Part shown: piece after piece, positions 1-64,000 of the stretch
How positions within the stretch are numbered: position 1 is the first letter of the stretch
How the letters are laid out: the number at the start of each line of letters is the position of its first letter
From: an uncultured Pelagibacteraceae bacterium
GTDB lineage: Bacteria; Pseudomonadota; Alphaproteobacteria; Pelagibacterales; Pelagibacteraceae
Reading direction: 5' to 3'
NCBI GenBank assembly: GCA_902570785.1
Contig: CACFZK010000006.1
Coordinates: forward strand, 1 to 64,000
DNA length: 64,000 bases
Translations under genes and position numbers: made by a program
Notes under the pieces: model-generated
What the model was told of the DNA's origin: nothing
Databases searched by the model: none
Seen by the model: the letters and a program-made list of their open reading frames with translations, nothing else

Positions 1-2
1 AA

Positions 3-176
3 CATACAGTTGAAGCTATAGAAAAATTTTCAGATATAGAACTTTTGGCAATTGGGATTGGTCATGATGTTACAAGGTATTACAAAAAGGCTGTTAAAAT
101 TACAGACGTTCAAGACCTTGGTGATGTAATGATAAATCAATTAACTGATCTTTTTTCTGATAACACTTTTCATTAA
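3..176 (+). CDS. cobT: Cobaltochelatase CobT-like, C-terminal end (partial, truncated by window start)
   Basis: Reading frame 3 from position 3 gives HTVEAIEKFSDIELLAIGIGHDVTRYYKKAVKITDVQDLGDVMINQLTDLF, resembling the VWA-type CobT C-terminus; adjacent to rpmB as in other alphaproteobacteria. Confidence 0.75.
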   Translation, partial: HTVEAIEKFSDIELLAIGIGHDVTRYYKKAVKITDVQDLGDVMINQLTDLFSDNTFH

Positions 177-182
177 AAAATT

Positions 183-782
183 TTAAATAGATGATGTTTT
201 AATTGAATTTTTTGGAAAATCCTTGAGATTTGCCATCAAAATTCTAAATGGAATAAGCATTGTTAATGCCATTAAAACTTTAACTATAAAATCACCTATT
301 CCTAAAGTGATCCAATTAATACCGGTTCCATAAAATGCTATAGAGAAAAATAGAAATGTGTCAACTAAAGACCCAATAAGTGAAGATGTAAATGGGGCAG
401 CAAACCAAATTTTATATCTAAGTTTATCAAAAATTTGAACATCTAATAATTGCGCAAATAAAAAGGCTGTACCAGAACCAATAGCAATTCTTATTGAGAT
501 TAAATCAGAAAAATTTGTTGAAAAAAATAAAGTTAACAATATTCCTAAAATAAATCCCATATATACAATTTTACGGGCAGTAAGTTTTCCATATCTTCTA
601 TTTGAAAGATCTGTGATAAGAAAAGTGACAGGATATGTAATTGCACCATAAGTTAAAAATTCTTCCATTCCAAAAAAATTAATTGGATATTGAACCAAAA
701 AGTTTGAGGAAGTAACAAAAATGGCCATGAAAAAAGCCAAAATCATGAGTGGCTTAAGATCTGATGGTATTAGTTTACGCAT
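183..782 (-). CDS. Queuosine precursor transporter, YhhQ/VUT family (DUF165-like)
   Basis: 199 aa multi-TM protein with YGAITYPVTFLITDLSNRRYG motif typical of the VUT family. Confidence 0.8.
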   Translation of the reverse strand: MRKLIPSDLKPLMILAFFMAIFVTSSNFLVQYPINFFGMEEFLTYGAITYPVTFLITDLSNRRYGKLTARKIVYMGFILGILLTLFFSTNFSDLISIRIAIGSGTAFLFAQLLDVQIFDKLRYKIWFAAPFTSSLIGSLVDTFLFFSIAFYGTGINWITLGIGDFIVKVLMALTMLIPFRILMANLKDFPKNSIKTSSI

Positions 783-1056
783 TCTTTGAGATTATTTCAG
801 ATTTAAATTTTTTTGCTTTTTTTGAGAGCCTGAAAGATTTTGCTGAACTTAGAAATTTATCAATCCCACCTTTAAAATCAACTGTTCTTAAAGCAGAGTT
901 AGATACATTTAATTTGATATTCTTTTTTAAAGCCTCGCTTTTAAAACTTACTTTTTTAATACTAGGCAAAAACCTTCTTTTAGTTTTATTATTAGCATGG
1001 CTAACGTTGTTGCCTTTAATTGGCTTCTTGCCTGTAAGTTCACATTTTTGAGTCAT
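775..1056 (-). CDS. rpmB: 50S ribosomal protein L28
   Basis: MTQKCELTGKKPIKGNNVSHANNKTKRRFLPSI is the L28 signature. Confidence 0.95.
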   Translation of the reverse strand: MTQKCELTGKKPIKGNNVSHANNKTKRRFLPSIKKVSFKSEALKKNIKLNVSNSALRTVDFKGGIDKFLSSAKSFRLSKKAKKFKSEIISKNA

Positions 1057-1148
1057 AAATATTAAATAGGTATATAATTCCTGTAAGATATATAATCAAG
1101 TGAATATATGACTATTGACAATATGAGATGCAAATAATAGTAAGTTAA

Positions 1149-2252
1149 ATGGATTTTTTCCTTCCAGTGGCGCAAGTTCAAATAAGCGTTTTGATAATTT
1201 TGATTTTAAGTTTAATTGTAGGTTTCATATCGGGTTTATTTGGTATTGGAGGAGGCTTTTTAATGACCCCTGTTCTAATATTTTTGGGCATTCCGCCAGC
1301 ATTTGCAGTAGCTAATGAAGCAAATAATATTTTAGGTACATCAGTTTCTGGTGCCTTAACCCATTGGTTTAGAAAAACTCTTGATTATAAAATGGGATTA
1401 ATAATTGTGTTTGGAGGAGTTTTTGGGACGATTGTTGGAATGATAATTTTTGGTTACCTAAAACAAAAAGGAATTGTAAATATTATTATATCTTTGGCAT
1501 ACATTTATATGTTGGTAATGATTGGAACGTTAATGTTTGCAAAAAGTTGGAAAGAATTAAGCGAGTTGAAAAATAAAGTTGTTACAAAAAAGAAAGCCCA
1601 CGACCACTACTGGATACACGGACTACCTTTAAGAGTTAGATTTCATAAATCAAAGCTTTACGAGAGCGCAATAGTACCTTTTATGTTAGGTTTTGTTGTT
1701 GGAATATTCGCATCTATAATGGGTGTTGGAGGAGCTTTTTTAATGGTTCCAGCAATGATTTATGTTATAGGTATGCCAACAAAATTAGTTCCTGGGACAT
1801 CTCTTTTTGTAACAATTTTTATTACAGCATTTGTGGTGATCGGTCATGCACTTCAATTTCAAACTATAGATTTTATTTTAGTAAGTATTTTGTTAACTGG
1901 TTCAATTTTAGGAGTGCACCTGGGACTAAAAGCTTCTGAGAAATTAAATGCTTCTGAGTATAAAACATTGTTGGCGATTCTTTTGCTTGGGGTTGGGCTT
2001 ATTATGGGTATAGAAGAATTTGTTTTGGAAAAAGGAAAAAGTTTGTTTACAGTAGGGAGCGCAGGTCAGATAGATAATAAACTTGGAGAAATAATATTAG
2101 GCCTTTCGCAAAATTATCCAATATCATATGGTTTTTTATCTATTATAATTGTAATTTTTGTTGGTATAGTTTTTTCTTATGCTAGAGAACTTATACATTA
2201 CATGAGATTTGATATTGATAAAAAAAAGTACAATTTCTTTAAAAAAAACTAA
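1149..2252 (+). CDS. TauE/SafE-family sulfite exporter-like permease
   Basis: Two repeated GxxGIGGGFLMTP / GVGGAFLMVPAMIY motifs, multi-TM. Confidence 0.85.
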   Translation: MDFFLPVAQVQISVLIILILSLIVGFISGLFGIGGGFLMTPVLIFLGIPPAFAVANEANNILGTSVSGALTHWFRKTLDYKMGLIIVFGGVFGTIVGMIIFGYLKQKGIVNIIISLAYIYMLVMIGTLMFAKSWKELSELKNKVVTKKKAHDHYWIHGLPLRVRFHKSKLYESAIVPFMLGFVVGIFASIMGVGGAFLMVPAMIYVIGMPTKLVPGTSLFVTIFITAFVVIGHALQFQTIDFILVSILLTGSILGVHLGLKASEKLNASEYKTLLAILLLGVGLIMGIEEFVLEKGKSLFTVGSAGQIDNKLGEIILGLSQNYPISYGFLSIIIVIFVGIVFSYARELIHYMRFDIDKKKYNFFKKN

Positions 2253-3301
2253 TTAGAATTAGACCCAACGGCCTCTGTAATATTTTTAAAACCTTTTTCA
2301 TTTAATTTTTGTATCAAATCTTTTTTAATTTCTTTTACTATCATTGGTCCTTTGTAAATCATTCCCGTATATAATTGTATAGCTGAAGCGCCTGCTGTTA
2401 TTTTTTCAAAAGCAGCTTCTCCAGAGTCAATGCCCCCAACACCGATTATTGGTATTTTACCATTGAGTTTTCTATAAAACTTTTTGATCATTTTCGTGGA
2501 CAAATCTTTTATAGGTTGACCAGAGAGACCACCTTTTTCACTTTTTTTACTATCTTGTAGTTTGTCTCTATTTTTATCAGAAGTGTTTGTTAGGATTATT
2601 CCATTTATGTTAGTTTTCAAAGATAAATCTACAATATTATTTATTGATTGATCATCAAGATCAGGTGAGATTTTTAGAAGAAAAGATTTTTTAAAATTAC
2701 TTTTTTCTCTTATTTCGTTTATCTTTAAAAGTAGCTTTTCAAGATTTTCTTTATTATGAAAACTTCTTAATCCTTCTGTATTTGGAGAAGATATATTCAT
2801 AGTAATATAGTCACCAATAGGAAAGAAAATTTTGGCACATAATAAAAAATCATTTAACATGTCATCTGTATCTTTATTCGGACCTATATTAATTCCTAGA
2901 AGTCCATTAGGCGTATTGTATTCAATTCTTTTTTTTATTATTTCTGAACCATCATTGTTAAATCCTAGTCTATTTATAAGTGCCTGGTCTTTCTCTAAAC
3001 GAAAAACCCTTGGCTTTTCATTGCCATATTGTTTTTTTGGAGTTACTGTTCCAACTTCTACGAAGCCAAATCCTATTTTGAAAATTTCGTTATAAACTTC
3101 AGCACTTTTGTCAAAACCAGCCGCTAAACCAATAGGATTTTGTATTTTTTTACCAAATAGTTTTGTATTTAAAATTTCTTCATCTTTTACTGAAAATAAG
3201 CTTTCAGGAAGAATATTATATTTTAAGGATTTAATTGCTAAATCATGAGCTTTCTCTGGGTCTAGGTTAAAAATAAATGGTCTTAGAAAGGAAAACATCA
3301 A
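2249..3301 (-). CDS. pyrD: Dihydroorotate dehydrogenase (quinone)
   Basis: NPIGLAAGFDKSAEV, NISSPNTEGLR, IGVGGIDSGEAAFEKITAGASAIQLYTG motifs of class 2 PyrD. Confidence 0.95.
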   Translation of the reverse strand: MMFSFLRPFIFNLDPEKAHDLAIKSLKYNILPESLFSVKDEEILNTKLFGKKIQNPIGLAAGFDKSAEVYNEIFKIGFGFVEVGTVTPKKQYGNEKPRVFRLEKDQALINRLGFNNDGSEIIKKRIEYNTPNGLLGINIGPNKDTDDMLNDFLLCAKIFFPIGDYITMNISSPNTEGLRSFHNKENLEKLLLKINEIREKSNFKKSFLLKISPDLDDQSINNIVDLSLKTNINGIILTNTSDKNRDKLQDSKKSEKGGLSGQPIKDLSTKMIKKFYRKLNGKIPIIGVGGIDSGEAAFEKITAGASAIQLYTGMIYKGPMIVKEIKKDLIQKLNEKGFKNITEAVGSNSN

Positions 3302-4869
3302 ACTTTTATTTTCAACTTTTTTTCCATTAAATCAATTGTCTCTTTTAGCCCAAAAAAACTTATAAAAAAGCCCATTCTTGGACCATTTTCTTCACCGAAA
3401 GTAACTTCATATATAAGTTTAAACCAATCCCTTAAATTATCTTTAAAACCATTTTCTTTGCCAGAAGTATATATTATTGTTTGTATGTCCTCTGGCGAGG
3501 TATCTATAGAAATTTTTTTCAAGGAAATAATCAGATTTTTTAAAGCTTCTCTTTCTTTGACAGATGGAGTTTTAAATTTTTTCTTTGGTTCAACTTCATC
3601 TATAAAATAATTAATTGCATAATCAGTTAATTCATCTAAAATTTTATGCTCTTTTGGTTCTATTTCCTTGTGAAATTTTTTTATAAACTTCCATAGAACA
3701 TCTTTTTTTTTTGCATTACTAGATCCAACTATATTTAATAACATTGAAAATGGCATAATTATTTTTTCTTTTGGAGGCAAGCCATTATGAATATGCCACA
3801 CTGGATTTAAAAGTTTTTCATTATCTTTTTGTTTTTCATATTTTTCTATATATGATAAATATTCATCAACCGCTTTTGGTACCACATCTGGATAAAGCTT
3901 TTTTGCTCTTTTAGGATTTTGATACATATAAAGTGACAAACTTTCTGGGGAAGCATATTTTAACCATTGTTCTATTGTAATTCCATTGCCTTTGGATTTA
4001 GAAATTTTTTCTCCTTTCTCGTCTAAAAAAAGTTCGTAGGCAAAACCATTTGGGGGCTGCTTTCCCATAGCTTTACAGATTTTATTTGATAAAATTGCAC
4101 TTTCGATTAAGTCTTTGCCATACATTTCAAAATCAACATCAAATGTAAACCATCTCATTGCCCAATCAACTTTCCATTGTAATTTACATTTGCCATTAAA
4201 GATATCAGTTTTAATTTTTTTACCATCATTATCGAAAACTAATGTTTTATTTTTTTTATCTATTTCAGTAACTGGAATTTCTAAAACTTTTCCAGTTTCT
4301 TGGCAGATTGGTAAAAAGGGGCTATAAGTTTTTCTTCGTTCGCTACCTAGGGTAGGTAGTATTATATTCATAATATCATCAAATTTTTCAAGGACTCTTT
4401 CTAAGGAATTGTTAAATATGCCTTTTTTATAATTTTCTGTCGAACTTTTAAAAATAAAATTAAAATTAAATTTTTTTAAAAATTCTATTAGCATTTTATT
4501 ATTATGCTCACCGAAACTTGCATACTTTTTGAAAGGATCAGGTATTGAGGTCAGTGGCTTTCCAATATTATTATGTAAAATTTTATCATTAGGTATATTT
4601 TCTGGAACTTTTCTAAGTCCGTCCAAATCATCAGAGAAAGTTATTAATTCAGAATTAATCTTATTTATATGATTTAATGCGTTTATCATCATTGATGTTC
4701 TCGAAACCTCGCCAAAAGTTCCGATGTGTGGTAAGCCGCTTGGGCCATAGCCTGTCTGAAAAGTAATTTTATTTTTTTTCTTAATAATTTCTTTTCTGTC
4801 TTTTAAAAGTTTCCTGATTTCAACAAATGGCCATGAAGATGTTGAGTTTATTAGATCAGATTCAAGCAT
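3298..4869 (-). CDS. lysK: Lysyl-tRNA synthetase, class I
   Basis: GPSGLPHIGTFGEV (HIGH-type) and EKISKSKGNG (KMSKS-type) motifs; 523 aa. Confidence 0.93.
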   Translation of the reverse strand: MLESDLINSTSSWPFVEIRKLLKDRKEIIKKKNKITFQTGYGPSGLPHIGTFGEVSRTSMMINALNHINKINSELITFSDDLDGLRKVPENIPNDKILHNNIGKPLTSIPDPFKKYASFGEHNNKMLIEFLKKFNFNFIFKSSTENYKKGIFNNSLERVLEKFDDIMNIILPTLGSERRKTYSPFLPICQETGKVLEIPVTEIDKKNKTLVFDNDGKKIKTDIFNGKCKLQWKVDWAMRWFTFDVDFEMYGKDLIESAILSNKICKAMGKQPPNGFAYELFLDEKGEKISKSKGNGITIEQWLKYASPESLSLYMYQNPKRAKKLYPDVVPKAVDEYLSYIEKYEKQKDNEKLLNPVWHIHNGLPPKEKIIMPFSMLLNIVGSSNAKKKDVLWKFIKKFHKEIEPKEHKILDELTDYAINYFIDEVEPKKKFKTPSVKEREALKNLIISLKKISIDTSPEDIQTIIYTSGKENGFKDNLRDWFKLIYEVTFGEENGPRMGFFISFFGLKETIDLMEKKLKIKV

Positions 4870-4898
4870 AATTAAGGTTTATAATAAGTTGAATTTTA

Positions 4899-6371
4899 TT
4901 GCTATTTAAATATTGTCCAAATTTTATGATAACAAACAAAACAGTTTTTTTTGTAGTAGGAATTTTGTTATTAATTCTGGGTATTTTTATGATGATCCCG
5001 TATGGAATACAGATTCTTTATAAAGAGAATAGTAACAGTTTTTTTTCATCCTCAATTATAACAATTTTTATTGGTATCCTTACGGTTCTTGCTACTTTAA
5101 AAAGAGATAACCAATTGAATCTCCAACAAGCTTTTTTATTTTCTACTCTTGCTTGGATAAGTATCGCTTTTTTTGGAAGTATTCCCTTTTTTCTATCAAA
5201 TTTAGATTTAACTTTTAGTGAAGCTTTTTTTGAAAGCATGTCAGGTATTACTACAACAGGTTCAACGGTTATATCCAATCTAGATGAAACACCAAAAAGT
5301 ATTTTGATTTGGAGAGCTATAATGCAGTGGCTCGGTGGCGTAGGTATTATTGTTATGGCAACGACAGTTTTACCACTTTTAAAAGTTGGTGGTATGCAAG
5401 TTTTTAAAACGGATTCCTCAGAACCTGAAAAACTTTTACCAAAAACTATTGAGGTCGCATCTGTTATTATTTTAATTTATACAACGTTAACAATTAGCTG
5501 CATGGCTATATATTGGTTACAAGGAATGACTGTGTTTGATAGTGTAGCTCATGCTCTTACAACGCTTGCTACGGGTGGTTTTTCAACCCACAATGAATCA
5601 ATTGGTTATTTTAAGAGTCCTGGTATTGAATTTACATCTATAGTTTTTATTATATTGGGAAGTCTTCCTTTTATAACATATTTAAAATTCATTAAAGGGA
5701 ATAGAAAAATATTTTTCACAGATGTTCAAATAAAAGGATTTATATACCTAGTTATTATTTCGATCACCATTATGTTTTTATATTTATTTTTAAATAATTC
5801 TGAATTTTCTTTTATAGATAATTTAAGAATTTCATCATTCAACGTATTATCAATTTTATCTGGAACGGGTTATGTAACTGACGATTTTGGATTATGGGGA
5901 GAATTTCCATTAATTTTCTTTTTATTTTTAATGTTTATTGGTGGATGTGCTGGTTCTACCACTTGTGGTATTAAAATTTTCAGATTACAGATACTTTTTT
6001 TGTTTATAGGAAATCATATTAAAAAATTAGTTTATCCTAATAGTGTTTTTATCATAAATTATAATAAACAAAAGGTAGAAGATACTTTTATAAACTCAGT
6101 CATAATTTTTATTTTTTCTTATTTATTATTATTTTTAATCATATCGATACTCTTATCCGTTACCGGGCTCGATTTTTTATCTGCAATTTCAGGATCAGCA
6201 ACGTCAATATCAAATGTTGGGCCAGGACTTGGAGATATGATTGGTCCAAATGGAAACTTTAGTCAAGTTTCTGATATGTCTAAATGGATACTATCTTTTG
6301 CGATGTTGCTTGGTAGATTGGAAATTTTCGCTGTTCTTGTTCTGTTTTTACCATCTTTCTGGAGGTCATAA
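4899..6371 (+). CDS. trkH: TrkH-family potassium uptake protein (ATG at 4926 may be the true start; listed start is TTG)
   Basis: MSGITTTGSTVISNLD, FMFIGGCAGSTTCGIKIFR, LGRLEIFAVLVLFLPSFWR motifs. Confidence 0.9.
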   Translation: MLFKYCPNFMITNKTVFFVVGILLLILGIFMMIPYGIQILYKENSNSFFSSSIITIFIGILTVLATLKRDNQLNLQQAFLFSTLAWISIAFFGSIPFFLSNLDLTFSEAFFESMSGITTTGSTVISNLDETPKSILIWRAIMQWLGGVGIIVMATTVLPLLKVGGMQVFKTDSSEPEKLLPKTIEVASVIILIYTTLTISCMAIYWLQGMTVFDSVAHALTTLATGGFSTHNESIGYFKSPGIEFTSIVFIILGSLPFITYLKFIKGNRKIFFTDVQIKGFIYLVIISITIMFLYLFLNNSEFSFIDNLRISSFNVLSILSGTGYVTDDFGLWGEFPLIFFLFLMFIGGCAGSTTCGIKIFRLQILFLFIGNHIKKLVYPNSVFIINYNKQKVEDTFINSVIIFIFSYLLLFLIISILLSVTGLDFLSAISGSATSISNVGPGLGDMIGPNGNFSQVSDMSKWILSFAMLLGRLEIFAVLVLFLPSFWRS

Positions 6372-6392
6372 ATTAATCTATAATTATAATTA

Positions 6393-7769
6393 ATGAAAAT
6401 TTATCAAAAACAATCTTTCAAAGAGTCTTTCAAAGTTTATCTCGATATAAGAATGCTTCGTATTCTTCTATTGGGCGCAATAAGCGGTTTTCCCTGGGTT
6501 ATTATTGGTAGCAGTCTCAGTCTTTGGTTAAAAGAAGAAGGTTTAAGTAGAAGTACTATTGGTTGGGCTGGTTTAATATTTGCCGTCTATGCTTTTAATT
6601 ATTTGTGGGCACCCTTAATTGATAGGGTACGTATACCGTGGTTAACAAACAAAGTTGGGCATCGTCGAAGCTGGATCATATTAATGCAACTAATAATTTT
6701 ATTAAGTTTAGTTTTTTGGAATTTTATAGATCCAACTGCAAACTTAGCATTAGTAATCACTGTTGGTTTAATTATTGCTATTGCCTCTGCAACACAAGAC
6801 ATCACTGTGGATGCATTAAGAATTGAACAAATCGGTAAAAATGAAGGCAAGTCTATGCAGGCTGGTGCTGCGATGGCCGTGGTTGGTTGGTGGACAGGAT
6901 ATAAGCTTGGGGGAGTAATTTCACTTAATGTTGCAGATTATTTTGAGAAATTAGGTTTTCAGAATTATTGGCAAATAACTTTTTTAATATTAGGTATCGT
7001 GGTTATAGCTTGTAATATTGGTTTGTTATTTGTCAATGAACCACAAAATTCACATAGGCATGACTCACAAAAGAAAACTGACCTTGCTATACAAAAAAAA
7101 CTTGGCGCATCTAATTTTCTAACAAAATCAACAGCTTGGATAAGCGGAACAATAGGAGGTCCTATTATAAGTTTCTTTAATAAAAATGGATTAAAAATTG
7201 CATTAGGAATTTTAGGTTTTGTATTCTTATTCAAAATCGGAGAAGCCTTTCTTGGTCGTATGTCTATAATATTTTACAAAGAAATAGGTTTCACTAAATC
7301 AGACATAGCAATATATTCTAAGGGGTTAGGATGGATTACTACTGTTGTATTCACTCTCTTGGGTGGATTATTTGCTATCCGATCTGGTGTAATAAAAGCC
7401 ATGTTTGTTTCCGGTATTCTAATGGCATCGACTAATCTTCTTTTTTCTTTGCTTGCATGGTCTGGAAAATCAGAATGGTTATTTGCTGTAGCTGTTATCT
7501 TTGATGATATGGCCGCTGCTTTTGCAACGGTCGCCTTTGTTGCTTTCATTTCTATGCTAGTTGATAGAACCTACACAGCTACTCAATATGCACTCCTAGC
7601 ATCTATTGGAACTGCTGGAAGAACAACATTGGCAGCGTCTTCGGGTGCAATGGTAGATTGGCTGAACGGTGATTGGGGTATTTTTTTCGTAATTACTGCT
7701 GTGATGGTTATACCGTCATTAATATTTCTTTATATAATTAGAAAAGACATAAAATTAAGTGAAAAATAG
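6393..7769 (+). CDS. MFS transporter, AmpG-like
   Basis: 12-TM protein, GFPWVIIGSSLSLWLKEEGLSRSTIGW and ATQDITVDALR motifs typical of AmpG family. Confidence 0.8.
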   Translation: MKIYQKQSFKESFKVYLDIRMLRILLLGAISGFPWVIIGSSLSLWLKEEGLSRSTIGWAGLIFAVYAFNYLWAPLIDRVRIPWLTNKVGHRRSWIILMQLIILLSLVFWNFIDPTANLALVITVGLIIAIASATQDITVDALRIEQIGKNEGKSMQAGAAMAVVGWWTGYKLGGVISLNVADYFEKLGFQNYWQITFLILGIVVIACNIGLLFVNEPQNSHRHDSQKKTDLAIQKKLGASNFLTKSTAWISGTIGGPIISFFNKNGLKIALGILGFVFLFKIGEAFLGRMSIIFYKEIGFTKSDIAIYSKGLGWITTVVFTLLGGLFAIRSGVIKAMFVSGILMASTNLLFSLLAWSGKSEWLFAVAVIFDDMAAAFATVAFVAFISMLVDRTYTATQYALLASIGTAGRTTLAASSGAMVDWLNGDWGIFFVITAVMVIPSLIFLYIIRKDIKLSEK

Positions 7770-8502
7770 TTTTGGAAATAATTCTCCAGTTTTAAATCTT
7801 TACAAAAAGAATAGCTTAAAATCTAAAATTGACACCCAACTACTCTATGGAGATAATTTTAAGGTAATTAAAAAAAGTCCAAATTGGAAAAAAATTATAA
7901 TTAAAAAAGATGGGTACAAAGGTTTTATAAAAAGTAAAAAATTTCCATTTCCAATAAAGGCAAATTTTAAAGTATTTGTATTAAAAGCAAATCTGTACGA
8001 CCAGCCTAATACAAAAAAAAAAATTGGCAAATATCTCTCTTTTAACTCAAGATTAAAGGTGACTGAAAAGAAAGGAAAGTTTGGAAAATTTGAGAATTAT
8101 TGGATAAAATTATCTGATATAAAAAAGGTATCTCACAAAAATAAAAATGTATTTAAAGATATTGAATTTTTTAAAAATACTAAATATTTATGGGGCGGAA
8201 AAAGTTTTAAGGGAATTGATTGTTCTGCATTAGTTCAGGTATTTTTAAATTATAATAATAAGTTTTTTCCAAGAGACTCTATTGATCAAGAAAAATTTTT
8301 AAAAAAAAAAGTAAAATTTAAAAATTTAAGAAAAAATGATATAATCTTTTGGAAAGGACATGTGGCTGTTGCTTTATCATCAAAAAAAATTATTCATGCC
8401 TATGGCCCAATGAAAAAAGTTGTTATTATGGATACAAAAAAAGCGATAAATAGAATTGAAAGAACTGCTAATTTAAAAGTAACCAGTATAAGGAGGCTAT
8501 AA
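7759..8502 (+). CDS. NlpC/P60 family cell-wall hydrolase with N-terminal SH3-like domains
   Basis: YLWGGKSFKGIDCSALVQ catalytic Cys motif, KGHVAVALSSKKIIHAYG His motif; GTG start overlapping upstream gene. Confidence 0.85.
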   Translation: MKNSFGNNSPVLNLYKKNSLKSKIDTQLLYGDNFKVIKKSPNWKKIIIKKDGYKGFIKSKKFPFPIKANFKVFVLKANLYDQPNTKKKIGKYLSFNSRLKVTEKKGKFGKFENYWIKLSDIKKVSHKNKNVFKDIEFFKNTKYLWGGKSFKGIDCSALVQVFLNYNNKFFPRDSIDQEKFLKKKVKFKNLRKNDIIFWKGHVAVALSSKKIIHAYGPMKKVVIMDTKKAINRIERTANLKVTSIRRL

Positions 8503-8571
8503 ATGCATTGGATACTACTTGGTCTTGCCGTAGGATTTGTATTTTATTTAGGCGATAAGTATTTATTTTAA
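8503..8571 (+). CDS. Putative 22-aa hydrophobic microprotein MHWILLGLAVGFVFYLGDKYLF
   Basis: ATG immediately follows upstream TAA; AGGAGG at 8491-8496 with 6-nt spacing; single-TM-like sequence; absent from the ORF track. Confidence 0.5.
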   Translation: MHWILLGLAVGFVFYLGDKYLF

Positions 8572-8591
8572 TAATTTAAATTTTAAAAAAA

Positions 8592-8648
8592 TTAGCTAGC
8601 TAAATAATAAATAACAACTGCTACAATTAATATTTCTAATCCACTCAT
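8592..8648 (-). CDS. Putative 18-aa hydrophobic microprotein MSGLEILIVAVVIYYLAS
   Basis: On the minus strand AAAAGGAGATAT directly precedes the ATG; single-TM-like sequence; convergent with the 22-aa ORF. Confidence 0.5.
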   Translation of the reverse strand: MSGLEILIVAVVIYYLAS

Positions 8649-8735
8649 ATATCTCCTTTTGATTCTGTTTAAATATAACATTTTCTTTAGGTTTTATCTG
8701 ATCTTTAAATGTTTTATCCACAAAGGAATTTGATT

Positions 8736-8783
8736 ATGATGCTTAAAAATGCGCACTTACTAATTTTAACAGAAACAGTATAA
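8736..8783 (+). CDS. Possible 15-aa upstream/leader ORF MMLKNAHLLILTETV
   Basis: AAAGGAA 5' of ATG; ends 9 nt before the PhyH-like start, which lacks its own clear SD. Confidence 0.3.
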   Translation: MMLKNAHLLILTETV

Positions 8784-8792
8784 ATTGATTAT

Positions 8793-9788
8793 ATGAAATC
8801 TTATCGTAACAAACTAAATTCTAACAGGTCTGATGCTACTGATATCAGTAAGCCATGGGATAAAGACAACCAGGCCTGGTGGGACTGGTATGTTGGTCTT
8901 GCAGACAATGATATTAAAAAAGGTCCGATAATAGCTGCTGAACCTCTACCAAATGTTACAATACCCAGTGATGATGAGGTTGTCTCAGAATTGGCTGAAA
9001 CTTATCCTTTAAAAAATGATCAAATTGATTTCTTTAGAAAAAATGGTTTTATCAAACTCAAGAAAGTTTTCTCTCCTGGAGTTGTACTTAAACTGAGGAA
9101 TGAATTAATAAAACTATTAAAAAAGGAATTTAACGTTAATCCTGATAAAGAAGCGCATGACCGATTCCTTAGTCTTGAAATGATGTGGCCCAAAAATACA
9201 CTTTTACGTTCATACGTGTTATCACCTCGTCTTGGAAAAATTTCAGCTGATCTTCTTGGAGTTCCAGCAGTCAGACTTTACCACGATAATGTTTTAGCAA
9301 AACAAGCTGGTTGTGGTAGAACGCCATGGCACTATGACGACCATCATTTTCCATTAGATACTAATGATGTAGTCACTGCTTGGGTTCCAGCGCAACCAAC
9401 GCCAATTGAGATGGGGCCACTCTCTTTCGCCTATCCGTTAGATGTACACAAGTTAGTTAATGCTGTTACATTCGAAAAAACTGGCACTGGCTATGACCGT
9501 GGAGTATCTGAAGTTTTTAAAAAAAATAGCGTCACAGTGAATGAGACTCCATTTGAGTTAGGTGAAGTTAGCTTTCATCACAATTTAAATTTTCATACTG
9601 CATCACGGAATCGAACTAATCGTAGCCGAGTAGCTTTAGCTAATACTTATTTTAGAGATGGAGCACGGGTGATAAACGCGCCCACAATGGTTTCTGGCGA
9701 CTGGCAAAAATTCATGCCAAACATAAAACCTGGCGAAGTTGCTGCTAGTCCACTAAATCCGATTTGTTGGCCTGTTGATGACAAATAA
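8793..9788 (+). CDS. Phytanoyl-CoA dioxygenase (PhyH)-like Fe(II)/2-oxoglutarate oxygenase
   Basis: PWHYDDHHFPLD and GEVSFHHNLNFHTASRNRTNRSRVALANTYFRDG motifs. Confidence 0.8.
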   Translation: MKSYRNKLNSNRSDATDISKPWDKDNQAWWDWYVGLADNDIKKGPIIAAEPLPNVTIPSDDEVVSELAETYPLKNDQIDFFRKNGFIKLKKVFSPGVVLKLRNELIKLLKKEFNVNPDKEAHDRFLSLEMMWPKNTLLRSYVLSPRLGKISADLLGVPAVRLYHDNVLAKQAGCGRTPWHYDDHHFPLDTNDVVTAWVPAQPTPIEMGPLSFAYPLDVHKLVNAVTFEKTGTGYDRGVSEVFKKNSVTVNETPFELGEVSFHHNLNFHTASRNRTNRSRVALANTYFRDGARVINAPTMVSGDWQKFMPNIKPGEVAASPLNPICWPVDDK

Positions 9789-10695
9789 AAATGTAAATAC
9801 TCAAAGCGGCCTTAACTCGATCTGGACTGACAGTCTTGCTAATAATCAACAGCCAGATAATAAAGCGCTCCTCGCCCATCTAAAAACTGTTCATCAAAAT
9901 AATGCAGGTTTCACAGAAAAATGTGCAAGTTTATGCCGTGATAAAGCTGGACGCAATAGTTATGAATGGTTAGCTGAAATCGTACCTGATGTTGATGGCA
10001 TCCGTGTATTGGATCTTGCTTGTGGATCAGGACCATTACTAAAAATCTTATACGACCGTAATAAAAACTTTAAATTAAAAGGAGCGGATATAAGTCCTGA
10101 AGAATTGGAACTGGCTAAGGCGCGTCTACCAAAAGGTTCTGTTGATCTGTTTGAGTTAAAAGCACAAAATTTGACGGCTATTGATGATACCTCAATAGAC
10201 GTTGTACTGTGCCATTGGGCTTTAACATTAATGAACCCAATTACTCCAGTGTTAAATGAAATCCGTCGTGTACTGTCCTCAGGTGGAAAGTTTGCAGCAT
10301 TGGTAAATGGACCTATGGATGCAGCGCCAGGATATAATGATGTATACAAATTAATCTATAAATACGTCCAAGCTACGCTACCTAGGTATGGCGAGATTGA
10401 TTTAGGTGATCCAAGAATACGTAGCACAGATAGTTTAAAAAATCTTTTAAGTGTGGCTTTTCCAGATGCTAACATTAGCATCGAAACTAGCATGGTATCC
10501 ATGGAAGGACCCATTGCTGATGTGGCCGAAACTACTGCAGGGTTTTTTTATGCTTCATTTATTCTGTCACCAGAGACTCGTGAGGTAATGCTTTCAAAGT
10601 TATCTGATCTTCTCACGATATCAAAACAAAGTAGAGATCTTGAAAGGCAAGGACGTTTCTCAATGCCAATCAACCGCCTAGTCATCACAAAGTAA
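9778..10695 (+). CDS. Class I SAM-dependent methyltransferase
   Basis: VLDLACGSGPLLKIL motif I, overlaps the PhyH-like gene; ORF track begins at an in-frame TTG at 9775, ATG at 9778. Confidence 0.85.
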   Translation: MTNKNVNTQSGLNSIWTDSLANNQQPDNKALLAHLKTVHQNNAGFTEKCASLCRDKAGRNSYEWLAEIVPDVDGIRVLDLACGSGPLLKILYDRNKNFKLKGADISPEELELAKARLPKGSVDLFELKAQNLTAIDDTSIDVVLCHWALTLMNPITPVLNEIRRVLSSGGKFAALVNGPMDAAPGYNDVYKLIYKYVQATLPRYGEIDLGDPRIRSTDSLKNLLSVAFPDANISIETSMVSMEGPIADVAETTAGFFYASFILSPETREVMLSKLSDLLTISKQSRDLERQGRFSMPINRLVITK

Positions 10696-10710
10696 TTAGT
10701 TTTTAGAAAA

Positions 10711-10800
10711 TGGCGGAGAGAGTGGGATTCGAACCCACGAAACGGTTTCCCGTTTACACACTTTCCAAGCGTGCGCCTTCAACCACTCGGCCATCTCTCC
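10711..10800 (-). tRNA. tRNA-Ser(GGA)
   Basis: Reverse complement GGAGAGATGGCCGAGTGG...CTTGGAAAG...GGTTCGAATCC...CTCTCCGCCA folds as class II tRNA with anticodon GGA and encoded CCA. Confidence 0.96.
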
Positions 10801-11828
10801 TAATTAAAATTTAAAATTGAGCTCTGAAACTCTTTTAAATAATCTTTTTTTAATGGTAAATTATTATTTTTCATGTCTTCCTGTATTTTACTATAATTGC
10901 TCCGGATGTATTCGATCTTTTCTAATAGACCTTCTGAATTTCTTTTGGCAATAAAAATACCTTTTTTACTCCCAACCACATGGCTGATTTCTTCAAATAT
11001 AATTACTGGTCTGCAACGTGCTAATGATTCTAATAAAGCCATAGGGTGACCCTCAGTAAAAGAGGGTAGAATAAATATATTATGAGTATCATAAAGCTCT
11101 ATTAATTTTTCCTCTGAAGTTTCAATTTCTAAAATATTTACATTTTCTTGTTTAATCGTTTTGTTAACCTCTTTTTCCATTCCCACAATTGACAGTGATA
11201 TATCCTTTTTAAAATCTTTTATTATTTTCAATAAAGAATAAATACCTTTTTCAACTCTAACTCTACCAACATATAACAATTTTATTTTATTTATTTCGCC
11301 TGAGTATGTATTCGAAAACCATTTATCTGTTAATTGTGAAGGATAAATTATTTTTCCTTCTTTTCCTCTTAAAACTTTTTTATTACACCCAATTAAGTAT
11401 GAAGTTTTTGAAACTAATGAAAACATTAAATGATATATAATTGGACCTATAAAACCTAAAATATTTTTGTATTCTTCATATCCATCACTCCTTAAATAGG
11501 TCATTGATTTCTTTCTAAATAAAGCAAGCAAAATACTTGCAAAAAATGTAAATGGAGATATTGAAATTATTAAATATTTTGTCTCCTTTTGTTTAAAAGA
11601 CTTTAAAATTGAATAAATAAATCCAAAAAATGTTTTACTTAAAGTAATTTTTTCTATGTTTATTTTGTGTGATCTCGCTTTGCTGGAATTTCTAGCTAAA
11701 ATGTGAATATCAAAATTTGTGTTTAAACCTTCTGGGGTAGATTTCATATCAAGATTATCGCAAAAAAAATTGTTAGCTGACTTAGAAATTTTTTCGTTTG
11801 ATATTATGCAGAGCTTATTTTGTATCAT
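10800..11828 (-). CDS. Glycosyltransferase family 1/4-like
   Basis: [40 protein letters not shown] motifs. Confidence 0.85.
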
Positions 11829-13633
11829 GTCTCTTTATTTATTTTAAGTACACCTATAAAAGCTTCCTGTGGAATTTCCACTCTTCCAAATTGTTTTGAT
11901 CTAGCTTTACCTTTTTTTTGTTTTTCCAATAATTTTCTTTTACGGTCACGGGCACCACCGCCATGTATTTTTGTAAGAACATCTTTCTTAAAACCTTTTA
12001 TGCTCTCTCTAGCAATAATTTTGCCACCTATTGCAGCTTGTATAGGTATCATGAAATTATGTCTTGGAATGAGATCTTTTAATTTTTCACAGACAAGTCT
12101 TCCTTGATTCTGTGCAAATTCTTTATGGATAATCATTGATAAAGCATCTACAGGCTCATTATTTACTAGTATTCCTAATTTAACCAAACTGCCTTCCTTG
12201 TAACCTGTAATTTCATAATCAAAACTTGCATACCCACTTGTTATAGATTTTAACTTGTCATAAAAATCAAATACGACTTCATTAAGTGGAAGTTCATAAA
12301 CTAATACAGCTCTATTTCCAGAATATGATAAGTCTTTTTGAATTCCTCTTTTATCCTGACATATTTTAATGATCGAACCCAAGTATTCATCTGGAGTAAT
12401 AATTGTAGCCTTTATCCAAGGTTCCTCTATAAGTTTTATTTGAGACGGGTCTGGCATGGATGTGGGGTTTTGAAGATCTGTCACTTCTCCATTAATTTTA
12501 TTCAGTTTATAAACTACGCCAGGTGTTGTAGTTATTAAATTAATATCAAATTCTCTTTCAAGTCTTTGAGTAATAATCTCCAAATGTAGCAAACCTAAAA
12601 ATCCGCATCTAAAGCCTAAACCTAATGCACTTGAAGATTCTGGCTCATAAGAAAAGCTTGAGTCATTTAATTTAAGTTTTGCTAAACCATCTTTAAGTTT
12701 TTGATACTCTGAACTATCAACTGGAAATAGCCCGCAAAATACAACAGGTTTACTTGGTTTAAATCCAGGTAAGGGTTTTTCTAAAGGATCTTTTGAGTCA
12801 CATATTGTATCCCCAACCTTTGTTTGTGATAAACTTTTAATTCCAGTAATAATAAATCCTATCTCGCCAGCATTTAATTCTTCGATATCTTTAGCTTTGG
12901 GTGTAAAAACACCAACCTTCTCTATTTCGTATTCTTGATTAGTAGACATTAACTTTATTTTCATTCCTTTTTTAATTTTTCCATCTAAAATCCTAACTAA
13001 AATTACCACGCCAAGATAACTATCATACCAACTGTCTACTAATAATGATTTAAGTTTAGATTTTGAATCTCCTTTCGGTTCAGGGAGATCTTTTACTATT
13101 GACTCTAAAATCTCTTGAACACCCTCACCTGTTTTTCCTGAACATGAAATAGCATTTGATGTATCTATGCCAATAACATCCTCTATCTGCTTTTTAACTT
13201 TTTCCGTATCAGAGGCAGGTAAATCAATTTTATTTAAAACTGGCACAATATGATGGTTCGTATCTAATGCTTGATAAACATTGGCCAAAGTTTGAGCCTC
13301 AACACCTTGAGAACTATCAACAATTAATACTGATCCTTCGCAAGCAAGTAAGGAACGGCTAACTTCATAACTAAAATCAACATGGCCAGGCGTATCAATA
13401 ATATTTAATATATAATCTTTTCCATCTTTTGATTTATAATTTAGTTTTACAGTTTGTGCTTTAATAGTAATTCCTCTCTCTCTCTCAATATCCATTGAAT
13501 CCAAAACTTGCTCTTTCATCTCTCTTTTTGAAAGACCACCACAAATTTGAATCATTCTGTCAGCAATTGTGGATTTCCCATGATCGATATGTGCGATAAT
13601 CGCAAAATTTCTTACTTTATTTATATCTGACAT
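11825..13633 (-). CDS. lepA: Elongation factor 4
   Basis: [29 protein letters not shown], LepA-specific C-terminus [36 protein letters not shown]. Confidence 0.97.
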
Positions 13634-16035
13634 TAGGATCTTATTGTTCCACCAGTCTTGGCTTTAACAATATTTATTATTTTTTGACTAACTTCGTTTA
13701 AATCTTTTTCTGAAAGAGTTTTTTCCATTGATTGAATTGTAACATTTATAGCTATAGATTTTTTTCCTTCGGGCATACTACCACCTTCGAAGACATCAAA
13801 TATTAATACTTTTGTAATAAGACTTTTATCAACCTCGCTAATCATTTTTTCTATATCGCCCGCTTTATAATTTTTATCTATGACAAATGCAAAGTCTCTC
13901 TCAGATTTTTGAAATTCAGAAACTGAGTAGTTTCTTTTAGCAAGTCTATATTTTTTTTGAGGTTCCGGTATATTTTTTAGAAAAATCTCAAATCCACACA
14001 CATTTCCCTCTTTTAAGTCTAAATTTGAAACTATACCAGGATGTATTTCTCCAAAAGAAGCTAGTTGTGGACCATTTAAGGATTTAAGATTCACAGATCC
14101 GGATCTACCAGGGTTATAAAAATCTTGTGTATTGTTGCTTATGTGTAAATCATTTTCATTTATACCAAACTCCACCAAAGTTTTTATTGCATCTGCCTTA
14201 ACATCAAAGACATCTATATTTCTAGCTTTAGACTCCCAGCTTTTCCTGTTTGCTACACCAGATTTTAAAGCACCTAAAACAACTTGCTGTTCGCCAGGCT
14301 TATTTCCAGAAAAGGTTGGTCCAATCTCGAATAACGATAGATCTGGGTACCCTCTATCCTGATTCTTTTTTAAATAAATGATTAAATTTGAAAATATTGA
14401 TCTTCTTAACACGTTTAGATCACTTGAAATTGGATTTGTAATTTCTATTTCTTTTTTTCCTTTTGAAAACTGTTTATCTACTCGAGAGTCTGTGAATGAC
14501 CAAGTTACTGCTTCTAAATAACCTTTGCTAGCCACGGCCCTTTGAGAAAGATGGAATAATTTCTGTTTAAAGTTAAGTGTTTCTTTTGATCTTTTTCTTT
14601 CTGGGTGAATTAAAGAAATTTTATCAAACCCTTTTATTCTTATGAGTTCCTCAATAATATCTACATCTTGCTTTACATCTGGTCTCCAAGAAGGAATTTC
14701 AACTTTAAAATTTTTTTTAGAAACTTTTGTTTTAAAACCCAATGAGTTAAGTATTTTTTTAGTTTCATTTGAAGAAATTGAAATTCCTATAATTTTTTTG
14801 AATTTATTATGATCAATTTCAATTGATCTATTTTTAACATTAGATTTACCAACAATAGAAAATTTACTTGCTTCTCCTCCACAAATTTTAACTATTAGTT
14901 CTGTTGCTAATTCGAGGCCTTCTTTGATTGAATTTGGATCAATTCCTCTCTCAAATCTATATTTCGCGTCTGTATCAATATCTAAAATATTGGCAGTTTT
15001 TCTCACGGAAGATGGATAAAAATATGCTGACTCAAGAAGTATATTCTTAGTTGCAAATTCAGTTCCTGAGCGAGTGCCTCCGATAATTCCTCCTAGCCCC
15101 AATGCACCTGTTTTGTCAGAAATAACACACATATTATCTTTAAGAATATATTTTTTACTATCTAATGCTTCAAAACTTTCCTCTGGTTTTGAATTTCTTA
15201 CAATAATTTCTTTATCTATTTTGTCAGCATCATAAGCATGAAGAGGTCTATTTAAATCCAACATTACATAATTTGTAATATCAACTACTGCAGATATTGG
15301 CTTTAAACCAAGTGAAATTATTTTTTCTTTTAACCATTTTGGACTTTCTTTGTTTTTAATGTTCCTGATGTAGCAAGCGCCAAAAGACATGCATCCCTGG
15401 TTTTTTTCTTTTGTAATAGAAATTTTTACTGGTTGAGAAAAATTTTGTTTAAATTTAATTTTTTTAAAACTAGAAAGTCTTCCTAAACCTGCTGAGGCCA
15501 AGTCCCTTGCTATTCCTCGAACACCTAAACAATCTGGTCTATTTGGAGTAATTGATAAATCAATTGATCTTTCACCTTTGCTCTTAAAAAAGTTTTTTCC
15601 AATGTCCTTGTTTTTATTTTTTAGCTCAATTATTCCATCACTTTCATCTGAAATATTGAGTTCACTTTCAGAACATAGCATGCCATGAGAATCTACTCCT
15701 CTGATTTTGGCAACTTTTAATTTCATTTTTGTTTTTGGAATTACTGTTCCTGGAGGTGCATATACTGTAATTAATCCATCTCTAGCATTAGCAGCCCCAC
15801 AAACAACCTTGTATGTTTTGCTATTACCCAAACTTACTTCACAAAGTTTTAATTTATCTGCATTTGGATGTTTTTCTGCTTTTAAAACCTTTGCAATTTT
15901 AAAATTTGATAGTTCGTTTTGACTGTCTTTTATTCCCTCAACTTCAAGACCTATGCTCGTAAGTTTATCTATTATTTTTTCTAAATTAGCATTGGTAATT
16001 AGATGGTCTTTGAGCCAAGATAAAGTTATTATCAT
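13633..16035 (-). CDS. pheT: Phenylalanyl-tRNA synthetase beta subunit
   Basis: N-terminal tRNA-binding domain, B3/B4 and FDX-ACB regions recognisable; adjacent to pheS. Confidence 0.96.
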
Positions 16036-17087
16036 CTGCTCAGTCCTCTATAATTAGTTGGGACATCTAAAGGATCAAATCCAAAATAATTTAACCATCG
16101 AAAATCAGCTTCAAAAAAAGATCTAAGATCGTTTATTCCATACTTTAACATTGCGAGTCTATCTATTCCCATGCCGAATGCGTAACCTTGAAATTTTTTT
16201 GGATCAACTTTGGCATTTTTTAAAACATTTGGATGAACCATTCCACAACCTAATATCTCAAGCCACTTGTCACCTTCGCCAACAATTATTCTTCCATTTT
16301 CAAGTCTGTAACCAATATCAACTTCTGCTGAAGGTTCTGTAAATGGAAAATGGCTTGGCCTAAATCTCATTCGGATTTTTTTTACCTCAAAAAATTCTTT
16401 AACAAAATAATCTAGGCATCCTTTTAAATGACCCATGGTTATATCTTTATCAATATGCAATCCTTCTAATTGATGAAACATTGGTGCATGCGTTTGGTCA
16501 CTGTCACATCGGTAAGTTCTACCTGGCACTATAATTTTGAATGGGGCTTTGCCACTTAACATTGTTCTGATTTGAACCGGTGATGTATGCGTTCTTAGTA
16601 ATATTTTTTTATTTTTATCTAAGTAAAAAGTATCATGCATATCTCTTGCTGGATGATCTTCTGGTGTATTTAAAGCTGTAAAATTATTATATTCACTTTC
16701 TACATCTGGTCCCTCTGCAACAGAAAAACCTATTTCAGAAAATATGGAAGAAATCTCATCAATTACTTGGGAGACTGGGTGAATTTTTCCGTTTGGTCTC
16801 TCTCGAGCTGGTAAAGTTACATCAACTTTATTTTTTTGTAATTTTTGATTTATTTCTGAATTTTCTAGCTCTTGAAACTTATTATCAATGGCTTCCGTAA
16901 TTTTTTGTTTTTCATTATTTAAAGACGATGCTCGGATTTTTCTGTCATTTTCGTTAAGTGAACCAAGTTTTTTAAATTCTTTATTAATTTGACTATTTTT
17001 CCCTAAAAATTGAGACTTAAGATTCTGCAATTCTAACTTGTCTTTTGCTTGCGATACTCTTTGAATTAATTCTCGTAAATCTACCAT
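16032..17087 (-). CDS. pheS: Phenylalanyl-tRNA synthetase alpha subunit
   Basis: [52 protein letters not shown]. Confidence 0.97.
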
Positions 17088-17128
17088 TAGTTAGTTTTTA
17101 CTCTAACTTTGTAAAAGAAAAAACAAGT

Positions 17129-17485
17129 TTATTTTATTGATAACTGAACTTTTTTAACAAGAGATTTGAATGCTTCTGGATTATTATAAGCTAAATCAGC
17201 TAAAACTTTTCGGTCTAATTTAATCTTTGATTTGTTTAACCCATTAATAAATTTTGAATATGTCATACCTTCTTCTCTTACGCCTGCATTTATTCTTTGT
17301 ATCCATAAAGATCTAAATTCCCTTTTTTTTGCTCTTCTATCTCTGTATGCATATTGCATGGCTTTTTCCATCGCTTGCCTAGCCGCACGAATTGTATTTT
17401 TTCTTCTGCCGAATTGTCCTTTAACAAATTTTAGAACTTTTTTATGCCTCGCTCTACTTACAACCCCTCTTTTAGTTCTAGACAT
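17129..17485 (-). CDS. rplT: 50S ribosomal protein L20
   Basis: [36 protein letters not shown]. Confidence 0.97.
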
Positions 17486-17486
17486 A

Positions 17487-17693
17487 TTAACCTCTCAAAC
17501 TATATGGCATATAAGATTTTACAATTTTAGAATCTTGTTTTGTCATTATAGTTGTTCCTCTTTGTTTTCTAATTTGAGAGTTTGTTCTTTTAATCATACC
17601 GTGCCTTTTGCCTGCTTGAGGCATTTTTACTTTTCCAGATTTTGTTACTTTAAATCTTTTTTTTGCTGAGCTTTTTGTTTTTAATTTCGGCAT
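17487..17693 (-). CDS. rpmI: 50S ribosomal protein L35
   Basis: [23 protein letters not shown]. Confidence 0.96.
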
Positions 17694-17748
17694 AGTCAGG
17701 CAGTTATATATAGAATGTTTTTCGTAATCAAGATTTTTTTATAATGAG

Positions 17749-18294
17749 TTAATTAGGCTGGATTATCATTATCATTTGCCGACCTTCAAATTTAGGCCTT
17801 ACTTCGACTTGTCCTATTTCCTTAGTATCAGTAATTATTCTTTCCATTAGATCTTTTCCGAGTTGGATGTGTTGCATTTCTCTTCCTTTAAATTTAACAG
17901 TGAATTTTACTTTGTCGCCTTTAGTTAAAAATTTTTTAGCGTTTTTAATTTTAAAATTATAATCATGTACTTCTGTTCCAGGTCTAAGCTTTAATTCTTT
18001 TAAATTTGAAATTCTCTGATTTTTTTTTGCTTTATTGGCTTTTTTTTGTAAATCATATTTGTATTTTCCAATATCCATTATTTTACAAACTGGTGGATTT
18101 GCATTTGGTGAGATTTCAATTAGATCAAGACCCTCAGCTTTTGCAGCTTCAATTGCTTTTTTTATTGGCAGAACTCCAAGATTTTCTCCAGTGCTATTTA
18201 TAACCTGTACATCTAAACTTCTAATTCTTTCATTGGTTCTAGGACCTTGAAATTTTGTTCTTCTCTGAAAATAATTTGATTTTGGTTTATGCAC
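17749..18294 (-). CDS. infC: Translation initiation factor IF-3 (GTG start in the track)
   Basis: ERIRSLDVQVINSTGENLGVLPIKKAIEAAKAEGLDLIEISPNANPPVCKIMDIGKYKY. Confidence 0.96.
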   Translation of the reverse strand: MHKPKSNYFQRRTKFQGPRTNERIRSLDVQVINSTGENLGVLPIKKAIEAAKAEGLDLIEISPNANPPVCKIMDIGKYKYDLQKKANKAKKNQRISNLKELKLRPGTEVHDYNFKIKNAKKFLTKGDKVKFTVKFKGREMQHIQLGKDLMERIITDTKEIGQVEVRPKFEGRQMIMIIQPN

Positions 18295-20214
18295 TTATTT
18301 AATTGGAAGATTATTTAACATTTTTAACTTTTCAACGGCTTTAGTAAATTTAATTGTTTCTTGCTTTTCGGAACCTAGTTTTCTCATTGTAACACTTTTA
18401 TCAGATATTTCTTTCTTTCCACAGATTAAAATAAGAGGAGTTTTTGCTAAAGAGTGTTCTCTAATCTTATAATTTATTTTTTGATTTCTTAAATCCACTT
18501 CGCATTTTATACCTTCTTTAAAGAGGTCTTCAAATATTTTTTTTGCATAATCATTGTGCTCTTCGGCTATAGGTAACACAACCGCTTGTAATGGTGATAG
18601 CCAAAATGGAAGTTTTCCTGCATAATTTTCGATTAAGATTCCAATAAATCTTTCTAGGGATCCAAATAATGCCCTGTGTAACATTACTGGTATTTTCTTT
18701 GTTCCATCTTTATCTACAAAAGTAGCACCAAGTCTTTTTGGTAAATTTAAATCAACCTGAAGCGTTCCACACTGCCAATCACGACCTATAGCATCGCGCA
18801 AAACAAATTCAATTTTTGGTCCATAAAATGCTCCCTCTCCTTTATTAACAGTATACTCCAATTTAGTTTTTTTAATTGCCTCAAGAAGAGCTTTTTCTGA
18901 TTTATCCCAAACAGCATCGTCGCCTACTCTTTTTTCTGGTCTATCTGAGTATTTAAGAAAAACTTTGTTGAAACCCAAATCTTTATAAATATCTAAAATT
19001 AATTTTGTTACTGTAATGCACTCATCTGTTATCTGATCTTCGGTACAAAATATGTGTGCATCATCTTGAGTAAAAGCTCTTACCCTTAACAGGCCATGTA
19101 ATGCACCCGACGGTTCATACCTGTGTACTTTACCAAACTCAGATAATTTCAAAGGAAGATCTCTATAACTTTTTAATCCTTGATTAAAAACTTGCACACA
19201 CCCAGGACAATTCATTGGTTTTACAGCAAAAACTTTTTCATCTGGAGTTTCAGATGTAAACATTAAATCACCAAATTTATCCCAATGCCCTGATTTTTCC
19301 CAAAGAGTTTTGTCTAATAATTCTGGGGTATTAATTTCCTTATATCCGGCATATCTTTGTTTTAATCTCATATACTCAATAAGTCTTTGAAATAAAGTCC
19401 ATCCTTTTTCATGCCAAAAAACTGCGCCAGGACTTTCCTCTCTGAAATGAAATAGATCCATTTCTTTACCTAACTTTCTATGATCTCTTTTTTCTGCTTC
19501 CTCTAATCTGTTCAAATAATCATCTAGCTCTTTTTTTGAGCCCCAACAGGTTCCGTAAATTCTTTGCAGCATCTCATTATTTGAGTCTCCTCTCCAATAT
19601 GCACCAGAAACTTTGGTTAGTTTAAATGCCTTGCCAATTTTTTTAGATGAGATTAAATGAGGACCTCTACATAAATCGTGCCAAGTATCACCATGATGAT
19701 AAACCGATAGCTCCTCTTTTTCTGGGATACTCTCTATAATTTCTGCCTTATATTTTTCTCCCATTTTTTTAAAATGGGCAATTGCTTTGTCCCTTTTCCA
19801 TACCTCTCGTTTTGTTTTAACGTCTTTATCTATTATCTCAGACATTTTTTTCTCAATTTTTTCTAAATCAGCGCTTGTGAATGGTTCTTTTCTTGCAAAG
19901 TCGTAGTAAAAACCATTTTCAATAACAGGACCTATAGTCACTTGTGTGCCAGGAAATAATTCTTGAACTGCCATAGCCATTATGTGTGCTGCATCATGTC
20001 TTATTACATCTAAACCTTCTTTATCTTTTTGGGTAATAATTTTGACTGATGAGTCATTTTGAATTGTATAGCTCAAGTCTTTCAGTTCGCCGTTTACACT
20101 CATTATTAAAGCTTGCTTTATAAGAGATTTACTAATCTTCTCTGCAATCTCAAGTCCATTTGTCTTATTTTTGAAATTAAGTTTTTTTCCGTCAGGTAAA
20201 GTTATATTTGGCAT
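18295..20214 (-). CDS. thrS: Threonyl-tRNA synthetase
   Basis: TGS domain, HDAAHIMAMAVQELFPG, class II motifs; 639 aa. Confidence 0.97.
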   Translation of the reverse strand: MPNITLPDGKKLNFKNKTNGLEIAEKISKSLIKQALIMSVNGELKDLSYTIQNDSSVKIITQKDKEGLDVIRHDAAHIMAMAVQELFPGTQVTIGPVIENGFYYDFARKEPFTSADLEKIEKKMSEIIDKDVKTKREVWKRDKAIAHFKKMGEKYKAEIIESIPEKEELSVYHHGDTWHDLCRGPHLISSKKIGKAFKLTKVSGAYWRGDSNNEMLQRIYGTCWGSKKELDDYLNRLEEAEKRDHRKLGKEMDLFHFREESPGAVFWHEKGWTLFQRLIEYMRLKQRYAGYKEINTPELLDKTLWEKSGHWDKFGDLMFTSETPDEKVFAVKPMNCPGCVQVFNQGLKSYRDLPLKLSEFGKVHRYEPSGALHGLLRVRAFTQDDAHIFCTEDQITDECITVTKLILDIYKDLGFNKVFLKYSDRPEKRVGDDAVWDKSEKALLEAIKKTKLEYTVNKGEGAFYGPKIEFVLRDAIGRDWQCGTLQVDLNLPKRLGATFVDKDGTKKIPVMLHRALFGSLERFIGILIENYAGKLPFWLSPLQAVVLPIAEEHNDYAKKIFEDLFKEGIKCEVDLRNQKINYKIREHSLAKTPLILICGKKEISDKSVTMRKLGSEKQETIKFTKAVEKLKMLNNLPIK

Positions 20215-21363
20215 TTATTTTATTAATTTTTTGTATTCTATAAATGTTGAATTACACATTTGTTCTACGTCAAATTTCTTTAATATATTTTTCCTACCTT
20301 CATTTCCAATTGATTGCAACTTGTCTTTATCCATTTCCATTAATTTATTTAAATTTTCTGCAAGAGCCTCGGGTTTTTCATTCTCAAATAAGAAGCCAGA
20401 TTTGCCATTAATTATTGTCTCTTTCGAACCCCCATGATCACTGGCTAATATTGGTCTTCTCATTGCTTGCGCCTCTACAGATATTCTTCCAAAAGCTTCT
20501 GGCTCAATTGAAGAAGATACTACTACATCTGAAATATAATAGGCAACAGGCATTTCTTTTGCATGCTGTAAAAAGAATATATTATTTTTTAAATTATATT
20601 TTTCAATCATAGATATTAATTTCTTGAAATAAACTGTTCTACCTTGATGAGATCCCAGAATTATAGCTTGGAAATTTTCTTTTCCATGTTTTGTCTTTAA
20701 CAACTTTAATGACTCAATAAACATTTCTTGCCCTTTCCATCTTGTAAGTCTTCCAGGTAATAAAATTTTAAACTTTTCAGTATTAAAATTTACTAAAGAT
20801 TTAAAACTTTTGACTTTTTCATTTGTTATATTTGAATTATCAAAATATTCTGTATTGATGCCTCTAAAAATAACTAATAATCTTTTTTGAGATGTAATTA
20901 ATTTTCCATAATTTTTATGAATATGATTAAAAACAAAATTTGATCCAGCTATAATTAAATTGGATCTAACCATAACTGAGTTATAAAATTTTTTAACTTT
21001 ATTTGAAAAATTATATACCCCGTGAAATGTGGTTACAAACTTAGCTCTTGTTATTAAACAAGAAAGAAAGCAAGACCAAGCAGGTGCTCTACTTCTGGCA
21101 TGCACTATATCGATTCTTAAAAAAATTATAATTAAAGAGATAAAAATGGTGTTAATTAGTATCATTAAAGGATTCTTTGATTGAACTGGAAGTCTAAAAA
21201 CTCTCACCTTCTCTTTTCGAATGAATTTCAATAGTGGTCCACCGCTTGTTATAATATATGATTTACAATTTTTTTCTGCAAGATAGTGAGCAATATCATA
21301 ACAACCAGTTTCTGCGCCGCCATATCCTAATTTTGGAATAACTTGCAATACTTTAAAACTCAT
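20215..21363 (-). CDS. Glycosyltransferase family 4-like
   Basis: IPKLGYGGAETGCYDIAHYL, LLPGRLTRWKGQEMFIESL, SSSIEPEAFGRISVEAQAM. Confidence 0.88.
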   Translation of the reverse strand: MSFKVLQVIPKLGYGGAETGCYDIAHYLAEKNCKSYIITSGGPLLKFIRKEKVRVFRLPVQSKNPLMILINTIFISLIIIFLRIDIVHARSRAPAWSCFLSCLITRAKFVTTFHGVYNFSNKVKKFYNSVMVRSNLIIAGSNFVFNHIHKNYGKLITSQKRLLVIFRGINTEYFDNSNITNEKVKSFKSLVNFNTEKFKILLPGRLTRWKGQEMFIESLKLLKTKHGKENFQAIILGSHQGRTVYFKKLISMIEKYNLKNNIFFLQHAKEMPVAYYISDVVVSSSIEPEAFGRISVEAQAMRRPILASDHGGSKETIINGKSGFLFENEKPEALAENLNKLMEMDKDKLQSIGNEGRKNILKKFDVEQMCNSTFIEYKKLIK

Positions 21364-22328
21364 AAGTTATTTTTTTCCCAGTTCAAAGCTGAACTTAAAA
21401 TAATATTTAAATTATTAAATCTCGGTTTCCAATTAAATTTTTTTTTGAATTTATCACTATTTGCAACTGAAACTGCGATATCTTTTGGTCTTCGCGGTCC
21501 AATTTCTACTTGCAACTTATTTTTAACAATATTTTCCATTTCTGTAATTACCTCTTTCACTGAATATCCACTACCATAACCACAGTTAAAAATATTTGAA
21601 GATGAACTTTTTAAAAGATTATTTGCAGCCAACACATGCATATCAGCTATATCCGTGACGTGTATAAAGTCCCTTATAGCTGTACCATCTTTTGTTATAT
21701 AATCATTTCCATTAATTATAATTTTCTCTCTTTTATTAGCAGCTACTTCACAAAGAACTTTAATTAGATTTGTCGATGACTTGGCTATAAGTCCAGATCT
21801 TTTACCTTTATCTGCTCCTGCTACATTAAAATATCTTAAAATTGTATAATCAATTTTATCTTTTTTTGAAATTAAAAAATTTTCTATTTGATATTTTGTG
21901 TTTGCGTAAGGGTTAATTGGTTTTAACTCACTTTCTTCTGTTAAGTTGCTAGAGTCATTATTTCCATAAACTCCAGCACTTGAAGAAAAAATAATTTTTT
22001 TTAAATTATTTTCAATACATAATGAAAAAAATATTTTTGATTTTTCAAAGTTGTGAAGCTTGTATTTTTCAGGATATTTAACCGACTCGTCTACTCTTGT
22101 GAGACCTGCAAAATGCATAACTATATCAAATTTATTTTCTTTAAGAATTTTTTGCATTGAACTTTCGTCAGCAATATCAACGTCATAATGTTTTGCTTTT
22201 TTGGGTATTAATGACTTACTACCAGTTATCAGGTTGTCAATTACTATTACTGAGTGACCTTTATCAATCAAAGATAATGTAGTGTGGCTTCCTATATAAC
22301 CTGCACCACCAGTTAAGAGAATGTTCAT
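21360..22328 (-). CDS. galE: UDP-glucose 4-epimerase
   Basis: LLTGGAGYIGSHTTLSLIDKGH, YANTKYQIE, RDFIHVTDIADMHV. Confidence 0.9.
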   Translation of the reverse strand: MNILLTGGAGYIGSHTTLSLIDKGHSVIVIDNLITGSKSLIPKKAKHYDVDIADESSMQKILKENKFDIVMHFAGLTRVDESVKYPEKYKLHNFEKSKIFFSLCIENNLKKIIFSSSAGVYGNNDSSNLTEESELKPINPYANTKYQIENFLISKKDKIDYTILRYFNVAGADKGKRSGLIAKSSTNLIKVLCEVAANKREKIIINGNDYITKDGTAIRDFIHVTDIADMHVLAANNLLKSSSSNIFNCGYGSGYSVKEVITEMENIVKNKLQVEIGPRRPKDIAVSVANSDKFKKKFNWKPRFNNLNIILSSALNWEKNNL

Positions 22329-22401
22329 ATAGATGAATTTAACATTTATTTAAATCAAATCACAAAATAATATATTATCAGTTTAGTTATATTTAATTTA
22401 T

Positions 22402-23178
22402 ATGAAAAAATTTAGATACCTAAAAATATCGAGAACAAAAAAACTTAGATATTTAGTCAATTATTACCAAAAAAAACTATATGTAATTTTTTTACCTGGC
22501 TTTATGTCAGATATTGGTGGTGAAAAACCCACAGCATTTTTTAAATATGCAAAAAAAAATAACTTAGGATTTTTAGCAATAGAATATTCTGGACATGGCA
22601 AATCATCTGGGGAGTTTACCAAAGGAAATATAAGTGAATGGTCGAAAGATGTTAAAAACTCAATTAAAAAAATTGTAAAAAAAAATAGCTTTATTTTAAT
22701 TGGATCAAGTATGGGTGCTTGGATTTCATTAAATCAATTTAAATATTTTAAAAATCAAATTAAGGGTTTTATAGGTATCGGTTCCGCCCCAGAATTTTTA
22801 GAAAGACTTATGTGGAAAAAATTCCCGAAAAAAATCAAGCATGAAATAATCTCAAAAGGTATAAGTATAATTAAGCATGGTGATCCAAATAATAAAAAAA
22901 AACAATATGAATATCCTGTAACTTATCAATTGATAAAAGATGGAAGAAAAAATAAAGTTTTATCAAAAAAAATAGCTCTTAGAATAAATGTAACTATGCT
23001 CCATGGCCAAAAGGATGAAGCAGTTCCTGTCTCTTTTTCAAGAAAAGTTTTAACATTGTTTACAAAAGCTAAAAAAAGAATTGTAGTTATAAAAAATGGA
23101 GATCATAGTCTCTCTAACAAAAAAAATCTTAAAAGAATTACCTTTGAATTAGATAAATTTGTTAAAAATATTTTTTAA
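22402..23178 (+). CDS. Alpha/beta hydrolase
   Basis: GSSMGAWIS nucleophile elbow, IEYSGHGKSSG, MLHGQKDEAVPVS, NGDHSLS. Confidence 0.82.
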   Translation: MKKFRYLKISRTKKLRYLVNYYQKKLYVIFLPGFMSDIGGEKPTAFFKYAKKNNLGFLAIEYSGHGKSSGEFTKGNISEWSKDVKNSIKKIVKKNSFILIGSSMGAWISLNQFKYFKNQIKGFIGIGSAPEFLERLMWKKFPKKIKHEIISKGISIIKHGDPNNKKKQYEYPVTYQLIKDGRKNKVLSKKIALRINVTMLHGQKDEAVPVSFSRKVLTLFTKAKKRIVVIKNGDHSLSNKKNLKRITFELDKFVKNIF

Positions 23179-24160
23179 GGATAGAGTTGTTATCCAACAT
23201 CCAAAAATATAGGTCTGCAACAACTTTTTTTAAGTTTCTTCTAGGTTCCCACTTATAAATTTTTTTTACATAATTTAAATCTGAAATAAAATATGGTACA
23301 TCATAAGATGAAGTTTTTTTTATTCTTCCAATTTTAATTTTATTTCTTGTTATATCTTGTGAAAGTTTAGTAAGTTGTAAAAGATTAATTGAGTTTTTCT
23401 TCCCACCACCAACATTAAAAAGTTTGTTGTTTATTTTTTTTATACTCTGAATTTGTAGTAAAACTAATTCACAAAGATCCTCTATATGGAGCACATCGCG
23501 CACTTGTTTTCCAGTACCACCAAAACCAATATAGTTAAGTTTTAAATTGTTAAGATGTCTCCATAACCATAGACTTACAAAACCTTGCTCCTCTTTGCCA
23601 AATTGCCAAGGGCCAGATACTAAAGCAACTCTATTAATTAAGTATTTTATTTTATGTAAATAAGCATATTCCTTTATCAATAATTCTGAACTAAGTTTTG
23701 TAAATCCATAAATAGACTTTGGATTATTTATATTAAAGCTTTCGTTAATTGTTCCCCTTTTTTTTAATTTGTACAAATTCTCAATGGAGTAAACTCTTGA
23801 ACTTGATAGATATATAATATTTGAATTATCCTTAGCACATTTCTTTAAAATATTAAAAGTCCCTAATAAATTAGAATTGAATACTTCTTCTATTTTTTTT
23901 CTAGATGCTTCAATAGCTGGTTCTGCAGCGCAATGTATTATTAAATCAAATTTTTTTAATTTTTTTATACTACTAGATTTAGAAATATCTATTTTAATGT
24001 TAGGAATTTTATTTTCCGTGATTCTCTTTTTATTTAAAGTTGAGCCTTTCCTAGATAAATTATCAATACTAGTAATTTGTGCTGCTTTAATTTTTTCTTT
24101 TAAAAAAATAGCAAGACTTGAGCCTATAAACCCACAACCACCCGTAATCAGAATTTTCAT
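23162..24160 (-). CDS. NAD-dependent epimerase/dehydratase
   Basis: ITGGCGFIGSSLAIFL Rossmann motif, SSSRVY, YGFTKLSSE, RDVLHIEDLCELV. Confidence 0.85.
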   Translation of the reverse strand: MKILITGGCGFIGSSLAIFLKEKIKAAQITSIDNLSRKGSTLNKKRITENKIPNIKIDISKSSSIKKLKKFDLIIHCAAEPAIEASRKKIEEVFNSNLLGTFNILKKCAKDNSNIIYLSSSRVYSIENLYKLKKRGTINESFNINNPKSIYGFTKLSSELLIKEYAYLHKIKYLINRVALVSGPWQFGKEEQGFVSLWLWRHLNNLKLNYIGFGGTGKQVRDVLHIEDLCELVLLQIQSIKKINNKLFNVGGGKKNSINLLQLTKLSQDITRNKIKIGRIKKTSSYDVPYFISDLNYVKKIYKWEPRRNLKKVVADLYFWMLDNNSILKKYF

Positions 24161-24166
24161 TTAATG

Positions 24167-27100
24167 TTATCCGGTCTCTAAAATATTCTTCTTTAGAGTA
24201 ATTGGATTTTTTAGTTTATTCAACATTTCTATTGGACAAACTTGTTTGAAATTTACAACTTCGTCAGAAAAGTTTTGTAAAATTTGTTTGGATACTTCAG
24301 ATTGAGTCTCTGAATTATATTCTTCCAAAACGGTTTTTAACCTTTCTTTCCAATATTTAGTTTCTGGTTTTTGCCAAACAACACTTGCAGAATTTACATA
24401 GTTCTCAAAAATATTTTCTGGGTCATAAACAAATGCCATTCCTCCTGTCATTCCAGCAGCAAAATTGTCTCCTACTCTGCCCAAGATGTAAACTTCACCT
24501 CCGGTCATATACTCACAGCCATTTGCGTCACAACCCTCAATTACTGAAATAGCGCCTGAATTTCTGACTGCAAATCTTTCCCCAGCTTTACCTGCTGCAA
24601 ATAATTTTCCTGACGTCGCTCCATACAAAACTGTATTACCAATAATTGTATTTTCATTTGATTTAAAATTATTTTCTTTTGAGGGCACTACTACAATTTT
24701 TCCACCAGATAATCCTTTTGCTACATAATCGTTTGTATCACCAAACAACTTAATTTTAATACTTTTGCATAAAAAAGCTCCTAAGGATTGGCCTGCGGAA
24801 CCTTCTAAAGAAATATTTAATGCTTCACTTGTAAAATTTTCTCCAAACTTTTTAAAAATGTAATGGGATAATTTTGTTCCAATTGCCCTATCTGTATTTT
24901 TTGCAACTGCATTCAAAGTCATTTTTTTATTTTGTTTTAATTCATCCTTAATTTGGTTCCATACTTTCTCATCAACATTATTATCAGGCACATAGTTTAT
25001 TAAATTGCTCTCTGAATATCTTGCATTGTCTCCTGGGTCGGTTTTTACCAACAAAGGATTTAAATCTAAATCATCAAGGTTAGGTGATCCTCTACTGACC
25101 TGATGAAGTAAATCTGTTCTTCCAATAACATCTTTTAAAGACCTAAATCCTAAAGAAGCTAAAATTTCTCTTACTTCCTTAGCAACAAAAGTAAAAAAAT
25201 TGACAACTTTTTCTGGTGTTCCTGTAAATTTCGCTCTAAGTTTTTCATCTTGCGAGCAAACTCCAACAGGACATGTATTTGAATGACATTGTCTAACCAT
25301 TATACATCCCATAGCGATAAGTGATGATGTTCCCATACCAAATTCTTCTGCACCCATCATTGCTGCCATCACAACATCTCTACCAGTTTTTATTCCGCCA
25401 TCAGTTCTTAAAGTGACCTTATGTCGAAGTTGATTAAGAGTAAGAATTTGATTAGCTTCTGTTAATCCCATTTCCCAAGGAACGCCAGCATACTTAACAC
25501 TTGTTTGGGGGCTTGCACCTGTTCCGCCAGAATGCCCAGAGATTAAAATTATATCCGCCTTAGCTTTTGCAACCCCAGCTGCGATAGTTCCTATACCTGT
25601 TGAAGCAACTAATTTAACTCCAACTCTAGCTTTTGGATTTACTTGTTTTAAATCATAAATTAATTGAGCCAAATCTTCTATAGAATAAATATCATGATGT
25701 GGTGGAGGAGAAATCAAAGTTACTCCAGGAGTAGAATGACGTAGTCTTGCAATTTCTTTTGTAACCTTAAACCCAGGTAACTGTCCACCTTCTCCAGGTT
25801 TTGCACCTTGTGCAATTTTTATTTCAATCTCTTTACAATTGTTTAGGTATTTAACAGTAACTCCAAATCTTGCTGATGCTACTTGTTTTACTTTAGAATT
25901 TGCAGAGTCTCCGTTTTCTAAAACTTTAAATCTTTTTTCATCCTCACCACCTTCACCACTGCATGATGCACCTTTTATTCTATTCATTCCTATTGCTAGA
26001 GTTTCATGTGCCTCGGATGAAAGAGCGCCATGGGACATACTTCCACTTCCAAACCTTGGTGTAATCTTTTCAATAGGCTCTACTTCATCAATATTTATAG
26101 ACTTATTTGAACTTCTGAATTCTAAAAGATCTCTTAAATTTGTTGGGTTAAGTTTATGGATTCCATCAGTATATTTTTTAAAGAGATCATATGAATTTTT
26201 ACCAACAGAGTGTTGAAGCAAATGAATAAGATTTCCTTGAAATTGATGATCCTCACCAGTTTTTCTGTATTTATAAAGTCCACCAATTGGGAGTACTACG
26301 ACATTTTTCTGATGAGCTTTGGAATGTAATTCTTTTATTTTTTTCTCAATTCCTGAAACTCCGATTCCTGATATTCTAGATACCATGCCAGGAAAGTAAT
26401 CTGCGACTAATCCCCGACTTAAACCAACAGCTTCAAAATTGCATCCACCTCTATAAGAACTTAATACAGATATTCCCATTTTAGACATTATTTTTAATAG
26501 TCCGGCATTTATAGATCTTTTAAATCTGAGCACACAGGATTCAAAATCTAATTTGCCAAATAATTTTTTATCAAATCTCTGGCGAATACTATCAATTGCT
26601 AAATAAGGGTTAATTGTGGTTGCGCCAACCCCAATAAGAACTGCGAAAGAATGAGTATCCATTGCCTCAGAAGTTTCAACATTGATAGAGGCGTAACCTC
26701 TAATACAAAGTTTGACTAAATTTGAATGCACCGCACCAACTGCTAAAATCATTGGTACAACAGCTCTTTCCTCTGAAATATTCCTGTCAGAAAGAATTAA
26801 GTGATTTGCACCTTCTCTAACTGCCACTTCCGCTTCAACTCTAATTTTTTCAATTCTTTCTTTTAAACCTTCATTTAAATTAAAAGTACAATCTATAGCT
26901 CTAACTTTTTCAGAAAATATTGATTTAAATTTTTTTAATTGCGAATTGCTAAGTATTGGGCTGTCAAGAACATATATATTTTCTTTTGTTAAATTTTCAA
27001 AGTCTAAGATGTTTCCTAGATTTCCAAATCTTGTTTTCAAACTCATCACATTATTTTCTCTCAAGGAGTCGATGGGCGGATTTGTAACTTGACTAAAATT

Positions 27101-28666
27101 TTGTCTAAAATAATGTGAAATCGGTCGGTAATGATTTGATAGCACTGCAACAGGTGTATCATCACCCATTGAACCTGTTGCTTCTTTGGCATCTTCGACC
27201 ATTGGATGCAGTATTAACTCTAAATCTTCAATACTGTATCCCGAAAGGTATTGTCTTCTTCGCAAATCTTCCTCTGAAAAATTGGCAAATTCTTTTTCTG
27301 TTGTTATTTTTTTGTCTAAATGAACTATTTGTTTATTAAATTGTTTATAATCTTTTGATAAATAGTCTTTAATTTCTTTATCTTTGTAAATCTTACCTTT
27401 CTTTAAATTAACAGCAATTAATTGGCCTGGACCTAGTCTTCCTTTCTCTATTATTTTTTTTTCAGGAATTTCTACCATTCCTGTTTCTGATCCTGCGCAG
27501 AATATCTTATCGGTAGTAATTGAATATCTTAGTGGTCTTAATCCATTTCTATCTGTTGCAGCGATAGCCCATTTACTATCTGAAGCACAGATTGCAGCGG
27601 GACCATCCCAGGGCTCAATTGTGCTGTTGAGAACATCAAAAAGTTGTTGATGAGATTTTGGTAAAATTTTATTTCTTTTTGACCATGCGTCTGGCATCAT
27701 CATAAGTTTAATTAGTGGAACCGTTTTTCCAGAATGAATTAATAATTCAAAAACATTATCTAATGCAGCTGAGTCAGAGTTTCCAGGAGTAATAACTGGT
27801 TTAAGATCTTCTACATTCTTAAATAATTTACTCGACATATCTTGTTCATGAATTTTCATCCAATTTACATTTCCTTTAAGGGTATTGATTTCTCCATTAT
27901 GTGCTAAACATCTGAATGGCTGAGCTAATTTCCAACTAGGAAAAGTATTTGTTGAAAATCTTTGGTGAAAAATAGCGTATCTTGAAATAAATCTTTTATC
28001 GTTAAGATCAGGGTAAAAATCAGATAAGGCTTCTGCTAAAAACATTCCTTTATAAATAATAGAACGAGAGCTTAATGAACAAATATAGAGATCGTTTATT
28101 TGTTGGCCTCTTGTAATTTTTAATATTTTTTTTCTAGATTCATAAAGCAATCTCTCAAGATCATCTCTCTCCATCAGTTTATTGCTCTTAAAAATTACCT
28201 GAGTAATTTCAGGTCTATTTGAGTCTGCTGTTTGGCCAAGAACAGCTGGATTTACTGGGACTTGTCTCCAGCCATAGATATAAAAATCGTTTTCTATTAA
28301 AACTTGCTCAATAATTGTTTTAGATTTTTCTTGTTCTGAATACTCAGTTCTCGGCAAAAAAATCATACCAACACATATTTGATTTTCACCTTCATGAGTA
28401 TGACCTGTATCTTTTATTTTTTCCAAAAAAAATTCTTTTGGTATTTCAATACAAATACCTGCGCCATCACCGGATTTGCCATCAGCATCGACTGCACCTC
28501 TATGCCAAACTGCTTTGAGAGACTGAATTCCATATTCTACAACCTCCCTCTTTTTTTTTGCATCAAGTGAAGTTATTAGACCAACCCCACAAGCATCATG
28601 CTCAAATGATGGGTCATAAGAGTGATTTTCTTCTAAGAGTTTTTTATTTTCTTTATATAATTTCAA
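24167..28666 (-). CDS. gltB: Glutamate synthase large subunit
   Basis: 1499 aa; HDACGVGLITSLDAKK, FGSGSMSHGALSSEAHE, GHSGGTGASPQTSVKYAGVPWE. Confidence 0.97.
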   Translation of the reverse strand: MKLYKENKKLLEENHSYDPSFEHDACGVGLITSLDAKKKREVVEYGIQSLKAVWHRGAVDADGKSGDGAGICIEIPKEFFLEKIKDTGHTHEGENQICVGMIFLPRTEYSEQEKSKTIIEQVLIENDFYIYGWRQVPVNPAVLGQTADSNRPEITQVIFKSNKLMERDDLERLLYESRKKILKITRGQQINDLYICSLSSRSIIYKGMFLAEALSDFYPDLNDKRFISRYAIFHQRFSTNTFPSWKLAQPFRCLAHNGEINTLKGNVNWMKIHEQDMSSKLFKNVEDLKPVITPGNSDSAALDNVFELLIHSGKTVPLIKLMMMPDAWSKRNKILPKSHQQLFDVLNSTIEPWDGPAAICASDSKWAIAATDRNGLRPLRYSITTDKIFCAGSETGMVEIPEKKIIEKGRLGPGQLIAVNLKKGKIYKDKEIKDYLSKDYKQFNKQIVHLDKKITTEKEFANFSEEDLRRRQYLSGYSIEDLELILHPMVEDAKEATGSMGDDTPVAVLSNHYRPISHYFRQNFSQVTNPPIDSLRENNVMSLKTRFGNLGNILDFENLTKENIYVLDSPILSNSQLKKFKSIFSEKVRAIDCTFNLNEGLKERIEKIRVEAEVAVREGANHLILSDRNISEERAVVPMILAVGAVHSNLVKLCIRGYASINVETSEAMDTHSFAVLIGVGATTINPYLAIDSIRQRFDKKLFGKLDFESCVLRFKRSINAGLLKIMSKMGISVLSSYRGGCNFEAVGLSRGLVADYFPGMVSRISGIGVSGIEKKIKELHSKAHQKNVVVLPIGGLYKYRKTGEDHQFQGNLIHLLQHSVGKNSYDLFKKYTDGIHKLNPTNLRDLLEFRSSNKSINIDEVEPIEKITPRFGSGSMSHGALSSEAHETLAIGMNRIKGASCSGEGGEDEKRFKVLENGDSANSKVKQVASARFGVTVKYLNNCKEIEIKIAQGAKPGEGGQLPGFKVTKEIARLRHSTPGVTLISPPPHHDIYSIEDLAQLIYDLKQVNPKARVGVKLVASTGIGTIAAGVAKAKADIILISGHSGGTGASPQTSVKYAGVPWEMGLTEANQILTLNQLRHKVTLRTDGGIKTGRDVVMAAMMGAEEFGMGTSSLIAMGCIMVRQCHSNTCPVGVCSQDEKLRAKFTGTPEKVVNFFTFVAKEVREILASLGFRSLKDVIGRTDLLHQVSRGSPNLDDLDLNPLLVKTDPGDNARYSESNLINYVPDNNVDEKVWNQIKDELKQNKKMTLNAVAKNTDRAIGTKLSHYIFKKFGENFTSEALNISLEGSAGQSLGAFLCKSIKIKLFGDTNDYVAKGLSGGKIVVVPSKENNFKSNENTIIGNTVLYGATSGKLFAAGKAGERFAVRNSGAISVIEGCDANGCEYMTGGEVYILGRVGDNFAAGMTGGMAFVYDPENIFENYVNSASVVWQKPETKYWKERLKTVLEEYNSETQSEVSKQILQNFSDEVVNFKQVCPIEMLNKLKNPITLKKNILETG

Positions 28667-30102
28667 GCTGCCACCTCTTTTTTCAGTTCAATCGATTTTA
28701 AATATTTTTCGATTTGAACTGCTGCATCTCTTCCGTCTCTTATAGCCCAAACAACTAATGATGCACCTCTTACAATATCTCCCGCAGCAAATACTCCAGG
28801 TATATTGGTCTGCATTGAAGTTAAATCAATTTTTATTGTACCCCATTTAGATACAGCTAAATTTTCTGAATTAAATAATTTTGGTAAATTTTCAGGATCA
28901 AAACCCAAAGCTTTAATAACAATGTCAGCTTCTAACTCATAATTTGAGTTTTCAATTATTACAGGCTTTTTTCTTCCTGAGGAGTCTGGATCCCCTAATT
29001 TCATTTTCTGAACTTCAACAGCTTTAATTTTTTTTTGTCCAATGAATTTTTTTGGACTAGATAGCCATAAAAATTCTACGCCTTCCTCTATAGCATTACC
29101 CACTTCTCTAGCAGATCCAGGCATATTTTCTCGGTCTCTTCTATACAAACATTTAACTGATTTTGCATTCTGTCTCACTGCTGTTCTTACACAATCCATT
29201 GCGGTATCGCCACCTCCAACTACTACAACTTTTTTATTTTCTGCATTTAGGGTACCGTCATCAAATAATTTTACCTTATCACCTAGACCTTTTTTATTTG
29301 ATGCCGTTAAAAATTCCATTGCAGGAAAAATATTTCCTAGATTGTTTCCCTCAATTTCCACATTCCTCGGTTTATAAACGCCAGTAGCAATTAATACAGC
29401 ATCATGTTTTTCTTTTAATTGTTCAAGGGTTGCATCTTTTCCAACTTCAAAATTCTGTTTAAATTTTATACCTGAGTCTTTTAAAAGTTTAGTTCTTCTT
29501 TCAACAACAAATTTTTCTAATTTAAAATTAGGAATACCATAGATTAATAAACCACCTGGACGATCGTACCGATCATAAACTGTTATTTGATAACCAAGTT
29601 TTCTTAATTCTTCAGCACAAGCCAATCCAGCCGGACCTGCACCGATAATTCCAACGGACTGTTTTTTTTGTTTTTCAACTTTTATGGGTTTAACCCATCC
29701 TTTTTCCCACGCGGTATCAGTAATATATTTTTCAACTGAACCTATTGTAACAGTTCCATGACCTGATTGCTCAATTACACAGTTACCTTCACATAATCTA
29801 TCTTGTGGGCATATTCTTCCACAAACTTCTGGCATGTTATTTGTGCTTTGAGAGAGTTCATATGCATCTTGTAATCTACCCTCAGCAGTTAATTTTAACC
29901 AATCTGGAATATTGTTATGTAATGGGCAGTGCACTTGGCAGAAAGGAACTCCACATTGTGAACATCTGCTAGATTGCTCTTTAGCTTTCTTATTAATATA
30001 CTCGTCGTAAATTTCCTTAAAATCTGTTTTTCTTTGATCAACAGATCTTTTGGGCGGATTCTGTTGATCTAGATTTACGAATTTTAACATTTTTTCAGAC
30101 AT
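28663..30102 (-). CDS. gltD: Glutamate synthase small subunit
   Basis: RCSQCGVPFCQVHCPLHNNIPDWL, GAGPAGLACAEELRKLGY, VVVGGGDTAMDCVRTA. Confidence 0.96.
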   Translation of the reverse strand: MSEKMLKFVNLDQQNPPKRSVDQRKTDFKEIYDEYINKKAKEQSSRCSQCGVPFCQVHCPLHNNIPDWLKLTAEGRLQDAYELSQSTNNMPEVCGRICPQDRLCEGNCVIEQSGHGTVTIGSVEKYITDTAWEKGWVKPIKVEKQKKQSVGIIGAGPAGLACAEELRKLGYQITVYDRYDRPGGLLIYGIPNFKLEKFVVERRTKLLKDSGIKFKQNFEVGKDATLEQLKEKHDAVLIATGVYKPRNVEIEGNNLGNIFPAMEFLTASNKKGLGDKVKLFDDGTLNAENKKVVVVGGGDTAMDCVRTAVRQNAKSVKCLYRRDRENMPGSAREVGNAIEEGVEFLWLSSPKKFIGQKKIKAVEVQKMKLGDPDSSGRKKPVIIENSNYELEADIVIKALGFDPENLPKLFNSENLAVSKWGTIKIDLTSMQTNIPGVFAAGDIVRGASLVVWAIRDGRDAAVQIEKYLKSIELKKEVAA

Positions 30103-30269
30103 CGGAAGAACATAGTTAAATTAAAGATAATTTAAAGTAAAATTAGGTCACTATTATTTACTTATTTTATAAAAAACCCTTTATTTTGTGTATATTTCGT
30201 CGCATAACAGATATGCAATTTTTAAGATGAACTCGTTGGTTGAATTAAATATAAATCAGCTGTCACTTC

Positions 30270-31037
30270 ATGGAAAATATAATTCAAATTCTTTTAATCT
30301 CAATAATACAAGGTATAGCTGAATTTATCCCGGTGAGCTCATCAGCTCATATTAATTTATTATCTAATTTATTTAATTACGAAAAAATTGAGCTTGCAAT
30401 TAATGTCAGTGCACATTTCGGATCTTTGATTGCTGTTTTGTTTTATTTTAATAAAGAAATTTATAATTTTTCAAAAAACAAGAATTTATTTTACAAAGTA
30501 ATAATTGCATCGATACCAATTTTTGTAATTGGTTATATTTTAATAGAGCTTAAAATAATTTCAAATTTAAGAACCATAGAGATAATGGGATGGACCACAA
30601 TTATTTTTGGTATTTTGTTGTATATTTCAGATAAATTTAAAATCAAACTTAAAATGAAAAATAACTTCACATTAAAAAATGCAATAATAATTGGTTTTTA
30701 TCAAACATTAGCTTTAATCCCGGGAGTAAGCAGATCTGGTATAATAATAACTGGTGCTAGATTTTTAAAGTTTAATAGAATAGATGCTGCAAAAATATCT
30801 TTTTTACTTTCTATTCCTGCTTTGGGGGCATGGAGTTTGTATGGTGTTTTTGACCTAATAAAGCAAAATGATCAAATATTGACTGTAAGTTCGATATTAA
30901 CAACTTTTCTGTCATTTGTATTTTCCTATATCACTATCAAATATTTTTTAATATATCTGAAGAAATTCAATCTTAATTTGTTTGTAATTTATAGATTATT
31001 AATGGGAATAATATTATTATCAGTAGTATACTTATAG
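30270..31037 (+). CDS. uppP: Undecaprenyl-diphosphate phosphatase (BacA/UppP)
   Basis: QGIAEFIPVSSSAHI and LIPGVSRSGIIITGARFL motifs. Confidence 0.93.
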   Translation: MENIIQILLISIIQGIAEFIPVSSSAHINLLSNLFNYEKIELAINVSAHFGSLIAVLFYFNKEIYNFSKNKNLFYKVIIASIPIFVIGYILIELKIISNLRTIEIMGWTTIIFGILLYISDKFKIKLKMKNNFTLKNAIIIGFYQTLALIPGVSRSGIIITGARFLKFNRIDAAKISFLLSIPALGAWSLYGVFDLIKQNDQILTVSSILTTFLSFVFSYITIKYFLIYLKKFNLNLFVIYRLLMGIILLSVVYL

Positions 31038-31163
31038 TAAAATTGTTAAGACTATCAAAATGATTAGAACAGAAAATAAAAAAACTATCACAGATTTTTG
31101 TAGGGATAAATGTGTTAAAAATTTCATATTTAGATTTTATAGCGAAAAAGGATACCTAAATCA

Positions 31164-32210
31164 ATGTCAATTGTATTAGTAACTGGTTCATGTGGGTTAG
31201 TTGGCTCTGAAGCTTCTACTTTTTTTTCAAAAAAGGGATTCGATATAATTGGAATAGATAATAACTCAAGAAAATTATTTTTTGGAAAAGATGGCGATGT
31301 TAGCTGGGTTAGGAAAAAATTAGAGAAAAGTATAAAAAGTTATAAGCATTATAATATAGATATCTCTGAACCAAATGCTGTAAGAAATATATTTAAAAAA
31401 TATAAAAAAAATATAAAACTAGTAATTCATTCTGCCGCCCAACCTTCACATGACTGGGCAAAAAATAATATATTTAAAGATTTTGATGTAAATGCAAGAG
31501 GAACAATTAACCTGTTGGAAATGACTAAAAACTATTGTTTTGATGCACCTTTTATTTTCATGTCTACTAACAAAGTTTATGGCGACAATCCAAATAAACT
31601 TCCATTAGTAGAAAAATCAACAAGATGGGAGATTAAAAATAATCATTTATTTAAAAATGGAATTGCTGAAAACATGTCGATTGATAACTGTGTGCATAGT
31701 TTTTTCGGAGCCTCAAAAAGTTATGCTGATCTTGCTGTTCAAGAATATGGAAAAAATATTGGACTTAAAACAGTTTGTTTTAGGGCAGGATGTATAACGG
31801 GACCTAATCATTCTGGCGCTAGGCTTCATGGATTTTTATCCTATTTGGTAAAAACTGCTTTAGATAAAAAAAAATACTACATTTATGGCTATAAGGGCAA
31901 ACAAGTAAGAGATAATATTCATAGTTATGATGTTGTTAATTGTTTTTGGCATTTTTTTAAAAAACCTAGAACTGGTCAGATATACAATATGGGTGGGGGC
32001 AGAAAATCAAATTGTTCTATAATAGAGGCAATAAATACTATTTATAAACTTACAAATATTTCAATTAAAAAAGAACTCAAGAGACAAAACAGAGTCGGTG
32101 ATCACATTTGGTATATTTCAAACATGAAGAAGTTTAAAAATCATTATCCTAAATGGAAACAAATATATAATTCTGAAAAAATTATCGATGAACTTTTGTC
32201 ATCAAGATAA
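31164..32210 (+). CDS. NAD-dependent epimerase, CDP-paratose 2-epimerase-like
   Basis: VTGSCGLVGSEAS, HSAAQPSHDWAKNN, STNKVYGDNPN, RDNIHSYDVVNCFW. Confidence 0.85.
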   Translation: MSIVLVTGSCGLVGSEASTFFSKKGFDIIGIDNNSRKLFFGKDGDVSWVRKKLEKSIKSYKHYNIDISEPNAVRNIFKKYKKNIKLVIHSAAQPSHDWAKNNIFKDFDVNARGTINLLEMTKNYCFDAPFIFMSTNKVYGDNPNKLPLVEKSTRWEIKNNHLFKNGIAENMSIDNCVHSFFGASKSYADLAVQEYGKNIGLKTVCFRAGCITGPNHSGARLHGFLSYLVKTALDKKKYYIYGYKGKQVRDNIHSYDVVNCFWHFFKKPRTGQIYNMGGGRKSNCSIIEAINTIYKLTNISIKKELKRQNRVGDHIWYISNMKKFKNHYPKWKQIYNSEKIIDELLSSR

Positions 32211-32849
32211 CTTTAAAAAATTTGAGATAATTTCTAAACCTTTTTTTCCACTCTTTTCAGGATGAAACTGGCATCCAATGAAATTATCTTTTGATACTAT
32301 AGCTGGGATTTTGTGTCCTCCAAAATCGTAAAATGCTGCAATATCTTTCTTTTCAGTTGGATCAACAAAAAATGAGTGAACAAAATAATATAAATTATTC
32401 TCATTAATTGATTTCACAAAATTAGAAAAGTTATTATTTGAAAATTGATTATTTAAATTAAGTTTAAACCAACCCATATTAGGAATTTTAAGTCTTTCAT
32501 TTTTTTGGGAAATTGAAGGAAGCTTTTTTACATTTCCTTTAATTAAACCTAATCCGTTGCTTTTTCCAAATTCTTCACTTGTATTAAAAAATAATTGTAA
32601 ACCAAGACAGATCCCAAGAAGTGGTATTTTTTTATCTCTAGTTTTAATTAAAGTTTCGGTTAATTTGTTCTTTTCTAATTTTTCCATAACTTTTTTAAAA
32701 GCACCCACGCCTGGAAAAAAAATCTTATTTGCGGATAAAATTTTATTAGAATTTGTTGTAACTTCGACATTATTGTCAAAAATTTCTACAGCTCTTTTTA
32801 AACTTAGAATATTGCTGCTACCAGTATCTACTATAATAATTTTACTCAA
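32202..32849 (-). CDS. hisH: Imidazole glycerol phosphate synthase subunit HisH-like glutamine amidotransferase; start corrected to TTG at 32849
   Basis: FFPGVGAF, LLGICLGLQLFF, GCQFHPEKSGKKGLEIISNFL. The track ORF to 32954 reads through tRNA-Arg; TTG-AGT-AAA preceded by AAGGAG is a better start. Confidence 0.82.
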   Translation of the reverse strand: MSKIIIVDTGSSNILSLKRAVEIFDNNVEVTTNSNKILSANKIFFPGVGAFKKVMEKLEKNKLTETLIKTRDKKIPLLGICLGLQLFFNTSEEFGKSNGLGLIKGNVKKLPSISQKNERLKIPNMGWFKLNLNNQFSNNNFSNFVKSINENNLYYFVHSFFVDPTEKKDIAAFYDFGGHKIPAIVSKDNFIGCQFHPEKSGKKGLEIISNFLKLS

Positions 32850-32872
32850 AGTAATTTTTCTCCTTGCTATCG

Positions 32873-32950
32873 TGGAGGTCCCAGAAGGATTTGAACCCTC
32901 AACCTTCTCGTCCGTAGCGAGACGCTCTGATCCAATTGAGCTATGGGACC
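32873..32950 (-). tRNA. tRNA-Arg(ACG)
   Basis: Reverse complement GGTCCCATAGCTCAATTGGATCAGAGCGTCTCGCTACGGACGAGAAGGTTGAGGGTTCAAATCCTTCTGGGACCTCCA; cloverleaf with anticodon ACG. Confidence 0.95.
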
Positions 32951-33042
32951 ACAATTTATTGAAGTATCAAAGAAATTACCAACTTTAAAGGGTTTTTATA
33001 TGGCATTGATATAAGTTAAAATAGAATGTAATTAGTCTATTC

Positions 33043-34227
33043 ATGTCTGAAAAAAAATCGGTAGTAATTACATCGGCAGTCAGAACGGCCATTGGTTCTT
33101 TAGGGGGAACTCTGAAGAATATACCAGCATATAAATTGGGCTCTTCTGTCATCTCTAGTGCAATTAAAAAATCTAATTTAAAACCTTCAGAAATTGACGA
33201 AGTTATAATGGGGCATGTATTAACAGGTGGCGCTGGACAGAACCCAGCACGTCAAGCTGCTATTGAATCAAAATTGCCAAAAGAAATTCCTTCATATGTT
33301 GTTAATCAAGTTTGTGGTTCGGGTTTAAGATCTATAGCTTCTGGTTATCATTCGATTCTTTCTGATAACTCAAATATTGTTATTGCAGGTGGTCAAGAAA
33401 GCATGTCACAAGCTCCACACGTAGTTCATCTAAGAAATGGAAAAAAATTAGGAGACACAGAACTGATCGACTCTATGATTAAAGATGGCCTTTGGGATGC
33501 ATTTAATGGTTATCACATGGGGATCACAGCAGAAAATGTTGCTCAGCAATTTCAAGTAACAAGAAAAGATCAGGATAAATTTGCGTTTGACTCTCAGTCA
33601 AAAGCTTTAAAAGCACAAAAGGAAAATAAATTTGATGATGAAATAGTTCCTTATGAAATCCAACTAAAAAAAGGTAATACTATTTTCAATAAGGATGAAC
33701 ATCCAAGAGCAACCACATCCCTTGATACTTTAAGTAGATTGCGAGGAGCATTTAAAAAAGATGGAACTGTAACTGCTGGGAATGCATCAGGTATTAATGA
33801 TGGTGCGGCAGCAGTAATTTTAATGTCAAAGGAAGAGGCAGAGAAAAGAGGGTTAAAACCTTTGGCGGAAATTAAATCATGGGCATCATGTGGAGTAGAC
33901 CCATCAATTATGGGAACAGGACCTATACCATCTTCAAAAAAAGCTTTGGAAATTGCTGGATGGTCTTCAAAAGATTTAGACTTAATAGAAGCTAATGAAG
34001 CTTTTGCGGCTCAAAGCTGTGCTGTTGTAAAAGAACTTTCACTTCCAATAGAAAAGGTAAATGTAAACGGTGGTTCAATTGCCCTTGGCCATCCAATTGG
34101 TGCTTCAGGCACGAGAATTTTTGTCACATTAATTCATGAAATGTTAAAAAGAGATTCCAAAAAGGGTCTGGCTACGCTATGTATTGGGGGAGGCATGGGT
34201 GTTGCTATGTGTATTGAACGAAAATGA
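33043..34227 (+). CDS. Acetyl-CoA C-acetyltransferase (thiolase)
   Basis: VNQVCGSGLRSIASG, NVNGGSIALGHPIGASGTRI, CIGGGMGVAMCIE. Confidence 0.94.
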   Translation: MSEKKSVVITSAVRTAIGSLGGTLKNIPAYKLGSSVISSAIKKSNLKPSEIDEVIMGHVLTGGAGQNPARQAAIESKLPKEIPSYVVNQVCGSGLRSIASGYHSILSDNSNIVIAGGQESMSQAPHVVHLRNGKKLGDTELIDSMIKDGLWDAFNGYHMGITAENVAQQFQVTRKDQDKFAFDSQSKALKAQKENKFDDEIVPYEIQLKKGNTIFNKDEHPRATTSLDTLSRLRGAFKKDGTVTAGNASGINDGAAAVILMSKEEAEKRGLKPLAEIKSWASCGVDPSIMGTGPIPSSKKALEIAGWSSKDLDLIEANEAFAAQSCAVVKELSLPIEKVNVNGGSIALGHPIGASGTRIFVTLIHEMLKRDSKKGLATLCIGGGMGVAMCIERK

Positions 34228-34364
34228 AATTATCTAAACCAAGAAAAAAACTAAAAAATAGAGCAATCAGTAAAGTACCATTTACTGTAAGAGGATATCA
34301 GTATTACTATGGAGCAATAATTTTAGTAGTTTTATTAATTGGTTTTAGCCAAGTATTTTCTTAA
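34224..34364 (+). CDS. Putative 46-aa single-TM protein MKLSKPRKKLKNRAISKVPFTVRGYQYYYGAIILVVLLIGFSQVFS
   Basis: ATGA overlap with thiolase stop; basic N-terminus plus one hydrophobic helix; not in the ORF track. Confidence 0.55.
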   Translation: MKLSKPRKKLKNRAISKVPFTVRGYQYYYGAIILVVLLIGFSQVFS

Positions 34365-34460
34365 TAAAATTTTCTGAATTAATACCTGAGAGTTTATATC
34401 GGGTCTTTTCTTTTTAAATATAAGTCTTAAAAGTTGCATAAAACATATTGCAAAATCGAA

Positions 34461-34503
34461 GTGTCAAAAAAGCGGATAAATTGTGTCAAAAATTGTGTAT
34501 AAT
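34461..34503 (+). promoter_or_regulatory. Putative aceE promoter with 10-nt direct repeat (GTGTCAAAAA x2) and TATAAT
   Basis: gtgtcaaaaa at 34461-34470 and 34483-34492; TATAAT at 34498-34503. Confidence 0.4.
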
Positions 34504-34509
34504 AAATGA

Positions 34510-37500
34510 ATGGCGAAGAATATATCTGTTCCTGATATAGGTGATTTTAAGGATGTTGAGATAATCGAAGTACTTGTAAAACCTGGTGACCAAGTAAAAA
34601 AAAACGATCCAATTGTTACTTTAGAGAGCGACAAATCAAGTGTTGAGGTGCCTTGCCCAACTGAAGGTAAAATTTATGAATTAAAAGTAAAAATTGGAGA
34701 TAAGGTTTCTGAAGGAAGTATTCTTGCCACCTTGGAAGGTGAAAATGAGAAGAAAGAAGAAATTGCTTCTCCAAAAAAAGAAATTGAAGAACCTAAAAAA
34801 GAAATAGTTCAACACACAGAAAAAACAAATGGGTTGAGGAATGGTAGAGAAACAATTTATGCTCAACCAATTTCTAAAGATGATATAGATCCTGCGGAAA
34901 CACAAGAATGGTTGGACTCACTTAGAGCTGTAGTAAAATCAGACGGGTCCTCTAGAGCAGGTTATCTGCTTAAGAAAGTAATTGACGAAGCATATACTCA
35001 AGGATTAACTTTACCTGATACAAGAACTACACCTTATATAAATACTATACCATCAACAGCTGACGTCAGATCCCCGGGTGATCAAAACTTAGAAAGAAAA
35101 ATTAGAGCTTACATAAGATGGAATGCGGCTGCCATGGTTGTTAAAGCTAACAAAAAAAATCCAGAGTTAGGTGGTCACATTGGTACTTTTGCATCTGCAG
35201 CAACGTTGTATGACGTAGGTATGAACCATTTTTGGAGAGCAAAAAACAATAAGTTTGGAGGAGATTTGGTTTATTTTCAAGGTCACAGTGCACCAGGTAT
35301 GTATGCAAGAGCTTTTTTAGAGGGAAGAATATCAGAAAAACAATTGGATAAATTTAGACAAGAAGTTGAAAAAGGTGGATTGTCCTCTTACCCGCATCCA
35401 TGGTTGATGCCAAAATTTTGGCAGTTCCCAACTGTATCTATGGGACTTGGACCAATGATGGCAATTTATCAAGCAAGGTTTACTAAGTATTTAATTAACA
35501 GAGGTCTTTTAAAAGATCAGGATAGAAAAATTTGGTGTCACTTGGGTGATGGTGAAATGGACGAACCTGAAAGTTTTGGTGCAGTGGGACTAGCAGCACG
35601 AGAGAAACTAGATAATTTAATTTTTGTTATAAATTGTAACCTTCAAAGATTGGACGGGCCTGTAAGAGGTAATGGAAAAATTATTCAAGAACTTGAAGGT
35701 AGATTTAGAGGATCGGGATGGAATGTAATCAAAGTTATTTGGGGTTCTTACTGGGATCAACTTTTATCTAAAGATAAAACTGGTTTACTAGTTAAAAGAA
35801 TGACTGAAGCAGTCGATGGTGAATATCAGGCATTCAAAGCAAAAGGTGGGGCATACGTAAGAGAGAAATTTTTTGGTAAATATCCTGAATTAAAAGACTT
35901 GGTAGCAAATATGACTGATGCTGATATTTGGAAATTAAATAGAGGAGGACACGATCCTCATAAAGTTTACTCAGCTTATCATGCTGCTGTTCAATGCAAA
36001 GGTAAGCCAACAGTAATAATAGCTAAAACAATTAAAGGTTATGGAATGGGTAAATCTGGTGAGAGTATAAATACGACACACCAACAAAAGAAATTAGACG
36101 AGGAAGATTTATTATTTTACAGAGATAGATTTAATGTGCCACTTACTGATAAGCAGGTTAAAAATATTGAATATTACAAACCATCAGAAAATTCACCAGA
36201 AATAAAGTATTTAAAAAATTGCAGAGTTAAGCTTGGTGGACACATTCCTGAGAGAACCACTTTTGCAAAACCAGTTAAAACACCTCCTCAAGATATATTT
36301 GAAAGTTTTATGAAGTCCACGGGTGATAAGGAAATGTCAACTACCATGGCTCTTGTAAGAATGCTTGCGAATTTACTTAGAGATAAAAATGTCGCTCCAA
36401 GGTTAGTGCCAATCATTGCAGATGAAGCAAGAACTTTTGGTATGGAAGGTTTTTTTCAAAAAATTGGTATCTATGCGCATGAAGGTCAAAAGTATGAACC
36501 TGTGGACTCTGAGCAATTAAGTTCTTACAGAGAAGATAAAAGTGGCCAAGTTTTACAAGAAGGTATTACAGAGGCAGGAGCAATGTCATCTTGGATTGCA
36601 GCTGGAACTTCTTACACAAATCATGATTTAGAAATGGTTCCCATTTATTTATTTTATTCAATGTTTGGTTTTCAAAGAATTGGGGACTTAGCTTGGGCCG
36701 CAGCAGACTCTCAGACAAGAGGTTTTTTGATTGGAGCAACATCTGGAAAAACAACCTTAGCCGGTGAGGGATTACAACACCAGGATGGACATAGTCTTCT
36801 CATGGCATCTGCAATACCTAACTGCGTAAGTTATGACCCTACTTTTTCATATGAGATGGCGGTTATTTTTAGAGATGGATTAAAAAGGATGCACGAGAAA
36901 AAAGAAAATATTTATTACTACATAACTGCAATGAATGAAAATTATACTCATCCTGAAAAACCTGCTGGTTCAGATCAAGGAATTTTGAAAGGGATGTATT
37001 TGTTTAAAAGTTATAAGGGAAAAGGAAAAGCAAAAGTACAGATGTTAGGATCTGGATCAATTTTAAGAGAAGTTATTAAAGCTGCCGAAACTTTATCAAA
37101 AGATTACGGAGTAGATTGTAATGTTTGGAGTGCTACTAGTTTCAATGAATTAAAGAAAGATGGTATGGAAGTTGAAAGAAGAAATTTATTAAATCCAAAA
37201 GAGAAGCCTAAGAAAAGTTATGTACAAAAATGTTTAGATTCTCAAGAGGGAATTATATTTGCAGCATCAGATTATATAAGATCACATACAGACCAAATAA
37301 GACCATATCTTAATAAGCCATTCTATACATTGGGCACTGATGGTTTTGGAAGAAGTGATACAAGAAAGGAATTAAGAAAATTTTTTGAAGTTGATAAAAA
37401 GCATATTGTTACATACACTTTAAGCGCATTAGCAAAAGAACAATTGATGGCTTCAGAACATGCAGAAAAAGCAATTAAAAAATACAATATTGATCAAACA

Positions 37501-37524
37501 AAAGTTTTTCCAACAAAATTATAG
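34510..37524 (+). CDS. aceE: Pyruvate dehydrogenase E1 component, homodimeric AceE type, with N-terminal lipoyl domain
   Basis: N-term VTLESDKSSVEVP lipoylation motif; then AceE-type GGHIGTFASAATLYDVGMNHFWR, WCHLGDGEMDEPES, NCNLQRLDGPVRGNGKIIQELE, TDGFGRSDTRKELRKFFEVD. Confidence 0.92.
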   Translation: MAKNISVPDIGDFKDVEIIEVLVKPGDQVKKNDPIVTLESDKSSVEVPCPTEGKIYELKVKIGDKVSEGSILATLEGENEKKEEIASPKKEIEEPKKEIVQHTEKTNGLRNGRETIYAQPISKDDIDPAETQEWLDSLRAVVKSDGSSRAGYLLKKVIDEAYTQGLTLPDTRTTPYINTIPSTADVRSPGDQNLERKIRAYIRWNAAAMVVKANKKNPELGGHIGTFASAATLYDVGMNHFWRAKNNKFGGDLVYFQGHSAPGMYARAFLEGRISEKQLDKFRQEVEKGGLSSYPHPWLMPKFWQFPTVSMGLGPMMAIYQARFTKYLINRGLLKDQDRKIWCHLGDGEMDEPESFGAVGLAAREKLDNLIFVINCNLQRLDGPVRGNGKIIQELEGRFRGSGWNVIKVIWGSYWDQLLSKDKTGLLVKRMTEAVDGEYQAFKAKGGAYVREKFFGKYPELKDLVANMTDADIWKLNRGGHDPHKVYSAYHAAVQCKGKPTVIIAKTIKGYGMGKSGESINTTHQQKKLDEEDLLFYRDRFNVPLTDKQVKNIEYYKPSENSPEIKYLKNCRVKLGGHIPERTTFAKPVKTPPQDIFESFMKSTGDKEMSTTMALVRMLANLLRDKNVAPRLVPIIADEARTFGMEGFFQKIGIYAHEGQKYEPVDSEQLSSYREDKSGQVLQEGITEAGAMSSWIAAGTSYTNHDLEMVPIYLFYSMFGFQRIGDLAWAAADSQTRGFLIGATSGKTTLAGEGLQHQDGHSLLMASAIPNCVSYDPTFSYEMAVIFRDGLKRMHEKKENIYYYITAMNENYTHPEKPAGSDQGILKGMYLFKSYKGKGKAKVQMLGSGSILREVIKAAETLSKDYGVDCNVWSATSFNELKKDGMEVERRNLLNPKEKPKKSYVQKCLDSQEGIIFAASDYIRSHTDQIRPYLNKPFYTLGTDGFGRSDTRKELRKFFEVDKKHIVTYTLSALAKEQLMASEHAEKAIKKYNIDQTKVFPTKL

Positions 37525-37530
37525 TGTTTA

Positions 37531-38784
37531 ATGGCTGAAAAAAAAATATTAGTTCCAAATATCGGAGATTTTAAAAATGTTGAAGTGATTGAGGTATTAG
37601 TTAAGTCAGGAGAACAGATCAAAAAAAATGATCCCTTAATTACTTTGGAAAGTGATAAATCAAGTGTAGAAGTTCCTGCAACTGATGAAGGAAAAATCAA
37701 TAAAATTATTGTTAAAGTTGGTGACAAAGTTTCAGAAGGAAGTGAAATATTATCATTAGAAACTGTAAGTAAAAAGGAAGAAAGCAAAAAAGCAGTTGAG
37801 ATAAAAGAAAATATTCCTGAAAAGAAAATAGTAACTGAAACTCCAAAAGAAATAGCTCCTGTAGTAAAAAAATTGACTAAAGACGGTGTATCATCTGCAA
37901 GTCCAAAGGTGAGAAAATTTGCAAGAGAATTAGGTGCTGATATCGTCCAGATACCTGGATCACAAAGAGCTGGTAGAGTAACTGAAGATGATGTGAAAAA
38001 ATTTGTAAGATCCCAGGTATCAGTAAATGAAGGAAAGGTTGAAAAGAAAGTTTACAAGGATGAGTATCCTCATGAAGCATTCGGAGAAGTAGAAAAAAAA
38101 GACCTTCCTAGAGTGAAAAAGTTATCAGGACCTCAACTTGTTAGATCATGGACTGAGATCCCTCACGTTACTCAACATGATGAGATAGATATAACTGAAA
38201 TGGAACAGTTTAGAACAACCCTAATTGATAACTATACTGGTGAAAGAATCAGAATAAGTCCTTTAGCATTTATAACTAGAGCTGTAGTCAATGCATTAAT
38301 AGAATATCCTAATTTTAATTCATCTATAGATACTGCAACTAACAAATTAATATTTAAAAAGTATTATCATGTAGGCTTTGCCGTAGATACACCACATGGT
38401 TTGATGGTCCCAAAAATGAGAAATGTTGATCAAATGGGTTTAAAAGAAATTTATGAAGAACTTAAAAGAGTAAGTAAATTATGTAAGGAGCTAAAAATTG
38501 ATAAAAAGGAATTCTTTGGTGGTTCTATGACAATATCAAGCCTTGGCGGTATCGGAGGAAATTTTTTCACACCAATTATAAATCCTCCTGAGGTAGCAAT
38601 TCTAGGAGTGGGAAAAACATTTGAAAAAGTGAAAAAGGTAAATGGTCAGTTTATCGAAAGAAAAATATTACCAATCTCTTTGTCATATGACCATAGAGTT
38701 ATAGATGGTGCTGAAGGTGCAAGATTTTGTGTCCACTTATCTAAAAGCTTGGGTAAAGATTTTGCATTCAAGCTAGCTGTCTAA
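37531..38784 (+). CDS. aceF: Dihydrolipoyllysine-residue acetyltransferase (PDH E2)
   Basis: Lipoyl motif ESDKSSVEVP, peripheral-subunit-binding domain ASPKVRKFARELGAD, catalytic SYDHRVIDGAEG. Confidence 0.93.
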   Translation: MAEKKILVPNIGDFKNVEVIEVLVKSGEQIKKNDPLITLESDKSSVEVPATDEGKINKIIVKVGDKVSEGSEILSLETVSKKEESKKAVEIKENIPEKKIVTETPKEIAPVVKKLTKDGVSSASPKVRKFARELGADIVQIPGSQRAGRVTEDDVKKFVRSQVSVNEGKVEKKVYKDEYPHEAFGEVEKKDLPRVKKLSGPQLVRSWTEIPHVTQHDEIDITEMEQFRTTLIDNYTGERIRISPLAFITRAVVNALIEYPNFNSSIDTATNKLIFKKYYHVGFAVDTPHGLMVPKMRNVDQMGLKEIYEELKRVSKLCKELKIDKKEFFGGSMTISSLGGIGGNFFTPIINPPEVAILGVGKTFEKVKKVNGQFIERKILPISLSYDHRVIDGAEGARFCVHLSKSLGKDFAFKLAV

Positions 38785-39681
38785 ATGAATAAAAAAATAT
38801 TTTCGCTAATTTGCGCTGTCTCTTGTTCATTAATTTGGGGAACAGCATTTGTTGCTCAGGATATGGGTATGGACTATATAGGACCTTATACATTTTCTGC
38901 TGTCAGATTATTGCTAGGATTTTTCACCCTATTACCTTTTTTTTTTATTTTTGAATTTAAAAAAGTCAAAGAGACAAGATTAAGTTTTGAAAAAATATTT
39001 ATTTATCTTTTTTTTCTTGGTTTTTTCTTAGCAGGTGGAAATATTTTTCAACAAGTTTCTCTTTTGTATACAGATGTTGCTAATTCAGCAGTTTTTACAG
39101 TTTTGTATGTAGTGATAGTTCCTATAATAGCCTACTTTCTTTTCTCAAAAAAAATTCATAATTCTGTTTGGCCTTCAGTTTTGATGTGTTTAGTCGGAGG
39201 TTTATTTTTAAGTGAACTTGGAAATCTACGTGTGAGATTTGGTGACTCTTTAGTTGTAGTAGGTGCTTTTTTTTGGGCCTTCCACATAGTATTTATATCT
39301 AAATTTCTAAAGATTTTTAATTATCCAATCACAATTGCAACTTTTCAATGTTTAAGTGCCTCTTTAATTTCCTTTATACCGGCTTTCTCCTTTGAATTTA
39401 TTTCGCTTAAACTTATATCAATGGAGACTACTGAATTAATTTATGCGGGAGTGTTATCAAGTGGAATAGCTTTTATGTTACAGGTTTTTGGTCAGCAAAA
39501 TCTTTCTCCTGCACCTGTTGCTATTATTTTTTCTCTAGAGGGTGTTTTTGGATCGATTGCAGCTTGGATAGTCTTAGATCAATATTTAAATGAATTTAAA
39601 ATATTTGGAATAATAATAATTTTATCAGCAGTTATTTTCTCACAACTAGCTCCAATGTATGGTAAAAGAAAACATGGATGA
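38785..39681 (+). CDS. EamA/DMT-family transporter
   Basis: Two EamA-like repeats, multi-TM, SLIWGTAFVAQDMG. Confidence 0.85.
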   Translation: MNKKIFSLICAVSCSLIWGTAFVAQDMGMDYIGPYTFSAVRLLLGFFTLLPFFFIFEFKKVKETRLSFEKIFIYLFFLGFFLAGGNIFQQVSLLYTDVANSAVFTVLYVVIVPIIAYFLFSKKIHNSVWPSVLMCLVGGLFLSELGNLRVRFGDSLVVVGAFFWAFHIVFISKFLKIFNYPITIATFQCLSASLISFIPAFSFEFISLKLISMETTELIYAGVLSSGIAFMLQVFGQQNLSPAPVAIIFSLEGVFGSIAAWIVLDQYLNEFKIFGIIIILSAVIFSQLAPMYGKRKHG

Positions 39682-40060
39682 AACTAATTCAGGTTATGCA
39701 AAACATGTTGGCGGACTTAAGAGTAAAAAAATTGATAGTTCTCTTTTTGAATACGAGACTGAAGTAAAGGAAATACACCTTAACACTGCTGGTATGGCAC
39801 ATGGCGGGTTCCTTACGTTTATAGCTGACACTGGTATGGGTAATGCTGCACACCAAGTTGCTGGTAACAAAAGATGTGTAACAATTTCTTTAGAAATGAA
39901 ATTTATATCTGCGGGTAAATTAGGAGACAAACTTATTGCTAAAGTAAAAGTTCAAAAGAAAACTAATACTTTAGTATTCTTAACTTGTGAGATTATTAAT
40001 TCGCAAGGCGTAGTAGCTGTTACTTCGGGTGTATGGAAAATTTTGAAAGTTGATAAGTAA
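39659..40060 (+). CDS. PaaI-family hotdog-fold thioesterase
   Basis: NTAGMAHGGFLTFIADTGMGNAA motif. Confidence 0.85.
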   Translation: MVKENMDETNSGYAKHVGGLKSKKIDSSLFEYETEVKEIHLNTAGMAHGGFLTFIADTGMGNAAHQVAGNKRCVTISLEMKFISAGKLGDKLIAKVKVQKKTNTLVFLTCEIINSQGVVAVTSGVWKILKVDK

Positions 40061-40061
40061 A

Positions 40062-42422
40062 TCAATTCGCTTTGGTTCTTCTATAATTAAAATATCCAAA
40101 AATAAAAAGAGTTATTAATGAAAATGGATAAATAATTGCTTTATTTGGTCTGTCTAAATTTTCGATTTTAAATTCACTAATTACATCTCCTGTTTCCATT
40201 CCCATTTTTTTTGCTATTCCATTCCATTTCAAATTATCAACTGTAATTCTACCATCAATGTTTTTTAAAGTTATACCTGCATCTTCTAAGGAATACTGAT
40301 TTTCAAAACTTTTTTTATCTATCACAAAAAGTCTATACCGATCCCCGTACTCTGTTCTCCTTGTTACTTTAATATGCACATCCCTATTCGGTTCAAATTC
40401 AATCAAGCTAATTTTTTCAGCATTGAGTTGTTTATTTTCAAATTTTGGAGAAAATTTATCTAAAATATATCCTGGTCTAAATAATGACATAGCTATTACA
40501 ATAAAAATAATAATTTCATACCATCTAAGTTTATTTATAAACCAACCTTGTGTTGCTGAGGTGAATACCAAAATTGCTATCAGAGAGGTTGTAACAACTA
40601 AAAATCCATGCCATAAACTTTCTATACCAATTAATAATAATTCATTATTAAAAATAAATACTATCGGAAGTATTCCGGTTCTTAAACTATACCAAAAAGC
40701 TTGTATTCCAGTTTTGATTGGATCTGCTCTTGAAATTGCTGCTGCTGCATAAGATGCCAAACCAACAGGGGGTGTGACATCAGCCATTAATCCATAATAA
40801 AAAACATATAAATGAATTGCAATTAGTGGAAAAATATAACCAGAAGCATTTCCTACTTCTACAACTACCTGCGCCATCAAAGCGGCAACAACTAAATAGT
40901 TTGCAGTTGTTGGTAAACCCATTCCCAAGATAATACAAAGTAAGGCAGTGAGTACTAACAAAGTTATTATATTCCCACCAGATATAGCTTCTACAATAAC
41001 TATTAAGTTGTTACTTAACCCAGTAGAAGCTACTGCCCCGACTATTATTCCTGCAGTTGCTATCGCGATCGCAACGCTAATCATATTGATTGCTCCTTTT
41101 TCAAGACCGCCAACAACTTTGTTAAAACCTACTTTAAGGGCATTAGATAAACTAAGATCATTTTTTTTTGCGTCTAATAATTCTTTTACAAAAATTATTA
41201 ACATTAGTGACAATATTGAATAAAATACGGATGATGCAGCTGTCCATCTTTCAACTAATAGCAAATAAATAAGAATAAAAATTGGAATTAGAAAGTGAAT
41301 TCCTCCTAAAAAAGTTTTTCCCAATTTAGGTATTTCACTTTCAGGTAATCCTTTAATATTTAATTTCACGGATTCTAAATGTGAAATATAAAATAAAGCA
41401 ATGTAGGAGATAACCGCCGGTAAAAATGCATGAGTAATAACAGTAAAATATGATATGCCTAAAAGTTCTGCCATAACAAAAGCTGCAGCCCCCATAATTG
41501 GTGGCATAATCTGTCCGTTTACAGAAGCAGCTACTTCAACAGCTCCTGCCTTAACTGGCGGTAAGCCAGTTTTTTTCATAATTGGTATTGTAAATGTTCC
41601 AGTAGTTACAGTATTTGCAACGGACGAACCAGAAATTAAACCGGTTAATCCTGAAGCCAAAATTGCTGCTTTTGCCGGGCCACCTCTCATTTTTCCAACT
41701 AAAGCAAATGCTAAATTTAAAAAATATTTTCCACCTCCGGCAACATCTAAAATTGCGCCAAATAATACAAAAAGAAATATAAAACTGACTGAGACACTTA
41801 TTGGTATCCCAAATATTGCCTCTCCTCCAAACCAGTGATAACCCACTAATCTTGTCAAAGATAATCCTTGATGCGAAATTAGATCTGGCATTGATTGTCC
41901 AAATACTGAAAAAAGTAAAAAAATTAATGCAATAACTACTAATGGAATTCCAATGGCTCTTCGTGTAGCCTCTAACAAAAGAATAATTCCTAAAGATCCC
42001 AGTATAACTTCATAAGGTATAACAAAACCAAATAAATTTATTTTGGCCATTATTCCTTGTCGATAAACTAAGCCTTCATAATCAAAGAATATATATAATG
42101 TTGCCACTAAACCTATAATTACTAAGAAAATATCAAATATAGATATTGGTTTGTCTCTACTTTTCTTGAGACCTGGATACGCTAAAAAACATAACGCTAA
42201 TCCAAATGCAAGATGAACTGACCGTGCTGGTACATCAATTATCTTTCCGAAATCTAATATGAATGGTAACGGAGATGCATACCAAAGCTGAAATAATGAC
42301 CATGAGATAGCAATCGTAGCAACAAGTTTTAAATTCCAATTTTTTAATTTTCTTCTTGAACCACCTTCTTCATCGAATCTTTCAAAAAAATTCGGTTTGT
42401 CTGGATCTGGCACTGAACTCAT
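40062..42422 (-). CDS. TRAP transporter fused permease (4TM-12TM) with DUF3394-like C-terminal region
   Basis: GLISGSSVANTVTTGTFTIPIMKKTGLPPVKAGAVEVAASVNGQIMPPIMGAAAF and GMGLPTTANYLV motifs. Confidence 0.9.
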   Translation of the reverse strand: MSSVPDPDKPNFFERFDEEGGSRRKLKNWNLKLVATIAISWSLFQLWYASPLPFILDFGKIIDVPARSVHLAFGLALCFLAYPGLKKSRDKPISIFDIFLVIIGLVATLYIFFDYEGLVYRQGIMAKINLFGFVIPYEVILGSLGIILLLEATRRAIGIPLVVIALIFLLFSVFGQSMPDLISHQGLSLTRLVGYHWFGGEAIFGIPISVSVSFIFLFVLFGAILDVAGGGKYFLNLAFALVGKMRGGPAKAAILASGLTGLISGSSVANTVTTGTFTIPIMKKTGLPPVKAGAVEVAASVNGQIMPPIMGAAAFVMAELLGISYFTVITHAFLPAVISYIALFYISHLESVKLNIKGLPESEIPKLGKTFLGGIHFLIPIFILIYLLLVERWTAASSVFYSILSLMLIIFVKELLDAKKNDLSLSNALKVGFNKVVGGLEKGAINMISVAIAIATAGIIVGAVASTGLSNNLIVIVEAISGGNIITLLVLTALLCIILGMGLPTTANYLVVAALMAQVVVEVGNASGYIFPLIAIHLYVFYYGLMADVTPPVGLASYAAAAISRADPIKTGIQAFWYSLRTGILPIVFIFNNELLLIGIESLWHGFLVVTTSLIAILVFTSATQGWFINKLRWYEIIIFIVIAMSLFRPGYILDKFSPKFENKQLNAEKISLIEFEPNRDVHIKVTRRTEYGDRYRLFVIDKKSFENQYSLEDAGITLKNIDGRITVDNLKWNGIAKKMGMETGDVISEFKIENLDRPNKAIIYPFSLITLFIFGYFNYRRTKAN

Positions 42423-42442
42423 TATGAGACAATAAAAAAAAA

Positions 42443-42464
42443 GGCCCAGTTAATCAACTGGGCC
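42443..42464 (-). terminator. Rho-independent terminator/attenuator hairpin between TAXI binding protein and TRAP permease
   Basis: Minus strand GGCCCAGT-TGATTA-ACTGGGCC followed by a run of about nine Ts, ending just before the permease ATG. Confidence 0.85.
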
Positions 42465-42479
42465 TTTTTAATAAATAGC

Positions 42480-43478
42480 TTACATTAAGCCTTTTTCTTT
42501 ATAATATTTAACTGCTCCTGGGTGTAATGGTGCAGATAAACCATCTACGATCATTTTCTTTGGATCTAGATTAGCAAATGCAGGATGTTGTTTTTTGAAA
42601 TCGTCAAGATTTTCAAAAACAGCTTTTACAACTGCATATACCAAGTCTTCTGGCACTGCCTCACTTGTTACAACTGAAGCCATAACACCAAAAGTAGTTA
42701 CATCTTTTTTAGAAGTTTTGTAAGTACCTTTTGGAATTGTTGCAAATGCATAAAATGGGTTGTCAGCAACTAATTTCTTTACAGCACTTGTATCTAAATT
42801 AATGATACTCGCGCCACATCCATCAGTTGATTGGGCAACACCTGCGTTAGGAACACCAACGGTATATCCAAATGCATCGATTTTTTTATCACAAAGTGCA
42901 CCTGATTGTTCTGAAGATGTTAGTTCAGACGTTGATCCGAAATAACCAGTATCAACTCCATGAGCTTCCATTAAAACTTCAAAAGTTCCTCTTTGACCAG
43001 AACCTGGGTTTCCAATATTCACTTTTTTTCCCTTTAAACTATTCCAGTCTTTTATTTTAGAACCTTTTCTAGTAATTATTTGAAATGGCTCAGGGTGAGC
43101 TGAAAAAACAGCTCTAAGACCATTAAAAGGTTTTACTTTATCAGGTCTAGTTCCATTATACGCGTGATACTGCCAGTCTGATTGTGCAACACCGAATTGA
43201 AGTTCCCCTTGCATGATTTGACCTATATTATAAGTCGAACCACCTGTTGAAGGAGCTGAACAACGTAATGCTTTATCTGTCCCCTTTTTTCTTCCGTGCT
43301 CTGCAGATTGTATTTTTGCTACCATTTTGCATATAGCATTACCAACTTGAAAATAAACTCCAGTTGGTCCACCTGTTCCTATTGAAAAGAATTCAGCAGA
43401 TTTTGCTATAGTTGTAAGAGGCAAACTGATCGCAAATAAAAACAACGCTCCAGAGATTGTTGAGATTATTTTTTTCAT
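42480..43478 (-). CDS. TAXI-family TRAP transporter solute-binding protein
   Basis: Signal peptide, SIGTGGPTGVYFQVGNAIC, GNPGSGQRGTFEVLMEA. Confidence 0.92.
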   Translation of the reverse strand: MKKIISTISGALFLFAISLPLTTIAKSAEFFSIGTGGPTGVYFQVGNAICKMVAKIQSAEHGRKKGTDKALRCSAPSTGGSTYNIGQIMQGELQFGVAQSDWQYHAYNGTRPDKVKPFNGLRAVFSAHPEPFQIITRKGSKIKDWNSLKGKKVNIGNPGSGQRGTFEVLMEAHGVDTGYFGSTSELTSSEQSGALCDKKIDAFGYTVGVPNAGVAQSTDGCGASIINLDTSAVKKLVADNPFYAFATIPKGTYKTSKKDVTTFGVMASVVTSEAVPEDLVYAVVKAVFENLDDFKKQHPAFANLDPKKMIVDGLSAPLHPGAVKYYKEKGLM

Positions 43479-43580
43479 AATCTTCCTCCTTAATTATAAT
43501 TAAATTATGAAAATGTTATCAATTCAAAATACATTATGTAAGGCTAAAAGCTTAATTTGGACAGATTATACAATCAAATA

Positions 43581-44816
43581 TCAAAGGTTTTTATGCCACT
43601 CTGATAGCTTTCGTGTTCCTTCAACAACATTTGGAGCATATTTTTTTATTAAATCATCATCTAGTTTTTTACTACTACTGATTTTTTTTAAAAATAAGTC
43701 TCCATTAAAATCAGTAAAACTTAATCTTGTAAGCATTTTATCATTTTTAAATCCAAAATCAGATCCGGGCAACAAAGCTACACCAGTTTTTGACAGAATA
43801 TCATCACACATTTCGCTTGATGTTTTAAACTTCGAATTTAAAAACTCAGGCATTAGATAAAATCCTCCTTGAGGTGGATTAATCAATATTTTGTTTGATT
43901 TTAAATTTGTATAAACATAATTTCCTACACATTTTAAAATATTTGTAGTTTTTGCTTTATAATCATCATAATTACCCTCATAAGCTTCCACTGCAGCATA
44001 TTGCACGGGGCTATTAACAGTAGAGTAAGATTCGCTTGCTAGAGTTTTTAAAGCATTAATAAATTCTTTGTTACCGTCTGGTGAAGCAAAAAAACCTAAC
44101 CTCCAACCACCAGCCCCACACCACTTACTTAGTCCACCACTTATAAATGTTCCTTCTGGATAAAACTTAGATATTGATAAATAATTCTGGTCAAAAGTTA
44201 AATCTGTATAAATTTCGTCAGATAAAATCTTAATTTTATATTTTTTTGCTATCGTTGCGATTTCCTTAAGATTTTTACAGATAGTGCCTGAAGGATTATT
44301 TGGGGAATTAATAATTAAAATTATATTTTTATTTCCAATTATTTTAATTTTTTTTTCTAAATCTTCTGCGGTTGGAAACCAATTATTATCTCTTGAAGTA
44401 TCAAGCCAATGTACTCTATTCTCTGCTATTTGGGCTTGAGGTTCGTATGATACCCAGCTAGGTGTCGGCAAGATAATTTCGCCATTAAATGCAACATGCA
44501 TAAGCAACATCGCTTCCTTAGAGCCTGGTGTAATAATAATATTATCTTTATCATATTCTATACCTGTACTTTTAAACAATGACCTAGATATAGCTGACCT
44601 AAGTTCCTTTAAACCTTGCATTGGTAAGTAATCTTTCCTTGCAGCATTTTCCTTCAATGCTAATACTATTTTTTCTGGAATAGGAAATGGCGATTGACCA
44701 AATCCAAAATTATAAACTTTTTTTCCCTGACTAGATAAATTTTTTGCTTTTTCGTTAATAGCTAGAGTAGCTGAAGGTTTAAGACTTCTAATATTTTTTT
44801 TTATAAAATCATCCAC
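43581..44816 (-). CDS. Class I/II pyridoxal-phosphate aminotransferase
   Basis: NSPNNPSGTICK, SDEIYTDL, SGGLSKWCGAGGWRLGF. Confidence 0.9.
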   Translation of the reverse strand: MDDFIKKNIRSLKPSATLAINEKAKNLSSQGKKVYNFGFGQSPFPIPEKIVLALKENAARKDYLPMQGLKELRSAISRSLFKSTGIEYDKDNIIITPGSKEAMLLMHVAFNGEIILPTPSWVSYEPQAQIAENRVHWLDTSRDNNWFPTAEDLEKKIKIIGNKNIILIINSPNNPSGTICKNLKEIATIAKKYKIKILSDEIYTDLTFDQNYLSISKFYPEGTFISGGLSKWCGAGGWRLGFFASPDGNKEFINALKTLASESYSTVNSPVQYAAVEAYEGNYDDYKAKTTNILKCVGNYVYTNLKSNKILINPPQGGFYLMPEFLNSKFKTSSEMCDDILSKTGVALLPGSDFGFKNDKMLTRLSFTDFNGDLFLKKISSSKKLDDDLIKKYAPNVVEGTRKLSEWHKNL

Positions 44817-44950
44817 TATTAAATAACTTACTACAGATTTAATTTATTAAAATAGAACGTTTGACAAAGTGATTCGGTCATGATTTAATCATCTTTTGTT
44901 CTCGGTGCTGACCTATATATAGTATTTAAAAAAAAATATAACACTAAAAA

Positions 44951-47416
44951 ATGAAATCTCAGCTTAATGAAATAATTGCAGTTTTGGGACCTACAAATAC
45001 AGGCAAAACGCATATGGCAATAGAAAAAATGCTTGAGTTTAATTCTGGGATTTTTGGTTTCCCTTTAAGACTTTTGGCTAGAGAGGTATATGACAAATGT
45101 GTAAATAAAATTGGTTCTGCAAAAGTTGCACTAATTACGGGTGAAGAAAAGATTATACCAAATTCAGCTCAATATTTTATTTGTACAGTTGAAGCAATGC
45201 CCAAAGATAAAGTGGTTGATTTTATTGCTGTAGATGAAATTCAAATGTGTGGTGATAGAGAGAGAGGTCATATTTTCACTGATAGGCTTTTGAACTTTAG
45301 AGGCGAGGTATTAACAATGTTTCTAGGATCGCAAATTATGAAAAATATTATCTCAGGTATAATTCCAGAAACACGTTTTGTTGAGCAACAAAGATTTTCA
45401 AAACTCTCTTATAACGGACATAAAAAAATTTCTAGACTGGATAGAAAAAGTGCTCTTATAGCTTTTTCTGTTGAAGAGGTATATGCAATTGCCGAATTAG
45501 TTAGAAGACAAAAAGGTGGCGCCGCAGTCATTATGGGTTCTCTAAGTCCAAAAACAAGAAATTCGCAAGTTGAAATTTATCAAGCTGGTGACGTTGACTA
45601 TTTAGTAGCCACAGATGCAATTGGAATGGGGCTCAACATGGATATTGAACAAGTGAGCTTCTCAAGTTTAAAGAAATTTGATGGAAAAAAAACTAGACGT
45701 TTGAGAACAACAGAAATTTCTCAAATAGCTGGAAGGGCTGGCAGATATAAAGTAGACGGATCATTTGGGGTAACCGGTGGATGTGAAAATCTTCAATCAG
45801 ATGAGATTGAAAGAATAGAAAGTCATAAGCTTGATGAAATCAAATTTTTATTTTGGAGAAATTCCAATTTAAATTTTAATAGTGCAGAGGATTTGATACA
45901 ATCTCTTGAGAAAAAACCATCGAGTAAGAATTTTTTAAGGATCTCAGAGTCGCTTGATGAAAATGTTTTAAAATATTTAGTTAGGGATAAGAAGATAAAA
46001 TTTTCAAGTGATAAACTCGAATTACTTTGGGATTGTTGTCAAATACCAGATTTTCAAAAAAAAGCATTCACCCACATTGATGTAGTTAGTAAAGTTTTTA
46101 ATTTTCTAAATACGGGAAAAAATAAAATACCAAATGAATATATGAAAAATCAATTAAAAGGACTCGAAAATTATCGTGGAAACATAGACATGATATCTAA
46201 CAAAATTTCTAACGTGAGAACTTGGTCCTATGTTGCAAATAAAAAATACTGGGTAGAAAATGCAGATTATTGGGTACAAATGAGTAAGAATATTGAGGAT
46301 GGTTTATCTGATAAATTACACAATGAAATTACTAAGAGTTTTATAGATAAAAGAATAAGTGTTTTATCTAGAGGATTGAAACAGGATGTCAAACTAAATA
46401 CTAAAATTAATATGCAAGATGAATTAATTATAGATGATCAATTAGTTGGAAAATTAAAAGGCTTAAAATTAAATTTAGAATTTACATCTGGCACACTAGA
46501 TACGGATATAAAATCACTAAAAAAAGCTGCACGACAAGGCATTACTGCAGAACTTACCAATAGAGTTAAGGAGATTATCAAAAATAAAGATATTAAATTT
46601 GGAAAAAATTATAAAATAGAATGGAAAGACCATCCTATCGCTAAAATCAAAAAGGGAAAAAATTATCTTCATCCTGAAATAGAGATTATAGCAGATGAAA
46701 ATTTAGAAATTAGTTCAAAAGATGAGTTATTGCATTTTTTAGTTGCTTGGTTAAAAAATTATATTGAGGAGGAGCTTGAAGATCTGATTAATTTAATAAA
46801 AAATGAGAATAAAAATAAGTATTTGAGAGCATTATCATTTCAGCTTTATGAGAGCAACGGGGTTCTAAAAAGGACAAATGTTAACGAAGTAGTAAAAGCT
46901 ATATCTAAAGATGATAGAAAACAATTTAGAGAAATTGGAATAAAAATTGGAAGGTATCATATTTTTTTACCTAAAATGCTTAAACCTAAAGCCGTCGCCT
47001 TAAGAATTATGCTGTGGAAATTTTATAATAATATTGGTGAAAATAGTGAAATTCCTAAATCTGGTTTAAACTTTTTGAGTGATTCTCAAAACAAATTTGA
47101 TAAAAAATTTTTACTATTATGCGGATTTGAAAATTTCGGAAATTACTATATAAGAGTTGATATTTTGGAGAAATTATTCTTAAAAATTTTAGATAATACA
47201 AAAAATGGAAAGTTTAAAATAACTTCCGAAATGATGAATCTGTTAGGATGTTCAAAAGAAAATTTTTTTAAAGTTATGCAGTTGATGGACTATAAACGTG
47301 AAAAAAAGGATGAGGATATATTTTTTTATAGAGGTTCAAAAAAACAAAATAAAGTTAAGTTTTTTAAAAGAAAAAATAATCCATTTCAAAAATTATCCTC
47401 CCTTAATCTTAAATAA
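44951..47416 (+). CDS. ATP-dependent RNA helicase, SUV3-like
   Basis: GPTNTGKTHMAIEKM, VDEIQMCGDRERGHIFTDRLL, ATDAIGMGLNMDIEQVSF, QIAGRAGRY. Confidence 0.9.
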   Translation: MKSQLNEIIAVLGPTNTGKTHMAIEKMLEFNSGIFGFPLRLLAREVYDKCVNKIGSAKVALITGEEKIIPNSAQYFICTVEAMPKDKVVDFIAVDEIQMCGDRERGHIFTDRLLNFRGEVLTMFLGSQIMKNIISGIIPETRFVEQQRFSKLSYNGHKKISRLDRKSALIAFSVEEVYAIAELVRRQKGGAAVIMGSLSPKTRNSQVEIYQAGDVDYLVATDAIGMGLNMDIEQVSFSSLKKFDGKKTRRLRTTEISQIAGRAGRYKVDGSFGVTGGCENLQSDEIERIESHKLDEIKFLFWRNSNLNFNSAEDLIQSLEKKPSSKNFLRISESLDENVLKYLVRDKKIKFSSDKLELLWDCCQIPDFQKKAFTHIDVVSKVFNFLNTGKNKIPNEYMKNQLKGLENYRGNIDMISNKISNVRTWSYVANKKYWVENADYWVQMSKNIEDGLSDKLHNEITKSFIDKRISVLSRGLKQDVKLNTKINMQDELIIDDQLVGKLKGLKLNLEFTSGTLDTDIKSLKKAARQGITAELTNRVKEIIKNKDIKFGKNYKIEWKDHPIAKIKKGKNYLHPEIEIIADENLEISSKDELLHFLVAWLKNYIEEELEDLINLIKNENKNKYLRALSFQLYESNGVLKRTNVNEVVKAISKDDRKQFREIGIKIGRYHIFLPKMLKPKAVALRIMLWKFYNNIGENSEIPKSGLNFLSDSQNKFDKKFLLLCGFENFGNYYIRVDILEKLFLKILDNTKNGKFKITSEMMNLLGCSKENFFKVMQLMDYKREKKDEDIFFYRGSKKQNKVKFFKRKNNPFQKLSSLNLK

Positions 47417-47847
47417 TGCTAGAATTTTCAAATAAAAAAGATCAAGATAGTGTTGAGTTAATTAAAATAGTATCGTTGCTAATACATGCCGCAAAAATTG
47501 ACGAAAATTATACAGAAAAAGAAAAAGAGTTAATAAATAATTTTATAATTAACTTCACAAAAAAAAACCCTGGTATTCTTAAAAATAAAACCTCTTCACA
47601 AATTTTGATAGAGTCAGAAAAACAAGAAAAAGATTCAAACCATATTTTAGAATTTACAAGAGAAATAAAAAAAATGGATATAAAGATAAAAACTTTTGTT
47701 CTGGAAACTCTTTGGGAAATTGTATTGTCTGACAATAAATCTGGAATTTATGAAAGTAATTTAATTAGAAGAATTTGTGGTTTGCTTTATATTTCAGATA
47801 AAATAAGTGGTGAAATAAAATTGGGAGTAATGAGTAAAAAAAAATAA
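47416..47847 (+). CDS. TerB-like/DUF533-type small helical protein
   Basis: 143 aa; [23 protein letters not shown] and [31 protein letters not shown] resemble TerB family. Confidence 0.65.
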
Positions 47848-48188
47848 TGACATATTTTGTGAAAGATGAATGCGTTAAATGTAAGCTTATGGATTGTGTT
47901 GAGGTTTGTCCTGTAGATTGTTTTTATGAAGGAGAAAATATGTTAGTAATTGATCCTGATGAATGCATAGATTGTGGAGTTTGTGAACCTGAATGTCCTG
48001 TTGAAGCAATTGTTCCAGATACAACTTACCAAAAAGATGATAAGAGTAAGTGGTTAGAAATTAATAAAAAGTTTGCGAAGAAATGGCCAAATATTGTTAA
48101 AAAAAAAGACCCTCCAAAAGATTGGAAAAAATATGAGAATGAAAAAAATAAATATGAAAAATACTTTTCTGACAAACCGGGAGAATAA
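47847..48188 (+). CDS. fdxA: Ferredoxin, FdxA type (7Fe-8S)
   Basis: [21 protein letters not shown] and [16 protein letters not shown] clusters. Confidence 0.95.
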
Positions 48189-48190
48189 AA

Positions 48191-48832
48191 ATGGGTAGAA
48201 AAAAGAAGATAAAAAAAACAAAAATAGTCAAAAAGAAAAGTGAAAAAAAAATAAATCTGCCTGTTAAATCAACTTCGGCAGATCAAAAGGTAGAAATAAA
48301 GAAAATTAAAAAACAGCCAACAGAGAAAAAAATTTATAATATAAATGATTATGTGGTCTATCCAAAAGATGGGGTAGGTAAAATTGTGAGTGTTGAAAAG
48401 GCACTTATAGGTGGTATAGAAAGTCAAAATTATAAAATTGAAATATTAAAAGATAAATTGACACTTCAATTGCCAATTAATAAACAATCTCTTTTGAGAC
48501 CAATATGCTCAACTCATCAAATTAATAAGTGTGTTTCAATTCTTAAAAGCAAACCAAAAGTAAAAAGAACTATGTGGAGTAGAAGAGCACAAGAATATGA
48601 GCAAAAAATAAATTCTGGTAAAATTTATGAATTAGCAGAAGTGGTAAGGGACCTAAACAAAAATACAAATACTATTGCAGATCAATCTTACAGTGAAAGA
48701 CAATTATTCGAAAAAGCCTACGATAGATTGGAAAGTGAGTTTGAAGTAGTACTAAAAATTTCTCAAGAGGATGTTAAAAAAAGAATGGATAAAGCGCTAG
48801 GAAGGGAAGAAAAGCCTCAAGAAATGCAATAA
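48191..48832 (+). CDS. CarD/CdnL-family RNA polymerase-binding regulator with Lys-rich N-terminal extension
   Basis: YNINDYVVYPKDGVGKIVSVE and helical C-terminal CarD domain. Confidence 0.88.
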   Translation: MGRKKKIKKTKIVKKKSEKKINLPVKSTSADQKVEIKKIKKQPTEKKIYNINDYVVYPKDGVGKIVSVEKALIGGIESQNYKIEILKDKLTLQLPINKQSLLRPICSTHQINKCVSILKSKPKVKRTMWSRRAQEYEQKINSGKIYELAEVVRDLNKNTNTIADQSYSERQLFEKAYDRLESEFEVVLKISQEDVKKRMDKALGREEKPQEMQ

Positions 48833-48835
48833 AAA

Positions 48836-48873
48836 AAAACGCTCTTTCCGTGAGATTTGGAAAGAGCGTTTTT
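48836..48873. terminator. Bidirectional rho-independent terminator
   Basis: AAAAACGCTCTTTCC ... GGAAAGAGCGTTTTT inverted repeat between convergent ORFs. Confidence 0.9.
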
Positions 48874-48885
48874 AGAGAAAACTAT

Positions 48886-48957
48886 TTATCTTCTTCTTCT
48901 TCTTTTTTTAGCTTTCTTCTTAGCCTTTTTTTTCTTTTTTTTACGTCTTTTAGCCAT
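48886..48957 (-). CDS. Putative 23-aa polycationic microprotein MAKRRKKKKKKAKKKAKKRRRRR
   Basis: Minus strand GGGAGATAACG-ATG gives a good SD; open frame to TAA; own terminator downstream; not in the ORF track. Confidence 0.55.
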   Translation of the reverse strand: MAKRRKKKKKKAKKKAKKRRRRR

Positions 48958-49164
48958 CGTTATCTCCCTTTTTTTTAAACAAATCGAAGTGATTCGTTAA
49001 TTGATTCAACTTTAAGTTTTTTTGAATAGATGTCAAACATAAACTAACTGGTTTTTTTTTAAAAAAAATAAAAAAAATATTTTTTTATCCAAATAAAAAA
49101 TAACTTAATAAAAGCAAGTAAAATCAACAGTTATTTAATTATTTTTTAGATTTAGAAATAATAA

Positions 49165-50847
49165 TTAAAAATAAAGATTTTCTAAATCTTGTTTATACTT
49201 TTCAATAATTTTTTTTCTTTTTAATTTAAGTGTTGGAGTCATTAATCCGTTTTCAATTGTGAATTCTTCCTCAATTAACTTAAACTTTTTAATTTTTTCT
49301 ATTATTGACAACTGTTTATTAAAATTTTCGATAATACTTCTTATGGTTGAATCATTTTTATCTTTTTTTTCAACTACAATAAGTGCAACAAGATAATTTT
49401 TTTTATCTCCATAAACTAAACACTGTTTTATTTTTTCATCATTACAAATAGTATTTTCTATTTTGCTTGGTGAAATATTATCCCCACCATGATTAACAAT
49501 AATATCTTTTTTTCTATCAGTAATTTTTAAATATCCATTTAAATCTATCTCGCCAATATCGCCAGTATGTAGCCAACCGTTTTTTAATATTTCATTTGTT
49601 TCTTTTTCTTTATTCCAATATCCAAGCATTACATTTTCTCCTTTAACCAAAATTTCACCATCATCTGCTATTTTTACTTGATTTGTTTTAAAAGGGGGTC
49701 CTACAGTTTCAACTTTGATATGACCCGGCAAGTTACAGCTTACAACTGGCGATGTTTCTGTTAATCCATATCCTTGTAAAGTTGGAAGGCCAACTGCATT
49801 TAAAAATTCACCAACATTTTTATCAAGTGCCCCACCTCCTGAAACAAAAGCCTGTAAATTTCCACCAAACTGTTTTTGAATTTTTTTTCTCACTAAAATT
49901 TGACATATAAAATTTGTTAGTTTTTCATGAAACATTAATTTCTCATTATTTAATGTTTTTTTTCCTAATTTAATTGTTTCATTAATTAGCACTTTTTTAA
50001 GCCCAGATTGTTTATTTAAATTTACAGAAATTTTATTGTATAAATTTTGATAAAATCTCGGAACTGCTGTCATTATAGTGGGTTTTGCAATAGACATATT
50101 AGATAAAAGCTTTTCTAAGCTTTCTGCATAGAAAACTTTAGCCCCGAGTAATATTTGTATAAACTGAACAGCGTGCTCATAGGAATGTGAAAGAGGTAAC
50201 CAAGTTAAAAATACCGGGTTTCTTTTACTTACCAATGGTTTCAATAAATCGTAAGCACCTTCACAGTTGGCTAAGATACCTCCATGGCTTAAAATTACAC
50301 CTTTTGGATTGCCTGAAGTGCCGGATGTATAGATAATACAGGCTGGTGTATTTCGTTTTAAATTTTTATTTATTTTTTTTTGGAAGTCCTTTTCATTTAG
50401 TATATCTGATATTAATAAGCTTTGGGAATCGATTTTTTCAAAAGAAATAATTTTTTTCACTTCGGGATTAATAAAATTTTTTATTTTTTTAAATTGATTT
50501 TGATTTGAAACAATAATTAAAGAAGGCTTACAATCGTTTAAAATATATTCATAATCGTTTTCAGAATAAGTTGTGAATATTGGAACTGATATTCCGCCAG
50601 CATTCATTATAGCAATATCTGAAACTAGCCAGTAAGGTCTATTCTCTGAAAGTATTAGACATCTGTCTCCATCATTTATTAAAGATTTTATTTTGTGAGA
50701 AAGTTTAAAAATTCTAGTTGTAATATCTTCCCAATTGTAGGATGGTTTGTCAGGTTTCAGCCATTTTAAGAATGGTTTTTTTCCCTCAACTTCTTCTGAT
50801 TTTTTAAAGTATAACTCAACTAGGCTATTTATTTCCGATAATTTCAT
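49165..50847 (-). CDS. AMP-dependent synthetase/long-chain acyl-CoA ligase
   Basis: CIIYTSGTSGNPKGVILSHGG, GYGLTETSPVVS, GWLHTGDIGEID. Confidence 0.92.
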   Translation of the reverse strand: MKLSEINSLVELYFKKSEEVEGKKPFLKWLKPDKPSYNWEDITTRIFKLSHKIKSLINDGDRCLILSENRPYWLVSDIAIMNAGGISVPIFTTYSENDYEYILNDCKPSLIIVSNQNQFKKIKNFINPEVKKIISFEKIDSQSLLISDILNEKDFQKKINKNLKRNTPACIIYTSGTSGNPKGVILSHGGILANCEGAYDLLKPLVSKRNPVFLTWLPLSHSYEHAVQFIQILLGAKVFYAESLEKLLSNMSIAKPTIMTAVPRFYQNLYNKISVNLNKQSGLKKVLINETIKLGKKTLNNEKLMFHEKLTNFICQILVRKKIQKQFGGNLQAFVSGGGALDKNVGEFLNAVGLPTLQGYGLTETSPVVSCNLPGHIKVETVGPPFKTNQVKIADDGEILVKGENVMLGYWNKEKETNEILKNGWLHTGDIGEIDLNGYLKITDRKKDIIVNHGGDNISPSKIENTICNDEKIKQCLVYGDKKNYLVALIVVEKKDKNDSTIRSIIENFNKQLSIIEKIKKFKLIEEEFTIENGLMTPTLKLKRKKIIEKYKQDLENLYF

Positions 50848-50851
50848 TATT

Positions 50852-50940
50852 TGGTGGGCGAAGAGAGACTCGAACTCTCAAGGTATTGCTACCATTGGAT
50901 TTTGAGTCCAACGCGTCTACCAGTTCCACCATTCGCCCAC
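50852..50940 (-). tRNA. tRNA-Leu(CAA)
   Basis: Reverse complement GTGGGCGAATGGTGGAACTGGTAGACGCGTTGGACTCAAAATCCAA...GAGTTCGAGTCTCTCTTCGCCCACCA; class II, anticodon CAA. Confidence 0.96.
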
Positions 50941-51003
50941 ACCCCCTAATTTATCTTTGTACAAACATTATCTTTTGAATTAATTTACTTAGCAACATAA
51001 AAA

Positions 51004-51600
51004 ATGATAAAAAAAATATACGATAAATGTGTGGCTTGGGCTGGACACAGATATGCAAAGCCTCTTTTAGCTTTTGAATCTTTTATTGAAAGTTCATTTT
51101 TTCCAATACCGCCAGATGTAATGATAATTCCAATGGTAGTTGCAAAAAAAAATGAATTTCTTCATATAGCATTAGTAGCTACAATTTTTTCTGTATTAGG
51201 TGCACTTTTTGGATATTTAATTGGTTATGTTTTTTTTAATGAGATAGGTGTTAAAATATTTGAACTTTATGGATATGAAGATCCTAATTTCTTAAAAGAT
51301 AAATTTTCAACAAAAGGTGGTTTTTTTTCTTGGTTGGGAATTCTTGTGACTGCTGGTTTTACTCCATTGCCATTTAAACTTTTGACTATTTCGAGTGGTT
51401 TTATTCATTTTAATTTAATTTTTTTTATAATAATTTGTGTTCTAACAAGAGGATCGAGATTTTTTTTAGTGGCATTTTTAACTTATAAATTTGGTCAAAA
51501 ATTTGGGCCTTTCCTTGAAAAGGAAGGTGCTAAGTGGTCGGTTATTATAACTATTTTTGTTCTGGTTACAGCAGGTGGATTTTATTTCTTATTAAAGTAA
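51004..51600 (+). CDS. DedA/YqaA-family (VTT domain) membrane protein
   Basis: FESFIESSFFPIPPDVMIIPMV, GILVTAGFTPLPFKLLTISSG. Confidence 0.85.
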   Translation: MIKKIYDKCVAWAGHRYAKPLLAFESFIESSFFPIPPDVMIIPMVVAKKNEFLHIALVATIFSVLGALFGYLIGYVFFNEIGVKIFELYGYEDPNFLKDKFSTKGGFFSWLGILVTAGFTPLPFKLLTISSGFIHFNLIFFIIICVLTRGSRFFLVAFLTYKFGQKFGPFLEKEGAKWSVIITIFVLVTAGGFYFLLK

Positions 51601-51603
51601 AAA

Positions 51604-52086
51604 ATGGAAAAAAATTTTAACAAAATTTTATTGGCTATTTTAGCATTTTCAATACTATCAATTTTTTCTGCTTATTTTATTGAATATGTTTTAGGTCATA
51701 AACCTTGTAAACTTTGTTTATATCAAAGATATCCTTATTTTGTGTCCGTTTTTTTAATTCTTAATATTCTCGTTTTAAAAAAATATGTAAAATTAATTTT
51801 ATTAACTCTTGCTTTAGTGTCTTTTTTTGGATCGGTAATTGCATTTTATCATTTTGGTATTGAACAAGGTTTTTTCAATGAGGCACTGATTTGCGAAGCT
51901 AAAAATTTTGAAAATAATTTGAGTAAAGATGAATTATTAAAAAGTCTTAGCGAAAATACTATAAGTTGCAAAACGGTCACTTTTAGAGTTTTTGGCCTAT
52001 CGCTTGCTTCAATAAATACTGTTTTATCATTTATATTATTCGGTATATTTGTGAAATTGTATAAAAATTATGAAAGAAACAAATAA
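51604..52086 (+). CDS. dsbB: Disulfide bond formation protein DsbB
   Basis: 4-TM; CKLCLYQRYPYF CxxC and second Cys pair. Confidence 0.88.
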   Translation: MEKNFNKILLAILAFSILSIFSAYFIEYVLGHKPCKLCLYQRYPYFVSVFLILNILVLKKYVKLILLTLALVSFFGSVIAFYHFGIEQGFFNEALICEAKNFENNLSKDELLKSLSENTISCKTVTFRVFGLSLASINTVLSFILFGIFVKLYKNYERNK

Positions 52087-52603
52087 AAAAACTCTAGAAG
52101 AAATTATAAGAGTAGATCATGCTGGGGAAAGAGGCGCTGTTAAGATTTATGAAGGCCAGCTGCTTGCTTTAAACACTTTTAGAAAAGACGAAAAATTAAA
52201 AAAGTTGATTGAAGATATGAAAGAACATGAAAAAGAGCATTTTGAATATTTTGAAAAAGAAATACAAAAGAGAAATATTAAGCCAACAATATTTTTGCCC
52301 CTTTGGGACTTGCTGGGTGTAACACTTGGATTTGGTACAACATTACTTGGCCAAAAAGCTGCTATGCTTTGTACTGCATCAGTCGAAGAGGTTATATGTG
52401 ATCATTACAAAGACCAATTGGATAAGCTTGGGGATGATGAAAAAGAATTAAAAAAATCAATAAAAAAATTCAGAGAAGACGAAGATGATCATAAAAACAT
52501 TGCTTATGATGAAGGGGCAACTAAAAAAGGTCTTTATTCTGTTCTCGACAAAGTAATTCAAAATACATCTAAAATTGCTATTAAAGTTTCTGAGAAAATT
52601 TAA
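52070..52603 (+). CDS. coq7: 2-nonaprenyl-3-methyl-6-methoxy-1,4-benzoquinol hydroxylase (COQ7 family)
   Basis: RVDHAGERGAVKIYEGQ, TASVEEVICDHY, EDEDDHKNIA di-iron motifs. Confidence 0.93.
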   Translation: MKETNKKTLEEIIRVDHAGERGAVKIYEGQLLALNTFRKDEKLKKLIEDMKEHEKEHFEYFEKEIQKRNIKPTIFLPLWDLLGVTLGFGTTLLGQKAAMLCTASVEEVICDHYKDQLDKLGDDEKELKKSIKKFREDEDDHKNIAYDEGATKKGLYSVLDKVIQNTSKIAIKVSEKI

Positions 52604-53173
52604 TTAAGGTTCTAATTCAATATCCCAATATAAATAGTCCATCCAACTTTCATGTAAAAAATTTGGCGGGAAGTTTCTTCCATTTTTATGAAGATCATCA
52701 ACAGTTGGAATAAATGGTTTTCTTTTTAATCTTAAATCACATTTGCTATAAAGTTTTCCTCCTTTTTTGACATTGCAGGTAGAACAAGCGGTGACAACAT
52801 TCTGCCAGTCAGTTTTTCCACCTTTGGATTTTGGAAGCAAATGGTCAAAGGTAAGGTCTTTTTTGTCACCACAATACTGACACGTAAATTTATCTCTAAG
52901 AAAAACATTGAAACGTGTAAAATTTGGATTTTCAGAAGGTTTTATAAAACTTTTTAATGCGATTACGCTTGGCAATTCCATTTCGAATGATGGGCTCCTA
53001 ACTTTCCTTTTGTATCTTGAAACAATACTAACTCTATTTAAAAAAACAGATTTTACTGCATCCTGCCAACACCATAAAGATAGTGGATAATAACTTAATG
53101 GTCTGAAATCAGCATTCAAAACTAGTGCTGGACATTTTTCTAATGGAATTTTTTCACTCGAACTAATTATCAT
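52604..53173 (-). CDS. HNH endonuclease
   Basis: CQYCGDKKDLTFDHLLPKSKGGKTDWQNVVTACSTCN. Confidence 0.93.
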   Translation of the reverse strand: MIISSSEKIPLEKCPALVLNADFRPLSYYPLSLWCWQDAVKSVFLNRVSIVSRYKRKVRSPSFEMELPSVIALKSFIKPSENPNFTRFNVFLRDKFTCQYCGDKKDLTFDHLLPKSKGGKTDWQNVVTACSTCNVKKGGKLYSKCDLRLKRKPFIPTVDDLHKNGRNFPPNFLHESWMDYLYWDIELEP

Positions 53174-53239
53174 GATTAATGCTAACTTATGAAAACGAAA
53201 TTATCAAGTTATAAATTTGTTACACTTTATCAATCAATA

Positions 53240-53887
53240 TTATAAATTATTTTTTAAAAATTCCAAACCAATGCTCAACCCTTCTGTAGGTATGCGATGT
53301 TCACAATTTTGAAAAATTTTTGTATTTATTTTAATATTTTTGTTAATAAAAAATTCTTTGGATGCTAAAAAATTATCAATAGGCACAACCTGATCAATAT
53401 CACCATGCATCAAATAAATTTCTGGATTTGAAACTATATTTTTATCTAAATGTTCTTGATTAATAATTTTACCAGAATAACCAATTACGCAACCAACTGA
53501 GTCTTTTCTTTTCAATGCTGTTTGTAATGATATCATACATCCCTGACTAAAGCCTACCAAGGCAATTTTTTTTGCACTAATGTTATTTATTTGTATAACT
53601 TCAGCAATAAAATTATTTAATTTATTTTCTGCAATTAAAGATTTTGAGAGAATTTCCTCAGGAGTTTGATCCATTAGATCAAACCATTGGAAACCAGAGG
53701 AATTTACTTTGCATATTTCTGGTGCATCCGGACATAAAAATAAAGTCTTAGGTAAAAAATTTTTCCAGTAATTAGCAACAATAGAGATATCTTTACCATC
53801 TCCTCCGTAACCATGGCACAGGACAACTGCACTTTCCGGTGACTCAATTGGATTAACAATTTTTGTATTTAAAGAATATTTCATCAC
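53240..53887 (-). CDS. Phospholipase/carboxylesterase family alpha/beta hydrolase
   Basis: VVLCHGYGGDGKD, LVGFSQGCMISL, LMHGDIDQVVP. Confidence 0.87.
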   Translation of the reverse strand: MMKYSLNTKIVNPIESPESAVVLCHGYGGDGKDISIVANYWKNFLPKTLFLCPDAPEICKVNSSGFQWFDLMDQTPEEILSKSLIAENKLNNFIAEVIQINNISAKKIALVGFSQGCMISLQTALKRKDSVGCVIGYSGKIINQEHLDKNIVSNPEIYLMHGDIDQVVPIDNFLASKEFFINKNIKINTKIFQNCEHRIPTEGLSIGLEFLKNNL

Positions 53888-53895
53888 TTATAGAC

Positions 53896-54411
53896 CTACA
53901 TGAAATTGTTAATCCATTCTATAAATTTTTTGTCCTCAAAATTAATATCTCCAATAATTCTAGCAAATTCATTTCCTTCCTTATTTAACAAAATAGTTGT
54001 CGGAACTCCTCTAAGCTTAAATTGTTTAGTTAAATCAAATTCTGGATCAAAATAAATTTTAAGATTTTTTAAATTTAAATCTTGATAAAATTTTCTAGTC
54101 TTATCTTTATTGGGTTTTTCTAAGTTAACTGGATAAATAAGTATATCTTTGTTTAAAGTACTAAAATTATCTAATGAGGGCATTTCTTTTCTACAAGGTT
54201 CACACCAAGTCGCCCAAAAATTTATTACCTTAATCTTGCCATCATTTTTATTAACTTCGATATCTTTGAGGTAAAAATCCTTAAATTTTACTTGGGAAAC
54301 TTGTAATGGATTTTTATGAAGAACTATATTATTGAATGGTAATGGTTCAGCTGCAATTGAGAAATTGAATTTGAAAAAAACTAATAATATTAAAAACTTT
54401 AAAATATTCAT
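53896..54411 (-). CDS. TlpA-family thiol:disulfide oxidoreductase
   Basis: NFWATWCEPCRKEMPSL thioredoxin motif, N-terminal signal. Confidence 0.92.
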   Translation of the reverse strand: MNILKFLILLVFFKFNFSIAAEPLPFNNIVLHKNPLQVSQVKFKDFYLKDIEVNKNDGKIKVINFWATWCEPCRKEMPSLDNFSTLNKDILIYPVNLEKPNKDKTRKFYQDLNLKNLKIYFDPEFDLTKQFKLRGVPTTILLNKEGNEFARIIGDINFEDKKFIEWINNFM

Positions 54412-54435
54412 ATTTGAATAGGTTTAACATACAAA

Positions 54436-55824
54436 ATGAAAAATAAAAATAAGACTGTTTGGTCAAATAGATTCGGGAAAACTAATTCCAAAAATTTTCA
54501 AAGAATTGGTTCATCTATTAATGTTGATAAAAGACTTTATAACGAGGATATTCAGGCATCGATTGTTCATGTGCAAATGCTAACAAAGAAAAAAATAATT
54601 CCAAAAAGTGATGGAATTAAAATAATAAAAGGATTAAAAAAAATTAAATCTGAAATCGATAAAAATAAATTTAAATTTAAAGTAGAGTTTGAAGATATCC
54701 ATCAAAATATTGAAAAGAGACTTTTTAAAATTATTGGTGACTCCGCAGGTTATTTACATACTGCAAGATCAAGAAATGATCAAGTTGTAACAGATTTTAA
54801 AATATGGGTCAGAAAAGCTTCGTTAGATATAAATGAAACTATTAATTCGTTACTCAAATCTCTTTTAAAAAAAGCATCTAGAAATATTGACACTGTTATG
54901 CCTGGATTCACTCATTTGAAGAACGCACAACCAATTTCTTTTGCTCATTATCTGCTCGCTTATGTAGAGATGCTTTATAGAGATAAAAAAAGATTTAAAA
55001 ACAATATAATTTTGATTGATGAATGTCCTTTGGGATCTGCGGCTTTAGCTGGAACCTCATTCAATATTGATAGAAATTACACTGCTAAAAAACTTGGTTT
55101 TAAAAAACCTACTGGTAACTCTATTGACGCAGTTTCTGATAGAGATTTTGCTATAGACTTTTTGTCTGCATCTGCCACATGTGCAATGCATTTATCTAGA
55201 TTAGCTGAAGATTTTATAATCTTTAATTCAGAAGCTTTTAGTTTTATTGAATTTACAGATAAGGTTCTAACAGGTTCATCGATAATGCCGCAGAAAAAGA
55301 ATCCAGACCCTGCTGAATTAATAAGAGGGAGAACAGCAATAAATTATGGAAATTTAAATTCTATGCTCACAATAATGAAGGGTTTGCCAATTTCTTATTA
55401 TAAAGACTTACAAGATGATAAAGAGTTAGTTTTTGATAGTTTTGATACTTTGAAAGATAGTTTGTCGATGTCTATCGAGCTTATCGATAATTTAAATACA
55501 AAAAAAAATAATATGAAAAATATGGCTCAAAGAGGTTATACAACTGCAACTGATTTTGCTGACTATTTAGCTCAGAAAAAAAATCTGCCTTTTAGAAAGG
55601 GCTATGCTATATCCTCAAAACTAGTAAATTATGCTGAGAGAAAAAAAATAAGATTGGATCAACTTTCTTTGAAAGAGATAAATAAATTTATTAAAAATAC
55701 TAAAATAAATATTCCAAAAATATTTGATGTAGTGAATTCAATGAATTCAAAGACCTCATATGGAGGCACATCAACAAAAAATATAAAAAAAATGATTAAA
55801 CAATATAAATCTTACTTAAGATAA
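54436..55824 (+). CDS. argH: Argininosuccinate lyase
   Basis: HTARSRNDQVVTDFKIW, PGFTHLKNAQPISFAHYLLAY, GSSIMPQKKNPDPAEL. Confidence 0.97.
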   Translation: MKNKNKTVWSNRFGKTNSKNFQRIGSSINVDKRLYNEDIQASIVHVQMLTKKKIIPKSDGIKIIKGLKKIKSEIDKNKFKFKVEFEDIHQNIEKRLFKIIGDSAGYLHTARSRNDQVVTDFKIWVRKASLDINETINSLLKSLLKKASRNIDTVMPGFTHLKNAQPISFAHYLLAYVEMLYRDKKRFKNNIILIDECPLGSAALAGTSFNIDRNYTAKKLGFKKPTGNSIDAVSDRDFAIDFLSASATCAMHLSRLAEDFIIFNSEAFSFIEFTDKVLTGSSIMPQKKNPDPAELIRGRTAINYGNLNSMLTIMKGLPISYYKDLQDDKELVFDSFDTLKDSLSMSIELIDNLNTKKNNMKNMAQRGYTTATDFADYLAQKKNLPFRKGYAISSKLVNYAERKKIRLDQLSLKEINKFIKNTKINIPKIFDVVNSMNSKTSYGGTSTKNIKKMIKQYKSYLR

Positions 55825-55946
55825 TGCGTGAAATAGTTTTTATATCATTGGTACTTTTTTTCTTACAAAGTTGTGGGAAAAAGGATAATCCAGAATACCA
55901 GTCAATGAAAATTAAACAAAATAACATAGTTAATTTAAAAACATGA
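55824..55946 (+). CDS. lptM: Small lipoprotein, LptM-like (MREIVFISLVLFFLQSCGKKDNPEYQSMKIKQNNIVNLKT)
   Basis: Lipobox-like LFFLQSC followed by GKK; 1-nt overlap with argH stop and 4-nt overlap with lysA start; position between argH and lysA. Confidence 0.7.
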   Translation: MREIVFISLVLFFLQSCGKKDNPEYQSMKIKQNNIVNLKT

Positions 55947-57163
55947 GCTTAAATTATAAAAGTCAAAGTCTACTAATAAATAATACGTACATAAAAAAAA
56001 TTGCAAAAAACAACGCAACACCTTTTTATCTTTATTCATACGAAAAAATCAGAAATAATTTTACTAATTTTTCTAATTACTTTAAAAAAATAGACCCCCT
56101 TATATGCTTTTCAGTCAAATCAAACTCGAATGTATTTATAATATCTGAACTTGGTAAATTAGGGTCAGGTGCTGACGTGGTTTCAAAAGGCGAACTAATG
56201 AAAGCATTAAAAGCTAAAATTAAACCAAATAGAATTGTTTTTTCTGGTGTGGGAAAAACTGAAAACGAACTTTTATATGCTATTAAGAAAAAAGTTTTAT
56301 TGATAAATATTGAGTCTGAGAGCGAAGCAATATTGATTAACAAATTGTCGAAAAAACTCAATCGTATTACTAATATTGGTATTAGAATAAATCCTGGTGT
56401 GGACGCAAAAACTATGTCTAAAATCACGACTGGTAAATTAGATAGTAAATTTGGACTTATTAAATCTGATTTTTTAAGATTTTGTAAAAGCTCAAAAAAA
56501 TATAAAAATATAAAAATAAAAGCGGTTAGTGTTCATATTGGAAGTCAAATAACTTCAATAGGTCCTTATAAAAAAACTTTAGATTTTTTGATAAAAACTA
56601 TTAAATCAAGTGGAATAAACTTTGAATTTGTTGATCTGGGTGGTGGATTTGGAATTCCCTATAATAAGAAGGATAAAATAATTGATATTAAAAATTATTC
56701 CAAATTAGTTGAAGCATTTAAAAATAAATTAAACTGTAAAATAATTTTTGAACCTGGAAGATTTATAATAGGAAATACAGGAACACTTATATCAAAAGTT
56801 GTTTTTGTAAAAAAAAGTGGAAACAAATATTTTATTATTATTGATGCGGGTATGAATGATTTTATGAGACCAGCGTTATATAATGCAAAACATGAAATTA
56901 TTCCAGTTATTAAATCTAAAAAAAGAATTAATGGGAATGTTGAGTTTGTTGGACCAATATGTGAAAGCTCAGATACTTTTCTCAAATATAAAAACTTTAC
57001 ATCAGTAAACGAAGGAAGTTTGGTCGCTATAACAAACGTTGGTGCTTATGGATCTACGCTTTCCTCCAATTATAATACCAGACCTTTAGCGGCTGAAATA
57101 ATCATTAAAAAAGGTCAGGTAAAAGTGATAAGAAAAAGGCAAAAAATTTCTGAGATCATTTAA
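55943..57163 (+). CDS. lysA: Diaminopimelate decarboxylase
   Basis: CFSVKSNSN, HIGSQITS, DLGGGFGIPY, EPGRFIIGNTG, GPICESSDTF. Confidence 0.96.
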   Translation: MSLNYKSQSLLINNTYIKKIAKNNATPFYLYSYEKIRNNFTNFSNYFKKIDPLICFSVKSNSNVFIISELGKLGSGADVVSKGELMKALKAKIKPNRIVFSGVGKTENELLYAIKKKVLLINIESESEAILINKLSKKLNRITNIGIRINPGVDAKTMSKITTGKLDSKFGLIKSDFLRFCKSSKKYKNIKIKAVSVHIGSQITSIGPYKKTLDFLIKTIKSSGINFEFVDLGGGFGIPYNKKDKIIDIKNYSKLVEAFKNKLNCKIIFEPGRFIIGNTGTLISKVVFVKKSGNKYFIIIDAGMNDFMRPALYNAKHEIIPVIKSKKRINGNVEFVGPICESSDTFLKYKNFTSVNEGSLVAITNVGAYGSTLSSNYNTRPLAAEIIIKKGQVKVIRKRQKISEII

Positions 57164-57166
57164 TAA

Positions 57167-57874
57167 ATGATATTTTTAAGGTCATTTTTTTTTAATATTT
57201 TCCTTTACTTGGGAATTGCAATCGCGTGCATTATTGCATTACCACTTTTAGCTGTAAGGGACAAGTATATGATTTGTGCTGCAAAAATTCTCTCAAATTA
57301 TATCGTATTTTTAGTTAAAATTTTTCTTGGTGTTACAATTGAATTTAGAGGTCTGGAAAATCTCAAAAAACACGAAAAATATTTTATTGCGTCAGCACAT
57401 CAATCAATGTTTGAAACTTTCGCTTTACAAACTGTTTTGCCAGGTCCAATTTTTATATTAAAGAAAGAGTTGATGAGAATACCTTTGTTTGGATGGTGTT
57501 TAAAAAAAATTGGCGCAATTGATATTGTGAGAGATACAGCAACAAAAGAAAATTTAGGTTTTTTTGATAAAATTTTAGATAAAACAACTAAGAGTAAAAG
57601 GCCATTATTAATTTTTCCACAAGGCACAAGAGTTCCTTATAAAGAACGACCTCCATTCAAAAAAGGTGTTGGAAGAATATATAATGCGATTAAATTGCCA
57701 TGTATCCCAGTGGCCTTGAATTCTGGTAAGGTTTGGCCAAAAAATAAATTTAATAAATATCCAGGTAAGATTACAATATCTTTTCTTAATCCTATAGTTT
57801 CCGGTTTGGAGAAAGAAAAATTTGTAAACAAACTTGAGACAGATATCTATGAAGAAATTGACATTATAGATTAA
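57167..57874 (+). CDS. plsC: 1-acyl-sn-glycerol-3-phosphate acyltransferase
   Basis: ASAHQSMFET (HX4D-like region), FPQGTRVPYKE. Confidence 0.88.
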   Translation: MIFLRSFFFNIFLYLGIAIACIIALPLLAVRDKYMICAAKILSNYIVFLVKIFLGVTIEFRGLENLKKHEKYFIASAHQSMFETFALQTVLPGPIFILKKELMRIPLFGWCLKKIGAIDIVRDTATKENLGFFDKILDKTTKSKRPLLIFPQGTRVPYKERPPFKKGVGRIYNAIKLPCIPVALNSGKVWPKNKFNKYPGKITISFLNPIVSGLEKEKFVNKLETDIYEEIDIID

Positions 57875-58759
57875 CTATTTTCGTCCAAAATCTGGTTTGT
57901 CAGTTTCCTGGCCAGCTTTTATAATTGATTTTCTTAATTCTTTTGACTTATTAAAAATCTCAATGAGTTTTTTGCCGTCTTTATCAGCAATTACTTTTTT
58001 AAATTCATCTAAATTCTTACTAAACTTATCAATAGCCTGAATTATTAAATCGCTATTATCAATAAATATATCTCTCCACATTGTTGGTTCAGAAGCTGCT
58101 ATTCTTGTAAAATCTCTTAAACCTCCAGCACTATATTGAATAATATCTTTTTGCATTTTTGTATCGTGACCCATAACAGTTTTAACAATATTGTATGCTA
58201 TTACATGGGGTAAATGACTTGTTATAGATAAAATTTTATCGTGCTCATCAGGAGACATTATTTTTACTTTGCTGCCCATAGTTTCCCAAAAAAGCGAAAC
58301 TTTTTTAATGTCCGATTCTTTTGCATTTTTACTAGGTGTTATTATCGTCCATCTGTTTTCAAATAGATTTTCCTGACCTGCTGTAGGACCACTTTTTTCA
58401 GTTCCGGCAACTGGGTGTGATGGTATCCAGTTTACTTCGTCTAATTTAACCTCAAATCCTTTTTTGACAGAAAGCGTATCAGTTAAGATTGATCCGTTTT
58501 TAAGGCTTTCCTTTATTTCCTTGATCACCGAACCAAAACTGCTTGATGGAGTAGATATCAAAACTAAATCAGAATTTTTAACTGCTTCTGCTGAGCTTGA
58601 AACTATTTTGTCCGATAAATTATCTTTTTTTATAACCTCCATTGCAGATTTATTATTATCGAAAGTAATTATTTTTTTAATTGAACTTTTTTTCTTAAGG
58701 GCTTTAAATATTGATGAACCTATTAAACCACAACCGATTATTGTTATTTGATCAAACAT
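57875..58759 (-). CDS. tyrC: Prephenate/arogenate dehydrogenase
   Basis: IIGCGLIGSSIFKAL, SHPVAGTEKSGPTAG, SITSHLPHVIAY. Confidence 0.92.
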   Translation of the reverse strand: MFDQITIIGCGLIGSSIFKALKKKSSIKKIITFDNNKSAMEVIKKDNLSDKIVSSSAEAVKNSDLVLISTPSSSFGSVIKEIKESLKNGSILTDTLSVKKGFEVKLDEVNWIPSHPVAGTEKSGPTAGQENLFENRWTIITPSKNAKESDIKKVSLFWETMGSKVKIMSPDEHDKILSITSHLPHVIAYNIVKTVMGHDTKMQKDIIQYSAGGLRDFTRIAASEPTMWRDIFIDNSDLIIQAIDKFSKNLDEFKKVIADKDGKKLIEIFNKSKELRKSIIKAGQETDKPDFGRK

Positions 58760-59834
58760 TAAAGATTTTTTTCAAAGTTAAAATTAATTTTTTATTTTCG
58801 TAACTGTTTCCAATCGTTACTCTTAGAGAATTTTTAATATTATAAACATCCATTTGCCTGACCAAAATTCCTGAGTTTGCTAATTTATTAAATACTTGAG
58901 ATGAGTTTAGCTTTACATAATTAAAATTAAAAAGGAAAAAATTTACATTTGTTTTATTCGTTGTAATTCCTATTTGATCGGCAACTTCAAATATTTTTTC
59001 AGCCCAAAAAGTATTATGGTCGACTGCCTTTTTTAACCATTTGCTATCTTGTACGGCTTGTGTAGCCGCAAAAAGAGCAGGTCTGCTGACATTAAAAGGG
59101 GGTTTAATTTCATAAAGCTTCTTAATAATATTTTTTGAACCGTAGCCCCAACCTATTCTTAATCCTGCCAGACCATAAATTTTTGAAAAAGTTCTTGTAA
59201 CTATTACATTTTCAGATTTAGAGAACAAATCTATTCCAGATGAATAATTAGGATCATTAATATATTCATAGTAAGCATCGTCTATGACTAATAAAATATC
59301 GCTCCTTAGCTTTTTTCTTAATGTTATAATTTCAGATTTCTCCAAATACGTACCTGTTGGATTGTTTGGATTTGCTAAAAAAACGATTTTAGTTTTTTTA
59401 TTTACACAATTTAAAATTGAAGTGACCGAAGCTTTAAAATTTTCTTCCTTAGCGTATCTTACTTTAGCTCCAAACATCCTGCTGTAAATTCTGTAAATTA
59501 TAAAACTGTACTCTGGAACAATAACCTCGTCACCTTTATTTAAAAAAAGTTTACAAACTAATTCAAAAATTTGGTCCGAACCTGATCCTAGTATAATTTT
59601 TTCTCTTTTAATTTTAAATTTTTTAGCAAGAACTTTTCTAAAAAAGGTTCCGTCAGAATCTGGATATCTAACAAATCCTTTTCCTATTGAGCTATATGAT
59701 TTTACAGCCTTTGGGCTTGGTCCTAACGCCGATTCATTTGCAGATAGTTTTATTGGACTTCTTCTGCTTTTAAATAAACTCAGTCCCGCAACGTACTTCT
59801 CAGCTATTATTTTTCTCGGCTTTGGTAATTTCAT
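58752..59834 (-). CDS. hisC: Histidinol-phosphate aminotransferase family
   Basis: LANPNNPTGTYL, DDAYYEY, RTFSKIYGLAGLRIGWGYG. Confidence 0.93.
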   Translation of the reverse strand: MKLPKPRKIIAEKYVAGLSLFKSRRSPIKLSANESALGPSPKAVKSYSSIGKGFVRYPDSDGTFFRKVLAKKFKIKREKIILGSGSDQIFELVCKLFLNKGDEVIVPEYSFIIYRIYSRMFGAKVRYAKEENFKASVTSILNCVNKKTKIVFLANPNNPTGTYLEKSEIITLRKKLRSDILLVIDDAYYEYINDPNYSSGIDLFSKSENVIVTRTFSKIYGLAGLRIGWGYGSKNIIKKLYEIKPPFNVSRPALFAATQAVQDSKWLKKAVDHNTFWAEKIFEVADQIGITTNKTNVNFFLFNFNYVKLNSSQVFNKLANSGILVRQMDVYNIKNSLRVTIGNSYENKKLILTLKKIFNV

Positions 59835-59902
59835 AATATTTTAAATGTCTTATATTAAAAGCAACTTAATTTGTATAACGTAAATCAAAATATTTGAATA
59901 AA

Positions 59903-59933
59903 TTGACATGTTTGTGGCGATTTAGTATATATT
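59903..59933 (+). promoter_or_regulatory. Sigma70-type promoter for metX riboswitch transcript
   Basis: TTGACA (59903-59908), 17 bp spacer, TATATATT. Confidence 0.65.
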
Positions 59934-59938
59934 CGCCT

Positions 59939-59990
59939 AGCGCTGATTTAACCAAATTGCGAGCGCTGAGTAAATGCAGCTAAACAGGGA
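59939..59990 (+). promoter_or_regulatory. SAM-II riboswitch aptamer
   Basis: AGCGCTGATTTAACCAAATTGCGAGCGCTGAGTAAATGCAGCTAAACAGGG closely matches the recalled SAM-II/metX aptamer sequence; lies upstream of metX. Confidence 0.93.
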
Positions 59991-59998
59991 TTTTTTTT

Positions 59999-60023
59999 AC
60001 CCAGTTTAGCTGGGTTTTTTTTT
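59999..60023 (+). terminator. Rho-independent terminator, expression platform of the SAM-II riboswitch
   Basis: ACCCAG-TTTAG-CTGGGT followed by nine Ts. Confidence 0.88.
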
Positions 60024-60035
60024 GGTAAAAATAAA

Positions 60036-61163
60036 ATGGAAAATGTTAAAAAATTAAATATATCTAAATCTCTATTACTTGACTGTAAACAAACGGTTAA
60101 AGATTTTCCTTTGGCTTATGAGACATACGGAAAGTTAAATGAAAATAAAGACAATGCTATATTAGTGTTTCATGCTCTTACAGGTGATCAATTTGTAACC
60201 GGATTAAACCCAATAACTAAAAAGGAAGGTTGGTGGGGAACTGCTGTTGGCCCAGGTAAGGCAATAGATACCGATAAATATTTTGTGATATGTGCAAATG
60301 TAATTGGTGGGTGTATGGGTTCGTGGGGTCCTAAAGAAGTAGACAAAAAAACAAATGAACCATATGGTTTAAGTTTTCCAGTGATTACAATAAGAGATAT
60401 TGTTAGAGCCCAGGAAACACTTTTAGATTATTTGGGTGTTGAAAAACTTCTCTGTGCTACGGGCGGCTCAATGGGTGGAATGCAAACACTACAGTTTTGT
60501 GCAACATTTCCAAATAGAACATATTCAGCAATGCCAATTGCCTGTAGTACAAGTCATAGTGCACAAAATATTGCACTCAATGAATTAGCCAGACAGGCTG
60601 TGATGGCTGATCCAGTATGGGATAAAGGGAAATATATTAAAAAAAACGTTCAACCAAAAAATGGTTTAGCAGTTGCAAGAATGGTTGGTCATATAAGTTA
60701 TTTATCTGAGAAAGGTATGCAAGAAAAATTTGGTAGAAAACTTCAAGAGAGAGGTGACTATGATTTTAGTTTTAATGCAGATTTTCAAGTTGAAAGTTAT
60801 TTAAGACACCAAGGTTTTGCATTTGTAGAAAGGTTTGATGCCAATTCAATTTTATATATTACAAGAGCAATGGATTATTTTGATTTATCAAGACAATATA
60901 AAGGTGGATTAACCGAAGCATTTAAAAATCAGAAAACAAAATTTCTTGTGATATCATTTTCTTCTGATTGGCTTTATACAACTAAAGAAAATAAAGATAC
61001 AGTAATTGCTCTAAACGCAGCTGGTACGGATGTTTCTTTTGCAGAAATTAAGACTGACAAAGGTCATGACTCTTTTTTAGTAGATGAGCCAGAGTTTTTA
61101 AAAACTATTAAAGGTTTTATAGACTCAATGCATATAAAATTTAAAAATGAAAAAAGAATTTAA
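60036..61163 (+). CDS. metX: Homoserine O-acetyltransferase
   Basis: VFHALTGDQFVTG, GGSMGGMQTLQF, KGHDSFLVD. Confidence 0.96.
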   Translation: MENVKKLNISKSLLLDCKQTVKDFPLAYETYGKLNENKDNAILVFHALTGDQFVTGLNPITKKEGWWGTAVGPGKAIDTDKYFVICANVIGGCMGSWGPKEVDKKTNEPYGLSFPVITIRDIVRAQETLLDYLGVEKLLCATGGSMGGMQTLQFCATFPNRTYSAMPIACSTSHSAQNIALNELARQAVMADPVWDKGKYIKKNVQPKNGLAVARMVGHISYLSEKGMQEKFGRKLQERGDYDFSFNADFQVESYLRHQGFAFVERFDANSILYITRAMDYFDLSRQYKGGLTEAFKNQKTKFLVISFSSDWLYTTKENKDTVIALNAAGTDVSFAEIKTDKGHDSFLVDEPEFLKTIKGFIDSMHIKFKNEKRI

Positions 61164-61740
61164 AGTTATAGCTGAATTACTTCCAAATAACATCCGAGTA
61201 CTAGATGTTGGTTGTGGAGATGGATCTTTAATGGATCTTTTAATAAAAGAAAAAAATATAGAAGCAAGAGGATTAGAAATAAAGGAGGAGCATGTAAAAA
61301 AATGTATTTACAAAGGTCTATCTGTAATTGAAGGAAATGCAGAGACAGAACTAAATCAATTTCCTGATCAATCATTTGATTACGTTATTCTAAGTCAAAC
61401 ACTTCAAGCTTTTTATAGTCCAGAAAAAGTATTGAAAGATTTATTAAGAGTTGGAAAATGTGCAATTGTATCAATACCGAATTTTGGTTATTGGAAAGTA
61501 AGAACAAGTTTATTACTTTTTGGAAAAATGCCTGTAACAAAAACATTGCCTTATAGTTGGCATAACACACCTAATCTCCACATGTGTACAATAAAAGATA
61601 TGTATAATTTTTGCGCGGAAAAAGATATTAAAATTGATAAAATTTTGGGATTACATGGTGATAGGACTTCTCAAATTAAAAAAAATAATCTGGAGATTAA
61701 AAACCTTTTTTCAAAAATTGGGATATTTGTATTAAGTTAA
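61147..61740 (+). CDS. metW: Methionine biosynthesis protein MetW
   Basis: RVLDVGCGDGSLMDLL, LSQTLQAFYSPEKVL, SIPNFGYWKVR; directly follows metX. Confidence 0.95.
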   Translation: MKKEFKVIAELLPNNIRVLDVGCGDGSLMDLLIKEKNIEARGLEIKEEHVKKCIYKGLSVIEGNAETELNQFPDQSFDYVILSQTLQAFYSPEKVLKDLLRVGKCAIVSIPNFGYWKVRTSLLLFGKMPVTKTLPYSWHNTPNLHMCTIKDMYNFCAEKDIKIDKILGLHGDRTSQIKKNNLEIKNLFSKIGIFVLS

Positions 61741-62505
61741 ATGTTAGAGATCAAAATAATAAAATGTTTAGAAGATAATTATAGTTATTTAATTAAGGAT
61801 AAAAAAACAAATTTAGTCGCAGTGGTTGATCCTTCAGAATTTAAAACTGTAGATGAAGAAATAAATAAAAATTACAAGAAACTAGATTTTATATTAAACA
61901 CACACCATCATTTTGATCATGTTGGTGGAAATTTACAATTGAAAACAAAATATAATGCAAAAGTTGTTTGTTCAGCTTATGATCAAAATAAGGTTCCAGG
62001 TGCAGATATTAAAAAGAGGGATAACGATTATTTTATTTTTGGAGAAACTAACTTTAAGGTAATTCATGTTCCAGGTCATACCCTTGATCATATAGTTTTT
62101 TTTTCTGAAACTGATGAAGTATTATTTTCTGGAGACACTTTATTTTCACTTGGTTGTGGAAGAGTATTTGAAGGATCATATGAACAAATGTTTAACTCAT
62201 TAGAAAAAATTAAAGAGCTTCCAAAGAGTACAAAAATTTATTGCGGCCATGAATACACAAAAAATAATGCAAAATTTTGTACAAAAATCGATAAAAACAA
62301 TTTAAAACTAAAAAAAAGAGTTAAAGATGTTAAAAATAAAACTAATTTAGACGAACCGACAATTCCAATTACATTGAAAGAGGAAATTGAGACAAACACA
62401 TTTTTAAGATATGATATAAATAAAATCAAAAAAACTTTAGAATTAGATAATGCTTCAAAAGTTGAAGTTTTTAAAAAATTAAGGATTTTAAAAGATCAAT
62501 TTTAA
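61741..62505 (+). CDS. gloB: Hydroxyacylglutathione hydrolase
   Basis: NTHHHFDHVGGN, VPGHTLDHIVF, SGDTLFSLGCGRVFEGS. Confidence 0.95.
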   Translation: MLEIKIIKCLEDNYSYLIKDKKTNLVAVVDPSEFKTVDEEINKNYKKLDFILNTHHHFDHVGGNLQLKTKYNAKVVCSAYDQNKVPGADIKKRDNDYFIFGETNFKVIHVPGHTLDHIVFFSETDEVLFSGDTLFSLGCGRVFEGSYEQMFNSLEKIKELPKSTKIYCGHEYTKNNAKFCTKIDKNNLKLKKRVKDVKNKTNLDEPTIPITLKEEIETNTFLRYDINKIKKTLELDNASKVEVFKKLRILKDQF

Positions 62506-62516
62506 CATCATTCACC

Positions 62517-62544
62517 TTGACTTGATAGGTCACAGGGTTATATT
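62517..62544 (+). promoter_or_regulatory. Putative promoter of rplU-rpmA-obgE
   Basis: TTGACT, 16 bp spacer, TATATT. Confidence 0.5.
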
Positions 62545-62569
62545 GCCTTAAATTAAAAAGGTTTATTTT

Positions 62570-62995
62570 ATGTCTTTTGCAATAATAGAAACAGGTGGCA
62601 AGCAATACAAAGTATCTGCTAGTAATATTTTGAAAGTAGAAAAACTGAATATTGTTAAAGGAAAAAAAGTTGAGTTTAAAAAAGTCCTTCTTGTAAATGA
62701 TGATAAAAATACTGAGGTTGGTAATCCAACTGTTGAAGGCGCATTAGTAGAAGGTTTAGTTTTAGACAATATTAAAGATAGAAAAATTTTAGTTTTCAAA
62801 AAAAGAAGAAGACAAAACTCTAGAAAAAAATATGGGCATAGACGACATCTTTCAAAAATCCAGATCACTAAAATTTTGTCCAAAGGTGGAAAAGTAATTT
62901 CTGAGATAGAAGATAAAAAAATGAGTTTGTCAAAAGAACAAAAATCAGATAAAAAAACCGTAAAGAAAAAAGAAGTAATTAAAAAGAAGAAATAA
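62570..62995 (+). CDS. rplU: 50S ribosomal protein L21 with Lys-rich C-terminal extension
   Basis: [28 protein letters not shown]. Confidence 0.96.
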
Positions 62996-63000
62996 AACAA

Positions 63001-63255
63001 ATGGCAACAAAAAAAGCAGGTGGATCATCGAAGAACGGCCGAGATAGCGCCGGTCGTCGTCTAGGCGTTAAAAGATATGGCGAACAATTAGTGAAGCCTG
63101 GAAATATAATAGTCAGACAAAGAGGCACAAAAATACATCCTGGAAATAACGTTGGCATGGGTAAAGACCATTCAATTTTTTCTCTTATTGCAGGAAAAGT
63201 TAAATTCAAAAAAACCAAGTCAAATAGAACTTTGGTTTCTGTAGTTCCCAAATAA
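63001..63255 (+). CDS. rpmA: 50S ribosomal protein L27
   Basis: [27 protein letters not shown]. Confidence 0.97.
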
Positions 63256-63272
63256 ATTCAGTAGAAAAATAA

Positions 63273-64000
<728 letters not shown>

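Follow-up and report, generated by a model that had tools for sequence, protein, structure and literature searches.

A Lys/Arg microprotein gene convergent with carD

The window, a stretch of 64,000 nucleotides from an uncultured Pelagibacteraceae bacterium, carries carD on its plus strand (48191 to 48832; CarD_TRCF_RID and CarD_C domains). Convergent with carD, a short open reading frame on the minus strand (48886 to 48957), hereafter the microgene, starts with ATG, ends with TAA and encodes a 23-residue microprotein, MAKRRKKKKKKAKKKAKKRRRRR. This product consists of Met, 3 Ala, 12 Lys and 7 Arg, has a mass of 2.99 kDa and contains no acidic residue; translation confirmed the position and composition given by the first-pass annotation. 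No other ATG-initiated ORF of at least 20 aa in the 64-kb window has Lys and Arg at 70% or more of its residues, and no such ORF was seen in 60 replicates of locally matched Markov simulations.

The upstream neighbor, on the same strand as the microgene, is an AMP-binding acyl ligase recognized by domain match (49165 to 50847, minus strand), and an acyl ligase occupied this place in all 30 of the long Pelagibacteraceae loci. The 207-nt gap between the ligase and the microgene contains a promoter-like site and the leader of the microgene. A Shine-Dalgarno (SD) sequence, GGGAG (48964 to 48968, minus strand), lies 6 nt from the ATG, in agreement with the earlier description of its sequence and spacing. 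A 5'-leader hairpin is predicted at 48978 to 48998 (minus strand) with the fold AACGAATC-ACTTC-GATTTGTT, in which the motif CGAATCA occupies positions 48990 to 48996. Farther upstream, a putative -10 hexamer, TAAAGT (49009 to 49014, minus strand), and a putative -35 hexamer, TTGACA (49031 to 49036, minus strand), were assigned by consensus match and together agree with the consensus at 10 of 12 positions, with a 16-nt spacer. The TTGACA is visible at the matching place in most of the Pelagibacteraceae leaders printed. Since the two hexamers stand at a normal distance, the hairpin would sit near the 5' end of the mRNA.

The microgene and carD share a bidirectional intrinsic terminator (48831 to 48873, acting on both strands), whose stem, AACGCTCTTTCC / GGAAAGAGCGTT, lies between the two stop codons and is flanked on each side by A-runs and T-runs. 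This bears out the strong common terminator that had been proposed, which a simple scan missed because its loop is 9 nt long. A comparable stem-loop was also seen 3' of the microgene ORF in the relatives printed.

Conservation and constraint of the microgene

Loci were gathered with carD as the anchor from Pelagibacteraceae, from a sister family within Pelagibacterales and from other Alphaproteobacteria, and were counted as distinct loci with readable DNA beyond carD. The first-pass annotation had suggested a search of SAR11 genomes for polybasic ORFs beside carD; a convergent basic ORF was found there in all 69 Pelagibacteraceae loci, intact in 68, and in all 22 sister-family loci, where every copy was intact. 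An SD-like motif preceded each of the 90 intact copies (68 from Pelagibacteraceae and 22 from the sister family). The start codon in the 68 intact Pelagibacteraceae copies was ATG in 67 and GTG in 1, and their products were 20 to 50 aa long with no acidic residues. The sole broken copy (L114, in draft genome G035) has an A7 run close to its 3' end lengthened by one A, either through a sequencing error or through a true frameshift. A broken frame or lost SD in close relatives, which had been named as the mark of a poly-A accident, was therefore not the pattern found, as frame and SD were kept in 68 of 69 Pelagibacteraceae loci. Conservation across the order extends from the position and frame of the ORF to its SD, leader hairpin, promoter-like hexamers and terminator, and it gives good support to the real transcription unit that had been postulated.

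The microgene was absent in 14 relatives, nearly all drafts, in which carD was not matched either, and pattern hits in these genomes belonged to other proteins; the joint absence would follow if one region holding both genes were missing. No basic ORF was present in the collected flanks of carD loci from other Alphaproteobacteria orders. A search of 279 genomes outside Pelagibacterales with the short-form pattern gave no credible case, although divergent or relocated members would escape it; the single match (G307) came from the N-terminal end of a 272-aa protein that is unrelated. A pattern for the N-terminus of the long form described below had no match in the class, in a search set that held no positive control. 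A protein search of the class with an 85-aa form also gave no match, but this result was given no weight, as the search had no positive control and low-complexity correction removes such matches. Viral contigs contained no match to the microgene.

The linkage to carD throughout the order raises the question of whether the peptide acts, as a basic microprotein regulator, on the CarD/RNA polymerase system or on another acidic partner. This is highly improbable, in that the microgene is convergent with carD and transcribed separately, the other Alphaproteobacteria lack a basic ORF beyond carD, and the peptide has no partner-specific residues.

Selection on the reading frame was evident at the codon level. 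In the ten gap-free aligned end codons, parsimony placed 3, 23 and 14 A<->G changes at codon positions 1, 2 and 3, respectively, and the scarcity at position 1 gave a P of 1.3e-4; as these figures come from few substitutions counted by parsimony in related, nonindependent sequences, they are strong but not exact. A<->G changes at position 1 of AAA or AGA would yield Glu or Gly, and the 3 that were seen are parts of Lys-to-Ala changes. Lys and Arg are exchanged as freely as in a synonymous change, and charge is almost never lost; the charge is kept and the residue is not. The longest A-run averaged 7.3 nt, compared with 10.85 nt (standard deviation, 0.25) in sequences simulated with the genome codon usage. 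The runs are shorter because AAG is used more in the microgene, at 25% compared with the 14% expected from genome codon usage. This interruption of A-runs is consistent with selection that opposes slippage where a Lys-rich frame is translated. The frame is conserved together with its start, its SD and the constraint on its codons, and the comparison of loci shows that the microgene is real, that it encodes a protein and that positive charge is selected for. We are highly confident that it is a conserved gene specific to Pelagibacterales.

The motif CGAATC(A) was present in 90 of 90 intact leaders, 36 to 63 nt upstream of the start codon, and was followed by a hairpin. In most loci the motif itself pairs with a downstream GATTCG or GATTTG. 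Some genera have the stem displaced downstream, with compensating changes in its two arms (CACATAA/TTATGTG versus CACTTAA/TTAAGTG). Pairing reached 90%, compared with 25 to 52% in slid controls; covariation did not exceed the shuffle control, because the 5' arm of the hairpin is invariant. The pairing pattern supports but does not prove a role as RNA, and a DNA operator is possible. The pattern is gene specific, occurring at the microgene alone in 12 of the 19 genomes of the window's genus that were searched. When folded, two leaders from Pelagibacteraceae and one from the sister family allowed the SD region to pair with sequence upstream of it. The hairpin may serve in mRNA stability, in translation control or as a DNA operator. 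Comparison with Rfam returned sub-threshold chance matches alone. No mimicry of rRNA by the leader motif was seen at the 16S genes, as CGAATCA is absent from both of the SAR11 16S loci searched, including some 1.5 kb of flanking DNA. In the sister-family leaders (L128 to L149), a second conserved stretch, AACCTCTAACTAAAC, lies between the hairpin and the SD; the region of the SD is rich in G, and base pairing between the two is possible.

Long and short forms at one locus

The product encoded at the carD locus of the sister family, MEELKVIFAKARKKAKKKAAPKKKRKAAKRKPAKKK..., is 40 to 99 aa long, contains KAAP, AAPKKK and KRKPAKKK repeats and is preceded by the same leader motif. Its N-terminus, MEELKVIF, is nonrepetitive, and in the case examined the DNA carries tandem repeats of about 42 and 57 nt. 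In the carD tree, with the sister family as the outgroup, a basal Pelagibacteraceae group (support, 0.66) has forms of 29 to 50 aa, some with AAKKKAPAKK repeats, and a clade of 57 loci that includes the window (support, 1.0) has forms of 20 to 29 aa, mostly 20 to 25. The form of this main clade has a fixed MAKRRKK start, a short middle part with K(A/G) spacing and an Arg-run end. A Lys/Ala/Pro-rich repeat tail of variable size is thus found in the sister family and in some basal forms; the form in the window keeps the K/A part alone.

These forms bear on a further explanation, in which the conserved product is an RNA (a 3' end, an antisense RNA or a small RNA convergent with carD) and the open frame is incidental. 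The structured leader and the convergent terminators shared with carD would suit such an RNA. The frame, however, survives changes in length, each of the 90 intact copies has an SD and a start, the A<->G changes follow codon position, and AAG codons break the A-runs. Together with the sister-family coding versions and their nonrepetitive N-terminus, these observations make an RNA product extremely improbable.

The comparison shows that long and short forms have both their locus and their leader motif in common. Their homology is argued from this position and leader, the sequences being too simple to prove common descent. Loss of repeats in the ancestor of the 57-locus clade would be the simplest account. 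The opposite direction, growth of short into long forms, is a possible alternative because the outgroup is a single family. The graded natural series from 99 to 20 aa bears on how short a histone-tail-like protein selection still keeps.

A histone-tail-like polycation as the proposed function

The first-pass annotation had proposed a mini histone-like, ribosome-associated or nucleic-acid-condensing peptide. The histone-like, condensing part of this proposal gained indirect support from the longer KAAP- and AKKKA-repeat versions found at the same place and with the same leader motif in the sister family and in basal genera. We consider it reasonably probable, judging from sequence features, that histone-tail-like binding of nucleic acids is the way in which the microprotein works. 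With 19 basic residues and neither acidic nor large hydrophobic ones, a 23-aa peptide can hardly fold and will bind polyanions. It would then be a probably disordered Lys/Arg-rich polycation, equivalent to a free-standing tail of the histone H1 type expressed from a single-gene unit, and would bind the phosphates of nucleic acids without sequence specificity. An H1-tail-like protein as ancestor, or as a relative of shared origin, makes DNA the likely target. The polycation would help to neutralize and condense DNA, most likely in the nucleoid, alongside tail-less proteins of the HU family, and the gene-specific 5' hairpin may stabilize the microgene mRNA or set its translation. In this picture, we infer that the peptide is disordered, that it acts mainly on DNA and condenses it, and what the hairpin does. 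A strongly cationic peptide of this size would bind to RNA, to ribosomes or to membranes as well.

HU-family proteins were detected in 31 of 31 genomes searched, and the open frames in one of these (G000) are 96 to 99 aa long, which leaves no room for H1-like tails. With HU-family proteins that lack tails, a separate tail-like peptide acting in trans would be reasonable. No Pfam or NCBIfam model, including those of the histone H1, Hc1, Hc2 and AlgP types, matched the 23-, 38-, 50- or 85-aa forms at an E value of ≤1.

Several known polycations resemble the microprotein in part. Protamines and other Arg-rich sperm proteins of eukaryotes are tiny, nearly pure Lys/Arg polycations with Arg runs. 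The microprotein is like them in size, purity and Arg runs but differs in being Lys dominated, in being the product of a bacterial gene with an SD and in not being a protein of terminal differentiation. Among bacteria, lysine-rich H1-like tails are known on proteins such as AlgP (PMC9239181), and Hc2 changes in size by repeat number (PMC2848022), as does the microgene product. The sister-family form shares Lys/Ala/Pro repeats (KAAP and KRKPAKKK) with AlgP of Pseudomonas, Hc2 of Chlamydia and the HupB tail of mycobacteria, and by analogy with these H1-like tails a disordered DNA-binding tail would be expected in the microgene product too. In contrast to the H1-like proteins, the microgene product is free-standing, and the Pelagibacteraceae form, of only 20 to 50 aa, lacks a folded domain, contains hardly any Pro, starts with a conserved MAKRRKK-type sequence and in most cases ends in an Arg run; it has no Pfam match and a unique locus beyond carD.

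The AlgP tail also suggests another role, that of an organizer of polyphosphate granules. The H1-like KPAA tail of AlgP is required for even spacing of these granules in Pseudomonas, and polycations condense with polyphosphate (PMC9239181). However, PPK1 was detected in only 4 of the 12 relatives of high quality, none of the 41 genomes searched gave a PPK2, and five genomes (G062, G063, G064, G067 and G071) carry the microgene with neither enzyme detected. Polyphosphate as the main role is highly unlikely, because among carriers PPK1 is patchy and PPK2 absent.

The main rival to a nucleoid function is a possible, though unlikely, role as a small ribosome- or rRNA-associated protein that is translationally autoregulated via the leader hairpin. 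bTHX and the mycobacterial bS22/bL37 are very basic proteins of 20 to 35 aa from SD-driven small genes, and both their residues and their length are kept. The microgene is like these genes in product size, basicity and dependence on an SD; its conserved, gene-specific 5' hairpin resembles the leaders of autoregulated ribosomal proteins, and the leader is able to pair with the SD in some clades. It differs from them in keeping charge alone, with a length that varies up to fivefold. A range of 20 to 99 aa set by repeat number and a free exchange of Lys and Arg are unlike a fit to a specific rRNA pocket, aromatic or Gly landmarks are absent, and the leader motif is missing from the 16S loci. NCBIfam, whose sensitivity is low for 23 aa, gave no match to a ribosomal protein of the bTHX or COX24/bS22 type at an E value of ≤1. 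Ribosome association, the other function named by the earlier annotation, is less likely because length varies so widely and charge alone is conserved.

Returning to the histone-tail-like polycation, we put forward tentatively, as possible rather than probable, that SAR11, the most abundant bacteria of the ocean, reduced a histone-H1-type protein to a protamine-like polycation of 20 to 25 residues. This may be the smallest dedicated chromatin protein known, with its own single-gene unit and gene-specific leader hairpin, and would be invisible to gene finders and trypsin proteomics. The common gene-calling limit is 90 nt. An ORF below this limit whose product is cut to nothing by trypsin would, if translated, miss most annotations and proteomes; an extremely abundant group of bacteria would then possess a conserved gene short enough to escape both gene finders and standard proteomics. 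The microprotein is a concrete candidate for DNA compaction in very small, streamlined cells.

Surveys of SAR11 intergenic regions in strain HIMB5 (PMC6429828) and P. ubique (PMC2704228) describe unannotated short ORFs confined to SAR11, and the microgene appears to be of the same short, unannotated, SAR11-confined type. The main-text passages on these short ORFs name neither a Lys/Arg ORF nor a carD neighbor; overlap with their supplementary short ORFs is possible, and priority on the bare ORF is not certain. Our literature search found no named histone-like microprotein of SAR11.

Two minor observations were also made. Across the Pelagibacterales genomes sampled, PPK1 was distributed patchily and no PPK2 was detected. 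Lys/Arg-rich N-terminal tails were seen on CarD itself (window positions 48191 to 48260; MGRKKKIKKTKIVKKKSEKK...) and on an acetate-CoA ligase (L198, from position 1501, and L200; MAKRSKKKKSKKRVKKLFKKRKSYKKKRK...), in which the tail extends about 45 aa ahead of the enzyme. Proteins of SAR11 may carry polybasic tails more widely.
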